64,000 nucleotides of DNA, taken from NCBI RefSeq assembly GCF_037076425.1, contig NZ_AP028127.1, positions 2,353,501 through 2,417,500 on the forward strand, given 5' to 3'. Under the pieces are notes generated by a model that was not told where the DNA came from, ran no database searches, and worked only from the letters and a program-made list of their open reading frames with translations. Numbering within the stretch: the first letter of the stretch is position 1; every line of letters begins with the position of its first letter. The DNA comes from Turicibacter faecis. GTDB taxonomy: Bacteria > Bacillota_I > Bacilli_A > MOL361 > Turicibacteraceae. Of this stretch, positions 1-64,000 are shown piece after piece. The position numbers and the translations under genes were made by a program.

Positions 1-595
1 AGACTTAAATAATGCCTTGCGAACGTGTAACGATTATCGGACACGAGATGCAAGTCGTGATTACATTCAAGATAAAATTCTTTCGCACCTCAGTCATCTC
101 CTTCCTGAACAAAAAAAATTACTCGATATCACGGCTCTCAAAGATTCCCACGACATCGATGTCTTTTTAAACCAATTACAACCTTACATTTTTACAAACC
201 CACCGATTACAGCGAGTGAAATTTCTAAACTCTTTAAGAAAGAAAAAAAATTGAAACTCCCTTCGAGTGAGGTATTGGAACGTCCGTGTGTTTATCTCGG
301 TTGGTTTGATTTAGCGACGAAAAAACTCTTTATCGTCCACCGCTATCACCAACAATTACTGGGGATGGCTTGCCGACTCACGGAAGCCAAAAATAAACAG
401 ACAAACGTGTGCGCCCTCTGTCATCATATGGGGCCTAAAAGTGAAGTTGCTTTTGTCTCCCCTCTTTGTAAGGGAAATAAAAATTATCGTTCCATCGGTT
501 TTTTCGCTTGTTTAGATAGTGCAGCCTGCAATGAGCGTATCACATCTACTGAAAAATTAGAGGGGCTTCTTAAAGAGGTTAATAATATTAAATAA
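1..595 (+). CDS. FusB/FusC-family EF-G-binding protein, 5' end cut by window edge
   Basis: Members of this family bind elongation factor G and help release it from stalled ribosomes; some confer fusidic acid tolerance. The reading frame is open to base 2, so the true start lies outside the window and about 197 residues are visible. The N-terminal half is helical. The C-terminal half carries the family's treble-clef zinc site: a CALCHH motif followed by MGPKSEVAFVSPLCKG and a later cysteine-containing segment (FFACLDSAACNERI). The gene ends at TAA 593-595 in a bidirectional hairpin shared with the convergent phosphoesterase gene. The family call is confident from the zinc-finger signature. Whether it confers drug resistance cannot be told. 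Confidence 0.8.
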   Translation, partial: DLNNALRTCNDYRTRDASRDYIQDKILSHLSHLLPEQKKLLDITALKDSHDIDVFLNQLQPYIFTNPPITASEISKLFKKEKKLKLPSSEVLERPCVYLGWFDLATKKLFIVHRYHQQLLGMACRLTEAKNKQTNVCALCHHMGPKSEVAFVSPLCKGNKNYRSIGFFACLDSAACNERITSTEKLEGLLKEVNNIK

Positions 596-623
596 AAAAG
601 TCTAGAGTTTCTAGACTTTTTTT
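595..623. terminator. Bidirectional rho-independent terminator
   Basis: AAAAAGTCTAGA and its complement flank a 3-nt loop, with A-runs on one side and T-runs on the other. It sits between two convergent genes and can serve both strands. Confidence 0.85.
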
Positions 624-625
624 CA

Positions 626-1456
626 TTATTCTCTTGCTTTTAATTCAAACACGGTCACCTGCGGCACATTAAATAGACGAAACGGTACCTTCGTATTTCC
701 GATTCCTGTATTCACATAAAGCGAAATTTGATTTCCAACTTCATAAAAGCCACGAACATACTGTTGGCCGAGTGCCGTTGTCATCAAAGGACCCACAAAT
801 GGAAGATAAACCTGTCCCCCATGACTATGCCCAGCTAACGCTAGATCAATGGGATAACCAACAAACTCGTTGACTAGGTCTGGCTCATGTAACATGAGCA
901 GATTTAAATTCGTTTCCTCCATCCCCTGCACCGTTTGATTGAGATTATAATACCCTATCAAAGCATCATCGGCGCCATATAAATTTAAGGTCGTTCCCTT
1001 AATTGTTAGCGCCTCATGCTCATTCAGTAAAACTTTAAATCCCGCTGCTTCCATTAACTCTTCATAAAATTTTTCGGCTCCGCCACCATAATCGCGATTT
1101 CCAAAGACAGCATACTTCCCATCTGTCGCTTCTATGGTAGACAGGATTCTTTGAACTTCCTCTAAACTTCCCTCATACTTAGCTGCGTTATCCATCAAGT
1201 CCCCTGTAAATAACACTAAGTCGGCGGACTGCTCATTAATCTTGTTCACAACCTTCTTAAGATCCTCCGTTGAAAAAAATTCACCGATATGTGTATCCGA
1301 AAACTGAACAACTTTAATCGTTTCACCCTTCACCTTTTCACTCACGATTTCGTGGGAAACAACATGTAACAACTTTGGCTCAATAAATGTTGCGTAAAGA
1401 CCGACTCCTATTCCAATCGCTATCAACCAACCTAAACACTTCAGTAATACCTTCAT
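626..1456 (-). CDS. Membrane-anchored calcineurin-like metallophosphoesterase (YkuE-like)
   Basis: Predicted two-metal phosphoesterase anchored by an N-terminal membrane segment (about residues 8-25), with its catalytic domain probably outside the membrane. The metal-binding motifs appear in order: FSDTHIG (residues 52-58), TGDLMD (84-89), GNRDYGG (119-125), a histidine in LMLHEPD (near 190) and AGHSHGGQ (208-215). The usual GNHD motif reads GNRD here; this arginine form is my reading of the sequence and may alter metal binding. Length (276 aa) is normal for the family. The substrate is unknown; YkuE-type relatives have been linked to cell-wall or lipid phosphoesters. The gene is monocistronic and ends at the convergent terminator. 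Confidence 0.85.
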   Translation of the reverse strand: MKVLLKCLGWLIAIGIGVGLYATFIEPKLLHVVSHEIVSEKVKGETIKVVQFSDTHIGEFFSTEDLKKVVNKINEQSADLVLFTGDLMDNAAKYEGSLEEVQRILSTIEATDGKYAVFGNRDYGGGAEKFYEELMEAAGFKVLLNEHEALTIKGTTLNLYGADDALIGYYNLNQTVQGMEETNLNLLMLHEPDLVNEFVGYPIDLALAGHSHGGQVYLPFVGPLMTTALGQQYVRGFYEVGNQISLYVNTGIGNTKVPFRLFNVPQVTVFELKARE

Positions 1457-1493
1457 CGCCTCATCCTCTATACTCTCACGTTATCTTTACAAG

Positions 1494-1521
1494 ATTATAT
1501 TGTACTCTCATTAAAAATAAA
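1494..1521 (-). promoter_or_regulatory. Candidate sigma-A promoter for the phosphoesterase gene
   Basis: On the minus strand a perfect TATAAT (1494-1499) sits about 40 bases upstream of the start codon, with a weak -35 (TTTATT) 16 bases further up. Confidence 0.4.
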
Positions 1522-1582
1522 TCACAAACTCTTTTTTTAGAATTTATTCCGATAATATGTCGAAGGCGATTTTTTTCAAAAT

Positions 1583-1626
1583 TTTTTCTATCCTTATTAT
1601 ATAGGGGATTTGTTTCATTGAAAAAA
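1583..1626. repeat. 44-bp direct repeat, copy 1 (promoter-like)
   Basis: Matches the block at 1710-1753 at 38 of 44 positions. On the minus strand the core contains TATATAATAAGG, with a perfect -10 hexamer. It lies in a 305-bp gap between the XRE regulator and the phosphoesterase, so the two copies may be tandem promoters reading toward the phosphoesterase. Confidence 0.6.
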
Positions 1627-1709
1627 CCCACCTCGGTTCATAAAGCGTGATAGGTTAAATTGCTCATCTTTGAATCCAATCAAGGAACTTTCTCCCGATT
1701 TAACAGCAG

Positions 1710-1753
1710 TTTTTCTATCCTTATTATATAAGGAATTTTTTTCAAGGAAACAA
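1710..1753. repeat. 44-bp direct repeat, copy 2 (promoter-like)
   Basis: Second copy of the repeat at 1583-1626, 127 bp away and in the same orientation. It also carries TATATAAT on the minus strand. It starts just downstream of the XRE gene's stop codon. Confidence 0.6.
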
Positions 1754-1761
1754 CTGCCTAA

Positions 1762-2826
1762 TTAATCTGCTTGAAGGATACCCTCCAGTCTTTTAATCAA
1801 CTCCGGGTACTCTTTTCGCGAACGAATCCCCTCAAATGTAGGATCCGTTACGATTAACTGGAGCAACAGTCCCGGAAACCTTTCTGACTGAAGACTTTCA
1901 TTCAACTCTAGTTCACCGAATAAAGGCGTCGGCATTTTCATAGTTGTGTGTTCAAGTTGATCGATTATTTTTGTTAATTGACTCATGACCTCTTCTTCAC
2001 GATGTTGACGACTAAAAAAAATAATTTTTTCTAATGTATAACTAACCCTAAATAATGCTTCCAACTCAAAAAGTTCGATTAACGCCCCCTCTATCTGCAA
2101 CAACCGCTCCGTCATCAAAGACTGATTTTGCTTCACACAAAATTGACGATAATGTCCTAAGGTGATGCGAATAGATGACAGATGGTTAAACAATCTTCGT
2201 TGAATTCGTTGTTTAACCTCCTTATTTTCTTTGCGCTGAAGATAAATAGCAATTAATAAATCATCCGGATGAAAGGTCAAGCGTGGCATTTGAAGTAAAA
2301 TCTTTTCTGCCTTTTCATCCTCTTGATTTTGAATATAGATTCCCGCTAATAAATAGTTTGCTTGATTCATTAAAGAGGCATCTGTTCCACTTGCGACCTC
2401 TTCAAGTAATGAAATGACCTGTTTTGACAAGTCGTCTAAAATATCCTTTGGCGCAAACCCTTTTTCCATTAAGTAAAACGAGGCAATAGCCAATTTCAAC
2501 TCATTACTTTTTGGATACTGTCTCAAATAGCCCGTACATTTTTCAATCATTTCACCAAATAAACGTTTGTTCGCTAGTTCTTTACATTCTACGACCCACT
2601 GATTAATTTGCTGAGGCGTCAATTTTTGTTCGTACGCCATCAGTTCATCGATGCTACATTCAAAAAACTGAGCAATCTTTGGCAATAACGTAATATCCGG
2701 ATATGTTGTCCCCGTTTCCCATTTAGAAACAGCGGGAACCGATACACCAATTGCCTGTGCTAACTGTTCCTGCGTCAAGTGATGTTCCTTTCTCAAACGA
2801 TAAATAACCTCACCAATTTTTAAGTT
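1762..2826 (-). CDS. XRE-family transcriptional regulator with helical repeat domain
   Basis: DNA-binding regulator of about 354 residues. Residues 1-60 form an HTH_3 domain (LTQEQLAQAIGVSVPAVSKW, then ETGTTYPDITLLPKIAQFF). The remaining roughly 290 residues are helical and TPR-like, as in regulators that sense a peptide or partner protein. I prefer the ATG at 2826 (MNLKIGEV) because it matches the usual family N-terminus and has GGAAGG 9 bases upstream. A TTG at 2853 with AGGAG is an alternative adding nine residues. No dedicated partner gene is adjacent, so the regulon is unknown. Confidence 0.8.
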   Translation of the reverse strand, partial: NLKIGEVIYRLRKEHHLTQEQLAQAIGVSVPAVSKWETGTTYPDITLLPKIAQFFECSIDELMAYEQKLTPQQINQWVVECKELANKRLFGEMIEKCTGYLRQYPKSNELKLAIASFYLMEKGFAPKDILDDLSKQVISLLEEVASGTDASLMNQANYLLAGIYIQNQEDEKAEKILLQMPRLTFHPDDLLIAIYLQRKENKEVKQRIQRRLFNHLSSIRITLGHYRQFCVKQNQSLMTERLLQIEGALIELFELEALFRVSYTLEKIIFFSRQHREEEVMSQLTKIIDQLEHTTMKMPTPLFGELELNESLQSERFPGLLLQLIVTDPTFEGIRSRKEYPELIKRLEGILQAD

Positions 2827-2936
2827 CATCCTTTCATCCCTTCCTACAAACAATCTATACTCCTATTATAAACGTTCCTCAAGCTGACCCACCATAACCC
2901 AACTGTTAAACATTTGATAACTTTTTTAACCATGAG

Positions 2937-3740
2937 TTAATCTTTGATCTTGATTTGAATCTTTAATAAATAATTTTCGTATCCTTTCACTGATACCTCA
3001 TCGAGTATAAACTCTTCATACGCATAGCCCTCAAATTCAAGGTGATTAGCTTTTGCGAATGCCTTTATGCGATCATATGTTTGATAGGATAGTTCGTAAT
3101 CCCCCTGGTGATACGCCATTAAATACGTCCCTCTTGGTTTTAAAAATAATGGTGCTCTTTCCTTCCTCTTATCAGATTTTGAATATAAATAACTATAATG
3201 ACCATACTCTGAAGAATTCAAATGCTCTTCGTCAATCATACAACCGATGGCTGATAAATAATTCAATCCCCTTTCCTGCATAAATTCAGCCAGGTGATTA
3301 AAAAAACCATGATGGCTCGTATAATCTAAAGGTGGACTCAACGTTAAATACTCTTCTTCTAGGTGTAAACACTCAATGGCATCCTTATTTATTGTGATGG
3401 CCTGCTCTGTTATTTCTATTTTTTCTTTCATAAAGTGCTTTATTTTTTTCAAATATTCAATTTCTCGATCAATATCCTCTATCTTTTGTAAAAAGAGTTG
3501 TGATAAATTTTCTGGACTCCGACTATCTAAATAAGCTTTAATCTCTTTCAGAGACATTCCTAACTCTTTTAATGCCGTAATCACTCCGAAAACTTCAAAC
3601 TGTTGATAACTGTAATAACGGTACCCGTTCTCCTGCTTGATTATCGGTTGAAAGATGCCGATGTCATCATAATGAAAAAGCGTTTGTTTTTTGATGCCCC
3701 ACAGTTTAGCGAATTCACCAGTTGTAATATATTGTTTCAT
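2937..3740 (-). CDS. MerR-family regulator with GyrI-like effector domain
   Basis: Predicted activator of the BmrR/BltR type. The N-terminal winged HTH contains ITTGEFAKLWGIKKQTLFHY and GYRYYSYQQF. A long dimerisation helix follows (about residues 75-115), then a C-terminal GyrI-like ligand-binding domain (about 125-267) with PLFLKPRGTYLMAYHQGDY. It is divergent from the MATE transporter gene, with only 71 bp between the two start codons. The shared gap holds a 19-bp-spacer promoter typical of MerR-type DNA-distortion activation. The likely role is sensing an amphipathic or cationic compound and switching on the pump. Confidence 0.88.
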   Translation of the reverse strand: MKQYITTGEFAKLWGIKKQTLFHYDDIGIFQPIIKQENGYRYYSYQQFEVFGVITALKELGMSLKEIKAYLDSRSPENLSQLFLQKIEDIDREIEYLKKIKHFMKEKIEITEQAITINKDAIECLHLEEEYLTLSPPLDYTSHHGFFNHLAEFMQERGLNYLSAIGCMIDEEHLNSSEYGHYSYLYSKSDKRKERAPLFLKPRGTYLMAYHQGDYELSYQTYDRIKAFAKANHLEFEGYAYEEFILDEVSVKGYENYLLKIQIKIKD

Positions 3741-3754
3741 TTACTGTCCTCCTC

Positions 3755-3785
3755 TTGACTATACGGTTACCGTATACTATATGAT
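3755..3785 (+). promoter_or_regulatory. MerR-type promoter/operator driving the MATE gene
   Basis: TTGACT (3755-3760) and TATGAT (3780-3785) are separated by 19 bp instead of 17. The spacer is filled by the palindrome TATACGGTTACCGTATA (3760-3776). A 19-bp spacer with a central dyad is the hallmark of promoters activated by MerR-family proteins through DNA untwisting. Confidence 0.85.
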
Positions 3786-3811
3786 AGTACCGAAAGGTGG
3801 GATTTATTAAG

Positions 3812-5137
3812 ATGTCTTTAACAAATAAGCAGTTAACACTCAAATCATTTTTGGTTTTTACATTCCCAACGATGATTATGATGATTTTTTTATCACTTTA
3901 TACGATTATCGACGGGGTCTTTGTCTCACGAGTTGTCGGACAAAATGCCCTATCCGCGATTAATATCTTTTTACCCTTATGGGTTGCCCTCAACGGGATT
4001 GCTGTCATGTTCGCCACGGGGGGAAGTGCCATTGTGGCGAAAAACTTTGGGGAAGGGAAACCTGAACAAGCTAAGCAACATTTTTCATTAATCGTAGCTG
4101 TTACCCTTGCAATTGGTCTCTTTTTAATGCTTCTTCAGTTACTCTTTCTCCCAAAACTTTTACGATTATTAGGAGCTACTGACAATATTTACGAACATGC
4201 TTATGCTTATGGAACGATTTTAACTATTTTTATGCCGACTACTATGTTGAAATCACTCTTTGATTACTTCATGGTTACTGCTAATCAACCGAAACGTGGT
4301 CTCTTTTATACGGTAATCGGTGGTGTGACAAACATTATTTTAGACTACCTTTTTATCGTTGTCTTTAAGATAGGAATTGCAGGGGCCGCCCTAGCTACCG
4401 CCATTGGTCTATTAGTTCCTGCAATCTTAGGTTTCATTTATTTTATGAATCAAACAAACTACCTCCACTTCACTAAACCGAAGTTAGAGTGGTCGATTAT
4501 CTTAAAAAGTATGGGAAATGGTTCTTCTGAAATGGTCACGAATCTTTCAAGTTCTGTCACAACCTTACTTTTCAATTTAGCCATGCTTCATTATCTTGGC
4601 GAGAAAGGGGTAGCTGCGATTACCATTGTTTTATACGCTCAATTTTTCTTAATGTCCGCTTACCTTGGATTTTCATCTGGTGCTGCCCCACTCATTAGTT
4701 TCAACTACGGTGAAAATAACCATGAAAATCTAAGAAAACTGATTCGTTATAGTTACCGAATTCTAATGGTTGCCTCCGTAGCAACGTTTGCCCTTGCCCT
4801 CATTCTTGCTTCGCCACTGATTAAACTATTTACGGGCGGAAAGAATGAACTTTATCACTTAACCTTGATCGGATTCAATTTATTTGCGATTAGTTTTCTA
4901 CCCGTTGGTTTAAATATCTTTACCTCTGCCATGTTTACTGCCTTTTCAAATGGGAAAATCTCAGCCTTTATTTCTATTTTAAGAACCTTAATTCTTGTCT
5001 TAGTTGGAATCATCCTGCTTCCAACCCTCCTAGGGGTTTACGGTGTATGGCTCACCATTCCATTTTCAGAGGCTGTGACCCTTATTTTTTCACTTTTATT
5101 AATGAAGCGCTATGGGAACTATTATCACTATGCTTAA
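3812..5137 (+). CDS. MATE-family multidrug efflux transporter (MepA-like)
   Basis: Integral membrane cation/drug antiporter, about 441 residues with around 12 hydrophobic segments. Features typical of MepA-like MATE proteins include the early FTFPTMIMMIFLSLYTIIDG segment and the internal two-fold repeat. The ATG at 3812 (MSLTNKQ) is preferred over the GTG at 3797; AGGTGG lies upstream at workable spacing. It is transcribed from a MerR-type promoter and paired with the divergent MerR/GyrI regulator, which suggests drug-inducible efflux. A strong terminator follows. Confidence 0.88.
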   Translation: MSLTNKQLTLKSFLVFTFPTMIMMIFLSLYTIIDGVFVSRVVGQNALSAINIFLPLWVALNGIAVMFATGGSAIVAKNFGEGKPEQAKQHFSLIVAVTLAIGLFLMLLQLLFLPKLLRLLGATDNIYEHAYAYGTILTIFMPTTMLKSLFDYFMVTANQPKRGLFYTVIGGVTNIILDYLFIVVFKIGIAGAALATAIGLLVPAILGFIYFMNQTNYLHFTKPKLEWSIILKSMGNGSSEMVTNLSSSVTTLLFNLAMLHYLGEKGVAAITIVLYAQFFLMSAYLGFSSGAAPLISFNYGENNHENLRKLIRYSYRILMVASVATFALALILASPLIKLFTGGKNELYHLTLIGFNLFAISFLPVGLNIFTSAMFTAFSNGKISAFISILRTLILVLVGIILLPTLLGVYGVWLTIPFSEAVTLIFSLLLMKRYGNYYHYA

Positions 5138-5140
5138 AAG

Positions 5141-5175
5141 AAAGGTCATCTCCAACCGGAGATGACCCTTTTTTA
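5141..5175. terminator. Bidirectional terminator after MATE gene
   Basis: AAAGGTCATCTCC and GGAGATGACCCTTTTTT form a 12-bp stem with an AACC loop. It separates the MATE gene from the convergent SH3 gene. Confidence 0.85.
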
Positions 5176-5178
5176 TCA

Positions 5179-5658
5179 TTATTCAAAATCTAAATACTCC
5201 ACGTACACATACCCAGTTTGTCCTTCAAAAGAGATTTGTACCCATTCATCATTATAATATCGATTTAAGACGGTTACTTCATCTCCCGCATCAAGATTTC
5301 CGATAATGTCGGTCCCTGTTGCCGCTTCACTACGGACGTTAACGCCGTCAATATTACAATAAGCAACGGAATGATCTGTTTCTTTATCTTCAGTTGGCGT
5401 AGCAGGCGTTTCACCTTCAGAATTTGCTGCCGAATTTTGATCCGATGATTCTTGGTTTACCTGATTTTTATCTTGGCCCTCATCATAAACAATAAATTCA
5501 TTCTCAGCCTCTGGTTGCTCATACGTTGCCGCCATTACCCCGGTATACATAATAAGTCCAGCCCCTAGTGCCGTTAATAACCCAATAAATGAGACCCCAA
5601 TTCGTTGCGTCCATGAAATGACTTGTTCATTCGATTTTGATTTTTTCTTTGGTTGCAT
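5179..5658 (-). CDS. Membrane-anchored bacterial SH3-domain protein
   Basis: Single-pass envelope protein of 159 residues. Layout: short basic N-terminus (PKKKSKS), membrane helix (about 18-40), low-complexity acidic Gln/Glu/Asp/Thr linker (about 45-90), then one SH3b domain (about 95-158) with INVRS-type features (VNVRSEAATGTDIIG, GYVYVEYLDF). SH3b domains usually bind peptidoglycan. Start chosen at ATG 5658 because GAGGAGG lies 6 bases upstream; an in-frame extension to 5694 lacks support. No catalytic domain is present, so it may be a sensor or scaffold at the wall. Confidence 0.8.
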   Translation of the reverse strand: MQPKKKSKSNEQVISWTQRIGVSFIGLLTALGAGLIMYTGVMAATYEQPEAENEFIVYDEGQDKNQVNQESSDQNSAANSEGETPATPTEDKETDHSVAYCNIDGVNVRSEAATGTDIIGNLDAGDEVTVLNRYYNDEWVQISFEGQTGYVYVEYLDFE

Positions 5659-5760
5659 GATAACCCTCCTCATTAACACTTGTAAAAATATCACTAAATC
5701 GATCGAGAATTATATTATTATAACTAATCATATCATATTTTTGTAGAATAATGATGTAAT

Positions 5761-5776
5761 TTCAGCTGACATTATC
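5761..5776 (-). promoter_or_regulatory. Recurrent motif (AATGTCAGCTGAAA) upstream of SH3 gene
   Basis: The minus strand reads GATAATGTCAGCTGAA about 100 bases upstream of the SH3 gene's start. Near matches occur at 6714-6729, 10486-10500 and 15461-15478. Function is unknown; it may be an operator. Confidence 0.3.
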
Positions 5777-5783
5777 AGCCATT

Positions 5784-5827
5784 AAAAAATCTCTTCACCG
5801 CTTAACGCAAGGAGAAGAGATTTTTTT
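5784..5827 (-). terminator. Terminator of the 5833-6624 gene
   Basis: An AAAAATCTCTTC / GAAGAGATTTTTTT stem with a 17-nt loop lies directly after the stop codon of the minus-strand gene. Confidence 0.8.
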
Positions 5828-5832
5828 CTTGA

Positions 5833-6624
5833 TTAATAAGCCGAAAAATACTCCGTCGCCGGACGATTACCTACGCCATCTGCCGTTAAAATATGTTCGA
5901 AACGGCCATTTGGTGCCTCAACAACGATTTTTAAATTAGGAATTCCACCCGAAATATAACATTTTAAAGACACCACATCATGCTCATCTGCTATATATTT
6001 TTCAAAGACGATGCCATCTTCTACTAAATCACCCTCTTCAAATTTCAGTTGATAAATCTTAACTCGTGAACCTACCTCGTTTGGAACAATAATCACATGT
6101 TCTTCGACAAGATTTTCGCGATATTCAGCTACATTTAACTGTTGAAGTGCTGATAACTGTGCCGAAGAAGGTCGATGAATAATCGCACCTAGGTGATTTG
6201 CGTTCATTTGTAGTCCTAATAAGTGAGCAGCTGATGGGTCGCTCACAGTAGGCGTCTCTTCTACTGTCGCTTCAGGTTCTTTTACCTCATTTATCTGTGG
6301 GGGTGTCTGCTCTTCAACCGTTGGTTGTGGGATTACTTGTTCCGTTGACGGTTCAACAACCCCCGATTCCATGGACTGATTTTCCTCATTAACATTAGCC
6401 TCATCTTCCTCTGGCTTAACGTCTAACGTCGCGCGTTGAAGAACTTTAAACTCTTTGGCCTCTAGTAACACCGGTTCTACGGACTGATCCTTTGCCTTGG
6501 CTTGCGCAGACTCTATTTTTACCGTCAATAACGACGCACAAAGTGCGACAGCTGTTACACCTGCTAGTGATAATCCAATTTGAAGCCCCCTTGATTTAAC
6601 AACTTGATACATCTTTCTTCCCAT
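5833..6624 (-). CDS. Membrane-anchored protein with unnamed C-terminal domain (paralogue of 9764-10384)
   Basis: I do not recognise this 263-residue protein by name. It has a cytoplasmic basic start (MGRKMYQVVKSR), a membrane helix or signal anchor (about 15-37), a long Glu/Pro/Thr/Val-rich stalk (about 45-135) and a globular C-terminal domain of about 120 residues. That domain is clearly shared with the lipoprotein at 9764-10384: LGAIIH.P, QL..L, a VPNEVGS..KIY / IPKEVGT..AIY strand, GIPNLK and a DG.G.R...EY ending. Start ATG 6624 follows GGGAGG at 9 bases. It lies downstream of the ECF anti-sigma gene but is separated by a terminator and has its own -10 (TATAAT near 6691). Confidence 0.6.
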   Translation of the reverse strand: MGRKMYQVVKSRGLQIGLSLAGVTAVALCASLLTVKIESAQAKAKDQSVEPVLLEAKEFKVLQRATLDVKPEEDEANVNEENQSMESGVVEPSTEQVIPQPTVEEQTPPQINEVKEPEATVEETPTVSDPSAAHLLGLQMNANHLGAIIHRPSSAQLSALQQLNVAEYRENLVEEHVIIVPNEVGSRVKIYQLKFEEGDLVEDGIVFEKYIADEHDVVSLKCYISGGIPNLKIVVEAPNGRFEHILTADGVGNRPATEYFSAY

Positions 6625-6713
6625 CTTCACATTCCTCCCATATCGTTCATTTAAAATCATCTCGTGCCCCATGATTTAACTTTCGATTAATTATAACAAA
6701 TTTCTTTAACTTT

Positions 6714-6729
6714 TTTAACTGACATTATC
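6714..6729 (-). promoter_or_regulatory. Recurrent motif (AATGTCAGTTAAAA) upstream of 5833-6624
   Basis: The minus strand reads GATAATGTCAGTTAAA about 90-105 bases upstream of the start, followed by a sigma-A-like promoter (TTAAAA, 17 bp, TATAAT). It shares GATAATGTCAG with the motif at 5761-5776. Confidence 0.3.
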
Positions 6730-6735
6730 CCCCAG

Positions 6736-6765
6736 AAAAAAAAGACCCCTAACAATCAGGAGTCC
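6736..6765 (-). terminator. Terminator after the anti-sigma gene
   Basis: On the minus strand AGGACTCC and GGGGTCTTTTTTTT pair around a TGATTGTTA loop just past the stop codon of the anti-sigma gene. It closes the sigma/anti-sigma operon. Confidence 0.75.
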
Positions 6766-6781
6766 TATCAGATTTCACTTT

Positions 6782-8233
6782 TTATTTTAAGGGTACTCTT
6801 AAACACCATGGTGCCACCTCTTCATTTGTTTCGGGCATCAGAGGCAGAGCTATTGTATACATTTTGTTAGTGTCAATGGCGTCTAATTTAATTTGATAAA
6901 TTCCTTGTGATTCGTCTTTGGGGGCAACAATTAATTGTCCTTCGCGCGCTGCATAATCGTTCATTGTTTCATCAAATAAGACAAGACGCGCTAAATTACG
7001 TTCCGAATAAGTCGATGGTATTTTTACAGTGACAACAACCTCATCATTTTGTAATTCCACATTTTCAATCGTGACCTTCTCTGTTGAATTAACCCAAACT
7101 TCATCAGAGATGTATTCCGTTAACGGTTTAAATTCTGTCGGTAATTGACCGTTAATATAATACGTCACGTCATCCAATCCATATCCTGCTGCTAGTTCTT
7201 GTTCGTTTGGTAAACGTGTAACTTTCTCATATTCATCCGAAAAGATAGGCTTATTCGGTGTCTGATATATTTCATACGTCCAACCATCGACCTGAACATG
7301 GCGAGCAATTTCCTCTCTTGGATAAAGTTCTAGCCATTCCAGTCCATCCATATCTGAATCTACCCTTAAGCGCCCTGAATATTCTTTGGATTTCTCATCG
7401 AAATTTTCTGAAATAAATGTAGGCTCGTAAATATATCCGTTTGATCCCCTTACAACTAATTGATCTAACTGATAGCGAACCTCGTTAACAGTTTGCCCTT
7501 TAACCTCCAATTCAAATGTTGTAGCAAGCGAACTTTTCATCAATCGATTAAGTGAGATAGATGTATCCTCATACGCTGTCTTGACATTAGGGTGAAACTC
7601 TTCCGTTCCTTCCAATTTTGCAACCTTAAATTTAAAGTCCCATTTCCCTTCTATAAAGTTATATCCACGCGCAATTCGATTGACTCCTAATTCAATCATC
7701 ACTTCATCCTTTAAATTAATAGTTGAAAGATCCGCCTCAATAATAATTGCTCCCGTTTTTTCATCAATTTTTCGTACCCGGAAGGCATTCATTGCCTCAG
7801 GAATCCTATGATTCACACGTAAACGATAATCTAAATTGAAAAAATCATTCTCATTTAATCCCTCATACCCCTTCAAAAACTCACTTTCTACCGTTAACGC
7901 CATAAGAAGAAGATTATCGTCTAATACAACTTCTTCTACCGTAATCACCAAATCTTTATCTGTCATTGACTCGCCAATCTCCGTTGCTACCTTTTGAAAT
8001 TTTTCGGTTGTCCCCCCAAATAAATACCCTGAAAATTCATTAAAAGACTCGCCAATTTCTTTTAAAGCATTAATAATCGGTGGTTGGTTAAGCCCAACTC
8101 CTCCAACTAAACAAAGACTCGCCACTATTGGGACCACTTTCTTAGACTTTATCCCTCCCTTATTTTTCTTCATCTCCTGGTTAGCCCGTTCTATTCCTTT
8201 AATCACTGCTTCTTCATACATTTTTGAATTCAT
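6782..8233 (-). CDS. DUF4179-type membrane anti-sigma factor
   Basis: Predicted regulator of the ECF sigma factor encoded directly upstream. The short cytoplasmic N-terminus (about 30 residues) would hold the sigma factor. One membrane helix follows (about 32-50, VVPIVASLCLVGGVGL), then a DUF4179 segment and a long extracytoplasmic region rich in beta strands, for a total of 483 residues. Start ATG 8233 is preferred: the stop of the sigma gene (TAA 8237-8235) is one base away and AAGGAGG inside the sigma gene sits 8 bases upstream, implying translational coupling. An ATG at 8242 overlaps that ribosome site. The large outer domain suggests it senses an envelope signal. Confidence 0.8.
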   Translation of the reverse strand: MNSKMYEEAVIKGIERANQEMKKNKGGIKSKKVVPIVASLCLVGGVGLNQPPIINALKEIGESFNEFSGYLFGGTTEKFQKVATEIGESMTDKDLVITVEEVVLDDNLLLMALTVESEFLKGYEGLNENDFFNLDYRLRVNHRIPEAMNAFRVRKIDEKTGAIIIEADLSTINLKDEVMIELGVNRIARGYNFIEGKWDFKFKVAKLEGTEEFHPNVKTAYEDTSISLNRLMKSSLATTFELEVKGQTVNEVRYQLDQLVVRGSNGYIYEPTFISENFDEKSKEYSGRLRVDSDMDGLEWLELYPREEIARHVQVDGWTYEIYQTPNKPIFSDEYEKVTRLPNEQELAAGYGLDDVTYYINGQLPTEFKPLTEYISDEVWVNSTEKVTIENVELQNDEVVVTVKIPSTYSERNLARLVLFDETMNDYAAREGQLIVAPKDESQGIYQIKLDAIDTNKMYTIALPLMPETNEEVAPWCLRVPLK

Positions 8234-8234
8234 C

Positions 8235-8777
8235 TTAGACATCCTCCTTCAACATCGTCTCAAGTGCTTTTTTCCCTCTTCTTAAATGACTTTTTACTGT
8301 ATTCGGCTTTAGTTGAAGCCGAATAGAAATATCCTCAATACTTAAGTCTTCAAAATAATGCATCTTAATCACTGACTGATAATCTGGACGTAATTTTTGA
8401 ATGGCTCGATTCAAATCCATCCGTTCTTCAATTAGGCATCCCTTAGAGGGGGCCTCAAGGTCCTCACCCAACTCATTTAACTCCACCTTGTGCCAAAGAT
8501 TCATCGCTAAATTAATTAAAATCCTTGTCATCCATGTTTTAAAATACTTCGGTTCCTTTAATTGATGGATATTCAAAAGCCCTCGATAGGCTAACTCCTG
8601 AATTAAATCCATCACATCTTGCTCATTTTTCACATATCGATAAGCCATCTGAATGAAATAGTTCTCGTAACGTCTCATTAACTCCAAAAAAGCCAAATCG
8701 TCCTTTTTCATCGCGCGCTTAACTAATTGAACCTCTGATAATTGACTGTACCGTTGCTCCCACCTAAAAATCTTCAT
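8235..8777 (-). CDS. ECF-family RNA polymerase sigma factor
   Basis: 180-residue extracytoplasmic-function sigma factor. Region 2 spans about residues 24-90 (DDLAFLELMRRYENYFIQMA, then YRYVKNEQDVMDLIQELAYR). Region 4 spans about 122-175, with IEDISIRLQLKPNTVKSHLR as the -35-recognising HTH. GGAGG lies 5 bases before the ATG. It forms a two-gene operon with the anti-sigma factor and is preceded by a TGCAACC-type element that looks like an ECF autoregulatory promoter. The usual DxxQE motif reads DLIQE. Confidence 0.92.
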   Translation of the reverse strand: MKIFRWEQRYSQLSEVQLVKRAMKKDDLAFLELMRRYENYFIQMAYRYVKNEQDVMDLIQELAYRGLLNIHQLKEPKYFKTWMTRILINLAMNLWHKVELNELGEDLEAPSKGCLIEERMDLNRAIQKLRPDYQSVIKMHYFEDLSIEDISIRLQLKPNTVKSHLRRGKKALETMLKEDV

Positions 8778-8818
8778 TTCATCCTCCTTATCTTCCGACC
8801 TTTGTCCTCACTCTCTTA

Positions 8819-8845
8819 GAGTCTATCTCCCTCTAAAAGGTTGCA
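8819..8845 (-). promoter_or_regulatory. Candidate ECF-sigma autoregulatory promoter
   Basis: The minus strand shows TGCAACC (8845-8839), a 15-bp spacer and GACTC (8823-8819), about 40-65 bases upstream of the sigma start codon. ECF promoters in Bacilli commonly have an AAC-containing -35 and a short -10. The assignment is inferred from position and motif. Confidence 0.5.
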
Positions 8846-8967
8846 AAAATATTGTTCTTCATCGAAAATTTATCCTCATGAATATAAATTTTTTAAAATC
8901 AAATCCTATTAAGGGTTATTCTATCAATCAAGCACCCTATTTTTCCATAACTTAAGGAGATTATCTT

Positions 8968-9444
8968 ATGAATTATTCAATTGTTTACAGTAGCGTCACA
9001 GGTAACACCGCAAAATTGGCTGAGGCAATCAACAATCACCTAGGAGCGAGTTATGTTGGAAAGCCCTCGAATGAGGCATTAAATGCAGACGTCATCTTTG
9101 TTGGATTTTGGGCAACTAAAAATTCATGTTCAGCTGATATCCAGGCCTTTATCGAAAAGCTTACTAACAAAAAAGTATTCATCTTTGGAACCGTAGGTTA
9201 TGATAATACCGACGCTTATTTTGAAGAAATTTTAAATAATGTAAAAGCACTTGTTCCCGCTTCTAATACCATTATCGGTGCCTATGCTTGCCAAGGAAAA
9301 GTTTCAGAAAAAAAACAAGAACAGCTCCGAGAAGCCGTCCCTGAAAAATACGAGGCGATTAAAAATAATTTAGCCGAATCCGTCCATCACCCTAACGAAA
9401 AAGATATCGACGGACTCTTATCTGCGGTAAAAGCGGCGATTTAA
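8968..9444 (+). CDS. Flavodoxin-family electron carrier
   Basis: Short-chain flavodoxin-like protein of 158 residues. The N-terminal FMN-phosphate loop YSSVTGNTAKLAEAI follows the first beta strand, and VGFWATKNSC and FGTVGYDN match the later flavin-contact loops. AAGGAG precedes the ATG by 8 bases. It stands alone, with a strong terminator, and is divergent from the ECF operon, so no partner enzyme can be inferred from context. It resembles the flavodoxin-type proteins annotated next to some gut reductases, but nothing here supports a specific pathway. Confidence 0.85.
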   Translation: MNYSIVYSSVTGNTAKLAEAINNHLGASYVGKPSNEALNADVIFVGFWATKNSCSADIQAFIEKLTNKKVFIFGTVGYDNTDAYFEEILNNVKALVPASNTIIGAYACQGKVSEKKQEQLREAVPEKYEAIKNNLAESVHHPNEKDIDGLLSAVKAAI

Positions 9445-9447
9445 AAC

Positions 9448-9497
9448 CAATGAAAAAAGAGGTTATTGTTTTAAAATAATAACCTCTTTTTTCATTG
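9448..9497. terminator. Strong terminator after flavodoxin gene
   Basis: A nearly perfect 20-bp stem (CAATGAAAAAAGAGGTTATT and its complement) closes over a short loop. Confidence 0.9.
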
Positions 9498-9763
9498 ATA
9501 CACCTTTTTAAACGTTAAAGCTATGAACAAAGGTCTATAATAGGCAAACTCCCTATTAAAAAATTAGTTGGACCGGTTTCCTAAACGCTCATTTTATCCC
9601 CATACATGTTCTGGATTTAAAGCATGTCGTTCAAATAAGTAAATAAGTGAGAATAATAAATGAAATCCATCCGTTCAATTAGTCCCTGCAAACGGTCTTT
9701 ATCCATTAACTCATCACATGCTCCCTCACCCTATGAGGAATTTTTTTATACAAGCACCGAAGT
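9498..9763. other. Intergenic region with a possible coding remnant
   Basis: No convincing gene. The minus strand holds a short open frame (about 9656-9745) that would encode MDKDRLQGLIERMDFIYYSH and a few more residues. It has no good ribosome site and no partner; it may be a gene fragment. Confidence 0.3.
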
Positions 9764-10384
9764 CTATTCCCCACTTACCTCTAAATATTCAACCTGTGCT
9801 CGGTCTCCCCGACCATCATAAGTCATCAAATACTCCACCTTTTTCTCTTTATATTCCATCACGACTTTTAGATTAGGAATCCCTTCTGGAACTCGGCTTC
9901 GAACATCTATCACCTGAAACTGTTCAATTACCATTTCATTAAAAACTGGCTCCTCATCAATAAAACGCTCTCCATCATACCAAGTCGAGTAAATCGCAAC
10001 CGTTGTTCCAACTTCTTTTGGTATAATTAAAAGACGATCACTCCATCCTTCTTCTTCATAGAGCAACACTTCTAATGAATCAAGTTGGGCTAATTGCTCT
10101 ACTGTTGGCTCATGAATAATGGCTCCGAGTTGATCCTCTGACATCGTCAGGTGGAAAGCATCGACGGCAGAATTAATCGTTGCCTCTACCGGACATTCAA
10201 TCGATAATTTGATATCCTCTTTTTCGACAAAAACTCCATCTGTTTCAATCGGTGATTGGTTAGAATCATAGGCCACACTCTCCTCCGGTGTCAAAGGAGT
10301 TTCTATGATTTCCTCATTCCCATCCACCGAATGACAACCTACCAATAGTGTCATTAAAAACAAAAGCGCTCCCCACTTTTTCAT
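9764..10384 (-). CDS. Lipoprotein with unnamed domain shared with 5833-6624
   Basis: 206-residue predicted lipoprotein. The signal peptide ends in the lipobox LLVGC (cysteine at about residue 17). An acidic linker follows, then a C-terminal domain of about 120 residues homologous to that of the protein at 5833-6624: QLGAIIHEP, QLAQLDSL, IIPKEVGTTVAIY, EGIPNLKVVMEY and a DGRGDRAQVEYLE end. Start ATG 10384 follows GGGAGGGAGAGG. The two paralogues differ only in how they are anchored, and they lie on either side of the sigma operon and flavodoxin. Function unknown. Confidence 0.65.
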   Translation of the reverse strand: MKKWGALLFLMTLLVGCHSVDGNEEIIETPLTPEESVAYDSNQSPIETDGVFVEKEDIKLSIECPVEATINSAVDAFHLTMSEDQLGAIIHEPTVEQLAQLDSLEVLLYEEEGWSDRLLIIPKEVGTTVAIYSTWYDGERFIDEEPVFNEMVIEQFQVIDVRSRVPEGIPNLKVVMEYKEKKVEYLMTYDGRGDRAQVEYLEVSGE

Positions 10385-10758
10385 GCCTCTCCCTCCCAAA
10401 AAAACATGGTCTCTACTACTATACGCACCTCACTCAAAAATGCGACTAAATTTTTTAAAATTTCTTGATCCTTTCGATTAAAATGATTTCAACTGATTTA
10501 AACTATAAGTAAACGATAAGTTATCGCTTAAAACATAGTCTTTGGTTTTGAGTCATTGAATAAAAAAAGGACTCCCTAACCTCATGTTAAATCGGTCAAT
10601 GATGGACCAACTAATTCTTATTTCCCCTAAAAATTTAATGGACACGTTTATCTTTTCAATGAATTTTCACGTTTTTTATATATTAATACTACCGAGATTT
10701 AACCCTATTTATGCTATTCTTTAACTAGAGAATTGTGTGCTAAAAATGTTGTGATAGA
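10385..10758. other. Intergenic region with two divergent promoters
   Basis: AT-rich, no gene seen. On the plus strand TTGTGT, 16 bp, then TAGAAT (near 10735-10762) could drive the downstream lipoprotein. The TCAGTTGAAAT motif lies at 10486-10500. A small dyad GGTC/GGACC near 10595-10610 is of unclear meaning. Confidence 0.4.
10486..10500 (-). promoter_or_regulatory. Recurrent motif (TCAGTTGAAAT) upstream of 9764-10384
   Basis: The minus strand reads TAAATCAGTTGAAAT about 100-115 bases upstream of the lipoprotein's start, at a similar distance to the related motifs before the SH3 gene and the 5833-6624 gene. Confidence 0.3.
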
Positions 10759-10773
10759 ATGGAGTTTTTATAT

Positions 10774-11682
10774 ATGAGAAAAACCTCTTCCTTAAAACTA
10801 GCTTTTACCTCACTGATTTCTACTTTATTAATCTGCCTATCTGGTTGTGAGGGGACGACGTCAACAAACGGGCCCCAATTAAATACAAAAGCTAATTTAA
10901 GTCCTGCTCCATTAACCATTGACATACTTGCAACAGGAAAATCCGATTGCATCATCATTCAAATACAAGATAAAACAGTAATGATTGATACAGGACTAGA
11001 TGAAAATGGAGAAACAATTACCGATTTTTTAAAAAAAGAAAACATTGATACGATTGATTACCTTATTATCTCTCATCTCGATAAAGATCACATCGGAGGT
11101 GCAGATATTATCTTAGATGAAGGCATCGAGGTGCAAAACGTCATTCAACCGAACTATTCGCGGGATACAAAACAACATAAAGAATACGTAAAGGCCCTTG
11201 AAAAACACGACATTAAGCCGACCCTTCTAACAAGTGATACAGTACTTGAAGTAAATGGCGCAACCATTATTGTTTCCGCTCCGCTAAGAGAGGAATACGA
11301 ACAATCAAACGACTATTCTTTAATTACCTCTCTCTCATATAAAAATCAGAGTTTTTTATTTGCTGGAGACGCTGAGGCCATTCGAATAAGTGAATTCCTT
11401 GCTTCTAATCCTCATGCTTACACCTTATTAAAGGTGCCTCATCACGGAAAATACAGTGACAATCTAGAAGAACTATTACAAATGACAACTCCTGATTATG
11501 GCATCATTACGTGCTCAGAAGATGAATATCCGGATCAAAAGGTCCTTGATCTTTTAACAAAATATCAAGTTCAAACATTACTCACAAGTGATGGTCCAAT
11601 TATTATACGAAGTGATGGTCAACAAATTACGGTTAATCAACAACTCACTTCAACACTTTCCCTTAAACAAAAAGGAGACTAA
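10774..11682 (+). CDS. Secreted metallo-beta-lactamase-fold lipoprotein (ComEC C-terminal-like)
   Basis: 302-residue lipoprotein. The signal sequence ends in LSGC (cysteine near residue 26). A metallo-beta-lactamase fold follows, of the kind found in the ComEC/Rec2 C-terminus: VMIDTGLD, the metal site HLDKDHIGG (about residues 105-113), LFAGDAE and KVPHHGKYSDN. Stand-alone secreted versions of this domain may be nucleases or phosphodiesterases acting outside the cell. Start ATG 10774 has ATGGAG 9 bases upstream and places the lipobox correctly. It is convergent with the next gene and shares its terminator. Confidence 0.85.
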   Translation: MRKTSSLKLAFTSLISTLLICLSGCEGTTSTNGPQLNTKANLSPAPLTIDILATGKSDCIIIQIQDKTVMIDTGLDENGETITDFLKKENIDTIDYLIISHLDKDHIGGADIILDEGIEVQNVIQPNYSRDTKQHKEYVKALEKHDIKPTLLTSDTVLEVNGATIIVSAPLREEYEQSNDYSLITSLSYKNQSFLFAGDAEAIRISEFLASNPHAYTLLKVPHHGKYSDNLEELLQMTTPDYGIITCSEDEYPDQKVLDLLTKYQVQTLLTSDGPIIIRSDGQQITVNQQLTSTLSLKQKGD

Positions 11683-11699
11683 CTTTAGTCTCCTTTTTT
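11669..11699. terminator. Bidirectional terminator overlapping both stop codons
   Basis: AAAAAGGAGACTAA / TTAGTCTCCTTTTTT stem. It includes the ends of both convergent genes. Confidence 0.85.
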
Positions 11700-12350
11700 C
11701 TGTTCAATTTTTTCAATAAGCTGAGAAACATCATTTTTTATCTTTTTAGAAGATTCTAATAACTCATTGGCTACAGACTTAACCTCTTCATTATCCGTTT
11801 GCGTTAAAACATTATTAATTAAAATCATCCAAACATCGCATTGTTGCATCACACGATGCAAGTAATCCTCATCTACACTCTTACCTATTAAGGTAGTCGG
11901 CTGTTCTGCACCTTCCGATTTAAGCGCAACTAAAATTTGTTGATAAACTTCCTCATAACTAGATAGGTAGGTAGCTTCCTTCTTCTCATCATAAACTAAC
12001 TGTTGATGAACCTTTTTTTGAGTTTGATTAATTTTATTAATATTAGATTTCAATTCGTGAGTGATGTCATTCACGGATTTTTTTATTTTATTTCGTTCTC
12101 CATGTTCTAACTGATTTTTTGATAATGCAATGAGTCCACGTTGATGATTCAACATCTGATTTAAAAAATCGGCGTTTAAATCACCCATTTTTTCCTTGGC
12201 GCTTAAGCTATTTTGCATCTGTAAGTAAATAAGATCGACCTTTTTCAAATAATCTTGCTGTTTTAAACTTACGCCATCATTAGCAAACACGGTTATGGAT
12301 AAAAAGAAAAATGAGAAACACACCAATAACGAATATTTAAACCATTTCAT
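11685..12350 (-). CDS. Secreted helical protein of unknown function
   Basis: 221 residues with a classical signal peptide (KWFKYSLLVCFSFFFLSITV, then FAND), followed by an almost entirely alpha-helical, Gln/Lys/Asn-rich body with heptad character. I do not recognise a family. No cysteine pair or catalytic motif stands out, so it could be an extracellular coiled-coil or binding protein. Start ATG 12350 has AAGGTGG 7 bases upstream. It stands alone. Confidence 0.6.
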   Translation of the reverse strand: MKWFKYSLLVCFSFFFLSITVFANDGVSLKQQDYLKKVDLIYLQMQNSLSAKEKMGDLNADFLNQMLNHQRGLIALSKNQLEHGERNKIKKSVNDITHELKSNINKINQTQKKVHQQLVYDEKKEATYLSSYEEVYQQILVALKSEGAEQPTTLIGKSVDEDYLHRVMQQCDVWMILINNVLTQTDNEEVKSVANELLESSKKIKNDVSQLIEKIEQKKGD

Positions 12351-13017
12351 CTTATCACCACCTTCTTCATGATTCATTTCTTCCTTAGTATTCGGTTTTT
12401 AATCATTCTTTATGTAACGGTTTTAAAGAGGAAAAGTTGTCGAACTCCACTTGTATAATTTAACATTTTTCTCATTAAAAGTTAGCTATACTTAAACTAC
12501 TGCAAAATCGAATCTTTTTAATTTCCCAACAACTTCAATACAACATATAGACAAGTTAAATTTTAATCGATAGTTTTATTCTATAAATATAATCTATTGA
12601 TAGAATAATTTTATAAATTACCTATTGGAAAAAAGTATTTTTTAAGTTTAATAATAAAATATTATAAAATTAGTATTATTGTTTTTTTAAAATAGTCATA
12701 CCATTTTCATGAAAATGGATCATCCAATGAGTTAAAAAAAGGTTAAAAGAAGATAAATAAATTCAATTTAGCGCGGAACTATTTAAAAAGAGAGCACAAA
12801 TAGAGGAAAGAAGAAGTAAAAAAAAGCAGAGTAACTCCGAAAATCGTCTCTTTTGAATAACGTTAAAAGAACATCTGGAGAAATCACGATTAAAAAGTGT
12901 TTAAATTAATCTTCTCGTCCAATTTAGAAAGAGGAAATAAGGAAAGACTATTCAAAAAAAAGAAGATATTTTATAATAAGACTTAGAAAAACAAAACCTA
13001 TTAGGAGTTGAAAGATA
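12351..13017. other. AT-rich intergenic region
   Basis: About 670 bases with no convincing open frame. It contains an 18-bp perfect palindrome CCATTTTCATGAAAATGG (12701-12718) and an inverted repeat TTATTCTAT / ATAGAATAA around 12572-12612. A TTGTCGAA motif occurs at 12437-12444. It presumably holds promoters for the divergent flanking genes. Confidence 0.5.
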
Positions 13018-13194
13018 ATGAAAAAAATAAATAAGCCAAAACTATCTACTGTTTTAATGGCAGGATCCGCTTTAGCTGCAGGGGTTGGAATTACACTTCT
13101 AACAAAAACAATGGTTAAATACAAAGAAAAAAAGGAAGAAGAAAAACAATTAAAAAGTTTAGAAGATGAAGAGTTCAATGATTTATTTGAATAA
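13018..13194 (+). CDS. Small single-pass membrane protein, 58 aa
   Basis: ATG 13018 follows AGGAG at 10 bases, and the frame runs to TAA 13192-13194. The product starts MKKINKPKLSTVLMAGSALA, so residues 10-30 form one membrane helix or signal anchor. A highly charged Lys/Glu tail ends in SLEDEEFNDLFE. A strong terminator follows immediately. Ribosome site, composition and terminator together make it a real gene despite its length. Function unknown. Confidence 0.75.
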   Translation: MKKINKPKLSTVLMAGSALAAGVGITLLTKTMVKYKEKKEEEKQLKSLEDEEFNDLFE

Positions 13195-13198
13195 TTAA

Positions 13199-13229
13199 AA
13201 GCACACCTACGAAGGTGTGCTTTTTTTGT
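13199..13229 (+). terminator. Terminator after the 58-aa gene
   Basis: AAGCACACCT / AGGTGTGCTTTTTTT stem with an ACGA loop, directly after the stop codon. Confidence 0.85.
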
Positions 13230-13564
13230 CCACAAATTTATTTTGTTGTTTTTATTCTCTTCATTAAATTATCCTCAATTTAAAAAATTTTAAATTGGGG
13301 ATAAAAAAATTTGCGCCTTATTAGCAACTGTGGATACTAAAAAAGCGATCGATATAAAAATTTAATATCCTCTATTCCAATTTTAATAGATGATTTATAC
13401 ACAGGAAAAAAGATTCCATCCTGAAGAAGAGAAATCTCCATCAACTTTTAATCTTATTAAACCGACTCACAATCTATTAAATTCAAAAAAACAAAGCTTT
13501 TTTATCCGTTGATTGTATCCATTATAAAAAATACGACAATCGATACATCAAGTATTTTTTATAA

Positions 13565-13596
13565 AAATAAAATCTGGGGATAATTATCCCCAGATT
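13565..13596 (-). terminator. Minus-strand terminator formed by a perfect 26-bp palindrome
   Basis: AATCTGGGGATAA followed by its exact complement. On the minus strand it leads into TTATTTTTAT, six bases after the TAG of the short open frame ending at 13602, so something on that strand is or was transcribed. Confidence 0.6.
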
Positions 13597-13601
13597 AACC
13601 T

Positions 13602-13763
13602 CTATCGTCTACCAAGAAGAGAATCGTTAAGTCCTTCTTTCTTGCGAATAAAAAGATGAGGCACGAATGACCTTTCAATTAAAGGAATCCCCAATTTCAT
13701 TTTTTCTAAACTGAGGATAACCTGATGATCTTTCAATAGCAGACTTAATTTAACGATTCCCAC
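13602..13763 (-). pseudogene. Possible C-terminal gene remnant (53 codons)
   Basis: A minus-strand frame ends at TAG 13602 just before a terminator hairpin. It reads, in part, LSLEKMKLGIPLIERSFVPH and then LFIRKKEGLNDSLLGRR, which looks like real protein rather than chance. No ATG or ribosome site is present and an in-frame TGA lies a few codons upstream of position 13763. Family not recognised; treat as a remnant. Confidence 0.3.
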
Positions 13764-14059
13764 TTCTTTTTTTATCTTCTCTCTTCTAGAAATGTCCCTA
13801 TCTTCTCATTTTTTCTCTTTTCCTACATAATTTGTTTATAGAGAAACTGAAAAATGCTTCAATAAAGAATCCTAGATCTTTCACACCTAAAAATGGAGGT
13901 CATGAATGAAGTAATCCCGTATAACAGTAGACGATAAAAAGGTAAAAGACCTCTTCCTCTTTCCCTCCCCTTCACCATTCATTTTCATAATGGCTCCTAG
14001 CCATTTGCGAACTTCGGTGTATTGTTTCGGTTCTCAATAAAAATTTGTGAGGTGATTTT

Positions 14060-15079
14060 ATGACCCTATTTTATATCAATTTGACGGCCCTTTTTGTTTT
14101 CCTTTTAAGCTATAAACTCGAACCACGAAGACTATTAAATGGTTTTCTCTTTAATATCCTTTTTTTAATAAATGCTTTAAACGTTGTCTATCTGGCAATA
14201 CAGATTCCTAATCTCTTTATTATCTTCCTCCTCGGATTACTGCTTCTTAACCTTCTATTTTTTCTATTCTTCGGCATCTATATCCTAATTATCGCCCTCC
14301 TGATTAACGCTAAAATAGTCATGAAACGGGAGCGTAAAACCTTTGCGAACCTCCTCACGCTATTTCTAGCCCTTGGTCTCATCACCTTACTAGGATGCAT
14401 TTTTATCTGCCTAATCTATCCGATTCCCCGAAAACTTCTTATTTTTCTCAGCGGGTTCGGCCTCGTTGCCTTCTACTATCTCTGCAATCTCCTAAGCTTC
14501 CTGAGTATTTCATTCCTCTTTTCAATCAGAAAACCTACTTACCATTATGATTACATTATTGTATTAGGCAGTGGTTTAATCAACAATAAAGTGCCCCCAC
14601 TACTCGCTAGTCGTATCGATAAAGCTATCCAAATCTATCAGCACCAAAAAAGAAGTTCAACGCCTCCTATGCTCCTCTTTTCTGGAGGACAAGGCCCAAA
14701 CGAAGAGATCCCCGAAGCGATTGCCATGCAACAATACGCCCTGAATCACAATATTCCCCTTGAACACACACTCGTCGAAACAAACTCCAAAAATACCTAC
14801 CAAAACATGCAATTCTCTAAACAACTCATGGAAAAAAACCATCCTAACGGCTACCAGACCACCTTCGTAACCAACAATTATCATACCTTCCGTGCTAGCC
14901 TGTATGCCAAAGCCATTGGACTAAAAACAGCGGGAATTGGCTCTAAAACAGCAGCCTATTTTTTACCCAATGCTATGATTCGAGAATACATGGCACTCCT
15001 CATTATGAACAAAAAACGTCATCTTACCATTACACTCCTCTTTCTAATCTTCGGACTCCTACTAACCCTTTTTATCTAA
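14060..15079 (+). CDS. YdcF/DUF218-family membrane protein
   Basis: 339 residues. Four hydrophobic segments occupy about residues 1-155, followed by a DUF218 domain (about 168-310) with YDYIIVLGSGLINNKVPPLL, LFSGGQGPNE, EAIAMQQYALNHNIP, VETNSKNTYQNM and VTNNYHTFRASLYAK. A final hydrophobic helix closes the protein. Relatives such as SanA and YdcF are linked to envelope integrity or nucleotide binding, but no reaction is established. GAGGTG lies 5 bases before the ATG. It appears monocistronic. Confidence 0.85.
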   Translation: MTLFYINLTALFVFLLSYKLEPRRLLNGFLFNILFLINALNVVYLAIQIPNLFIIFLLGLLLLNLLFFLFFGIYILIIALLINAKIVMKRERKTFANLLTLFLALGLITLLGCIFICLIYPIPRKLLIFLSGFGLVAFYYLCNLLSFLSISFLFSIRKPTYHYDYIIVLGSGLINNKVPPLLASRIDKAIQIYQHQKRSSTPPMLLFSGGQGPNEEIPEAIAMQQYALNHNIPLEHTLVETNSKNTYQNMQFSKQLMEKNHPNGYQTTFVTNNYHTFRASLYAKAIGLKTAGIGSKTAAYFLPNAMIREYMALLIMNKKRHLTITLLFLIFGLLLTLFI

Positions 15080-15121
15080 CAACATCCTATTCCTTTTCCA
15101 ACCTCTCACCCTTTCCCCCAT

Positions 15122-15355
15122 AAAAAAAGCACCCTACCTTATCACGGTGCTCCTTTTAATCCCTATAATTACTACCTACCAAACACCAACTTGGTTAATA
15201 ATCCTCATCATTGTCTCGCTAAAAAAGGCCACCTACCTTATCACGGTGCCTCTTTTAATCCCTATAATTATTACCTACCAAACACCAATTTTGTTGATAA
15301 TCCTCATCGTTGTCTCGCTAAAAAAGGCTGTCTACTTCATCGTGACGCCTTTTTT
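15122..15355. repeat. 99-bp tandem repeat with a hairpin in each unit (2.3 copies)
   Basis: Equivalent points fall at 15134, 15233 and 15332, giving an exact 99-bp period. Each unit opens with an A-run followed by a GC-rich arm, the sequence CTACCTTATCAC and the complementary arm into T-rich sequence, resembling a terminator. The third copy is cut after its hairpin (15319-15355). It lies between the YdcF gene and the convergent ugpC gene. Because 99 is divisible by three, two frames stay open through it, but they show no ribosome site and are probably not genes. Confidence 0.7.
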
Positions 15356-15460
15356 ATCCGTGGAATCATTCCCTATCATCCTTTGACTTTGTGGACAACA
15401 TGTCAACCATCTTCCATTAAAACAGCTAACCATATCCTTAATTGAAAATAAGAGGAGTAA

Positions 15461-15478
15461 ATTTCAACTGATATTAAC
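15461..15478 (-). promoter_or_regulatory. Fourth instance of the TCAGTTGAAAT motif
   Basis: The minus strand reads TTAATATCAGTTGAAAT. Unlike the other three it is not upstream of a minus-strand gene, which weakens an operator interpretation. Confidence 0.2.
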
Positions 15479-15490
15479 ATCCCCAATCAT

Positions 15491-15540
15491 AAAAAGGATT
15501 TAATTCATGTTCCACGTGGAACAAAAATTAAATCCTTTAT
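15491..15540 (-). terminator. Terminator of the ugp operon with parS-like core
   Basis: Outer arms AAAGGATTTAATT and AATTAAATCCTTT enclose the palindrome at 15508-15523. The minus strand reads into TTTTTATG after the stem. It follows the ugpC stop codon. Confidence 0.75.
15508..15523. promoter_or_regulatory. parS-like ParB-binding site
   Basis: TGTTCCACGTGGAACA, a perfect 16-bp palindrome. It differs from the Bacillus-type consensus TGTTCCACGTGAAACA or TGTTTCACGTGAAACA by one or two bases. parA and parB lie at 43.7-45.3 kb of this window. The site is about 37 kb from oriC, the usual zone for parS. Confidence 0.75.
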
Positions 15541-15543
15541 TTT

Positions 15544-16671
15544 TTACATCGTCTGCTCACTATGTTTAGTTATAATCATTCGCTCTTCTGTTTCCCTATC
15601 AAAGAGATGGATTTGATCTGGATTTAAATAAATATCAATGATTTCTCCACCCGTCTTAGTTGTTGTTCCGTTAATACGTACCACCAGCATTTCTTCTGCT
15701 ATTTTCACGTAAATATAACTTTCTGCCCCCATTAATTCAACCATGTCGATAACACCTGTAAGTTTAGTATCCCTTGTCGTCTTAGGCACTAAACTAATGT
15801 TCTCTGGTCGGACGCCTAAAATAACTTCCCTTCCAAAATATCCACTATTCATTAAATATTTCGCCTGTTCTGGTAATAAGGTTATCTTTTCGTTGCCGCC
15901 TAACATTGCAACAGTATTTTGATTCTTGATGACAATTCCATTAAAAAAATTCATTTGTGGACTTCCTATAAAACTTGCAACAAATTTATTTTTAGGATAA
16001 TTATAAATATTTTGAGGTGTGTCTACCTGTTGAAGAATTCCCTTATTCATGACAACAATCCGCGTTCCCATCGTCATCGCCTCAGTCTGATCATGGGTCA
16101 CATAAATAAATGTTGTTCCTAGTCTTTTATGTAACTTTGTAATCTCTGCTCTCATTTGGACACGTAGTTTAGCATCTAAATTCGATAACGGTTCATCCAT
16201 CAAAAAAACCTTAGGTTGACGAACGATAGCACGCCCTAATGCGACCCGCTGCCTTTGTCCCCCTGATAAAGCCTTTGGCTTACGATCTAAAAGTGCCTCA
16301 ATATCTAAAATTTTAGCTACCTCTCTGATCTTTTCATCAATCTCCTTCTTTGGAAACTTTCTCAATTTTAAGGCAAATGCCATATTATCATAAATGGACA
16401 TATGAGGATATAAAGCATAATTTTGAAATACCATCGCAATATCTCTATCCTTCGGTTCAACATCAGTCACCAATTGATCCCCAATAAATAAATCCCCTTT
16501 AGAAATTTCCTCTAATCCCGCAATCATTCTTAACGTTGTTGACTTCCCACATCCAGATGGACCAACAAAAACAATAAACTCCTTATCCTTAATCTCTAAA
16601 TTAAAATTACTAACCGCTGTTACCTCATCTTCGTATATTTTATAAATATTTTTTAGTGCTAATGTTGCCAT
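15544..16671 (-). CDS. ugpC: ABC transporter ATPase, UgpC/MsmX/MalK type
   Basis: Cytoplasmic ATPase energising the import system encoded upstream. Walker A GPSGCGKST (about 38-46), Q-loop FQNYALYPHM, signature LSGGQRQRVALGRA (about 135-148), Walker B VFLMDEPLSNLDAK and H-loop YVTHDQTEA are all present. A C-terminal TOBE/OB regulatory domain (about 240-365) is typical of MalK/UgpC proteins. It is the last gene of the ugpA-ugpE-ugpB-HAD-GDPD-ugpC operon, after GDPD by 11 bp. Confidence 0.92.
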   Translation of the reverse strand: MATLALKNIYKIYEDEVTAVSNFNLEIKDKEFIVFVGPSGCGKSTTLRMIAGLEEISKGDLFIGDQLVTDVEPKDRDIAMVFQNYALYPHMSIYDNMAFALKLRKFPKKEIDEKIREVAKILDIEALLDRKPKALSGGQRQRVALGRAIVRQPKVFLMDEPLSNLDAKLRVQMRAEITKLHKRLGTTFIYVTHDQTEAMTMGTRIVVMNKGILQQVDTPQNIYNYPKNKFVASFIGSPQMNFFNGIVIKNQNTVAMLGGNEKITLLPEQAKYLMNSGYFGREVILGVRPENISLVPKTTRDTKLTGVIDMVELMGAESYIYVKIAEEMLVVRINGTTTKTGGEIIDIYLNPDQIHLFDRETEERMIITKHSEQTM

Positions 16672-16682
16672 CCTAACCTCTC

Positions 16683-17423
16683 CTAAACCAATGATTTCAA
16701 TTTATTCTCTTCAATTATTTCATTCAATAAACTTGGATAGTCCGTAAAAATACCATCAACTTCCGCCCTAATTAACTCTCTCATATGAATTGGCGAGTTA
16801 ACCGTATATACATTTACATCTAATTGATTTTGGTGGGCCTTTTCAATTAAATCCTTCGTTACCAATTTTAAATGGGGATGAATCGCATCAACCCGCAACG
16901 TTTTTGCATACTCAATGATTTGCTCCATCGGTTGATGATATAAGAATCCCGTCTTTATTGTTGCATCTATTTCTTTACATTTTTTTAAAGATTGAGGATT
17001 AAAACTCGAAAGTAATACTTTATGTTTAACCCCGTAACGTTGAATTAATTCAATGACCTCCTCTTCCATTCCAAAGTAAGAAATCACGTCTGTCTTTAAC
17101 TCAATATTTATCGTGATTTCTTGTTCCTTCACCAACTCTAACACTTCCTCAAGTTTAGGAACATAACACTCCTCATGGTCAACAAAGCGTGCTTTTCTAC
17201 ATTTGAATGCCCTAATTTCATCTAATGTTAGGTCTTTAATTAAGCCTTTACCCTGCATCGTTCGTTCAACATCCTCGTCATGAATAACGACCAATTCACC
17301 ATCTTTTGTCTGATGCACGTCAAATTCAAGTCCAGTCCCTCCACATCTAATTCCTTCCTTAAACGCGATTAATGTATTCTCCGGATAATCCCCGCTAGCC
17401 CCGCGGTGAGCAAAATTAATCAT
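16683..17423 (-). CDS. ugpQ: Glycerophosphodiester phosphodiesterase (GDPD family)
   Basis: Cytosolic enzyme, 246 residues, that hydrolyses glycerophosphodiesters to glycerol-3-phosphate and an alcohol. Catalytic motifs are intact: HRGASGDYPENT (His and Arg at about 6-7, Glu at 15), EFDVHQTKDGELVVIHDE (metal-binding Glu and Asp, catalytic His) and INIELKTD. There is no signal peptide, so it acts on imported substrate. Placement between the HAD gene and ugpC suggests the operon handles glycerophosphodiesters as well as glycerol-3-phosphate. Confidence 0.9.
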   Translation of the reverse strand: MINFAHRGASGDYPENTLIAFKEGIRCGGTGLEFDVHQTKDGELVVIHDEDVERTMQGKGLIKDLTLDEIRAFKCRKARFVDHEECYVPKLEEVLELVKEQEITINIELKTDVISYFGMEEEVIELIQRYGVKHKVLLSSFNPQSLKKCKEIDATIKTGFLYHQPMEQIIEYAKTLRVDAIHPHLKLVTKDLIEKAHQNQLDVNVYTVNSPIHMRELIRAEVDGIFTDYPSLLNEIIEENKLKSLV

Positions 17424-17424
17424 C

Positions 17425-18222
17425 CTATTCCCCCTTAATCAAATTCAATTTCCTCAATGCCTTATAAATTCCATTCAGATGGACCGAATCCGTAATATAC
17501 GTTGCACGTGCTTTCAATGGATCACAACTATTCCCCATGGCAATCGAGTAATCTACTTCATCAAATATCTCCAAATCATTAAATCCATCTCCAAATGCAT
17601 AATACATCATATTCTTCATTGTATTTCTTTCCTTCAAAAACTTTATAGCACTCCCTTTAGTGCAACATTTATTGAAAATATCATAGCCTTCCTCCACATC
17701 GATAAGTTTTACGAAGTTCAAGAGGGGGTAATTCTTTTTAAATTTCTCAATATCCTCCTGTTTAATATGGGCGTTGATTTGAAAAATTTCATATTCGTCT
17801 AACCGATTTAATACATCGTCTTCTAACAGGCTTATTGTCATATTATATTTTTGTGAAAAATGCCGCACCCAATCGTATTCTAACTTCCCCTTACTTTCCG
17901 TTAATAAATGAATACAATACGGCGTTTGAGTCTCCTCAAAATAACGTATTAATTGTCTACCTACCCCACAATCTATCGGTTTTTTATAAATGACCTCATC
18001 TCGCCTTGTAATCAGTGATCCGTTAGCTGAAATAATGGTTTCGAACATCTGATGAAAATTCTCCTGTTTGACCATTGCCAATGATCTACCTGTTGCAATT
18101 GCTAAGTCGATCTTATTATCCCGACTAAGCTTCTCAATTGCATTTAATGTTCCCTCACACATCTTGTTCTCACGTCGACAAACAAGGGTATTATCGACAT
18201 CAAAAAATATCATCTTATTCAT
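17425..18222 (-). CDS. HAD-superfamily hydrolase (Cof type)
   Basis: 265-residue class-IIB HAD phosphatase. Motif I is FFDVDNTLV (about 5-13), motif II ATGRS, a conserved lysine lies near 190, and motifs III/IV are YAFGDGFNDLEIF (about 207-219). The cap domain is between residues 85 and 185. It sits 1 bp before the GDPD gene and 15 bp after ugpB, clearly in the ugp operon. Dephosphorylation of a glycerol-phosphate or sugar-phosphate product is inferred; the substrate is unproven. Confidence 0.88.
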   Translation of the reverse strand: MNKMIFFDVDNTLVCRRENKMCEGTLNAIEKLSRDNKIDLAIATGRSLAMVKQENFHQMFETIISANGSLITRRDEVIYKKPIDCGVGRQLIRYFEETQTPYCIHLLTESKGKLEYDWVRHFSQKYNMTISLLEDDVLNRLDEYEIFQINAHIKQEDIEKFKKNYPLLNFVKLIDVEEGYDIFNKCCTKGSAIKFLKERNTMKNMMYYAFGDGFNDLEIFDEVDYSIAMGNSCDPLKARATYITDSVHLNGIYKALRKLNLIKGE

Positions 18223-18237
18223 CTTTTCCTCCGGTAA

Positions 18238-19542
18238 TTATCGATTGGCCTTATTGTATTTATCCAATGCCGTATTAATTGTTTTAGCTATATTTTCTAT
18301 CGCCTTTTTCGTTGTTAATTCATTATTTAAAACTTTTTCAATGTTTTCCTCAATAGTTGCACGTGCTTCAGTTAAAACCCCGAGTAATGCTCCTGATTGA
18401 TTGTTAGCTTCACGTAATTGGTTAATCGCTGTTTGAAATTCTTTATTATTATTCAAATGCTCAACCATACTTGGGATCTCATAAGCATCTTTTGTTACTG
18501 AAAAATATCCCGTTGCTTGTGCCCATTTCGCTTGGCTCTCCGGTGAAACCATGAATTTAATAAACTCAAAAGCAGCCTTGGATTTTTCATCATCACCATT
18601 ATCCATCACCCATAAAGAAGCTCCACCAATTGAAACACCACCCGTATCTTGGCTATTTACTGAAGGAAAATAGGCCGTCCCTAATTCAAAGGAGTCATCA
18701 ATTTTACTTTTAATATCAGTCAGGGAAGCCGTTGAGGCAATCATCATTGCTACTTTACCTGATGCAAAAGCATCCTTTATTGCATCCCCATCACGACCAA
18801 AACTAATAGCTGCCCCCGAGTCAATTAACTTCTTCCACCCGTCAATAATCGTCGCGGCCCCACCATTCTCATCAAATACAACCTCTGTTGCATTGCCGTC
18901 TCGTCCATTTCCTTCGTTCGCATAATCTAATCCCTGTTTCAATAAAAACTGTTCGAAGAACCATCCATAGATTTGCATCGCATATCCATAACGACCGTCT
19001 TCCGATAACTTGTTTGAGAATTCAATAATTTGATTAAAATCGGTAGGAGCTATTTCTGGATTGAGACCTACCTCCTCAAAGGCCGTTTTATTATAATAAA
19101 GAATCGGAGTTGATGTATTGAATGGCATTGAATATAGCTCACCATCAACGGTGTAATAGTCTATAATATTTTCCTCTAAATGAGAGATATCATATCCATC
19201 TTCATCAATTAACGCTTGCATCGGAATCGCATATCCACTATCCATCATCCATTTTGTCCCGATTTCATAAACCTGCATGATATCAGGGCCTGAATGACTA
19301 AGCGCTGAACTTTTTAATTTATTAATGGCATCATCATATTCCCCCTGAAACTCTGCAACCACCTGGATATCATCCTGTGAATCATTAAACTCTTTGACTA
19401 ACTTATTAATAGCCTCTCCGCCTTTTCCCCCCATCGAATGCCAGAAGGTAATCTCTGTCCCTGATGCCTGGTTGCCCCCACTGCACCCGGTTAATAGGGT
19501 TATTCCTAAAATACCTGCTACTGCTAATACCTTTTTCTTCAT
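18238..19542 (-). CDS. ugpB: Extracellular solute-binding lipoprotein, UgpB-like
   Basis: 434-residue periplasmic-binding-protein-type lipoprotein. The signal peptide ends in LLTGCSGG (lipidated Cys about residue 20). The mature part begins ITFWHSMGGKGGEAINKLV, the normal start of the sn-glycerol-3-phosphate-binding subfamily, and contains KVAMMIASTA and SIGGASLWVMDNG, typical of UgpB proteins. It is the receptor for the UgpA/UgpE channel. The family identification is strong; the exact ligand (glycerol-3-phosphate or glycerophosphocholine) is inferred from the neighbouring GDPD. Confidence 0.88.
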   Translation of the reverse strand: MKKKVLAVAGILGITLLTGCSGGNQASGTEITFWHSMGGKGGEAINKLVKEFNDSQDDIQVVAEFQGEYDDAINKLKSSALSHSGPDIMQVYEIGTKWMMDSGYAIPMQALIDEDGYDISHLEENIIDYYTVDGELYSMPFNTSTPILYYNKTAFEEVGLNPEIAPTDFNQIIEFSNKLSEDGRYGYAMQIYGWFFEQFLLKQGLDYANEGNGRDGNATEVVFDENGGAATIIDGWKKLIDSGAAISFGRDGDAIKDAFASGKVAMMIASTASLTDIKSKIDDSFELGTAYFPSVNSQDTGGVSIGGASLWVMDNGDDEKSKAAFEFIKFMVSPESQAKWAQATGYFSVTKDAYEIPSMVEHLNNNKEFQTAINQLREANNQSGALLGVLTEARATIEENIEKVLNNELTTKKAIENIAKTINTALDKYNKANR

Positions 19543-19558
19543 TTTTATTCCTCCTTTT

Positions 19559-20383
19559 TTATCCCTTCACTGATCCTGCCGTCATTCCAGCGACCAGTGA
19601 CTTTTGTCCAATCATAAACACTAATATAGATGGGATTAACACTAAAATTGCACCTGCCAATACCACTCCATAATTACTCCCTTCTGCAAATTGAAGCATG
19701 CTAATTCCAATCTGAACTGTTCGATTATTCCCATTATTTATAGTTAGTAATGGCCATAGATATTGATTCCAAGTTCCGATAAACGTATAAATAGATAATG
19801 AAGCAATCGCCGGTTTAGAAATTGGAATCAATATATTGATTAAAAATTTAAAATGATTACAACCATCAATCTTAGCCGCCTCCAGTAATTCCTTTGGAAT
19901 TGTTAAATAGAATTGACGAATTAAAAAAATTCCCATAGCAGACGTTAGAAATGGAATAATTAATACATATAAGTGATCCGTCCACCCTAATGAACTAACA
20001 GTTAGAAAGTTAGAAATAATAGTTGTTTCCGCTGGAATCATCATCGTCGACAAAACCAATAAAAACAATAACCTCTTATATTTAAATTCATAAAAAGCAA
20101 AGGCATAGGCTGCTAGACTCGAAGTAATGACTTGGCCAATAGTTACCAAAATAGAAACCACTAAACTATTTATCAAAAATCGAAGTAACGGCACCGGATT
20201 TAAAGCCTCTTTATAATTCTCTACATTTAAATGACTTGGAAATAATTTAATTGGATATTGAGCCATTTCCCCTTGGGACATAAAACTTAACGAGAGTGCA
20301 TACAGCAAGGGAGAAATAATCAATAAACCACAAATAATATTTAATCCGGTTAGGATGATACGATTTCTCTTATACATTTTCAT
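19559..20383 (-). CDS. ugpE: ABC transporter permease, UgpE-like
   Basis: Inner-membrane permease of 274 residues with six hydrophobic segments. The EAA loop that contacts the ATPase reads ELLEAAKIDGCNHFKFLINI (about 155-175). It pairs with UgpA, whose stop codon overlaps this start by one base. Length and topology match the MalG/UgpE class. Confidence 0.92.
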   Translation of the reverse strand: MKMYKRNRIILTGLNIICGLLIISPLLYALSLSFMSQGEMAQYPIKLFPSHLNVENYKEALNPVPLLRFLINSLVVSILVTIGQVITSSLAAYAFAFYEFKYKRLLFLLVLSTMMIPAETTIISNFLTVSSLGWTDHLYVLIIPFLTSAMGIFLIRQFYLTIPKELLEAAKIDGCNHFKFLINILIPISKPAIASLSIYTFIGTWNQYLWPLLTINNGNNRTVQIGISMLQFAEGSNYGVVLAGAILVLIPSILVFMIGQKSLVAGMTAGSVKG

Positions 20384-21312
20384 TATTGGTAATGAACCCC
20401 CTTCTTCTCAAACTTAAACTGGACAAGTGTCACAATCAACATCATGACAAATAAAACAAGCGCCTGTGTACAAGCCGTTTCAAACCGTCCATTAAAGAAG
20501 GCTTCACGATAAATAGAATGGACAAGAACATTGGTTGAATCTCCGGGTCCACCTTGCGTTAACAACTTTATTTGCCCAAAAGCTTGAAAACTATTAATCA
20601 GATTCATAAAAATAACTAAAAACAGTTGGGGAGATATCATTGGAATAATAATATGCTTCAATTTGTGAAAGAAGCGTGCCCCATCAATTGCCGAACTTTC
20701 TAATAACTCACTTGGAATATTACGAAGACCTGTAGTTAAAAAAATAAAATTAATCCCTAAATTTAACCAAATCGTTACAATAGAAATAGAAAACAGTGCA
20801 TAGTTAGGATCCGTTAACCAACCAATTTCCTTTCCCAAAATAAAATTTAAAACTCCATTCGTTGGATGAAAAATCATGGTCCAAATAGCGGCTGCGGGTG
20901 CAGAAGCAATGGCCATAGGTACCGAAAACATTAACTCATATACCCGATTTCCTTTTAATTTGTTGTTTGCTAATAAGGCTAAAATTAAACCGATGACTAC
21001 TGATGGAATGGAAACTAACAATACAAATTGAAATGTCACCACCATTGAGCGGTAAAAATCCGGACTAGTAAATAATTCATTAAAGTTATCTAAACCTACA
21101 AATGCCTGGATTTCCCCACGTAAATTCGTTCGGGATAAACTTAGAATAATTGTTTTAATAAATGGATAAAACACAAAAACCGCAAATACCGAAAATGCAG
21201 GTATTAAATAAAAAACAGGCTCTAGTTTCCCTAATCCCAATCTTTTCTTTTTTTTCACGTTGTCCTCTTCCATAGGCATTATTCCCATTGAATACATTGC
21301 CCGTTTTTCCAT
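20383..21312 (-). CDS. ugpA: ABC transporter permease, UgpA-like
   Basis: First gene of the operon; 309-residue MalF/UgpA-class permease with six membrane segments after a charged N-terminus of about 30 residues (KKKKRLGLG). The EAA loop reads ELLESSAIDGARFFHKLKHI (about 210-230). AGGAGG precedes the ATG. Together with UgpE it forms the channel fed by UgpB and driven by UgpC. Confidence 0.92.
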   Translation of the reverse strand: MEKRAMYSMGIMPMEEDNVKKKKRLGLGKLEPVFYLIPAFSVFAVFVFYPFIKTIILSLSRTNLRGEIQAFVGLDNFNELFTSPDFYRSMVVTFQFVLLVSIPSVVIGLILALLANNKLKGNRVYELMFSVPMAIASAPAAAIWTMIFHPTNGVLNFILGKEIGWLTDPNYALFSISIVTIWLNLGINFIFLTTGLRNIPSELLESSAIDGARFFHKLKHIIIPMISPQLFLVIFMNLINSFQAFGQIKLLTQGGPGDSTNVLVHSIYREAFFNGRFETACTQALVLFVMMLIVTLVQFKFEKKGVHYQ

Positions 21313-21365
21313 ACAAGCCCCTCCTAATTAAAATAAATATTACATTATTAACTATATCACCCGTA

Positions 21366-21394
21366 TTTTAACTGTTCATGAATAAATTGTTAAT
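21366..21394 (-). promoter_or_regulatory. Promoter of the ugp operon with AT-rich repeats
   Basis: TTAACA (21394-21389), 17 bp, TAAAAT (21371-21366) on the minus strand. Just upstream lie repeated TTAATTATTGTTAATT-type blocks (about 21390-21440) that could be an operator. No cre-like site was seen. Confidence 0.55.
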
Positions 21395-21457
21395 TATTGT
21401 TAATTTACATTAATTATTTGATAACATTATTAATTAAACGTCGCTCCTGTATGAAAG

Positions 21458-21495
21458 AAAAAAAGCCAAACGATCCTCATCATCGTTTGGCTTTC
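21458..21495 (-). terminator. Terminator after xpt
   Basis: AAAGCCAAACGAT / ATCGTTTGGCTTTTTTT, 13-bp stem, after the xpt stop on the minus strand. Confidence 0.85.
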
Positions 21496-21498
21496 CTA

Positions 21499-22074
21499 TT
21501 ATTCTTCTACAAACTCAATTATCCCTTTTCCTAATTTATTAATACGAGCGAGGGAATAAACCTCATATCCTTTATCCATTAACAATTGGCGTCCAGGTTG
21601 GAATGACTTTTCAATCACAATTCCAATCCCCGCTACTTGTGCCCCCGCTTCCTCAACCAAACGGATGGCTCCAAGTGCCGCTTCTCCATTTGCTAAAAAA
21701 TCATCAATAATTAAAACTTTATCTTCGTTAGAAATATATTTCTTTGACAGTGTCAATTCATAATCCGTTGCCTTTGTAAAAGAATGAACTGTTGTTTGGT
21801 ACACATCATCCTTTAATACTTTAGAGGCCTGCTTCTTTAATGTCACCATCGGTAAATCCATTTGGATCGCCGTCATGACAGTTGGAGCAATACCTGAACT
21901 TTCAATTGTAAAAATTTTCGTTACCCCATGGTCCATAAAATAATTTTTAAATTCTGTCCCAACCTCATACATTAACTGGGCATCCACCCCATGATTTAAG
22001 AAAGAATCAACCTTTAATACTGTTTCATTTAATGCCATTCCATCCTTTAAAATTCTATCTTTCAAACTCTTCAT
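21499..22074 (-). CDS. xpt: Xanthine phosphoribosyltransferase
   Basis: 191-residue cytosolic enzyme converting xanthine plus PRPP to XMP in purine salvage. The PRPP-binding motif [13 protein letters not shown] lies at about residues 121-133, and [11 protein letters not shown] forms an N-terminal substrate loop. Length is as usual for Xpt. It starts directly after the pbuX stop codon (TAG-ATG), so the two are co-transcribed and coupled under the guanine riboswitch. Confidence 0.93.
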
Positions 22075-23412
22075 CTAAGCAACCTCAACTTTCTTAATCT
22101 GCACTTTTTTGGGTTTCATATCTTTTAAAACTAAATTTAACACAAGCGCCACAATCGTTCCCGTTGAAATTCCTGACGCAAAAATCATCTGCAAAGCCTC
22201 TGGTAATCCTGAAATAACTTCCGGTCTAAATGTCACTCCAAGACCTAATGCTAAAGAAGCGGCGATAATTAACAGATTACGATCGGTTAACTCTACACGA
22301 CTCAATGTCTTAATCCCCGCAGCAGCTACCATACCAAACATCACTAATCCTACTCCACCAAGAACAGGTTGTGGAATACCATTGATAAGTCCCGCTAACT
22401 TAGGAAATAATCCTAGGCAGACTAATAAAATTCCCGCCATTAAGGCCACATGCTTACTCGCAACTTTTGTTAACGAAATTAATCCTACATTTTGACTAAA
22501 TGATGTATTTGAGAAAGAACCAACAAGTCCTCCACAAATACTCCCCACTGCATCAGCTAAAATCCCTGAACTCATTTTCTTATCCGTCATCTCGACATCT
22601 GATGTTTCACCAATTGCTTTTAAACATCCAACCGTCTCAATTGTCGTCACAAAATAAGCCGGAATAAAGGCAAGCACGGCTTTCGCATCAAACGTAATCC
22701 CATACTCCAAAATATTCGGAATCGCAAACCAACTCGCCTCCGTCACCGCCGTAAAATCAACCAATCCTAACGGAATACAAATCACATACCCCACAGCCAT
22801 CCCAATTAAAATTGCCGCGCTACTAATGATTCCTTTTCCATAGCGATTTAAGAGTAAGGTCACACACAGAACAATCATGGCAATTGAAATATTTAATAAA
22901 CTTCCATAATCACTTGCACCACTTCCCCCTGCAGCCCAATCGATCGATACTGGTAAAAGGGTTAATCCAATCAAGCAAACGACCGTTCCTGTAACAAGCG
23001 GTGGAAATAACTTCATTAATGGCTTAATAAAGAAACTTAACACAACCTCGAACAATGAACCCAGGATCGTTGCCCCAACAATTCCCGCCATTCCAAGCGT
23101 TGAACCTACTGAAATCGCAGGTGAAACAAACGTAAAATCCGTTCCCATAATACAAGCTACTCGCGATCCAACAGGCCCGATTCCGCGAGCTTGAATAATT
23201 GTTGCAACACCAGCTGCCAAAATAGACGCACTAATTAAGGTCGTTGTCATCTGACTATCAAACCCTAAAGCCCCTGCAATAACAAGTGGTACCACGACAA
23301 TCCCTGAAAATGCTGCAAATACGTGTTGCAATCCAAATAGCAATTTCTTTAAAAAAGCAGGATTATCCTCTACCCCATAAATTAAATTTGTCTGACGCTT
23401 CATCTCTTCCAT
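22075..23412 (-). CDS. pbuX: Xanthine permease, NCS2 family
   Basis: Purine/H+ symporter of 445 residues with about 12-14 membrane segments. NCS2 signature regions include PLVIAGALGFDSQ, SAGILAA-like helices, the conserved ETVGCLKAIGE and the FSNTSFSQNVGLISLTKVAS segment. I start it at ATG 23412 (MEEMKRQTN), which has AAGGAG 9 bases upstream. The open frame extends to 23487, but that extension lies inside the riboswitch terminator and cannot be coding. Import of xanthine feeds the following xpt gene. Confidence 0.92.
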   Translation of the reverse strand: MEEMKRQTNLIYGVEDNPAFLKKLLFGLQHVFAAFSGIVVVPLVIAGALGFDSQMTTTLISASILAAGVATIIQARGIGPVGSRVACIMGTDFTFVSPAISVGSTLGMAGIVGATILGSLFEVVLSFFIKPLMKLFPPLVTGTVVCLIGLTLLPVSIDWAAGGSGASDYGSLLNISIAMIVLCVTLLLNRYGKGIISSAAILIGMAVGYVICIPLGLVDFTAVTEASWFAIPNILEYGITFDAKAVLAFIPAYFVTTIETVGCLKAIGETSDVEMTDKKMSSGILADAVGSICGGLVGSFSNTSFSQNVGLISLTKVASKHVALMAGILLVCLGLFPKLAGLINGIPQPVLGGVGLVMFGMVAAAGIKTLSRVELTDRNLLIIAASLALGLGVTFRPEVISGLPEALQMIFASGISTGTIVALVLNLVLKDMKPKKVQIKKVEVA

Positions 23413-23452
23413 ACAACTCCACTCCTTTTTACTTTTATCTCCAAATAAAAAA

Positions 23453-23485
23453 GCAGCACCCACGTTGGCCGAGGTGCTGCTAAAC
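23453..23485 (-). terminator. Riboswitch-controlled terminator before pbuX
   Basis: GCAGCACC / GGGTGCTGC stem then TTTTTT on the minus strand. It sits between the purine aptamer and the pbuX ribosome site. Confidence 0.85.
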
Positions 23486-23499
23486 AAGAGATGTCCCCA

Positions 23500-23600
23500 T
23501 CTCTAGTCATCAACAACGCCTCGTAGTCCGCACTTTTACGGTTTGCAGGTAGAAACGCCCAGTCCATATCACCAGGTATATACGAGTCTTTATTTCATTT
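23500..23600 (-). ncRNA. Purine (guanine-class) riboswitch
   Basis: The aptamer core spans about 23519-23587 on the minus strand. P1 is CTCGTA / TACGAG, the J1/2 and P2 region reads ATATACCTGG...GATATGG, the junction is GTTTCTACC, the P3 loop is CCGTAAAAGTGCGG and the specificity strand is GACTACGAG. The C in GACTAC is the position that selects guanine or xanthine-type ligands over adenine (GATTAT). Ligand binding would favour the terminator at 23453-23485 and shut off pbuX-xpt. Confidence 0.93.
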
Positions 23601-23609
23601 AATAAAGGT

Positions 23610-23638
23610 ATTATAGTATGTCTGTGCAAAAAACACAA
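23610..23638 (-). promoter_or_regulatory. Sigma-A promoter of the pbuX-xpt leader
   Basis: TTGTGT (23638-23633), 17-bp spacer, TATAAT (23615-23610) on the minus strand, about 25 bases before the aptamer. Confidence 0.75.
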
Positions 23639-23715
23639 CCTCTTCCTGGAAAATTTGTAAATTACTTCTCCTATTTTCATTTTTTACCCCCTTTCATAAA
23701 ACTGTGGATAAAAAA

Positions 23716-23745
23716 AGACCGCGTTAGCAGTCCTTTCAATTATTA
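23716..23745 (-). terminator. Probable terminator downstream of the 70-aa membrane protein
   Basis: On the minus strand GGACTGC and GCGGTCTTTTTTT form a short stem with a TAAC loop, about 130 bases past the stop codon of the small membrane protein gene. Confidence 0.6.
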
Positions 23746-23872
23746 ATGGTAGATTTAGTCTTACGTAAAAAAATGTCTTCTTCCTTTAACGGTAACACCT
23801 AACAATGTTAGCTGGATTGAACCTCCCACGACTAAAGTTACGAGTGTTCTTACGCTCTCCTAAAAGGTCCAT

Positions 23873-24085
23873 TTATGACTTTAATTTAGAAAGTTGATCG
23901 TAAATAAATGTTGTACAACTAAAGATAGAAGCGATCGTCGCTGAAAATCCCACTAACATTAATAAAATTTCAAATTCATTAAATATATTAACGAATTCGA
24001 TTCTTGTTATCCAAGAGATACTAAAAAATAAAGTAACGACTGAAGTCAAAAACAGAAGTATCCACAGCTTTAAATATTTTCCCAT
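23873..24085 (-). CDS. Small two-helix membrane protein, 70 aa
   Basis: MGKYLKLWILLFLTSVVTLF starts the first helix (about 5-27); the second spans about 38-60 and ends in a short charged tail (DQLSKLKS). GGGAGG precedes the ATG by 7 bases, which supports a genuine gene. I do not recognise a family, and neighbours give no hint of a role. Confidence 0.6.
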   Translation of the reverse strand: MGKYLKLWILLFLTSVVTLFFSISWITRIEFVNIFNEFEILLMLVGFSATIASIFSCTTFIYDQLSKLKS

Positions 24086-24353
24086 TTATTATCCTCCCTT
24101 TTCATGAGAAATGATTATTTTTATCTTAATCACTTCAACTATAAAATCAGCGGCGACATTCATTTACCACTTATACCTAATCCCCATGAATATATCATAT
24201 TTTAATAAAATTTCCTAAGACTTGTGGCAAATTAGACAAAAAATGTTGCAGTTTGGATTTCCTCTTCATCTTCTGACCACCTTTTCTAACTTAATCAATA
24301 AAGATGGTTTCCTAAACATCACGATACCTCTTCATGAATGGATTAAACTCTAA

Positions 24354-24381
24354 AAAAAGTGGACGTCTCGTCCACTTTTTA
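24354..24381 (-). terminator. Terminator of rsmF
   Basis: AAAAAGTGGACG / CGTCCACTTTTTTT stem with a short loop. The stem begins in the rsmF stop codon. Confidence 0.85.
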
Positions 24382-25752
24382 ATTCCATCGTAACCCTTTA
24401 GGATAATGATTCTTCAACATATGATTCGCAAGTTTCGCCCATCCAAGCGAATACCCATCGACGCAGATTAAATACCAACCTTTCTCACCTTCAAAAGGAA
24501 GGGTTCCTCCTCGTAGATACGTCGCGATTTCTTCACTATCTGCCGCAAGCGAGATGGAATGTTTAACATCTGCTTGATTTAATGAAAGCGCTAAGGCATG
24601 AGACGGTTCAAAACGATTCTTCTTCATCGTTCCCAAATGCCATCCCGCACGTACCACCTTTAATCCATCAAAAGATAGCATACCTGAGGGAACAATATAC
24701 AACTGATCGCCAAATAAAACATAATCCCCTGAAGGAACATTGATAAACGTCTCCTTCGCAAACTCTAAATAGGGCGCTAGCTTCTTCTTATCCTTTAACG
24801 GTTTAACAAACTGACGTTTCGGTTCACGAACCTCAGGATCTTCCATCTTCTTTAAGACAGCCACATAATGCCCTTCCCCATGAACTCGATGTGGCCATAA
24901 ACGATACGTTCGCTTAATCTCCTCCATCTCATACCCTGACCATTCCACTCGCCCTTCGCTAAATCCTTCATAACTATCCACAGATTCAATTTTAAACTCT
25001 GGATGTCGTTCAATGAATGAAGCAATCGCCTGCTCATTCTCCTCTGGTGCAAATGTACACGTTGAATAAACCATACGCCCACCTGGTCGTAACATCGTTG
25101 CCGCCTCTTCTAAAATATCCGCCTGACGGCTTGCACAATTCAATACATTATCAAGGCTCCACTCCTCTTGCGCTACCTCATCCTTTCTAAACATCCCCTC
25201 ACCCGAACATGGCGCGTCTACGACGATTCGATCAAAAAAAGAAGGAAAATGCTTCGCTAACGTTTGAGGACTCTCATTTAACACAACTGCATTTTTAACC
25301 CCCATACGCTCAATATTTTGCGAAAGAATTTTAGCGCGTTGTGGATAAATTTCATTGGTAACTAACAATCCATCATTCTGTAACTGAGAAGCAAGATGCG
25401 TACTTTTTCCACCTGGCGCCGCACATAAATCCAACACACGCTCCCCAGGTAAAGCCCCTACAAACGTTCCAACCGACATCGCACTCGGTTCCTGAATATA
25501 ATAAACTCCCGCTTCATGATACGGATGCTTTCCTGGACGATCAGCTTGCTGATAAAAAAAGCCTTCTAAAACCCATGGAATAGGTGTTAAATGCATATGA
25601 TTTATCTTTATAAAATGATCCTTATCGGTTTTCAATAAATTAAGTCGTAACCCTAGTGATTTCTCCTGCTCATAACTTTTTATAAATAAATCATACTCAT
25701 CTTGAAGTAACTCTTGCATCTTATCTAAAAAGTCCTTTGGTAATGACATCAT
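24379..25752 (-). CDS. rsmF: rRNA cytosine-C5 methyltransferase, RsmF/NOL1 family
   Basis: SAM-dependent methyltransferase modifying a cytosine in 16S rRNA. 457 residues: an N-terminal PUA-like region, then the catalytic core with VLDLCAAPGGKSTHLASQL (about 107-125, SAM site), VDAPCSGEGMFRKDE (motif IV with the assisting Cys, about 178-192) and YSTCTFAPEENEQA (motif VI with the catalytic Cys, about 228-241). A C-terminal RsmF-type RNA-binding domain follows. Two adjacent ATGs (25752, 25749) are possible starts. Confidence 0.92.
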   Translation of the reverse strand: MMSLPKDFLDKMQELLQDEYDLFIKSYEQEKSLGLRLNLLKTDKDHFIKINHMHLTPIPWVLEGFFYQQADRPGKHPYHEAGVYYIQEPSAMSVGTFVGALPGERVLDLCAAPGGKSTHLASQLQNDGLLVTNEIYPQRAKILSQNIERMGVKNAVVLNESPQTLAKHFPSFFDRIVVDAPCSGEGMFRKDEVAQEEWSLDNVLNCASRQADILEEAATMLRPGGRMVYSTCTFAPEENEQAIASFIERHPEFKIESVDSYEGFSEGRVEWSGYEMEEIKRTYRLWPHRVHGEGHYVAVLKKMEDPEVREPKRQFVKPLKDKKKLAPYLEFAKETFINVPSGDYVLFGDQLYIVPSGMLSFDGLKVVRAGWHLGTMKKNRFEPSHALALSLNQADVKHSISLAADSEEIATYLRGGTLPFEGEKGWYLICVDGYSLGWAKLANHMLKNHYPKGLRWN

Positions 25753-25888
25753 CGCTCACCCTTTCCTAATGTTCCTAACTATCTATCGATTATAGTACAA
25801 AACGTCTCCCCATTAAAGAATCAGTGCATTGAAAATACTGGAAATTAGAGCGTTGATTCTCCATAAAGAAACTCCCTCTTATAACATA

Positions 25889-25919
25889 AAAAAAGGCGTT
25901 CTATTTGAACGCCTTTTAA
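25889..25919 (-). terminator. Terminator of yjdM
   Basis: AAAAGGCGTTC / GAACGCCTTTTTTT with a loop of five bases, just past the yjdM stop codon. Confidence 0.85.
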
Positions 25920-26267
25920 CTAGATTTTTTTAACGAATTCTGATTTTAAGCTCATCGCTCCAAATCCATCAATTTTACAATCGATATCGTGTCCATTTGT
26001 TGAATCATGAACTAAACGAATTCCCTTAACTTTAGTTCCTTGCTTAATCGCTGAAGAACTTCCTTTAACTTTTAAATCTTTAATAACTGTTACTGTATCT
26101 CCATCTGCTAATACATTTCCATTCGCATCACGAATTACATTCGCTTCTGCTGCTTCAGCATCTGCCGCTGGATTCCACTCGTAAGCACACATTGGACAAA
26201 CTAACATACTTCCATCTTCGTAAGTATATTCTGAATTACATTTTGGGCAATTTGGTAAAGCTGACAT
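25920..26267 (-). CDS. yjdM: YjdM/PhnA-type zinc-ribbon protein
   Basis: 115-residue cytosolic protein. The N-terminal zinc ribbon carries two CxxC pairs (CPKC at residues 7-10, CPMC at 24-27). The C-terminal half ([47 protein letters not shown]) is the SH3-like PhnA domain. Although historically called alkylphosphonate utilisation protein, the family's role is not settled. No phosphonate genes are nearby. GGAGG precedes the ATG. Confidence 0.9.
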
Positions 26268-26427
26268 CTAAATTCCTCCATTCAAGCAAATCTCATAACT
26301 CAATATCATATCATAAAATACCTATTTTTTCAAAGTTGTCCTATTAAACAACCCTTATCTGAATCATTTCTTTTCTAATCAACCCCATGTTTAAACAACT
26401 TCATCACTGTATAGATATAATTTGCAC

Positions 26428-26805
26428 CTAATCATCCAAATTAATTCTTTCAATCCTTATTTCGTTATCTTCTACCCACAAAAATGCCATCGTTAAAGGT
26501 AAAGAAAATCGTCGTCTTCCACAACTTCCCGGATTTAAAAATAATACTCCCTCTCTTTCCTCCTGCTCATACCGATGAGAATGCCCATAGATCACCACAT
26601 CTATTCCAGCTAACTTATCAGGAATATTCCTTTTATCATGCACAACATAAATCAAACACTGATTCATTTCTATTTCTAAATAATCTGGAAGATCCAATAA
26701 ATCGTTATTGCCTCGCACGACAAATGTCTTAGTGATCTGATTTAACCTATTAATCACCTCTTCTCTTAAAACATTATGTGTATCAGAAATAATACCAATT
26801 TTCAA
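26428..26805 (-). CDS. YfcE/MJ0936-type phosphodiesterase lacking the GD metal motif (possibly inactive)
   Basis: Calcineurin-like phosphoesterase of only 125 residues; relatives are typically 150-180. ISDTHN (residues 6-11), VRGNNDLL, VVHDK, YGHSHR and LNPGSCGRRR are present. However, the segment between LREEVINRL and NQITKTFVVRG lacks the usual IHAGDI stretch, which supplies a bridging Asp for the metal centre. About 25 residues appear deleted in frame. I start it at TTG 26805 (KIGIISDTHN), with AGAGG 9 bases upstream; the frame upstream runs through a parS-like palindrome. It may be non-catalytic or decaying. Confidence 0.65.
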   Translation of the reverse strand: MKIGIISDTHNVLREEVINRLNQITKTFVVRGNNDLLDLPDYLEIEMNQCLIYVVHDKRNIPDKLAGIDVVIYGHSHRYEQEEREGVLFLNPGSCGRRRFSLPLTMAFLWVEDNEIRIERINLDD

Positions 26806-26827
26806 AAATATCATCCTCTCATTCTTA

Positions 26828-26843
26828 CGTTCCACGTGGAACA
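26828..26843. promoter_or_regulatory. parS-like ParB-binding site
   Basis: CGTTCCACGTGGAACA; its 14-bp core GTTCCACGTGGAAC is a perfect palindrome identical to that at 15509-15522. It lies just upstream of the YfcE-like gene and about 26 kb from oriC. Confidence 0.7.
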
Positions 26844-27105
26844 TTTAAATTTATCTTACTGATATGAAAAAAAATGCCACATGTAACACTCGGATCATCC
26901 AGCAATGAAAAGGGCACCGTTCAAATGATTAAGAACTAGAGGCTGCCTTCCTCTTCCATTATTTATAATAACTAGCTCCCTTTAATTATACTTCCAATGA
27001 TTAAAAAATTTTTATCCTCTATACTCTGATAGAGTCTAGACTCCGTCAAAACAAATATTACTACCCTAACATCACTGTTTCAATTATTCTAATATTTTAG
27101 GTAAT

Positions 27106-27760
27106 ATGATGCCAATCTCTAGACCAATGATTATGAACACTCCTGAATCTAAACTAGAAGAGGCATTCGATAACTCCCTTGAAATTTCAGTAATAAGTAC
27201 TTTAACTAAGAAAAAAATTTCTTCTCAAAGCTTCTTCCGTTAACATTAGTAATCTTATAGAAACCTAAACTATATTAAATGAAGTGATTCCAAAATGTCT
27301 GACTTATCTCCATTTTAAAATTTAATAAACTTAACTCGTTTATCGTTAGAAACAAATACTATGATGAGTATTGCTCTCTTGAAAAATCTACTTAATTTAA
27401 ATCAACTATTATTATATGAAAATTTCATCTCGAATATTCACTCGCTCCATGACTGAATAATTTTAACTTTATTAACTTTATATTCAAATAAAATTAGCAA
27501 CTACCGTTGGAATTATTATTCATTTATGCTCATCATAGCTCTAATCATTCTATCCTTAAAAATCTGACTAATCTACAAAAACTTTTTCTAAATCAAAGTT
27601 CTCTCAATGATTTTAGCATTTTAGAAAACCTCATTCACTTACATCAGCTACAATTAATAGATACAAATATCTCCAATCTAAATCCCATCAAAGAATTAAC
27701 CCACTTAACCGATTTATCCCCTATATATGTATATCCAATGTTTTTGCCCTTCTTCATATA
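27106..27760 (+). pseudogene. Decayed LRR surface-protein gene, copy 1
   Basis: Begins with MMPISRPMIMNTPESKLEEA, which aligns with the start of the neighbouring gene (MPTPNSGIVNIPDPQLKAAI). The upstream 20 bases (TTCAATTATTCTAATA) are also shared with that gene at 27816-27831. The frame stops near 27241. Later fragments in other frames still encode leucine-rich repeats, for example LTNLQKLFLNQSSLND and LIHLHQLQLIDTNISNLNPI at 27550-27700. Multiple stops and frameshifts make it a clear pseudogene of a tandem duplicate. Confidence 0.75.
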
Positions 27761-27844
27761 ATTGTACAGACTTTCTGTGGATAACAATCATATATTATAT
27801 AGAAACAGATATGTTTCAATTATTCTAATACTGGATGTGATACT

Positions 27845-29596
27845 ATGCCAACCCCTAACTCAGGGATTGTTAATATCCCTGATCCCCAGTTAAAAGCTGC
27901 TATCTGTGAAGCCTTAGGAGTACCAACAACGACCGATTTAACGGAAGAAGAACTCTAACAGTTAACTACCTTAGACGCAAAAAATAGAAATATCTCTGAT
28001 CTTACAGGATTAGGTCATCTCACAAACTTAGAAACGCTCGAACTACAAGGAAATCTAACTTCTTCAATCACAGAATTAGAACCACTAGTTAAACTACAAA
28101 CACTTATCCTATCTAATAATCAAATATCATCACTAGAATTATCTCCATTAAAATACTTAAAAAACCTAACTCATTTGGAACTAGAAAATAATCAACTTAT
28201 TACGATTTCAGATTTAGAGGGTTTAACAAAACTAACCTATTTATCCCTCGATCGAAATAATATCAGTGACATAACGCCTCTTAGACCGTTAGTCTCTCTT
28301 GAAACCTTAAAACTGATGGCTAATAACATTGGTACCATCAGAGCAATCGAAAATCTAACAAATTTAAAAAACTTAGATATTAGCCAAAATCGTATCAACA
28401 ATATTACACCGTTAAAAGACCTACTTCAGCTTGAAAGTTTATCCATGTCTTATAACAAAATACGTGATATCTCTAGTTTACAAGATTTATCAAACTTAAA
28501 AGAACTCCAAGCAGGTGGAAATGAAATATCCGATATCTATGCTCTAGCAGACCTTCAAAATCTGGAACAATTAGAGCTTCCGATTAATCAAATTACTGAT
28601 ATTTCCCCCCTAGCAAATTTGAAAAACTTAAGTGACCCTGTCTTATATGACCAACAAATAACACTACCAACCCAAGTTTCCTATACACATAACCTTTCGG
28701 TGAGTAACCCTCTTATCAATCGCTTAAGCGAAACAATTCGACCATCTGAAATCAGCGATAATGGTCAATACAATTCTGCAACAAACTCGATCGAATGGAC
28801 GAACCTTAATGGAAAGGGAACACTAAGTTTTATATTCAACGTTGATTATGCTAACCCCAGTAGTTTCTCTGGGATTGTTTATCAACCTTATTTAATTCTA
28901 AGTGGAGCCACTGGTCCAGCAGGACCTCAAGGGGCCACTGGGCAAACTGGTCCCCGTGGATTAACCGGAGCTACTGGACAAACCGGGGCTACTGGACAAA
29001 CCGGTCCTCGTGGATTAACCGGAGCTACCGGACCTCAAGGGGATACTGGACAAACTGGTCCCCGTGGATTAACCGGTTCTACTGGACCTCAAGGAGCCAC
29101 TGGACAAACTGGTCCTCGTGGATTAACCGGAGCTACCGGGCCTCAAGGTCCTCGTGGGGCTGAGTTTTCAGGTGATAATAGACAATATATTTCAAAACCT
29201 CATTCAGAACTCTCTATCCGTCCTAATGATTTTATTCCCGTCTATCCGATTTTGAATATCGATTTTGGGGACAATAATAATCTGCATTCTAGTAAATTAC
29301 ACACAACTATTGAACTTGATCCCCATTCTATCTACCTTATCACCTATCATACATCAGCCTATCACTGTCATAACTGTGATAACCTTCCTATTAGTGTAGA
29401 ATTAATGACTAACTATAAAAGATGTCTGGGATCAAAAGCGATCGTTACCGCAGATGAAAGACAACTAGTCGAACTAAGTGGTACTATTGTCTTAAAAACC
29501 ACGGATATCACTTCTCTATCTCTCGTTAATACATCTAAAATAGATGTGCATTTTATCTACACATCCATCGCAATCATTAAAGTTAATGAAGAATAA
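27845..29596 (+). pseudogene. LRR plus collagen-repeat surface protein, interrupted by one in-frame TAA
   Basis: Reading from ATG 27845, the product would be 583 residues but for TAA at codon 38 (27956-27958), where relatives would have a sense codon (LTEEEL*QLTTLDA). The rest is fully open. Domains: LRR N-cap (about 10-45), some eight to nine 22-residue LRRs (about 45-270), an Ig-like or adapter strand region (about 275-350), 28 Gly-X-Thr/Gln/Pro collagen triplets (28904-29155) and a C-terminal globular domain of about 140 residues reminiscent of BclA-type trimerisation heads. No signal peptide or LPXTG is seen, as is common for spore-surface collagen-like proteins. A downstream TTG at 28175 could start a shorter protein, but it has no obvious ribosome site. 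Confidence 0.75.
28904..29155 (+). repeat. Collagen-like Gly-X-Y coding repeats
   Basis: 28 consecutive Gly-X-Y triplets, dominated by [12 protein letters not shown] and GPQ. The unit [18 protein letters not shown] recurs about four times at DNA level, so length variation by slippage or recombination is plausible. Confidence 0.85.
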
Positions 29597-29611
29597 TCCT
29601 CTTCATTCTTA

Positions 29612-29653
29612 AAAGGGATGAGTTGGCCTAATGGCACGACTCATCCCTTTTTG
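29612..29653 (+). terminator. Terminator of the LRR/collagen gene
   Basis: AAAAGGGATGAGT / ACTCATCCCTTTTT stem. Confidence 0.85.
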
Positions 29654-29756
29654 TATACCATCTAAACGTGATTCCCCCTATAAAACAGGACTCCAACGTA
29701 TTGAATAGAATAAACTAAAAATTATTCCGACATGAGTAGCCCCCTTTACCTCTCCG

Positions 29757-30569
29757 TCATAAATATTCATCATTTTTCTGACATAAAATATACTTTCCAA
29801 TCCCTCTTGCTACCCCATCCTGACTTACGCTATCTGTTACCTGCTTAGCATGCCTCTTTACATTCTCTGCAGCATTCCCCATCGCAATGCCACATCCGAC
29901 TGTAGCAAGCATCTCAATATCATTTTCCCCATCACCAAAAGCATAGCTCTCCTCAATCGGAAGATTCAAATACTCCAGCGCTTTTAAAATTCCAGTTGCC
30001 TTATGATTCTCTTTATAATAGACCTCTAAATGACTAGGGTGAATACTGTGAAAAAAGCCATACTCTTCATAGTTTTTTAACCATTCCTTGCATTCCTCTA
30101 TCACTTCACTCGTCTTCCCAAATATTTCGAATTTATAAATCTCTAAGTCTTCTAAACGATACTCACTCTCAAAGTAGCTTCTTGGAATATGAATACTCTC
30201 ATAAAACTCATAAAACTCCTGACTCTTTTTATCCAAATAACTGTTTCTTTCACCAACTAATACATATTGGATTCCCTTATCATCCAATATGTCAGCAAAC
30301 ATCTTCACAAACCGTTTATCCATCGCTTGATTATAAACAACCTGATCCCTAACAATAACCTGCGCACCATTAACTAATACATATCCATCAAAACCAAAGT
30401 TTCTTATCTCCTCATCTAAAAAAGAATATGGCCTTCCAGTCGCAATAAAAACAAAATTTCCTTCATCCTGTAACTGACGAATAGCACGTTTAACCCGCGA
30501 CGAAATCTGCGTCACTCCATTCAATGTATCAATCAACGTCCCATCAATATCGAAAAATATAGCCTTCAT
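29757..30569 (-). CDS. HAD-superfamily hydrolase (Cof type)
   Basis: 270-residue class-IIB HAD phosphatase: motif I FFDIDGTLIDT (about 5-15), ATGRPYS, a cap domain (about 85-190) and motif IV YAFGDGENDIEML. ATG 30569 has GGAGG 9 bases upstream; a TTG one codon earlier is not needed. It is paralogous to the HAD gene in the ugp operon. It stands alone and its substrate is unknown. Confidence 0.88.
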   Translation of the reverse strand: MKAIFFDIDGTLIDTLNGVTQISSRVKRAIRQLQDEGNFVFIATGRPYSFLDEEIRNFGFDGYVLVNGAQVIVRDQVVYNQAMDKRFVKMFADILDDKGIQYVLVGERNSYLDKKSQEFYEFYESIHIPRSYFESEYRLEDLEIYKFEIFGKTSEVIEECKEWLKNYEEYGFFHSIHPSHLEVYYKENHKATGILKALEYLNLPIEESYAFGDGENDIEMLATVGCGIAMGNAAENVKRHAKQVTDSVSQDGVARGIGKYILCQKNDEYL

Positions 30570-30699
30570 CAATTCACTCCTCCTTCACCACTACTATATC
30601 TTGCCCCTCTTATTTTCGTCAATCAAAGAGATAAAGACTGATACATTGTTCCTAAACTTCCCCTTAATTTCACATCAATCTGAAATCATTTGACACGTT

Positions 30700-31560
30700 T
30701 TATTCTTCCTCAAGATGCCGGTCATCTACAATCGAAAGAATCTCATCAATATAATTAATATTTTTCCTATAATCTTTTTTAAAAATAGAACTAAATAAGA
30801 CGTCTAACATATATTGCATCGCAATGTGTGAAGAAAAATGAGAAATACGATTCTTAAAATCTTCTCGATCACTTAAATATAATCGGTTCTTAATCGCACC
30901 ATTTGAAGTTGTATTTCCTATCCGACCTACTAAAATCATTTCGACTTTATTTCTACTCAACATCTCTATAATATCCGGTAAAAAGACAGCTCTCCCCGAA
31001 TAAGAAAGTAACATAGCCACATGCTTACTATTAGATGCTGCTGCTGTATATCGTTGTTCATAAAAAGATTTTGGACAATTGACAACGCGTCCAATTGTCC
31101 TCATTTTATCTTGAAAATTCTCCGCAATATTTAAATTGTGAGCATAGGTATAAATATCAATAACATCCGCCACATGCAATAAATTAACACACCTCTCTAG
31201 CATGTCCACATCAATAGAATGGAACGTGTCCCTCACAGTAGCCTCGTACAAATCTAACAAACGTTTAGCAACCATAGCATGATTATCTGTTTCTAAAAAC
31301 GGAAAATTCGCATCAATAGATTTATCCTTTGTACCCAGTGATAAATCTTGAATCAACTTTAACTTTAGTCCATTATATCCATCAAAACCTAACTTTTTAC
31401 AAAAACGGTGAATCCCCGATTTTGAAATAAAAGTCTGATTAGCCAGTTCCTGAATAGATAATTTTTGAATTAACCTTTTATTCTTTATAATAAATTGTGC
31501 CAATTTGTACTCGGTCGGCGTCAACCTATCGCAACACTTAACCATATTCTCAAAAGTCAT
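30700..31560 (-). CDS. RpiR/MurR-family transcriptional regulator
   Basis: 286 residues: an N-terminal HTH_6 domain (about 1-75; LSIQELANQTFISKSGIHRF is the recognition segment) and a C-terminal SIS sugar-phosphate-sensing domain (about 110-250; VADVIDIYTYAHNLNIAENF, MLLSYSGRAVFLPDIIEML). Such regulators respond to phosphosugars. The HAD gene downstream could be a target, but no operator was identified. Transcribed alone. Confidence 0.88.
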   Translation of the reverse strand: MTFENMVKCCDRLTPTEYKLAQFIIKNKRLIQKLSIQELANQTFISKSGIHRFCKKLGFDGYNGLKLKLIQDLSLGTKDKSIDANFPFLETDNHAMVAKRLLDLYEATVRDTFHSIDVDMLERCVNLLHVADVIDIYTYAHNLNIAENFQDKMRTIGRVVNCPKSFYEQRYTAAASNSKHVAMLLSYSGRAVFLPDIIEMLSRNKVEMILVGRIGNTTSNGAIKNRLYLSDREDFKNRISHFSSHIAMQYMLDVLFSSIFKKDYRKNINYIDEILSIVDDRHLEEE

Positions 31561-31614
31561 TCCATCACCTTCTCCTAAAAATTAAAAAAAGGAGTTACAT
31601 AACTCCATTAATGA

Positions 31615-32094
31615 TTACTTATGATACGGTTCATTATGATTAATACGATATGCTCGATACACCTGCTCTAATAAAATCAATTTAAAGAGTTGATGGGGAA
31701 AGGTCATCTTTGAAAAGCATAACTTATAATTTGCTCGCTTCTTCACCTCGTCAGATAGGCCCAAAGATCCACCGATAATAAAGGCTACATTACTCTCCCC
31801 TCTTAAGGCTAACTGGCTTAACTGTGTTGCAAATTGCTCTGATGTTTTCATTTCCCCCTGTAAATCCATAGCGATAACATACATATTATCTTTTACCTTA
31901 TTTAAAATTAGTTTTCCTTCCTTCTCCTTAATCAATTCCATCTCCCGCATAGAAGCCTGATCTGGCGTTTTCTCATCTGGAACCTCAACCATTGTTAATT
32001 TACAATATCTTGATAATCGCTTTGAAAACTCATCAATTCCTAACTTAATATATTTCTCCTTAATCTTACCAACAGAAATAATCGTAATATTCAT
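31615..32094 (-). CDS. rlmH: 23S rRNA pseudouridine-1915 N3-methyltransferase
   Basis: SPOUT-class methyltransferase acting on pseudouridine 1915 in helix 69 of 23S rRNA. 159 residues, the usual length. The knot-forming SAM site reads [17 protein letters not shown] (about 104-120) and the conserved C-terminus ends [14 protein letters not shown]. Downstream of the CxxH/CxxC gene and walJ, the same neighbourhood as in Bacillus. Confidence 0.95.
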
Positions 32095-32147
32095 AACATA
32101 ACGCCTCCAATTTGCTCCTAATACTATTTAAAAGCAAGTTCTCTCTC

Positions 32148-32321
32148 CTAGAAATCCTCTTCGTCTTCAATCATCATACCCTCTATAATTTTATACACAG
32201 CCTCCTGCTTGCAATAATCACAACTATGACTAAGCTCCACTTCCACCAAAATAGGCAGCTTTCCATACTCATCTAAATATCGATCCATTGCCTCTTCAAT
32301 ATGTTCTAAACAACTATACAT
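32148..32321 (-). CDS. CxxH/CxxC small zinc-binding protein (YyzF-like)
   Basis: 57-residue protein too short for many gene callers. ATG 32321 follows GGAGGGG at 4 bases. It contains MYSCLEHIEEAMDRYLDEYG with CLEH (CxxH), later SHSCDYC (CxxC), and an acidic end (IEDEEDF). The CxxH/CxxC pair, length and position between walJ and rlmH match the small YyzF-type family of Bacilli. Function unknown; a zinc site is likely. Confidence 0.85.
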   Translation of the reverse strand: MYSCLEHIEEAMDRYLDEYGKLPILVEVELSHSCDYCKQEAVYKIIEGMMIEDEEDF

Positions 32322-32334
32322 AAAACCCCTCCTA

Positions 32335-33123
32335 TTATAATTGAATAACCTTAGATGGTTGCATCGGATATGTCATATACAAATTTAAACAATCCAAATT
32401 AATATTTTCTTCTCGTAACACATGTCGGACCGTCATCATAGCCAAATCAGGTAAATTCGCCTCTTGACTCAAATGGGCTAAATAAATATGTTTTGTTTTA
32501 TCCCCGATTAACTGACTCATCGCATAAGCCGAATCTTCATTTGATAAATGGCCGCAGTCATCTAAAATACGTTGCTTTAAAGCCCATGGACGATTACACA
32601 TCTGAAGCATCTCCACATTATGATTCGTCTCCATAATATAAACATCCGCATTACCGAGGGTTTTTAAAATATCTCCTGTAATATATCCTGTATCAGTCAC
32701 ATAAACCAGTCTCTTATCTTCCTGTTGAATCATATATCCAACAGGATCAACCGCATCATGAGAAATTCGGAAGGGCATCACAGATAAATCGCCTAGCTGT
32801 ATCCACTGATCTTTTTCGACGGCCATCGTTTGTTCTACATCAGGTTTAATAATTTTTTTTCGATACATTTCCTCAATTGTCTTCTGTGTTGCACATACGT
32901 TTAACTTCCATTTTCGTGTACAAACACCAACACCTTTAATATGATCACTATGTTCATGAGTAATCAAAATATGCTCTATTTTATTTTCATCAAAACCACT
33001 TTGTTTAATTAATTCCTGTAACTTTTTTAAAGATAAACCATTATCTATTAAAATTGCCGTTTGGTCGGTTTCTATAATTGTCGCGTTTCCTACACTGCCG
33101 CTTGACAACACACAGATTTTCAT
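32335..33123 (-). CDS. walJ: WalJ/YycJ-type metallo-beta-lactamase-fold hydrolase
   Basis: 262-residue MBL-fold protein with LSSGSVGNATIIETDQTAIL, the metal motif ITHEHSDHIKGV (about 58-69) and a later VYVTDTGYITGD. In Bacillus it accompanies the WalRK genes and is implicated in coordinating cell division with replication. Here walRK are absent and the gene sits beside rlmH and the YyzF-like gene. Start ATG 33123 (MKICVLSSGS) is preferred over an in-frame extension to 33144. Confidence 0.9.
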   Translation of the reverse strand: MKICVLSSGSVGNATIIETDQTAILIDNGLSLKKLQELIKQSGFDENKIEHILITHEHSDHIKGVGVCTRKWKLNVCATQKTIEEMYRKKIIKPDVEQTMAVEKDQWIQLGDLSVMPFRISHDAVDPVGYMIQQEDKRLVYVTDTGYITGDILKTLGNADVYIMETNHNVEMLQMCNRPWALKQRILDDCGHLSNEDSAYAMSQLIGDKTKHIYLAHLSQEANLPDLAMMTVRHVLREENINLDCLNLYMTYPMQPSKVIQL

Positions 33124-33219
33124 TCTATCACCCGATTTCAACACATTTTTCTTAATGATTCATTTTAACATTTTTATTCCGTTTAATCTAGTCCTACGCT
33201 AAAAACATTCTTTTCCTCA

Positions 33220-33248
33220 AAAAAAGGAGCTTTCGCTCCTCCTTTAAT
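33220..33248 (-). terminator. Terminator of serS
   Basis: AGGAGC / GCTCCT stem with a GAAA tetraloop and T-run on the minus strand. Confidence 0.8.
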
Positions 33249-33250
33249 CT

Positions 33251-34552
<1,302 letters not shown>

Positions 34553-34565
34553 TTAGTTAGTTCAA

Positions 34566-34824
34566 ACGCAAAAAAGTCCCGTCCCCTGACTTAGGGACGA
34601 GACTTAACCCGCGTTGCCACCCTAGTTGCTTATCAACAGATTCATAACAAATCATTTGATAAAACCACTTGTAAAGATAACGGTTAAACCGTGAATGAAT
34701 ACTAAATTTCTTCATTCCACTCCTAGGTTGATTCCTTATTACTTACTGTTCAGTTTCCACCGACCACTGACTCTCTAGGCAATAAAAGTAAAAAGTACTA
34801 CTCCTAATCAATGCTTTTTTATTT
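34566..34824 (-). ncRNA. T-box leader of serS, specifier UCA
   Basis: The conserved T-box AGGGTGGCAACGCGG lies near 34605-34620 on the minus strand, next to the antiterminator/terminator (stem GTCTCGTCCC / GGGACGGGACTTTTTT, 34570-34609). In stem I the specifier loop reads GAA-UCA-A (UCA at 34731-34729), a serine codon, consistent with control by uncharged tRNA-Ser. Confidence 0.92.
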
Positions 34825-34830
34825 AATTGT

Positions 34831-34859
34831 ACTATAGCACTAAGACCTTTTTTTGTCAA
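34831..34859 (-). promoter_or_regulatory. Sigma-A promoter of serS
   Basis: TTGACA (34859-34854), 17-bp spacer, TATAGT (34836-34831), placing the transcript start at about 34824. Confidence 0.85.
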
Positions 34860-34919
34860 TATTAGTATATTAATTGTATTATATTATATACCTCTTTAAC
34901 ACAAATTATTTCTTTTTTA

Positions 34920-37427
34920 CTATTCTGACTCTGGTTTATTGTCTAACTCTGCTCCTTCAGCAACCTTTTGGACTTCTTCACTAACTAGTTGTGACTCGTC
35001 AGACTCCTCATGTTCAACAATTGCAACACTAGACACTAATTGTTCATCAGTTAGTCGAATTAATTTTACCCCTTGTGTTGCACGGCCAGTTTGTGAAATT
35101 TGTTGAATTGGTGTTCGGATAATAACCCCTTTATTTGTTACAATTATTAGATCCTCATCCCCATTTACAGCCTTCATGGCCACTAATGTTCCGTTTTTAT
35201 CCGTGATAGTTAACGTTTTAACACCTTTTCCACCACGTTTTGTTTTGCGATATTCTTTAATTGAAGTTCGTTTACCAAATCCGTTCTCTGTTACTACAAG
35301 AATTTCTTGGTCCGTTGTGACCATTTCCATTCCAATTGCAACTTCATCTTCCTCTAAGAAAATACCTCGAACACCAGCTGCTGTACGTCCCATTGGACGA
35401 ACCTCAGTCTCATCAAACCAAACAGCTTTTCCACCACTAGAAGCAATAATAATATCATCTTGTCCAGATGTTTTTCTTACCCCGATAAGTTCATCGTCTT
35501 CCCTTAACGATAGGGCAATAAGACCATTCGTTCGGATATGTCCAAAGGCCGATAAAGTAGTACGTTTTACGACACCAAATCGTGTAGCAAAGAATAAAAA
35601 TTCATCATCATTAAATTCTTTAACTGGGATAATTGCACTAATGTATTCATCCTGCGCGATTTCAATAATATTTACAATAGGTAATCCCTTAGCCGTACGC
35701 CCGTATTCCGGAATCGTATATGCCTTTTTCTGATAAACTTTTCCCTTACTTGTAAAGAACAGTAAATGATCGTGGGTAGATGTTGATAATAATTCTTTTA
35801 CATAATCATCATCATGCGTCCCCATTCCTTGGACCCCTCGACCTCCACGATTTTGAGATCGATACGTTGATATCGGTTGACGTTTAATATATCCATTATT
35901 AGTCAAGGTGATAATAACTTGTTCCTCTGGAATTAGATCTTCATCTTCAATATCAAAATCAGAACCCCGAACAATCTGAGTGCGACGCTCATCACCATGT
36001 TTTTGCTTAACTTCAAGTAATTCTTCACGAATGATTGCATGAACACGTGATTCATTCGCCAAAATATCTTTTAAATCAGCAATTAAAACGACTAAATTTT
36101 GATATTCATCTTCTATTTTACCTCGTTCTAATCCTGTTAAACGGCGAAGGCGCATCTCTAAAATAGCTTTCCCTTGACGTTCCGATAAAGAGAATTCTGA
36201 CATTAATGAATTTAACGCTTCTTCATCATTAGAAGAACCACGAATGATTGCAATAATTCGATCAATATGATCCAAAGCAATACGTAATCCTTCTAAAATA
36301 TGAGCACGATCTTCGGCCTTATCCAAGTCGAATTTTGTACGACGAACAATAACTTCTACCTGATGTTTAATATATTCTGAAATAATCTCTTTTAGGTTCA
36401 ATACTTTAGGCTGCCCATCGACTAAAGCTAACATATTAATACCGTAGGAAACCTGTAATTGAGTTAACTTAAATAAATTGTTTAACATCACCTGTGGATT
36501 AACATCTTTACGCAATTCAATAACAATACGTGTTCCTTCACGATTCGATTCATTTCGTAAATCCGTAATCCCATCTAAACGCTTTTCCTTAACTAACTCA
36601 GCAATTTTCTCAATTAAACGTTCACGATTAACCTGATAAGGAATTTCAGTTACTAAAATAGAATATTTGCCACCATGACCTTCAACGATTTCACATTGAG
36701 AACGAATCATAATTGATCCATTTCCTGTTTCGTAAGCTGAACGAATTCCTTTCGTACCTAAAATTAGCGCACCTGTAGGTAAATCAGGCCCCTTAATAAA
36801 CTGCATCAAACCCAAAATATCAATTTCAGGATTGTCCATATAAGCTAAACAACCATCAATAACTTCCGATAGGTTATGAGGTGGAATATTCGTGGCCATA
36901 CCGACTGCTATCCCGGTTGTCCCATTAACTAGTAGACTTGGAAACCTTGCCGGTAACACAACAGGTTCTTGTTCCTCACCATCAAAGTTAGGTTGGAAAT
37001 CAATCGTATTTTTATTAATATCCCGCATCATTTCCATTGCTAATTTCGACATTCTCGCTTCAGTATAACGCATTGCGGCCGCTCCATCGCCATCAATCGA
37101 ACCAAAGTTACCATGCCCATCAACTAAAGGATAACGATAACTAAAATCTTGTGCCATACGTACCATCGCATCATAAACAGATGAATCGCCGTGAGGATGG
37201 TACTTAGCGATAACATCCCCAACAATACGGGCAGACTTTTTATATGGTTTATCACTGTGCATTCCTAAGTCATTCATCGAATATAAAATTCGACGATGAA
37301 CAGGTTTCAATCCATCACGAACATCTGGTAGAGCACGTGATACGATAACACTCATCGCATAATCAATAAAAGAGGTTCTCATTTCTTTAGCAATATTATG
37401 CGGTTTTACTTGGTCATATCCAGACAT
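34920..37427 (-). CDS. gyrA: DNA gyrase subunit A
   Basis: Breakage-reunion subunit, 835 residues. The catalytic tyrosine lies in [12 protein letters not shown] (about 118-129). The quinolone-resistance region reads [19 protein letters not shown] (about 77-95), with Ser and Asp at the usual hot spots, so it looks wild-type. The C-terminal beta-pinwheel includes the GyrA box [10 protein letters not shown] and ends in a 35-residue acidic tail. It follows gyrB by 34 bp in the recF-gyrB-gyrA operon. Confidence 0.97.
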
Positions 37428-37461
37428 TTTCGTTCCTCCTGATACTATCTATTGCTTTGAA

Positions 37462-40486
<3,025 letters not shown>

Positions 40487-40498
40487 TAATCTAACCCT

Positions 40499-40720
40499 CT
40501 ATTTCTGGATTAAAATAATAAACTCACCAAACTCTTCAATGGATACAATATCACCCGGATATAGCTTTCGACCACGACGATTATCTTGTTCACCGTTTAT
40601 AAAAACCGGGATTTCTTCTAAAAAGAATTTTACACTTCCGCCGCTTTCAATTAAATTCTCATACTTTAAAAACTGACCTAGTGTAATATATTCACTTGTA
40701 ATAAAAACTTCAGTTTGCAT
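40499..40720 (-). CDS. yaaA: S4-domain protein YaaA (RlbA)
   Basis: 73-residue S4 RNA-binding domain protein encoded just before recF, as in most Firmicutes. Contains EYITLGQFLKYENLIESGGS and VFINGEQDNRRGRKLYPGDI, which are typical. Start ATG 40720 has AAGGTG 8 bases upstream; a longer in-frame extension is unlike the family. In B. subtilis the protein is tied to ribosome assembly. A TATAAT at about 40750 on the minus strand gives a nearby promoter. Confidence 0.9.
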   Translation of the reverse strand: MQTEVFITSEYITLGQFLKYENLIESGGSVKFFLEEIPVFINGEQDNRRGRKLYPGDIVSIEEFGEFIILIQK

Positions 40721-41006
40721 ACTAATCACCTTTTTCTTTCTATATATATTATAGCATAATTGGTAACTTTTTAACACGATAAACCGTCCTAAAAAAACTC
40801 TCAAATCCACTGATTTTAACGCCTTTTCTCCACTTTTCCCTATATAAAAAAAGGGGATTTTTATCCTCATCTCTAACGTTTCTAAAAAGTATGTTTATTA
40901 CTAAAGAATTTCCTTGATTCCCCCTCCCAGAGATGTCCACAACTATATTTTAAAACGAAAGTTTTATGACACTAAAATGCATACTCTAAATAAAAAGAGG
41001 ATTTAG
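40721..41006. other. Intergenic region before the ISL3-type element
   Basis: Promoter region of yaaA. Near 40989-41000 it contains the AAATAAAAAGAGG tract that was the U-run of the yyzM operon terminator before IS insertion. No gene seen. Confidence 0.6.
40999..41006. repeat. 8-bp target-site duplication, left
   Basis: GGATTTAG, identical to 42493-42500, immediately outside the left inverted repeat. Confidence 0.9.
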
Positions 41007-42492
41007 GGTTCTATAATATTTAGTGTTGCTGATTAAGCAGCACTTTTTTCATAGGATAAAAAAAAGAGACTTCAAGTCTCAATCCTGTTACAATGTTATC
41101 GACTAAAACAATATTGAAAGGATAAGATTTAATGTCTCACTCATATTTTACTAGAAAACTTTTAAATATTAAAGATAAAAATATTACATTTTCAGAAGAT
41201 TATCTTGAGGAAGTGAAGTTGAACGGAATTACTAGCTTTATCTTTAAAGGTATTCTTACGTATCAACCGACTCATTGTCAAAAATGCGGAACCCTATTTG
41301 ATTCAAAATTTAAGAAGCATGGATTTAAAACCTCTCGAATTGTCATTCCAAAAGTCTCTCTTCACGATACCTACTTAGACCTAAAAAAACAGCGTTATTA
41401 TTGTGGGCATTGCCAGTCTACTTTTACACTAAGTACTTCAATTGTTGAAAAGAACTGTTACATTTCTTATCATACGAAACACGCCATTGCTTTAGAGGCC
41501 GAAAATAAAATTTCTGAATGTGATATCGCACGTCGCCATCAGGTCTCTCATTCAACCGTCAATCGAATCATCCATAGCTTTTATGAATCTCAAACCTTAA
41601 ACCTTAATTATTTACCTGAAAATCTCTGTTTTGATGAATTTAAATCCGTTAAGTCTGCTGAGGGGCATATGTCTTTTATTTTTTGCGATGCTGACTCAAA
41701 ACAAATCATCGATATCGTTGAAGATCGTCGTTTAAACTCCCTTCAAGCTTATTTTAAACGATACACAAAGGAAGCACGTCATCGAGTAAAAAATATTGTG
41801 ATTGATATGTACGCTCCTTACATCAGCCTCATTAAGGATCTTTTTCCTCATGCCCAAATTATCATTGATAAATTTCATCTCGTTCAACATCTCTCTCGTG
41901 CACTGAACAAAACTCGAATCCGATTCATGAAAAAGTTCAAAAAGCATGGTCGTAAATTCAAACGTTATTGGCGCTTATTTTTAAAATCTCACGCTTTACT
42001 TAATACCACCACTTATCGATCAGTTTACTGCTTTAAACAACCCATGCGTGAAATTGATATCTTAAACTTTCTACTTGATTTATCTCCTGAATTAAAAGCA
42101 ACCTATGATTTATATCAAGGGTTACTTTTCGCTCTTCAGACAAAAAACTTAAAACGATTTAATCATTTACTCGAAACGGAACATCCGCTTGTTTCTCCTG
42201 AGTTTCAAACGGCTTTCCAAACCTTTAAAACTTATCAATCCTATATTAAAAATACACTCTCAACTCATTACACAAATGGTCCCATCGAAGGAATTAATAA
42301 TAAAATTAAGGTCATTAAGCGTATTGCCTTTGGATATCGTAGTTTCTATCACTTTAAATCTCGTATTCTCATGGTTCAAAATCTAACAAAGCCTAAAACG
42401 AAAATCCTAGCAGCATAGCTACTAGGATTTCGATTTGAATTTTCGTTGTAACAGGTTACAAATTAATCAGCAACACTATTTGACAAAGAACC
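41007..42492 (+). mobile_element. Intact ISL3-family insertion sequence, 1486 bp
   Basis: Terminal inverted repeats of about 30 bp begin GGTTCT at both ends and share TAGTGTTGCTGATTAA (41021-41036 and its complement at 42463-42478). Flanked by an 8-bp duplication, the size typical of ISL3 elements. It encodes one full transposase. The ends and target duplication suggest recent insertion. Confidence 0.93.
41132..42418 (+). CDS. ISL3-family transposase
   Basis: 428-residue DDE transposase. N-terminal zinc finger (HCQKCG, later YYCGHCQ), an HTH (SECDIARRHQVSHSTVNRII, about 128-147), then the catalytic core with Asp in FDEFKS, Asp in VIDMYAPY and the C-terminal GPIEGINNKIKVIKRIAFGY (about 385-404) carrying the Glu. 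The reading frame is uninterrupted. GAAAGG precedes the ATG. Confidence 0.93.
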   Translation: MSHSYFTRKLLNIKDKNITFSEDYLEEVKLNGITSFIFKGILTYQPTHCQKCGTLFDSKFKKHGFKTSRIVIPKVSLHDTYLDLKKQRYYCGHCQSTFTLSTSIVEKNCYISYHTKHAIALEAENKISECDIARRHQVSHSTVNRIIHSFYESQTLNLNYLPENLCFDEFKSVKSAEGHMSFIFCDADSKQIIDIVEDRRLNSLQAYFKRYTKEARHRVKNIVIDMYAPYISLIKDLFPHAQIIIDKFHLVQHLSRALNKTRIRFMKKFKKHGRKFKRYWRLFLKSHALLNTTTYRSVYCFKQPMREIDILNFLLDLSPELKATYDLYQGLLFALQTKNLKRFNHLLETEHPLVSPEFQTAFQTFKTYQSYIKNTLSTHYTNGPIEGINNKIKVIKRIAFGYRSFYHFKSRILMVQNLTKPKTKILAA

Positions 42493-42500
42493 GGATTTAG
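42493..42500. repeat. 8-bp target-site duplication, right
   Basis: GGATTTAG, identical to 40999-41006. It is also one arm of the original terminator stem (see 42493-42523). Confidence 0.9.
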
Positions 42501-42523
42501 TCGCTCAATGGCGTCCTAAATCC
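42493..42523 (-). terminator. Terminator stem of the mscS-yyzM unit, separated from its T-run by the IS
   Basis: GGATTTAGG(A)CGCCATTGAGCG(A)CTAAATCC forms a 9-bp stem on the minus strand. Its T-run (TCTTTTTATTT) now lies beyond the IS at about 40990-41000. With one copy of the duplication removed, stem and T-run would be contiguous. Confidence 0.75.
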
Positions 42524-42528
42524 CCACA

Positions 42529-42735
42529 TTAGTCCTCACTAATTTGTGAAGACTCTAAAACTTTTTTTAATTTCTTTTTAAAATCTGGCCTTGGCATCAT
42601 TAAAACTCTCTCACAGTGACAACACTTGATTTTAATATCAGCCCCTAAACGAATAACTTGCCAACGATTAGTTCCACAGGGGTGCTGTTTTTTCATTTCA
42701 ACAATATCATTCAAACCAAATGATGCATTATTCAC
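42529..42735 (-). CDS. yyzM: DUF951 family protein YyzM
   Basis: 68-residue protein of the DUF951 family: LNDIVEMKKQHPCGTNRWQV followed by RLGADIKIKCCHCERVLMMP. The conserved HPCGxNxW and CxxC suggest a zinc or nucleic-acid-binding site. It starts with GTG overlapping the last base of the mscS stop codon (TAGTG), so it is translationally coupled. Function unknown. Confidence 0.88.
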   Translation of the reverse strand: MNNASFGLNDIVEMKKQHPCGTNRWQVIRLGADIKIKCCHCERVLMMPRPDFKKKLKKVLESSQISED

Positions 42736-43670
42736 TACTGTGCCCCTCCTTCATTCTTCTGATAAATTACCATTTTAGAATATGGAATCTCAATATTATG
42801 CTGGTCAAAAGATTTTTTTATTAATCGACGTAACTCACGTTGAATATGCCATTGTTGTAATGGTGAAACCTCTGCTATCATTCGAATAACAATTGCTGAA
42901 TCAGCTAATTCTTGTACACCTAAAATTTGTGGCAACTGTAAAATAGTCTCATATTTATCAAAAGCGTCTTGTGCTACACCCTCTAATACTAAAATTGCTT
43001 GATCAATATCGGCCTCGTATGCAATGCTAATATCCAACACGGCTTGTCCATTTGAAACCGAGTGATTAATCACCTTACCTATATTTCCATTAGGAATAAT
43101 CACAATTTCCCCGGTTAAGACACGAATCTTTACAGATCTTAATCCAATTTCTGTTACTGTTCCTGTATTCCCGTCAATTTCTACAAAGTCTCCTACTGAA
43201 AATAGGTCTTCAAAAATGATAAAAAATCCCATCGTAATATCATCTAACATACTCTTTGCGGCAAATCCAATTACAACAAAGAAGGCACTGGACGCAATTA
43301 ATAAATTTTGAAGTGGAATAAAAATAGATACTAACCATAGAATCAAAACAATATTAACAGTATATCGCCAAATATTTAAAGACAGGCTTTCAAATGTTTC
43401 TTTTCGTCTCTCTGTTCCCCCAGTAACCTTCTGAATACGTTCAACATTTACAGCAAAGGCTTTTTTCAACATGTTCTTTCCAAGCCTTCTTATAACTGAC
43501 ATGATTACACAAACTAAAATTACACTAATAATTTTGAATCCCACGTTAATTAGTAACTCGTTTAATTGTTCCTTCGCAAAAAAATTCTGAATTCTATCAG
43601 CAAGTGCTAGAGAAATAGCAAAAAACGGATTTACTTTTATTATATCTGGACTAAAAAACAAAAAATTCAA
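42735..43670 (-). CDS. Small-conductance mechanosensitive channel (MscS family)
   Basis: 311-residue membrane channel relieving hypo-osmotic pressure. Membrane helices cover about residues 40-135, including the pore-lining segment SSAFFVVIGFAAKSMLDD, followed by the cytoplasmic beta domain with GDFVEIDGNTGTVTEIGLRS and VIIPNGNIGKVINHS. It starts at TTG 43670 with GAGGAGG 7 bases upstream. It lies between parB and yyzM, the same group as in many Bacilli. Confidence 0.88.
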   Translation of the reverse strand: MNFLFFSPDIIKVNPFFAISLALADRIQNFFAKEQLNELLINVGFKIISVILVCVIMSVIRRLGKNMLKKAFAVNVERIQKVTGGTERRKETFESLSLNIWRYTVNIVLILWLVSIFIPLQNLLIASSAFFVVIGFAAKSMLDDITMGFFIIFEDLFSVGDFVEIDGNTGTVTEIGLRSVKIRVLTGEIVIIPNGNIGKVINHSVSNGQAVLDISIAYEADIDQAILVLEGVAQDAFDKYETILQLPQILGVQELADSAIVIRMIAEVSPLQQWHIQRELRRLIKKSFDQHNIEIPYSKMVIYQKNEGGAQ

Positions 43671-43686
43671 TTAACTTCCTCCTCAT

Positions 43687-44562
43687 TTACTCTAATCCCA
43701 TCATCTCCAGTAATCTATTTAAATCATCCATTGTCATATAATCAATAATAATTTGGCCTTTACCATTTTTTTCTTTAAGTTTAACCTTTGTTCCAAAATA
43801 AGATTTTAAATTAGATTCGACATATTCTAGGTGCGGATTTACTATTTTTTTTATTTTCTTCTCTTCTGCCGGATGTGTAATTCCAATTTCTTTTATTAAA
43901 TCCTCTAGTTCACGAACCGAAATTTGTTTTTCTTTAATAATATTTACGAGCTTTAAGACTAACTGTTCATCCTTTAATCCCGCTAAAACTTTACCGTGTC
44001 CCACCGAAATTACACCATTTTCGATTTCTTCCTGTACCGATTGTGGTAATTGTAATAAGCGCATCGTATTGGCAATATAAGCACGGCTTTTCCCTAAACG
44101 TTCTCCCAATCGTTCCTGTGTTAGGTCTAACTTTTGGATTAGTAAACGATACGCCTCTGCCTCTTCAATAGCTGTTAAATCCTCGCGTTGTAAATTTTCA
44201 ATTAATGCATATTCCATCATCAAATGATCATTAAATTCACGGATAATAGCCGGAATAGTCTTTAATCCTGCCTGTATGGCCGCTCGAAAACGTCTTTCTC
44301 CAGCGATAATTATATAACCTTTTATGTCTTTTTTCACAATAATTGGCTGAAAAACACCATGTTCTTTAATTGACATGGCTAATTCTTTAATTTTTGTTTC
44401 ATCAAAATATTTACGTGGTTGATATGGATTAGGTCTTAAATCACCGACTTCTAATTGATGAATAACCTCTCCCTCTTTTACCTGTTCAAAAGACTCTAGG
44501 CTTTCAATGTCATGTTCTTGAAATAGTGCACCTAATCCTCTACCCAATCTATTCGCTGACAT
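43687..44562 (-). CDS. parB: Chromosome-partitioning ParB/Spo0J
   Basis: CTP-dependent DNA clamp that binds parS and organises the origin region. 291 residues: a GERRFRAA CTPase/ParB-box (about 88-95), ENLQREDLTAIEEA, the HTH LGERLGKSRAYIANTMRLLQ (about 152-171) and a C-terminal dimerisation domain. It overlaps the end of parA by 14 bp. Candidate parS sites are at 15508 and 26828. Confidence 0.95.
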   Translation of the reverse strand: MSANRLGRGLGALFQEHDIESLESFEQVKEGEVIHQLEVGDLRPNPYQPRKYFDETKIKELAMSIKEHGVFQPIIVKKDIKGYIIIAGERRFRAAIQAGLKTIPAIIREFNDHLMMEYALIENLQREDLTAIEEAEAYRLLIQKLDLTQERLGERLGKSRAYIANTMRLLQLPQSVQEEIENGVISVGHGKVLAGLKDEQLVLKLVNIIKEKQISVRELEDLIKEIGITHPAEEKKIKKIVNPHLEYVESNLKSYFGTKVKLKEKNGKGQIIIDYMTMDDLNRLLEMMGLE

Positions 44563-45319
44563 TATTTTTCACCACCTCTTTAGCTAAATCTAGATAAAAT
44601 TGAGCTGCTGTTGATTTCTGATCATACGCAATAATAGACTTACCAAAGGATGGCGCCTCACTCAATCTAACTAAACGTGGAATAATTGTATTAAATACCT
44701 TTTCTTTAAAATATAGCTTAACCTCATTAATCACATCTAGTCCTAATCGTGTTCTACGATCAAGCATAGTAAGAAGTACACCTTCAATCGATAAATTTCG
44801 ATTCAGGCGGCGTTGAACAATACGAATTGTATTTAATAATTGTGTTAATCCCTCTAACGCATAATACTCACATTGAACAGGGATTAATGTGGAATCCGCT
44901 GCTGATAATGCATTGATTGTTAAAAGACCTAATGATGGTGGACAATCGATAATGATATAGTCGAAATAATCCTTTACCTGATCTAATTTAGGTAATAACT
45001 TAAATTCACGGTCTTTTTCCATAACAATCATAGATTCAAATCCTGCTAATTCTTGAGACGAGGGGATTAAAAATAAATTTTCCTCATTCGTTTTTAAAAT
45101 TACTTGACTCGTTGGTGTCTCGTCCACCAGTAAATCAAAAACCGTTAACTCAGCGTCTCCTTTATAAACACCAATACCTGTAGAGGCGTTAGCTTGGGGA
45201 TCCATATCAACAAGTAATACTTTATGACCCAAGTAAGCCAAGGATGCTGATAAGTTAATACTAGATGTCGTCTTACCAACTCCACCTTTTTGGTTCGTTA
45301 TAGCGATAATTTTCCCCAT
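44549..45319 (-). CDS. parA: Chromosome-partitioning ATPase ParA/Soj
   Basis: 256-residue deviant-Walker ATPase: KGGVGKTTSSINLSASLA (about 10-27), MDPQANAST, DYIIIDCPPSLGLLTINA (Walker B). It works with ParB in origin segregation and, in Bacillus, regulates DnaA. AGGAGG precedes the ATG. Confidence 0.95.
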   Translation of the reverse strand: MGKIIAITNQKGGVGKTTSSINLSASLAYLGHKVLLVDMDPQANASTGIGVYKGDAELTVFDLLVDETPTSQVILKTNEENLFLIPSSQELAGFESMIVMEKDREFKLLPKLDQVKDYFDYIIIDCPPSLGLLTINALSAADSTLIPVQCEYYALEGLTQLLNTIRIVQRRLNRNLSIEGVLLTMLDRRTRLGLDVINEVKLYFKEKVFNTIIPRLVRLSEAPSFGKSIIAYDQKSTAAQFYLDLAKEVVKNNVSE

Positions 45320-45639
45320 ATTAACCCTCCTAAAGTCATACTTGCTAATATTTTACCACGAAATGATAAGTTATGAGAAATAAATTTGGAACTTAATCAG
45401 TAAATTTTGGGTTTTATAAAGGTACACATTATACCCAATAAATATTATTTCCAAACATGCTATTTTTATGAAAAAAATTGGTTTTTCCCACCTTAAAATA
45501 TCATCTAATTATTGCTGGTTATAGTATTAAAAGAAAGTTCCTGTGGATAACAAAAAGATTTTATCCACACCTGCCCAATAGAACCCTCGTTCACTGTTAT
45601 TTAATAACAAAAAAAAGGGGCCTATGACCACAGACCCCT
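45320..45639. other. noc-parA intergenic region with paired DnaA boxes
   Basis: About 320 bases, no gene. Contains perfect DnaA boxes TGTGGATAA (45542-45550) and TTATCCACA (45561-45569) in divergent orientation, and the noc terminator. Confidence 0.7.
45542..45569. promoter_or_regulatory. Inverted pair of perfect DnaA boxes (between noc and parA)
   Basis: TGTGGATAA and TTATCCACA, 10 bp apart. Both match the consensus TTATNCACA exactly. Confidence 0.75.
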
Positions 45640-45645
45640 TTACTG
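45610..45645 (-). terminator. Terminator of noc
   Basis: AAAGGGG / CCCCTTTTTTTT stem over a long GTC...GGC-containing loop, at the end of the noc gene. Confidence 0.75.
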
Positions 45646-46461
45646 CTTACGCTTAGGTAAAGAAATTTTAATAACATAGGAATCGTCTAATTCCTCAGTT
45701 TCGTGATTTACCCTCATCCCAGTTTTTTCAACCATCATAATAGCCTGTTTAAAGGTATTCATAGCAATTCGACAGTCTCTTGGCATACGAGAAATAGTCT
45801 TGGCTTTCACTGGTTTTTCCTTTGGATTTAATGTCTCGTCTATTAAGCGTTCTGTTTCCGAGACATTTAAATCCTTCTCTATAATTTTTTGCAATAATTG
45901 CTCTTGCAATTGAAAATCCTTTACTGTCAATAGCGCACGTGCGTGTCGTTCTGTAATATTACGCTCCAAAACTGCCTGTTGCACCGCTTCACCTAAGTTT
46001 AATAAGCGAATTTTATTCGCAACAGTCGACTGAGATTTCCCCATCTGTTTCGCTAGAGTGGCCTGCGTAATACCATGTAACTCAATCAATTGTTTATATG
46101 CCATAGCCTCCTCAATAGCCGTTAAATCCTCACGTTGAATATTTTCAACGATTGCAATTGATGCTGATTGGCGATCATCATAATCCCTTATAATAGCTGG
46201 AACTTTTTCCAAACCTATTAGCTTTGAGGCACGATAACGTCTTTCCCCAGCAATAATTTCATAACCGCCTTCAAATTGACGAACAACTATAGGTTGAATT
46301 ACTCCGTGTTCTTTAATCGATTCCGATAACTCAGAAATCTTTTCATCATTAAAGATATTTCGTGGTTGATATTTATTTGGAATAATTTTCGCAATAGGTA
46401 ATTGAATAACTTCATCCTTTGGTTGGTTACGAGAATCATCCCTTAAAAATATATTAAACAC
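45640..46461 (-). CDS. noc: Nucleoid occlusion protein Noc (ParB paralogue)
   Basis: Blocks division over the nucleoid. 273 residues, with ParB-like ENIQREDLTAIEEAMAYKQL and GERRYRAS, the HTH LAKQMGKSQSTVANKIRLLN, and an N-terminal amphipathic stretch (FNIFLRDDSR) like the membrane-binding helix of Noc. GTG start at 46461 has GGGGGG 7 bases upstream; an earlier in-frame extension looks spurious. Downstream of rsmG, as in B. subtilis. I did not find an obvious Noc-binding palindrome in this window. Confidence 0.9.
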   Translation of the reverse strand: MFNIFLRDDSRNQPKDEVIQLPIAKIIPNKYQPRNIFNDEKISELSESIKEHGVIQPIVVRQFEGGYEIIAGERRYRASKLIGLEKVPAIIRDYDDRQSASIAIVENIQREDLTAIEEAMAYKQLIELHGITQATLAKQMGKSQSTVANKIRLLNLGEAVQQAVLERNITERHARALLTVKDFQLQEQLLQKIIEKDLNVSETERLIDETLNPKEKPVKAKTISRMPRDCRIAMNTFKQAIMMVEKTGMRVNHETEELDDSYVIKISLPKRKQ

Positions 46462-46578
46462 CCTGAATCCCCCCTTATAATAACAGTTAAAAATCACTCT
46501 TAATATTTAAATTATAGCTTATTTTTCTGCTTTTTTCTAGGATTTCTATAGCTTTACCCTGGCCCATGACATTTAAGC

Positions 46579-47292
46579 CTATTTTAATGGTTTATTTTTA
46601 ATTTGACCATAAGCCCTAGGATACTTATTAGGTGTTTTTTTGTGTTTTTTTGTATAAATATTAGTGCGTGATCCCGCTTCCTCGGGTAATTCTATTTGTT
46701 TAACATCAATAATCTGTACACCTAAAGTTTCGAGTGCCCGCTTTGACTCTATTAACTCATCTTCACCTGTTTGTCCCTTTAAGGCAATAAAATATCCCTC
46801 TTCTTTAACCAATGGAACACACAACTCGGAAAGAATGTTTAATCGCGCAACCGCACGGGCAGTTACAATATCAAAGGACTCCCTATGACGACCTGCATAT
46901 TCTTCCGCCCTAGAATGATACGCCTGAATGTCTTTTAACTTGGTCTCGTTGATAACATGATTTAAAAAGTTAACTCTTTTTCCTAGCGAATCGACCAAAT
47001 CCATTTTTAAATGTGGGAATACAATTTTTACAGGCAATGCTGGAAATCCAGCCCCAGATCCGACATCACATAGTGTTCTACAATTTCCAATCTCCTCAAA
47101 CATCAAGAAGCCAATTAAGGAATCATAAAAATGCTTTAAATAAACTTCATTAACTTCAGTAATTCCTGTTAAATTCATTTTTTCGTTCCACTCTACTAAT
47201 AATTCATAATATCGGTGCAACTGCCATTTTTGTTCTTCGCTTAAATCAATACCAAACTCTTTTAGTCTACTGTAAAATTGTTCTGGTGTCAT
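46579..47292 (-). CDS. rsmG: 16S rRNA m7G527 methyltransferase
   Basis: 237-residue SAM enzyme (GidB) with DVGSGAGFPALPVKI (about 71-85) and a preceding KHFYDSL segment. The C-terminus is basic (KKHKKTPNKYPRAYGQIKNK). Located 65 bp downstream of mnmG and upstream of noc. Confidence 0.95.
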   Translation of the reverse strand: MTPEQFYSRLKEFGIDLSEEQKWQLHRYYELLVEWNEKMNLTGITEVNEVYLKHFYDSLIGFLMFEEIGNCRTLCDVGSGAGFPALPVKIVFPHLKMDLVDSLGKRVNFLNHVINETKLKDIQAYHSRAEEYAGRHRESFDIVTARAVARLNILSELCVPLVKEEGYFIALKGQTGEDELIESKRALETLGVQIIDVKQIELPEEAGSRTNIYTKKHKKTPNKYPRAYGQIKNKPLK

Positions 47293-47356
47293 AAAAAACC
47301 TCTCCTTAGCCCAAAAGAGTTAAGAGATCCTTTCCCTTAACTCTCAATTTATATTT

Positions 47357-49228
47357 TTACTTATTAAATCTTCCAGATTCAATATAAACCATTAAAATTG
47401 AAATATCCGCTGGATTTACTCCCGAAATACGGCTAGCCTGTCCAATTGTTAATGGACGTACATCTTTAAGTTTTTGTTTCGCTTCTATAGCAAGATTTGG
47501 AACATCATCGTAGTCAATTGAAATGGGGATTTTCTTTTCTTCAACCTTACGCAATTTTTCTACCTGTTGAAGAGCCTTATTAATATATCCTTCATACTTA
47601 ACCTGAATTTCAACTTGCTCAATAACTTCTTTAGAAATATCCACATTTTTTTCATCGATAAGGTTGTGGATATGTGTGTAAGTTATTTCAGGGCGCTTTA
47701 ATAAATCAATTGCTGTAATCCCATCTTTCAGTGGAGAAGAAGGAATACTTAATAAATACTCATTAGTATTTCCCTTCGGAGTAATTTTAATCATCGATAA
47801 ACGTTCTTTTTCTAATGCGATAGCTTCTTTCTTATTTAAGAATTTTTTATACTTTTCTTCACTTACCAATCCAACCTGGTAACCATACTCTCTTAACCTC
47901 ATATCTGCATTATCATGACGTAATAACAAGCGATACTCCGCGCGAGAAGTTAATAAACGATAAGGTTCTAATGTCCCTTTTGTAACTAAATCATCTATTA
48001 AAACCCCAATATACGCCTCACTTCTTTTCAAGATTAACGGGTCTTTCCCTTGAATTCGTAATGCGGCATTAATTCCTGCCATAATTCCCTGACCGGCCGC
48101 CTCTTCATAACCACTTGTTCCATTAATCTGCCCTGCAGTATACAAATTTTTTACTAATTTCGTTTCTAGAGATGGCCATAATTGCGTAGGTTTGATGGCA
48201 TCATACTCAATCGCATAGGCATATTTAACAATTCGACAATTTTCAAGTCCTGGTATTGTTCTAATCATTTTTTCTTGAATATCACGTGGTAAGCTACTTG
48301 AAAATCCCTGAACATAGATTTCAGGAATATGTTTACTTTCAGGCTCTAAAAAAATCTGATGTCTTGGTTTATCATTAAAACGAACTATTTTATCTTCAAT
48401 TGAAGGACAATAACGAGGACCAACCCCTTCAACGGCACCTGAATACATCGATGAGCGTTCTAGATTTTCCATTATAATGTGGTGTGTATCCTCTCCAGTA
48501 TAGGTTAAATAGCATGGAACTTGATTTTCTAACGGTAGGTGGTCAACGGTGTCGAAACTAAACGATCGAATGACGTTATCACCAGGTTGAATTTCAGTTT
48601 TCGAGAAATCAACACTATCCGCTGCTACACGTGGAGGGGTTCCTGTTTTTAAACGAAATAACTCAAAACCTAATTCCTTTAAATTATTTGATAAACCTAA
48701 CGAGGTTTTTGCTCCGTCTGGACCACTTAAAGTGATTTCGTCACTAATCATTACTTTAGAATGCATATATGTACCCGTAGTAAGAATGACAGCTTTTGAT
48801 AAAATCTTTTCTCCACTCTCTAACTGAACCCCTTTTACCTCTCCACTTTCGACAAGTAAGTTATCCACAATTTCTTCTATTACATCTAAATTTTCTTGGG
48901 ATAAAACCGTCTTTTGCATTTCGCGTGGATAATCCACTTTGTCTGCCTGTGCCCTTAGTGCGCGAACGGCCGGACCCTTGCCTGTATTCAACATTCTCAT
49001 CTGAATATGTGTTTTATCCGTATTAACCCCCATTTCACCGCCCAGGGCATCGATTTCGCGAACAACAATTCCTTTTGCCGGTCCCCCAATAGCTGGGTTA
49101 CAAGGCATATGACCAATGCGACTAATATCTCCTGTTATCATCAAGGTTTTACACCCCATCCGCGATGGTGCCAATGCTGCTTCAATACCAGCATGTCCTC
49201 CACCGACAACGATTACATCATATATCAT
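47357..49228 (-). CDS. mnmG: tRNA uridine-5-carboxymethylaminomethyl modification enzyme MnmG
   Basis: FAD-dependent partner of MnmE in wobble-uridine modification. 623 residues: [18 protein letters not shown] (FAD site), [11 protein letters not shown] and [14 protein letters not shown]. Start ATG 49228 has AAGGAG 9 bases upstream; an ATG 13 codons upstream is less likely. Unusually, mnmE is 5 kb away on the far side of dnaA and oriented in the opposite direction. Confidence 0.95.
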
Positions 49229-50107
49229 CAACTTCAACTCCTTATACAAAGATATTTTTTCATTCAACGTAACTATTTCATTTTACCTCTAAATGTCGAC
49301 AATAAACAAGAAAAAAGAATATATCCCCTACATAGGCGGCTTTTTATCCCTTTTTTTCAACGAAATACAACATTTTATTTCAAAAAATAAATTACTTAAG
49401 AATTGAGTTTAATGAATTTCAGTATAAAATAATTGTTTTTTTATGTTCACCCCTGCATAATATAAATATCTATATTTTATATCAAAAACATCCCCCTTAA
49501 TAAAACGACATTTTTTATTAATTAAACATTTTTTATATGAGATAAAAAGAGTGATTACTCATATTTTATGAAGATTGTCCATAATCCTCTCAATATAGTA
49601 CATAACTCACACCGCAGATTTACCTAGAAAAACCACTCAAACTTCTATTTAACATTCATATAAATATCATCCAAAATCGATCCTTTTTAAATCCAAACAA
49701 GACTGTTGCCTCTTTTCGAGGGAGGTATAAATGAAATTAATCTTTTTTAAAATTAGATGAAGACGGAAGAAATGAAAGATACTTATACTTATTTATGAAC
49801 TGATTATATTTCATGGTGCATTCAATTATTTTAATTTTTTTGATCTCACAACAACGATAATCATCAATTTTATGTAATTATAAAGCTAACCCCCTCATTT
49901 ATCCACAAATCAAAAATGTGGATAAGTTATTATTTCTCCGTTTATTAAATCACCAACTTTATTTTACAATACGATTGTTACGTAAACCCAAACGATATAT
50001 TTTTACTAACGGCAGATTTACCCGTAACAATAACTTCCCCTACAAGCTTGTTTTTATCAATTCGTTTTATTATTGATGATTTTTATTTTTATTATTCATT
50101 ATTTTTA
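49229..50107. other. AT-rich dnaN-mnmG intergenic region with DnaA boxes
   Basis: About 880 bases with no convincing gene. It contains a convergent pair of perfect DnaA boxes (49899-49925) and a sigma-A-like promoter for mnmG (TTGTTT, 18 bp, TAAAAT near 49282-49312). It lies at the junction where the gene order departs from the Bacillus pattern. Confidence 0.6.
49899..49925. promoter_or_regulatory. Inverted pair of perfect DnaA boxes downstream of dnaN
   Basis: TTATCCACA (49899-49907) and TGTGGATAA (49917-49925), 9 bp apart and opposite in arrangement to the pair at 45542. Confidence 0.75.
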
Positions 50108-50139
50108 TAAAAAAAAGAGCCAATTGGCTCTTTTTTTAT
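50108..50139 (-). terminator. Terminator of the dnaA-dnaN unit
   Basis: AAAAAAAGAGCCAATTGGCTCTTTTTTT, an uninterrupted palindromic stem at the dnaN stop. Confidence 0.85.
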
Positions 50140-51272
50140 TCTGTTCGAATTGGAACAATAAGTTGAATTGTCGTCTCATCGTACTGATCTCGAAGAATAA
50201 ATGGATACATATCTCCGTTAAAACTCATAATTACGCTTGATTTATTGATTGCTTTAAGAGCATCCAAGATGAATAAAGCACTACAAGCAATTCTTAATTC
50301 TCCTCCTGAAATCATTTCCACTTGGACCTCTTCCTCAACCTTTCCAATTGCCGGATAGTTAGCTGTAATTAGCATTTTATTTTCATTAGGTAAAATATTT
50401 AATTTGACAACCTTCGATTCTTGATCACGGGCAATCAAGGCAGCACGGTCAAAAGCCTCATATAATTCATGATAATTAGCCTTAATCTCAATCCCAAATG
50501 TTGTAGGAACAAAATCTTTAGTTTCTGGATATTCTCCATCTAGCAATCTTGATTGAAAAGAAATATTTCCAATCTGGAAAAGTACCTGGTTATGTGCTAA
50601 GTATACGTCAATTGCATCATGCGAATCATCTAAAATTTTTGATAATTCAATTAAACTACGTCCTGGAATAACAATATTAAAAGGTTCATGCAGCTTATTT
50701 AGTGGAATTACTTTTTTTGATAAGCGGTAACTATCTGTTGCAATACACATCAGTTCATCAGCATCATACCTGAAGTTCACCCCAGTTAAAACCGGCCTGT
50801 TTTCAATATGTGCAGTTGAAAAAACTGTCTGTCTTATAATCGTTTTTAACAATTGTTTTTCTAAATGAATCGGGTTATCATGTTTAATCAGTTCAATGTT
50901 CGGATATTCCGAAACATCTAATCCATTTAAGGTATACTCACTACGTCCACATTTAATAATGACATAATGTCCCTCAAAGGTGCTAATTTCTATGATATCC
51001 CCATTTAATTTCTTTATAATTTCAATAAAATATTTTCCTGGGATAATAATTGATCCAATCGAGTCAATCTGTATTACTTGTGTATCATTAACCTCTAACG
51101 GTAAAAACGTATTAATTGTAATATCTGAATCACTCGTAGTTAGATATAATCCTTCTTCAGAAACAACAAATTTGATTCCCATCAATGCAGGAAGAGGCGT
51201 TTTTGATGGAATCGCCTTACTAATATAAGACAGTTGGGTTAACAATAAATGACGATCAATCTTAATTTTCAT
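50136..51272 (-). CDS. dnaN: DNA polymerase III beta clamp
   Basis: Sliding clamp, 378 residues, three similar domains. Contains VVSEEGLYLTTSDSDITI and PVLTGVNFRYDADELMCIAT, with the MYPFILR-type C-terminal end typical of DnaN. ATG 51272 has AGGAG 8 bases upstream; the GTG three codons earlier overlaps it. Follows dnaA after 180 bp that also contain DnaA-like boxes. Confidence 0.96.
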   Translation of the reverse strand: MKIKIDRHLLLTQLSYISKAIPSKTPLPALMGIKFVVSEEGLYLTTSDSDITINTFLPLEVNDTQVIQIDSIGSIIIPGKYFIEIIKKLNGDIIEISTFEGHYVIIKCGRSEYTLNGLDVSEYPNIELIKHDNPIHLEKQLLKTIIRQTVFSTAHIENRPVLTGVNFRYDADELMCIATDSYRLSKKVIPLNKLHEPFNIVIPGRSLIELSKILDDSHDAIDVYLAHNQVLFQIGNISFQSRLLDGEYPETKDFVPTTFGIEIKANYHELYEAFDRAALIARDQESKVVKLNILPNENKMLITANYPAIGKVEEEVQVEMISGGELRIACSALFILDALKAINKSSVIMSFNGDMYPFILRDQYDETTIQLIVPIRTE

Positions 51273-51281
51273 CTGAATCAC

Positions 51282-51452
51282 TCCTATATAGTTATATATT
51301 ATTGCTGTTTAATAATCTTTTTAGTAATAAAATTTGTGGATATAGGGGATAAGGCTATCAAACCAAATAATAACAGTATCGGCACCCTGTGTGTAATATG
51401 TTGATATTATGTTGATAAATTAGCCCTTCATCTTCAAACCCATGTGTATAAC
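51282..51452. other. dnaA-dnaN spacer with DnaA boxes
   Basis: Contains TGTGGATAT (51335-51343) and TGTGTATAA (51443-51451). As in B. subtilis, the origin may be bipartite with box clusters on both sides of dnaA. Confidence 0.5.
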
Positions 51453-52799
51453 TTATGATAATGTTTGTTTTAAGTCACTAATAGCCTTCTTTAAATCCGT
51501 ATTATCCTTTAACTCTTTTTCTATTTTTTCGCATCCATGCATAATCGTTGTATGATCCCGCCCGCTAAATGCTTCACCAATTTTAGGAAATGAACTACCC
51601 GTTAATTCCCGAGTTAAAAACATGGCCACTTGTCTTGCATAAGCAATATTTTTTTTACGTTTTTTAGATAAAATATCCGCAACAGATACGTCGTAATAAG
51701 CCCCAACCTCTTTAATAATGTTATTTACATCAACTTTTGATTTTTTTTGCTCAGCCCTAAATAAATCTCTTAATGCTTCATTAGCTAATTCAATAGTGAA
51801 ATCTGAGTTATTAATTGTCGCATAAAAAATTAATCTTTTTAAAGCTCCTTCTAATGTACGCACATTACTGTTAAATTTACTTGCGATAAACTCTAACACC
51901 TCTTCAGGAAATTCCTCTAAATTAATATTCTCCCCGGCCAATTTTTTTTTCATAATTTCTATACGTGTTTGGGTATCCGGAATTTGAATATCTGCTTGTA
52001 ATCCCCACTCAAACCTCGAAGTTAAACGATCCATAATATCCTTCAAATCTGATGCCGGACGATCCGATGTAATAACAATTTGCTTATTACTATTATACAA
52101 TTCATTAAATGTATTGAAGAATTCTGTTTGAGTTTGTTCTTTTTTGGACAAAAACTGTATGTCGTCTATTAAAAGAACGTCGATATTTCGATATTTTTCT
52201 TTAAAAGATTCAAAATTATTATCTAATGTTGCATGACGGTAATCGTCAATAAACTTTTCAGAGGTACAGTATAAAATTCTCGACGAAGGATTATCATCTA
52301 AAATGAAATTTCCTATCGCTTGCATTAAATGGGTTTTTCCTAGTCCAACACCACCAAATATATATAAAGGATTCGCAACTTCCCCTGGTCGTTCAGCCAC
52401 TTGAAGAGCAATCATGTACGCGAGTCGATTGCTTTTTCCAGCAACAAAACGATCAAAAGTGTATGTTGTATTTAAATTACCTCGATAATATTTTGGCAAA
52501 TTAGGATCTGGCTTCGTTAAATCAAATGCCTGTTGATCATTTTTCACATAATCGGCAGTAATAAATTTAACATCATAATTTAAACCAGATACCTCTGCTA
52601 TCATCTCTACAACTTCTTTTAAATAAAATTTATCTAGCATAAATTGTTCGTGATTGTTTTGAACAATAACGTACATTTTGTTATTTTTTATTTTATAAAC
52701 CTTCTTAGGCGTGCTAAAGAACATATCAAAAGATTGTTGTGAAATATTTGACTTTAAACGATCAATAGCATCATCCCATATTCGTTGATATTTTTCCAC
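51453..52799 (-). CDS. dnaA: Replication initiator DnaA
   Basis: 448 residues: domain I (1-75), linker, AAA+ domain with FGGVGLGKTHLMQAIGN (about 146-162) and VLLIDDIQFLSKKEQTQTEF, and domain IV with the DnaA-box-binding signature SGRDHTTIMHGCEKIEKEL (about 417-435). I start it at the GTG at 52799: GAGG sits 8 bases upstream, whereas the GTG at 52808 overlaps that ribosome site. A TATAAT at about 52838 on the minus strand is the likely promoter. Confidence 0.96.
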   Translation of the reverse strand: MEKYQRIWDDAIDRLKSNISQQSFDMFFSTPKKVYKIKNNKMYVIVQNNHEQFMLDKFYLKEVVEMIAEVSGLNYDVKFITADYVKNDQQAFDLTKPDPNLPKYYRGNLNTTYTFDRFVAGKSNRLAYMIALQVAERPGEVANPLYIFGGVGLGKTHLMQAIGNFILDDNPSSRILYCTSEKFIDDYRHATLDNNFESFKEKYRNIDVLLIDDIQFLSKKEQTQTEFFNTFNELYNSNKQIVITSDRPASDLKDIMDRLTSRFEWGLQADIQIPDTQTRIEIMKKKLAGENINLEEFPEEVLEFIASKFNSNVRTLEGALKRLIFYATINNSDFTIELANEALRDLFRAEQKKSKVDVNNIIKEVGAYYDVSVADILSKKRKKNIAYARQVAMFLTRELTGSSFPKIGEAFSGRDHTTIMHGCEKIEKELKDNTDLKKAISDLKQTLS

Positions 52800-52809
52800 C
52801 GTGTACACC

Positions 52810-53200
52810 TCATCTTAGAGTCTCTTCTATCAACATTATAGCATAACAAAATGTTAAAGAAGTCCACAAACTATAAAAAAAAATAAAAACTTATTAACAT
52901 CTTGTGGATATTATTAAAATCAATACATATTACTACACTTTTCGACAACAAAAGGTGGATAAACTATTCTGATTTTATTGATATTATCAACGTTTCTATT
53001 ATTTATCCTCATATCCACATGTCATATAATCAACAAATTGTCGAAATGTTGATTATATTGTGGAAAGTGAGATAAAATTAACACTATATCTATGTTTATT
53101 AACATATCCACATGTGTATATAATTTTTATTATCTGGACAATATATAGGTGCTTATGCAAAAAGTAATGTTTGACTTTCTTTTGAATATTTACTATAATA
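52810..53200. other. Predicted replication origin (oriC), dnaA-rpmH intergenic region
   Basis: About 390 AT-rich bases between divergent dnaA and rpmH, the standard Firmicutes origin position. DnaA-box-like 9-mers: TGTGGATAT (52903-52911), GGTGGATAA (52954-52962), TTATCCTCA (53003-53011), ATATCCACA (53011-53019 and 53104-53112) and TGTGTATAT (53113-53121). Two 0A-box-like sequences lie among them: TTTTCGACAA (52939-52948) and TTGTCGAAAT (53038-53047). Confidence 0.8.
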
Positions 53201-53242
53201 TTGAATTATGCTATGGTATAAGACTCTTAGGAGGTGTTATAG

Positions 53243-53377
53243 ATGAAACGTACTTGGCAACCTAACAAACGTAAACGTGCAAAAACTCATGGTTTCCGCG
53301 CTCGTATGGCAACACCAGGAGGACGTAATGTTTTAGCGCGTCGCCGTAAAAAGGGTAGAAAAGTGTTATGTGCATAA
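53243..53377 (+). CDS. rpmH: Ribosomal protein L34
   Basis: 44 residues, highly basic: [20 protein letters not shown] then [26 protein letters not shown] precedes the ATG by 8 bases. First gene rightward of the origin, upstream of rnpA. Confidence 0.97.
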
Positions 53378-53405
53378 GACCACTCTTTAAAGTGGTCTTT
53401 TTACT
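53377..53405 (+). terminator. Hairpin between rpmH and rnpA
   Basis: AAGACCACT / AGTGGTCTTTTT stem with a short loop. It probably attenuates rnpA relative to rpmH. Confidence 0.8.
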
Positions 53406-53432
53406 ATATAAAAAACTATAGCGGGTGAGCTA

Positions 53433-53777
53433 ATGCAAAAAAAATATCGAATTAAAAAAAGTACCGAAATAGAAAAGGTAATGAAGCGTGGTCGTTCAAG
53501 GGCAAATTCTTATTTCATTATATATAAATGTATTAACAAGGAAATAGCTAATCCCCGGTTAGCCGTTTCTGTGGGAAAAAAGGTCGGAAAAGCCTTTGAA
53601 CGCAATAAGGTCAAACGATACATTCGAAATATTACTATAGAACATCTAAATGAGATAAACCCTGATTATGACTATTTTGTTATTGCACGAAAAGGTGTAA
53701 AGGAATTAGATTATGCCGAATGTAAGTACCAATTAGAGCAACTATATAAAAAGATCGGAATGATCCCAAAGTCATAA
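53433..53777 (+). CDS. rnpA: Ribonuclease P protein component
   Basis: 114-residue RNase P protein for tRNA 5' maturation. The family motif RNKVKRYIRN lies at about residues 65-74, and RSRANSYFIIYKC and FVIARKG complete the pattern. GGGTGAG precedes the ATG. Confidence 0.95.
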   Translation: MQKKYRIKKSTEIEKVMKRGRSRANSYFIIYKCINKEIANPRLAVSVGKKVGKAFERNKVKRYIRNITIEHLNEINPDYDYFVIARKGVKELDYAECKYQLEQLYKKIGMIPKS

Positions 53778-53782
53778 ATATA

Positions 53783-53825
53783 AAAAACGTCAAAATAGAC
53801 CTCAAATGGGGTCTATTTTGACGTT
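53783..53825 (+). terminator. Strong terminator after rnpA
   Basis: AAACGTCAAAATAGACC pairs with GGTCTATTTTGACGTTT (17-bp stem). It ends the transcript where yidC and jag would normally follow. Confidence 0.9.
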
Positions 53826-53886
53826 TCACTAACCCAAATGTTAAAATAAATTATTATTTAACTATACTAGTTTCGGAGGTGTTTGC

Positions 53887-55245
53887 ATGTTTCAAGATAC
53901 AATCGCAGGTATTGCCACTGCCATGGGAGAGGGAGCTATCTCTATTATTCGTGTCAGCGGTAAGGATGCCATATCCATTACAAATAAGTTATTGAATGGG
54001 CGAGATTTACATAAAGCTCAAAGTCACACGATTAACTACGGTTTTATATACAATCCCGAAACGGGAGAAAAGGTTGATGAAGTGCTAATTTCAGTGATGC
54101 GTGCTCCACGCACCTTTACTGCCGAAGATGTTGTTGAAATAAATTGTCACGGTGGGATATTGGTAACAAATAAAATTCTTGAATTGCTATTGGTTGCCGG
54201 AGCACGAGTCGCTGATCCCGGAGAGTTTACAAAAAGGGCATTTTTAAATGGTAGAATCGATTTAGCCCAAGCGGAATCTATTATGGATATCATCCATGCT
54301 AAAAGTGAACAATCATTATCTCTGGCCTTGAATGGATTAGATGGTAGAATATCACGTCTAATTAAGGAAATGCGCGAGGAAATATTGAACATTATTGCGA
54401 ATATAGAGGTTAATATCGATTACCCAGAGTATGATGATGTAGAGGAGATGACTTCCGAATTACTACTTCCTCTTTCCATGAAGATAAGGGAAAAAATGAT
54501 TAAGCTTTTGGAAACTGCTAAAACTGGACAAATTTTAAGAGATGGAATTAAAACTGCAATTATTGGACGACCAAACGTAGGAAAATCAAGTCTACTTAAT
54601 CAGTTGATGCGGGAGGAAAAGGCAATTGTAACGGATATAGCTGGGACTACCAGGGATACTGTTGAAGGATATATAAATGTTGGTGGATTAACACTTAATT
54701 TAATTGATACAGCTGGAATACGGGAAACAACAGATATTGTGGAAGCTATTGGCGTAGAAAAGTCGAAAAAAATATTAAGTGAAGCACAACTAATCTTACT
54801 CGTTTTAAATAATAATGAACCACTAACAGATCAAGATAGACAGTTATTAAAACTTACAGATGAAAAAAAACGAATTATTATTTTGAATAAAACAGACTTA
54901 GAATCTAATATTGAACGTAATGAAATTCCTAACTATATTGAAACTTCAATGGTTTTAGATGAGGGTATTGAACTTTTAGAAAATAGTATTAAAGAAATGT
55001 TTGAGCTAGGAGAGATAGGTTCTACGGATATGACCTATATATCAAATGCTCGTCATATCGCTAAATTAAAGCAGGCCCTTACCTCCCTCGAAGATGCAAT
55101 TGAAGCGATGAAAATAGGGATGCTTGTGGATATGGTTGAAATTGATATAAAAAATGCCTGGCATATTCTTGGGGAAATTCTCGGGGAAGATATTGGAGAT
55201 GCATTACTAGATGAATTATTTAGTAAATTTTGTTTAGGAAAATAA
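53887..55245 (+). CDS. mnmE: tRNA modification GTPase MnmE
   Basis: 452 residues. N-terminal tetrahydrofolate-binding domain (FTAEDVVEINCHGG, GEFTKRAFLNGRIDLAQAES), G domain with GRPNVGKSSLLN (about 226-237), IAGTTRDTVEG, DTAGIRET and NKTDLE, and the C-terminal FCLGK with its essential Cys. Works with MnmG. GGAGG precedes the ATG by 7 bases. Separated from rnpA by a strong terminator. Confidence 0.96.
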   Translation: MFQDTIAGIATAMGEGAISIIRVSGKDAISITNKLLNGRDLHKAQSHTINYGFIYNPETGEKVDEVLISVMRAPRTFTAEDVVEINCHGGILVTNKILELLLVAGARVADPGEFTKRAFLNGRIDLAQAESIMDIIHAKSEQSLSLALNGLDGRISRLIKEMREEILNIIANIEVNIDYPEYDDVEEMTSELLLPLSMKIREKMIKLLETAKTGQILRDGIKTAIIGRPNVGKSSLLNQLMREEKAIVTDIAGTTRDTVEGYINVGGLTLNLIDTAGIRETTDIVEAIGVEKSKKILSEAQLILLVLNNNEPLTDQDRQLLKLTDEKKRIIILNKTDLESNIERNEIPNYIETSMVLDEGIELLENSIKEMFELGEIGSTDMTYISNARHIAKLKQALTSLEDAIEAMKIGMLVDMVEIDIKNAWHILGEILGEDIGDALLDELFSKFCLGK

Positions 55246-55817
55246 ATCAAAATGTAATTAAAATAAGTACACAAGTCAAACTTAATAAAATACTTTTTAA
55301 ACGAAGCTATTTGAATAAGAATAGTTTCGTTTTTTTCTTTTATTTGTTATTTTTAAGGTTGGTTCGATGAAGAAATAAGGCCTGTTATGGATGTTTTTAA
55401 ATGTAATTTTATTTAATACTTTATTTCTTATCTATTAAGTGTATTAGCACTTTATTATATATAACGAGTGTGCCTATAGAAAAAAGAAACACTTAAATAA
55501 GTATTAGAAGGGTGAACAGTAATCGACAATATAAAACATTATGCGATAAAACATACACAGCATGTGTGTATAAATTTTAAATACATCAACAGTTTATTAA
55601 CAAGATATCTACAATCTAAAATATGATAATATCAATAAATTTAGGGTTTATCCCCAATATCCACATATATTATTTTTATTATTATTAAAAAAAGAAAAAA
55701 TATATTATCGAATTATGTAGAAACTTGTTATTTATCTCGAGATAACGTCGAAAAAAGAAAAAAACAGTTATTTTGTAAGAAAATGAGTTATATCGCTTGA
55801 ATTCCGAGAGTTTTAAA
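55246..55817. other. AT-rich intergenic region downstream of mnmE
   Basis: About 570 bases. Starts with the mnmE terminator, then very AT-rich DNA with DnaA-box-like words (TTATCCCCA and ATATCCACA near 55650-55670, GTGTGTATAAA near 55565). No gene seen. The IS4-like element begins at its right edge. Confidence 0.5.
55299..55338 (+). terminator. Terminator of mnmE
   Basis: AAACGAAGCTATT / AATAGTTTCGTTTTTTT stem with an 8-base loop. Confidence 0.85.
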
Positions 55818-55824
55818 CTTTAAA
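55818..55824. repeat. 7-bp target-site duplication, left
   Basis: CTTTAAA, repeated at 57200-57206 outside the right end of the IS4-like element. Confidence 0.75.
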
Positions 55825-57199
55825 CTATTAATGTGCAATTTTTAAGAAAAATTTTCCAAGGAATGAAAATACACTTACCCTATGCAATTTTCAACTCTTC
55901 AAAAATGGTTTTTAATTCCACACCTTTTTGAGCTTTATGATAAATTAATTTCACTAATTCTTGTTTTTGCTTTCGTTGACACTGGCGTAAACTGTCACCC
56001 AAACAACGATTATTTAACGTTATTCGTTTTAAATAAAGGTAAACGAATTGAATCATTAACATCAATCGTTTAATCCCTTGTAAAGTTCGAATTTGATAGT
56101 TCCCCATTCCGAAATTTTGCTTCACTTCTCGGAAGAAAATTTCAATAGGCCAACGTTTAGTATAGTGTTTAAGTAGTTGTTTGGCAGACATTTTCAAATC
56201 ATGACTCATAAAACAACGTAAAGCTTTTTCTTCCAAAGGAGCCGTTTGGCGCAACTTAAAATGATTTGGACGACATGTCCCCCTCTTATTCGTCCCTTAT
56301 ATAGATACGTATAATAACGCTCAGATCCGACGGTCACTAAGTCGAGATCATGAAGGGATAATGTTTTCGCAAATTGTTTCAGTTGAATTCCGTTGGGACG
56401 GTAACCTTTAGGAAGAATGATTCGATTCGTTTTAATCGCTCCTAAATAATGAAACCCGACTTGCTTAGCCGTTTGAAGGAGAGCTTCACACGTATACCAA
56501 CTATCCGCTAAGACATAGCCTTTATAGGGAGGTTTGGGTAATTCCATCAGAGCTCTTCGAACGAGTTCGATTTTACTCTGTTTCTCTTTTTCATAGGGAA
56601 TGATTTGATAAGGAAGAATTAAATCCTCACATTGAAGCATCAAGGCGACAAATTGATGACCATAAACGTGTTGATGATGAAGATGAGAAAAGTGCCAGCT
56701 ACATCCTTGAATAGGATGTGTTGCCCGTGACGAAGGTTTAGTTTTAACACAAGTCGTATCATCAACCATCACGTAAATAGGTTGTTGAGTTTGATAAGAA
56801 CGCTGATAGATACAGGATAAAACATAGGTTTGAATCTGGTGACTGATCGCCTCCTCATCCCAAGGACTATCCGTTAAAAATCGTCCAAAACTTGTCCGAT
56901 GACAGTGTTTAACGGCAGAGATTTTCCCCTGATAATTTTCCTGAATCATCAAGTTTAGAAACTGGTTAACATGATTAAACTGAGGTTTAGATAAGAATAA
57001 ATCTAAATCAAGTTGTTTTAAAAATTTGAAAATTGAATTTGAATCTGATATAATACTATCCATGAACATTAACTTAATTCCCCCTCGTTAATTGGTTGTA
57101 GGAGACTTAATTATACAGGGATTTAAGTTAATGTTTTTTCTTTTTTTACTGGTATTTTATAGCTGGAAATTAATTGGAAGTAGTTTTGCACATTAATAG
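55825..57199 (-). mobile_element. IS4-superfamily insertion sequence, about 1375 bp
   Basis: Terminal inverted repeats of 14 bp, CTATTAATGTGCAA at the left and its complement TTGCACATTAATAG at the right. Flanked by CTTTAAA duplications. The single transposase frame is split by a shift at a G5 run. Inserted between mnmE and asnS. Confidence 0.85.
55880..57069 (-). pseudogene. IS4-like DDE transposase, frameshifted
   Basis: The first part (57069 to about 56283) carries the first Asp (VMVDDTTCVKTK, about residue 107) and the second (VLADSWYTCEALL, about 190). The second part (about 56278 to 55880) is in another frame and carries the Glu motif IEIFFREVKQNFG. The junction is at GAGGGGGACATG (C5 on the plus strand, 56279-56283); one extra G, or a -1 slip, would restore RGGTCRPNHFKLRQTAPLEE. 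Either a recent one-base loss or programmed slippage; I favour mutation, as IS4 relatives usually have one continuous frame. Confidence 0.8.
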
Positions 57200-57206
57200 C
57201 TTTAAA
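57200..57206. repeat. 7-bp target-site duplication, right
   Basis: CTTTAAA, matching 55818-55824. Confidence 0.75.
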
Positions 57207-57660
57207 TATTTAAGATCACTTGTGTTTAATCTCTATAATTCGACAAAAACAAACACCTTATTCACATAGTTGTTGATAATAATCGACATATATCAACAAC
57301 TTGTCTACAATTTATTCACATCCAAAAACATCGTTAAATCGACACTTTAGTACACTTATCCACTGTATCCCCAACGTTTATTATTGATTTTATTATTTAA
57401 ACAAAATATTATTAATTATTGCATTTTGCGACTAAAAGCATTATTTTTTGACATATGACAACAGATTCTTTGTATCGAAGTTTAGGTGAAATAATAAAAA
57501 AATAATATTTTAAAAAATAAAATAAAAGGACTAGCGAAAATAATCAAATTTAAATTCTGCAAAATAAAACATAAATTAACATAATTCACGTTATTGCAAA
57601 AATTTTATTATTTTGTCGAAGAAGGTGTTTGGAGTATAGGATAAATATTCGATGAGTAAA
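57207..57660. other. AT-rich intergenic region before asnS
   Basis: About 450 bases with no gene. DnaA-box-like TTATTCACA (near 57311-57319) and TTATCCACT (near 57357-57365), and 0A-box-like TTCGACAAA (57239-57247) and TTTTGTCGAA (57611-57620). Contiguous with 55246-55817 before IS insertion. Confidence 0.5.
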
Positions 57661-57662
57661 TA

Positions 57663-57689
57663 TTGACTAATAAGAGCAAAGGGTATAAT
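57663..57689 (+). promoter_or_regulatory. Promoter of the asnS leader
   Basis: TTGACT (57663-57668), 15-bp spacer, TATAAT (57684-57689). The spacer is short for sigma-A, but both hexamers are good. Confidence 0.6.
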
Positions 57690-57695
57690 ATTTAA

Positions 57696-57950
57696 ATAAT
57701 TAAATATTTACGTTGAAAAGGAGAGTAGCTTTTAATTGAAATTGTAGCGATCTAGGGATGGTGAGAGCCTAGAATGGATTTGGAAGTGAAGAACACCTTG
57801 GAGTAACTTACCGAAAACAATGTTTGTAAGTAGATTAAGTCGTAAATTCCGCGTTAAGGATGAAGTGTAAGAACTATATGTTCTTAAACTAGGGTGGTAC
57901 CGCGGATTAACAGTCATTCGTCCCTTTTTTGGATGAGGACTGTTTTTTAT
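57696..57950 (+). ncRNA. T-box leader of asnS, specifier AAC
   Basis: Conserved T-box AGGGTGGTACCGCGGAT at about 57891-57907, followed by a terminator (ACAGTC...GACTGTTTTTT, about 57910-57947). The specifier loop contains GAAG-AAC-ACC with AAC at 57792-57794, an asparagine codon, matching the downstream gene. Confidence 0.93.
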
Positions 57951-57985
57951 TTTTAGTAATTAAAAAAATTAAGGAGGATTTTTAG

Positions 57986-59377
57986 ATGGAGAAAGTTGTA
58001 ACACGACAATTATTTAGAAACTTAGAACGATTTGAACATCAGTCTATTGAATTGAATGGATGGGTTAGAAATAATCGTGCTCAAAAATCTTTTGGCTTCT
58101 TAATGATTAATGACGGATCATTTTTTGAAACCATTCAGGTTGTATATGAGGAAAGTTTAGATAATTTTAAAGAAATCCAAAAAATCCGTGTAGGTTCAGC
58201 TGTAACTGTATATGGGGTAGTTATACCTACGCCAAATGCTAAACAACCTTTCGAGATTAAAGCGCATAAATTAGTCTTAAAAGGAGATTGTCCGGAAGAT
58301 TATCCAATTCAACCTAAAAGACATACTCGTGAATTCTTAAGAGAAGTAGCTCATTTACGTCCCCGAACTAATTTGTTTTCTGCCGTTTTTAGAGTGCGTT
58401 CATTAGTTGCATTTGCAATACATAGCTATTTTCAAGAAAAAAACTTTGTATACGTGCATACCCCAATTATTACAGGTTCTGATGCTGAGGGAGCGGGAGA
58501 GATGTTTCGAGTTACAACACTAGACTTAGATAATATCCCTCGAAATGAGGAAGGAGTCGTAGATTTCAAACACGATTTTTTTGCTAAGTCTACTAACTTA
58601 ACAGTATCGGGACAACTTGAAGGGGAAGCATTCGCTCTTGCCTTACGAGATGTTTATACATTTGGCCCGACTTTCCGTGCAGAAAATTCTAATACCCAAC
58701 GTCATGCATCAGAATTTTGGATGATTGAACCAGAAATGGCGTTTGCCGACCTAAAAGACGATATGGATATGGCAGAAGGAATGATTAAATATATTATTAA
58801 CTATGTACTAGAAAATGCCCCAGAAGAGATGAACTTTTTTGATCAGTATGTTAGCAAGGGAGTACTAAATCGAGTTCAAACTGTTGCTAATTCTACATTT
58901 AAACGAATTACCTATACAGAAGCAATCGATATTTTATTAACTGCCAATAAAAAGTTTGAAAATAAAGTTGAATGGGGGATTGACTTGTCGACTGAACACG
59001 AAAGATACCTGACTGATGAAGTTTTTAAATCGCCGGTATTTGTAACAGACTATCCTAAGGACATTAAAGCATTTTATATGAGAGTTAATGATGATCAAAA
59101 AACAGTAGCAGCTATGGACCTGTTAGTTCCAGGGGTAGGAGAACTAATAGGAGGATCCCAACGAGAGGAGCGTCTAGATATTTTAGAAAAACGTATGGAG
59201 GAAATAGGTGTTCCTACAGAAGATTTAAATTGGTATTTAGACTTACGTCGTTATGGTGGTGTGACTCATTCAGGATTTGGATTAGGTTTTGAGCGTATGG
59301 TTATGTATCTAACTGGAGTTGAAAACATTCGTGACGTAATTCCTTTTCCACGTACCCCTAAAAATGCTGAATTCTAA
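57986..59377 (+). CDS. asnS: Asparaginyl-tRNA synthetase
   Basis: Class IIb synthetase, 463 residues: OB-fold anticodon domain (about 15-105, with [19 protein letters not shown]), motif 2 [20 protein letters not shown] (about 230-249) and motif 3 [22 protein letters not shown] precedes the ATG. Regulated by the T-box leader. Confidence 0.96.
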
Positions 59378-59386
59378 TTGATGATA

Positions 59387-59428
59387 AAAAAACTAGAAAA
59401 ATAGATATTATTTTCCTAGTTTTTTTTG
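59387..59428 (+). terminator. Terminator of asnS
   Basis: AAACTAG / CTAGTTTTTTTT stem with an inner A/T-rich extension. Confidence 0.75.
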
Positions 59429-59548
59429 TCTTTTTTTATAGATATAATTTAAAAAGTTGATTCCAAAAAATTCTAAATAGAATAAGACATCGTATATATT
59501 TATAAAATTATTGCAATAATCATATAGAATGGATAAAATAAATTGTGC

Positions 59549-59554
59549 TATAAT
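59549..59554 (+). promoter_or_regulatory. Candidate -10 element for ywiB-argS-rpoE
   Basis: TATAAT at 59549-59554, 20-40 bases upstream of the candidate ywiB starts. The -35 is unclear. Confidence 0.4.
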
Positions 59555-59575
59555 TAAAAGATAAAATTACACATT

Positions 59576-60028
59576 ATGGATGATGGTAGAATGGTTATGA
59601 GTAAAATAACGGGTGTGGTTAATTTTCATATGAAATTAACTCAAGGTTTAGAGGTAACAGAGACCTCGTATGAGACGCAAGGAAAATATTATAAAAAAAA
59701 TAATATAGGCTTTTTATTCTTTGAAGAGAAAAATATTGACGATGACCATATTACGAAGTGTAGATTAGAATTTGATGATAACACTATTCGTATTCGTCGC
59801 AATGGAACGATAATATTAGATCAAAGATACACCAAAAAAAAAAATGTAGATGGGTATATAAAAACGCCTTACGGTGAACTTATTAGCACGGTAAAAACTC
59901 ATTGTTATAATCTAGAGGAATGCGAAAATAAATTTCGGATAAATTTAGACTACGATTTAACTGTACAAAAGGAAAGAGTAGGAAATTATAAACTGAGCAT
60001 TTATTTTAAAAAGGAGGATATGTCTTAG
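59576..60028 (+). CDS. ywiB: DUF1934 protein YwiB
   Basis: Up to 150 residues; beta-barrel family of unknown function found before argS in many Bacilli. Contains GKYYKKNNIGFLFFEE, NTIRIRRNGTIILDQRY and TPYGELISTVKT, and ends with alternating strands. Possible starts are ATG 59576, 59591 and 59597; none has a strong ribosome site, and 59597 (MSKITGVV) best fits a short N-terminus. Two bases separate its stop codon from the argS start. Confidence 0.85.
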   Translation: MDDGRMVMSKITGVVNFHMKLTQGLEVTETSYETQGKYYKKNNIGFLFFEEKNIDDDHITKCRLEFDDNTIRIRRNGTIILDQRYTKKKNVDGYIKTPYGELISTVKTHCYNLEECENKFRINLDYDLTVQKERVGNYKLSIYFKKEDMS

Positions 60029-60030
60029 AT

Positions 60031-61692
60031 ATGATCCAAACGCTGAAAGAAAACTTAAAGAATGAAATTAAGGAAACAGTTATCAAGTGTGGTTATGTTT
60101 CTTGTGAGGAAGATATCAATGTTATTTTAGAAAATGCGAAAGATGCAAAACACGGGGATTATTCGACTAATATTGCAATGCAGTTAACTAAACGTGCAAA
60201 GAAAAATCCACGTATTATAGCTGAAGAAATAGTAAAAAACTTTGATACAAATAAAGCTGATGTTGCAAAAATTGAAATTGCCGGCCCAGGTTTTATCAAT
60301 TTTTTCCTGAAAAAGACGGTATTTACTAAGTCTATTAAAGGCATCATTGATTTAGGTGATGATTACGGTAAAAGTAATTCCGGAAAAGGTTTGAAATATA
60401 ATGTTGAGTATGTTTCAGCTAATCCGACTGGCGACCTACATTTAGGTCATGCTCGAGGAGCTGCCTTGGGTGATTCTCTTTGCCGACTTTTGTCGAAAGC
60501 GGGATATGATGTGACTCGTGAATACTATGTAAATGATGCGGGAAATCAAATTCATAATTTAGTTGTTTCGGCTTATGCTCGTTATTTAGAGGCATTAGGG
60601 AATGAATCAAAAATGCCGGAAGATGGTTATTATGGACCGGACATTATTTTGTTAGGACAAATGATGGCGGAAAAATATAAAGAGCAATTTGTTGGAAAAT
60701 TAGATGAAAATTATGATTTGATTCGTCAAATATCGCTTGATTATGAGTTAGATAAAATTAAAAAAGATTTAAATATGTTTGGGGTAGAATTTGATTTATT
60801 TACGAGCGAGAAATCAATCTACGATAAAAACCTCGTGAAAGAATCAATAGATCTTCTTCAATCAAAGGGATATATTTATGAAAAAGATGGGGCAATTTGG
60901 TTCCGTTCGACTGATTTTGGAGACGACAAGGATAGAGTTTTAAAAAAATCAGATGGCTCATATACTTACCTAACACCGGATATTGCAAATCATATCGAAA
61001 AACTTAATAGAGGAAATGATAAGTTAGTAGATATTTGGGGAGCAGACCATCATGGATATATTGCTCGCGTAAAAGCTGCGATGCAGGCATTAGGATATGA
61101 GGCGGATAAATTAGAGGTAGATATTATTCAGATGGTTCGCTTAATTAAAGACGGAGAAGAGTTCAAAATGTCTAAGCGAACGGGAAAAGCTGTTACGATT
61201 CGTGATCTTGTTGATGAGGTTGGAGTAGATGCTGTTCGTTATTTCTTTGTCATGCGTAGTGGTGAAACACAAATGGATTTCGATTTAGATTTGGCTACGA
61301 AAAAGTCAAATGAAAATCCTGTTTACTATGCTCAATATGCACATGCAAGAACATGTTCTATATTAAGACAGGCTAAAGAAAAAGGCTTTTCCGTTGACGT
61401 AAAAGAAAATTATGAATTTATTAATCACGAAAAAGAGTATGAAGTTATTAAATTAATGGGGGAATTTCCTAACGTTGTAGCAGATGCAGCAGCAAAAAGA
61501 CGTCCTCATTTAATTTGTAATTACGTAAATGATTTAGCAACAGCCTTCCATAGCTTATATAATGCTGAAAAAGTAATTAATGAAGAGGATAATGCAAAAA
61601 CAAACGAAAAATTAGCATTGATCCAAGCTCTTGAGATAACTATAAAAAATGCATTAAATTTAATTGGAGTATCGGCGCCGGAAAGAATGTAA
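60031..61692 (+). CDS. argS: Arginyl-tRNA synthetase
   Basis: Class I synthetase, 553 residues. N-terminal additional domain (about 1-105), HIGH motif as HLGH in NPTGDLHLGHARGAALGD (about 131-148), KMSK motif FKMSKRTGKAVTI, and C-terminal DALR anticodon domain ending LIGVSAPERM. AAGGAGG precedes the ATG (60018-60024). It sits between ywiB and rpoE, the usual Bacilli order. Confidence 0.96.
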   Translation: MIQTLKENLKNEIKETVIKCGYVSCEEDINVILENAKDAKHGDYSTNIAMQLTKRAKKNPRIIAEEIVKNFDTNKADVAKIEIAGPGFINFFLKKTVFTKSIKGIIDLGDDYGKSNSGKGLKYNVEYVSANPTGDLHLGHARGAALGDSLCRLLSKAGYDVTREYYVNDAGNQIHNLVVSAYARYLEALGNESKMPEDGYYGPDIILLGQMMAEKYKEQFVGKLDENYDLIRQISLDYELDKIKKDLNMFGVEFDLFTSEKSIYDKNLVKESIDLLQSKGYIYEKDGAIWFRSTDFGDDKDRVLKKSDGSYTYLTPDIANHIEKLNRGNDKLVDIWGADHHGYIARVKAAMQALGYEADKLEVDIIQMVRLIKDGEEFKMSKRTGKAVTIRDLVDEVGVDAVRYFFVMRSGETQMDFDLDLATKKSNENPVYYAQYAHARTCSILRQAKEKGFSVDVKENYEFINHEKEYEVIKLMGEFPNVVADAAAKRRPHLICNYVNDLATAFHSLYNAEKVINEEDNAKTNEKLALIQALEITIKNALNLIGVSAPERM

Positions 61693-61714
61693 ATTATAAA
61701 GAGGAGGATTTAGA

Positions 61715-62200
61715 ATGACTACACATAATGAAGAAATGTCAATGTTAGAAGTAGCGGAGTTATTAATTCAAAGAAAAATAAAGCCTCAAAAATTCGAGAA
61801 AATCGCTAAAGAGGTATGCGAAATTATGGGATTAACTGATGAACAGTTTCAAGCAAGATTACCACAATTTTATTCAGATTTGACCTTAAGCGGTAAGTTT
61901 GTAACTGTGGGTGAAGATAAATGGGATTTAAAATCACGTCAAAAATATGAAGTAGCTAACTATGATACATATGATATCGATTTCGATGATGAGGAAGTAG
62001 AAGCAATTACTGAAGATGGGTTTGATACATATGATGCCGAACCTGTCTACAAGGAAGAAATGGATAAAGATGAAACTGATGAGTTTTTAGATAAGGCTGA
62101 TAATGAAGATGATTACAGTGATGAAAGTGAAGTAGAGGTTGATGAGGACCCAGAAGAGTTTGAAGGTCTAGCTATATACCAAGAGGATGAATTAGAATAG
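61715..62200 (+). CDS. rpoE: RNA polymerase delta subunit
   Basis: 161 residues. The N-terminal HARE-HTH domain (about 8-75; MSMLEVAELLIQRKIKPQKF) is followed by a very acidic disordered tail (about 90-161) rich in Asp and Glu. Delta stimulates promoter selectivity and polymerase recycling and is restricted to Firmicutes, mainly Bacilli, which supports the organism assignment. GAGGAGG precedes the ATG. Confidence 0.93.
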   Translation: MTTHNEEMSMLEVAELLIQRKIKPQKFEKIAKEVCEIMGLTDEQFQARLPQFYSDLTLSGKFVTVGEDKWDLKSRQKYEVANYDTYDIDFDDEEVEAITEDGFDTYDAEPVYKEEMDKDETDEFLDKADNEDDYSDESEVEVDEDPEEFEGLAIYQEDELE

Positions 62201-62269
62201 TTGTTCAAATTAAGGTTTTTAGGTTAAGACGATAAAAGATTAATCTCAGGAAAATAATAGATACTCGTA

Positions 62270-62321
62270 AATCTTCCAACAAATGGATGCTTAGTAGTAG
62301 CGTTTGTTGGAAGATTTTTTT
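62270..62321 (+). terminator. Terminator of the argS-rpoE operon
   Basis: AATCTTCCAACAAA / TTTGTTGGAAGATTTTTTT stem around a 19-base loop. Confidence 0.85.
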
Positions 62322-62373
62322 GATGCACTATGTTAAAAGGTTAATGAAATGATAGTCTATCGCAGTGAAAGAC
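62322..62373. other. Short spacer before the decayed ISL3 element
   Basis: No gene or further motif seen. Homology to the IS stops at about 62374, so the left inverted repeat has been lost. Confidence 0.5.
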
Positions 62374-62392
62374 TAAATTGAAATCCTAGTGG

Positions 62393-63690
62393 CTATACTG
62401 CTAGGATTTTTGTTTTAGGTTTTGTTAGATTTTGAACCATGAGAATACGAGATTTAATTACCCTAGCAATGAAGGAAATGTACGAGCTTCGCTACATACA
62501 CTAGGGGACCCAATGATAGAAACTACGGTATCCAAAGGCAATACGCCTAATGACCTTAATTTTATTATTAATTCCTTCGATAGGACCATTTGTGTAATGA
62601 GTTGAGAGAGTATTTTTAATATAGGATTGATAAGTTTTAAAGGTTTGGAAAGCTGTTTGAAACTCAGGAGAAACAAGTGGGTGTTCCGTTTCGAGTAAAT
62701 GATTAAATCGTTTTAAGTTTTTCGTCTGAAGAGCGAAAAGTAACTCTGGATATAAATCATAAGTTGCTTTTAATTCAGAAGGTGTTTAAAACAGTAAACT
62801 GATCGATAAGTGGTGACATTAAGTAAAGCGTGAGATTTTAAAAATAAACGTTAATAACGTTTGAATTTACGACCATGCTTTTTGAACTTTTTCATGAATC
62901 GAATTCGAGTTTTATTCAGTGCACGAGAGAGATATTGAACAAAATGAAATTTATCAATGATAATTTAGGCATGAGGAAAAAGATTCTTAATGAGGCTGAT
63001 GTAAGGAGCGTACATATCAATCACAATATTTTTCACTCGATGACGTGCTTCCTTTGTGTATCGTTTAAAATAAGCTTGAAGGGAGCTTAAACGACGATCT
63101 TCAACGATATCGATGATTTGTTTTGAGTCAGCATCGCAAAAGATAAAAGACATATGACCCTCAGCAGATTTAACGGATTTAAATTCATCAAAACAGAGAT
63201 TTTCAGGTAAATAATTAAGGTTTAAAGTTTGAGAGTTATAAAAGCTATGGATGATTCGATTGACGGTTGAATGAGAGACCTGATGGCGACGTGCAATATC
63301 ACATTCAGAAATTTTATTTTGGGCCTCTAAAGCAATGGCGTGTTTCGTGTGATAAGAAATGTAATAGTTCTTTTCAACGATTGAAGTACTTAGTGTAAAA
63401 GTAGACTGGCAATGCCCACAATAATAACGCTGTTTTTTTAGGGCTAAGTAGCTATCGTGAAGGGAGACTTTTAGAATGGCGATTCGAGAGGTTTTAAATC
63501 CATGCTTCTTAAATTTTGAATAAAATAGGGTTCTGTACTTTTGACAATGAGTCGGTTGATACGTAAGAATACCTTTAAAGATAAAGCTAGTAATTCCGTT
63601 CAATTTTACTTTCTCAAGATAATCTTTTGAAAATGTAATATTTTTATCTTTAATATTTAAAAGTTTTCTAGTGAAATATGAGTGAGACAT
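62393..63690 (-). pseudogene. ISL3 transposase pseudogene
   Basis: The N-terminal 242 residues are open (start ATG 63690; stops near 62965) and nearly identical to the intact transposase. Beyond that there are frameshifts and stops, a deletion near 62786 and an inserted block (62458-62513) that breaks the VVSI/KSRILMVQNL region. Substitutions include a Cys lost from the first zinc pair (HCQKYRTLF instead of HCQKCGTLF). Confidence 0.88.
62458..62513. repeat. About 55-bp insert with CCCTAG/CTAGGG ends inside the IS copy
   Basis: Relative to the intact IS (GATTTAA-AG-TGATAG), about 55 extra bases appear here. The insert has CCCTAG near one end (62461-62466) and CTAGGG near the other (62501-62506), with a partly self-complementary centre around GAGCTTCGC. 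Confidence 0.6.
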
Positions 63691-63811
63691 CAAATCTTAT
63701 CCTTTCAATATTGTTTTAGTCGATAACATTGTGACAGGATTGAGACTTGAGGTCTCTTTTTTTCATACTATAAAAGTGCTGCTTAATCAACAACACTAAA
63801 TATTATAGACC

Positions 63812-64000
63812 CCTTTTAATTATGATTTATCAAATAGGATTCTGCATTTTTGACAATAAGCAGGTTGCTATGAAAAATAAAGATAGTCATTTCAGTTTAT
63901 CTTCTCTAATTAATTCTATGGGAGTATAATGTCTTAGCTAATAAAATAGTAAAGGTATTGAGGGGAGTGCTCTTTTTTTATGTCGCAAGAAACATATTAC
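63812..64000. other. Terminal segment with an ISL3 fragment and a possible gene start
   Basis: Contains a transposase fragment (63832-63894). An ATG at 63980 opens a frame (MSQETYY) that runs off the window. The nearest Shine-Dalgarno-like sequence (GAGGGGAG at 63960-63967) is rather far, so the start is uncertain. Confidence 0.3.
63832..63894 (-). pseudogene. Second small ISL3 transposase fragment
   Basis: AAATAGGATTCTGCATTTTT and the following bases match the zinc-finger-coding part of the transposase (compare 63523-63600). The minus strand still reads CQKCRILFD. A separate remnant of the same family, beyond the inverted repeat of the neighbouring copy. Confidence 0.6.

Follow-up and report, generated by a model that had tools for sequence, protein, structure and literature searches.

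To our knowledge, the envelope proteins of Turicibacter, a host-associated gut genus, are mostly unnamed. The described systems closest to the locus presented here are bacterial envelope proteins with an SH3 (SH3_3) domain, the C2, YEATS and Ig-like beta-sandwich folds of the PDB, and ECF sigma factors paired with RsiV-type anti-sigma factors. One anti-sigma factor with DUF4179 is RsiV, a protein that signal peptidase cleaves in the presence of lysozyme (PMC6066255). In the window, namely the whole stretch of 64,000 nucleotides analysed, two envelope proteins, termed A and B, share a C-terminal domain (Table 1). The locus was compared among five Turicibacter genomes, those of the window species, its sister G002, and G001, G003 and G004. 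A resembles the neighbouring SH3_3 protein in its acidic stalk, and the two promoters are homologous; where the SH3 domain would stand, however, A has the new domain. The anti-sigma factor, a neighbour of A, also contains a DUF4179 segment (44.7 bits against a cut-off of 30.1) and differs from the RsiV type in that its C-terminal part has no other Pfam match. We propose that A combines the promoter and anchor of an SH3 gene with a copied lipoprotein domain, which would act as a binding module between membrane and wall, and we put the probability of this whole explanation at about 60%. If so, it can be traced at this locus how a copied domain, joined to a promoter and an anchor, gave rise to a new surface protein.

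Table 1. Features of the locus, in window positions
Feature	Position	Strand	Remark
SH3b (SH3_3) protein with N-terminal hydrophobic anchor	5179..5658	-	conserved beside B; suggested source of the promoter and N-terminus of A
Sigma-A-like promoter of the SH3 gene (ATTACA-17-TATGAT)	5732..5760	-	
GATAATGTCAG element upstream of the SH3 promoter	5766..5776	-	identical in G001 and G004; altered in G002 and G003
Protein A, with a hydrophobic anchor or signal at the N-terminus, a Pro/Glu stalk and the shared domain at the C-terminus	5833..6624	-	orthologue in G002 only
Shared domain, copy in A	5845..6234	-	BLASTP alignment; dN/dS 0.11 against G002
Sigma-A-like promoter of A (TTAAAA-17-TATAAT)	6690..6718	-	
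GATAATGTCAG element upstream of the A promoter	6719..6729	-	
Intrinsic terminator downstream of the anti-sigma gene, before A	6742..6766	-	
Anti-sigma factor with DUF4179	6782..8242	-	adjacent, outside the conserved unit
ECF sigma factor	8235..8777	-	adjacent, outside the conserved unit
Conserved autoregulatory ECF promoter, TGCAACCTTTT-N13-CTCTAA	8816..8845	-	sole site in the genome
Protein B: lipoprotein, C-terminal shared domain	9764..10384	-	an orthologue in each of the five Turicibacter genomes
Shared domain, copy in B	9782..10171	-	BLASTP alignment; AlphaFold model an all-beta sandwich

Sequence analysis revealed that the C-terminal 130 residues of A and B align by BLASTP with 45 identities (35%) and no gap (92 bits, E 4e-27). 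This bears out the earlier note, which had described the domain as common to two differently attached envelope proteins; all the motifs it cited are present, and the gene starts it chose (6624 and 10384) are likely right, both being preceded by good Shine-Dalgarno sites and the A orthologue of G002 starting at the same place. B possesses an N-terminal signal with the lipobox LLVGC, and comparable lipoboxes were found in the alignment of G001, G003 and G004. In A, a hydrophobic stretch of roughly 20 residues is followed by a signal-peptidase-like site, AQA-K; to judge from these residues, A could be either membrane-anchored or secreted. A search of the window's own genome, which is complete (2.43 Mb), yielded exactly two copies of the domain, those of A and B. 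The domain had not been recognised as a named family, and it proved undescribed in every library searched: no family in Pfam, NCBIfam or PHROGs covers it above the curated cut-off, with sub-cutoff matches falling on other regions only, and PDB sequences contain no relative of it. PADLOC gave a weak match for B (E 3.8e-4). Between the window and G002, dN/dS is 0.11 for the domain of A and 0.05 for the C-terminal 55 codons of B, within a range of 0.05-0.17 across the A, B and SH3 genes. Thus, both domain copies are maintained under purifying selection.

Structure prediction, which had been suggested as a check, gave a confident model of the B domain as an all-beta sandwich (AlphaFold, mean pLDDT 89.5) with no clear counterpart in the PDB. 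The best Foldseek E value against the PDB was 0.027, and VIA returned Z scores of about 5 (at most 5.4) for mixed folds that are tied with one another, none standing out. A BFVD search likewise gave no confident structural match. As modelled, the domain has a beta-sandwich architecture like that of the C2, YEATS and Ig-like folds, through matches that are weak and tied, and no sequence relation to them. Residues conserved in the Turicibacter alignment comprise one His, a GIP motif, a Lys, a DG.G.R motif and a Glu, among which no catalytic motif is recognisable. Given this type of fold and the absence of catalytic motifs, the domain may be a non-enzymatic binding or scaffold module at the membrane-wall interface, a role to which we give roughly even odds.

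In a search of 100 relatives, the domain was confined to the five Turicibacter genomes, being absent from three genomes of other genera in the same family. Scanning genome contigs with a single sequence gave no domain match; with an alignment, a match was obtained in Turicibacter sp. UBA7094 only. Plasmids and phages contained no match, and 392 genomes across the phylum yielded only marginal further ones. Judged by clear sequence matches, which are restricted to Turicibacter, the domain is apparently confined to the genus, and a genus-wide lipoprotein family is now available for naming. Two of the marginal matches were rejected as chance, one to an aminopeptidase-type protein (G323) and one set running across stops (G398). 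A lipoprotein of G335, with relatives in G389 and G467, was retained as a possible distant relative. These unnamed Erysipelotrichia lipoproteins (L042, L054, L055) share with the Turicibacter proteins the C-terminal position of the domain and IPN...DG motifs, and the AlphaFold models of the two domains show nine strands in the same order. However, the sequence link is weak (HMM E 3.8e-4 in one genome; hhalign P 0.0023, probability 12.6%), the model of the Erysipelotrichia domain has a pLDDT of only 75, and the Erysipelotrichia profile, used as query in turn, recovered no Turicibacter protein. No confident structural match in the PDB was found for the Erysipelotrichia model. It is plausible that the two domains are distantly homologous.

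Gene order in the five genomes points to the origin of A. In G001, G003 and G004, B lies directly upstream of the SH3 gene (SH3_3 at E 2e-14 in Pfam) on the same strand, uninterrupted and with no ECF pair; on the other side of B are an esterase gene and, further on, a gene for a ComEC-like lipoprotein with a metallo-beta-lactamase fold. In the window and G002, where A occurs exclusively, A, the ECF operon and a flavodoxin gene (8968-9444) are placed between B and the SH3 gene; the sigma, anti-sigma, flavodoxin and SH3 genes are all placed as the earlier note has it. The region upstream of A aligns with SH3 promoters, at best scores of 48 and 54 against that of G004, which none of 500 dinucleotide shuffles reached, and the regions upstream of B and of the sigma gene have no comparable match to SH3 promoters. 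For the SH3 gene of G003, no significant promoter match to A was obtained. On these alignments, the promoter of A is homologous to that of the SH3 gene. Among 46 hydrophobic N-termini, that of the window SH3 protein is the best match to the A N-terminus, although the hhalign P is no better than 0.005. The score between the G002 A N-terminus and the window SH3 protein was reached by 12 of 2000 pattern-preserving shuffles; for the window A N-terminus the resemblance is weak (572 of 2000).

These comparisons enable us to propose a putative path for the formation of A, which, as read from the sequences, is probably chimeric. Initially, the shared domain would have belonged to lipoprotein B, encoded beside the gene for an SH3b protein of wall-binding type in the genus genomes examined. 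The B-SH3 region would then have been tandemly duplicated in the lineage leading to the window species and G002. Afterwards, a deletion with one end within the first SH3 copy and the other within the second B copy would have joined the promoter and anchor segment of SH3 to the part of B that encodes the C-terminal domain, yielding A. Such a duplication and deletion would produce the exact order B, A, SH3 on one strand. Finally, the ECF operon and the flavodoxin gene would have come to lie between, transcribed separately. As a result, the domain would be delivered in two ways, by the lipid tether of B and by the N-terminal hydrophobic segment and Pro/Glu stalk of A. A phylogenetic tree gave no date for the duplication.

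The resemblance of the two promoters could also reflect present regulation, with A and SH3 co-regulated by a transcription factor that binds GATAATGTCAG, the element then having a function beyond being a remnant of the duplication. Both sigma-A-like promoters have the element immediately upstream, it is mostly conserved across the five species, and the window SH3 copy is part of an inverted repeat, GCTGA-N5-TCAGC. However, of the four GATAATGTCAG sites in the genome, one is at A, one is at SH3 and two are inside coding genes; no further intergenic copy was found, so there is no wider regulon, and the element was rejected as the mark of one because the other sites inspected fall within genes. 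The extended pattern occurs once in each of G001 and G004, at the SH3 promoter. Shared ancestry of the whole promoter accounts for the element, and both explanations can be true; we regard co-regulation as unlikely, though worth keeping in mind.

To the earlier note, A, B and the ECF operon looked like an envelope-stress module. In such a module, the sigma factor would drive A and B, and the shared domain would sense or repair envelope damage. Indeed, A and B flank the operon in the window, as in G002, whose contig stops within B, and RsiV-like anti-sigma factors with DUF4179 react to attack on the envelope (PMC6066255). However, this linkage of domain and ECF pair is found in two of the five genomes, those closest to each other, and the neighbours of the domain genes in G001, G003 and G004 do not include the pair; by the earlier note's own test, the module is thus unsupported. 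The ECF orthologues of G003 (43% identity) and G004 (64%, with in-frame stops) map to an unrelated pcp/DUF624 locus, roughly 1 Mb away from B; in G001, the sigma factor has no more than a distant match (38%) and the anti-sigma factor none. The pattern TGCAACYTTTT-N13-STCTAA upstream of the sigma gene is common to four species and occurs exactly once per genome, always at the sigma operon; TGCAACYTTTTN12-14STCTAA is absent upstream of A, B and SH3. Furthermore, a terminator follows the anti-sigma gene, and A has a sigma-A-like promoter of its own. We therefore consider the module improbable. Since only the window species and G002 have the linkage, a functional link specific to that lineage may exist. 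The ECF pair itself may well be an envelope-stress switch, by analogy with RsiV; the stress-response genes between A and B probably only came to be neighbours later on. The locus also shows that a position beside an ECF operon may be misleading, as the regulatory link here fails when the genomes are compared. Literature searches returned nothing on Turicibacter ECF sigma factors or on these lipoproteins. In G004, the sigma and anti-sigma genes (L039, 6200-8242) look like decaying pseudogenes.

We likewise hold it improbable that the domain represents a novel type of envelope-binding module, carried on two tethers in one sublineage, which the DUF4179 ECF switch monitors or controls with no consensus ECF promoter. 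Equally improbable is the entry of the ECF operon and A into the B-SH3 locus in one piece, as a mobile or recombining cassette from another lineage: the ECF orthologues of G003 and G004 do lie at a different locus, and dS between the window and G002 rises from 0.01 at the MATE gene to about 1 from SH3 through B, but the high dS is common to SH3 and B, so that its boundary is better read as recent exchange over the MATE part, the open reading frames at the edges include no integrase gene, and the promoter of A derives from an SH3 gene.

The dS boundary itself is sharp, separating window positions 3797-5137 from 5179-10384, with values of 0.01 for the MATE gene, 0.05 for MerR and about 0.8-1.9 from SH3 through B, which suggests recent recombination over the MATE side. 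The flavodoxin is close to BilS (NCBIfam NF045594, 144.8 bits against a cut-off of 155); a second copy is located at G000:C1:1157484, and G003 and G004 have none. The ComEC-like lipoprotein with a metallo-beta-lactamase fold, at 10759-11682 in the window, is encoded near B in four genomes, the G002 contig ending too early to tell; it has a sub-cutoff blaAHM match (283 of 590 bits) and an LmuA-like PADLOC match. Next to it, a DUF305 protein (11685-12377) weakly similar to CopM metallochaperones is kept at the locus in congeners.
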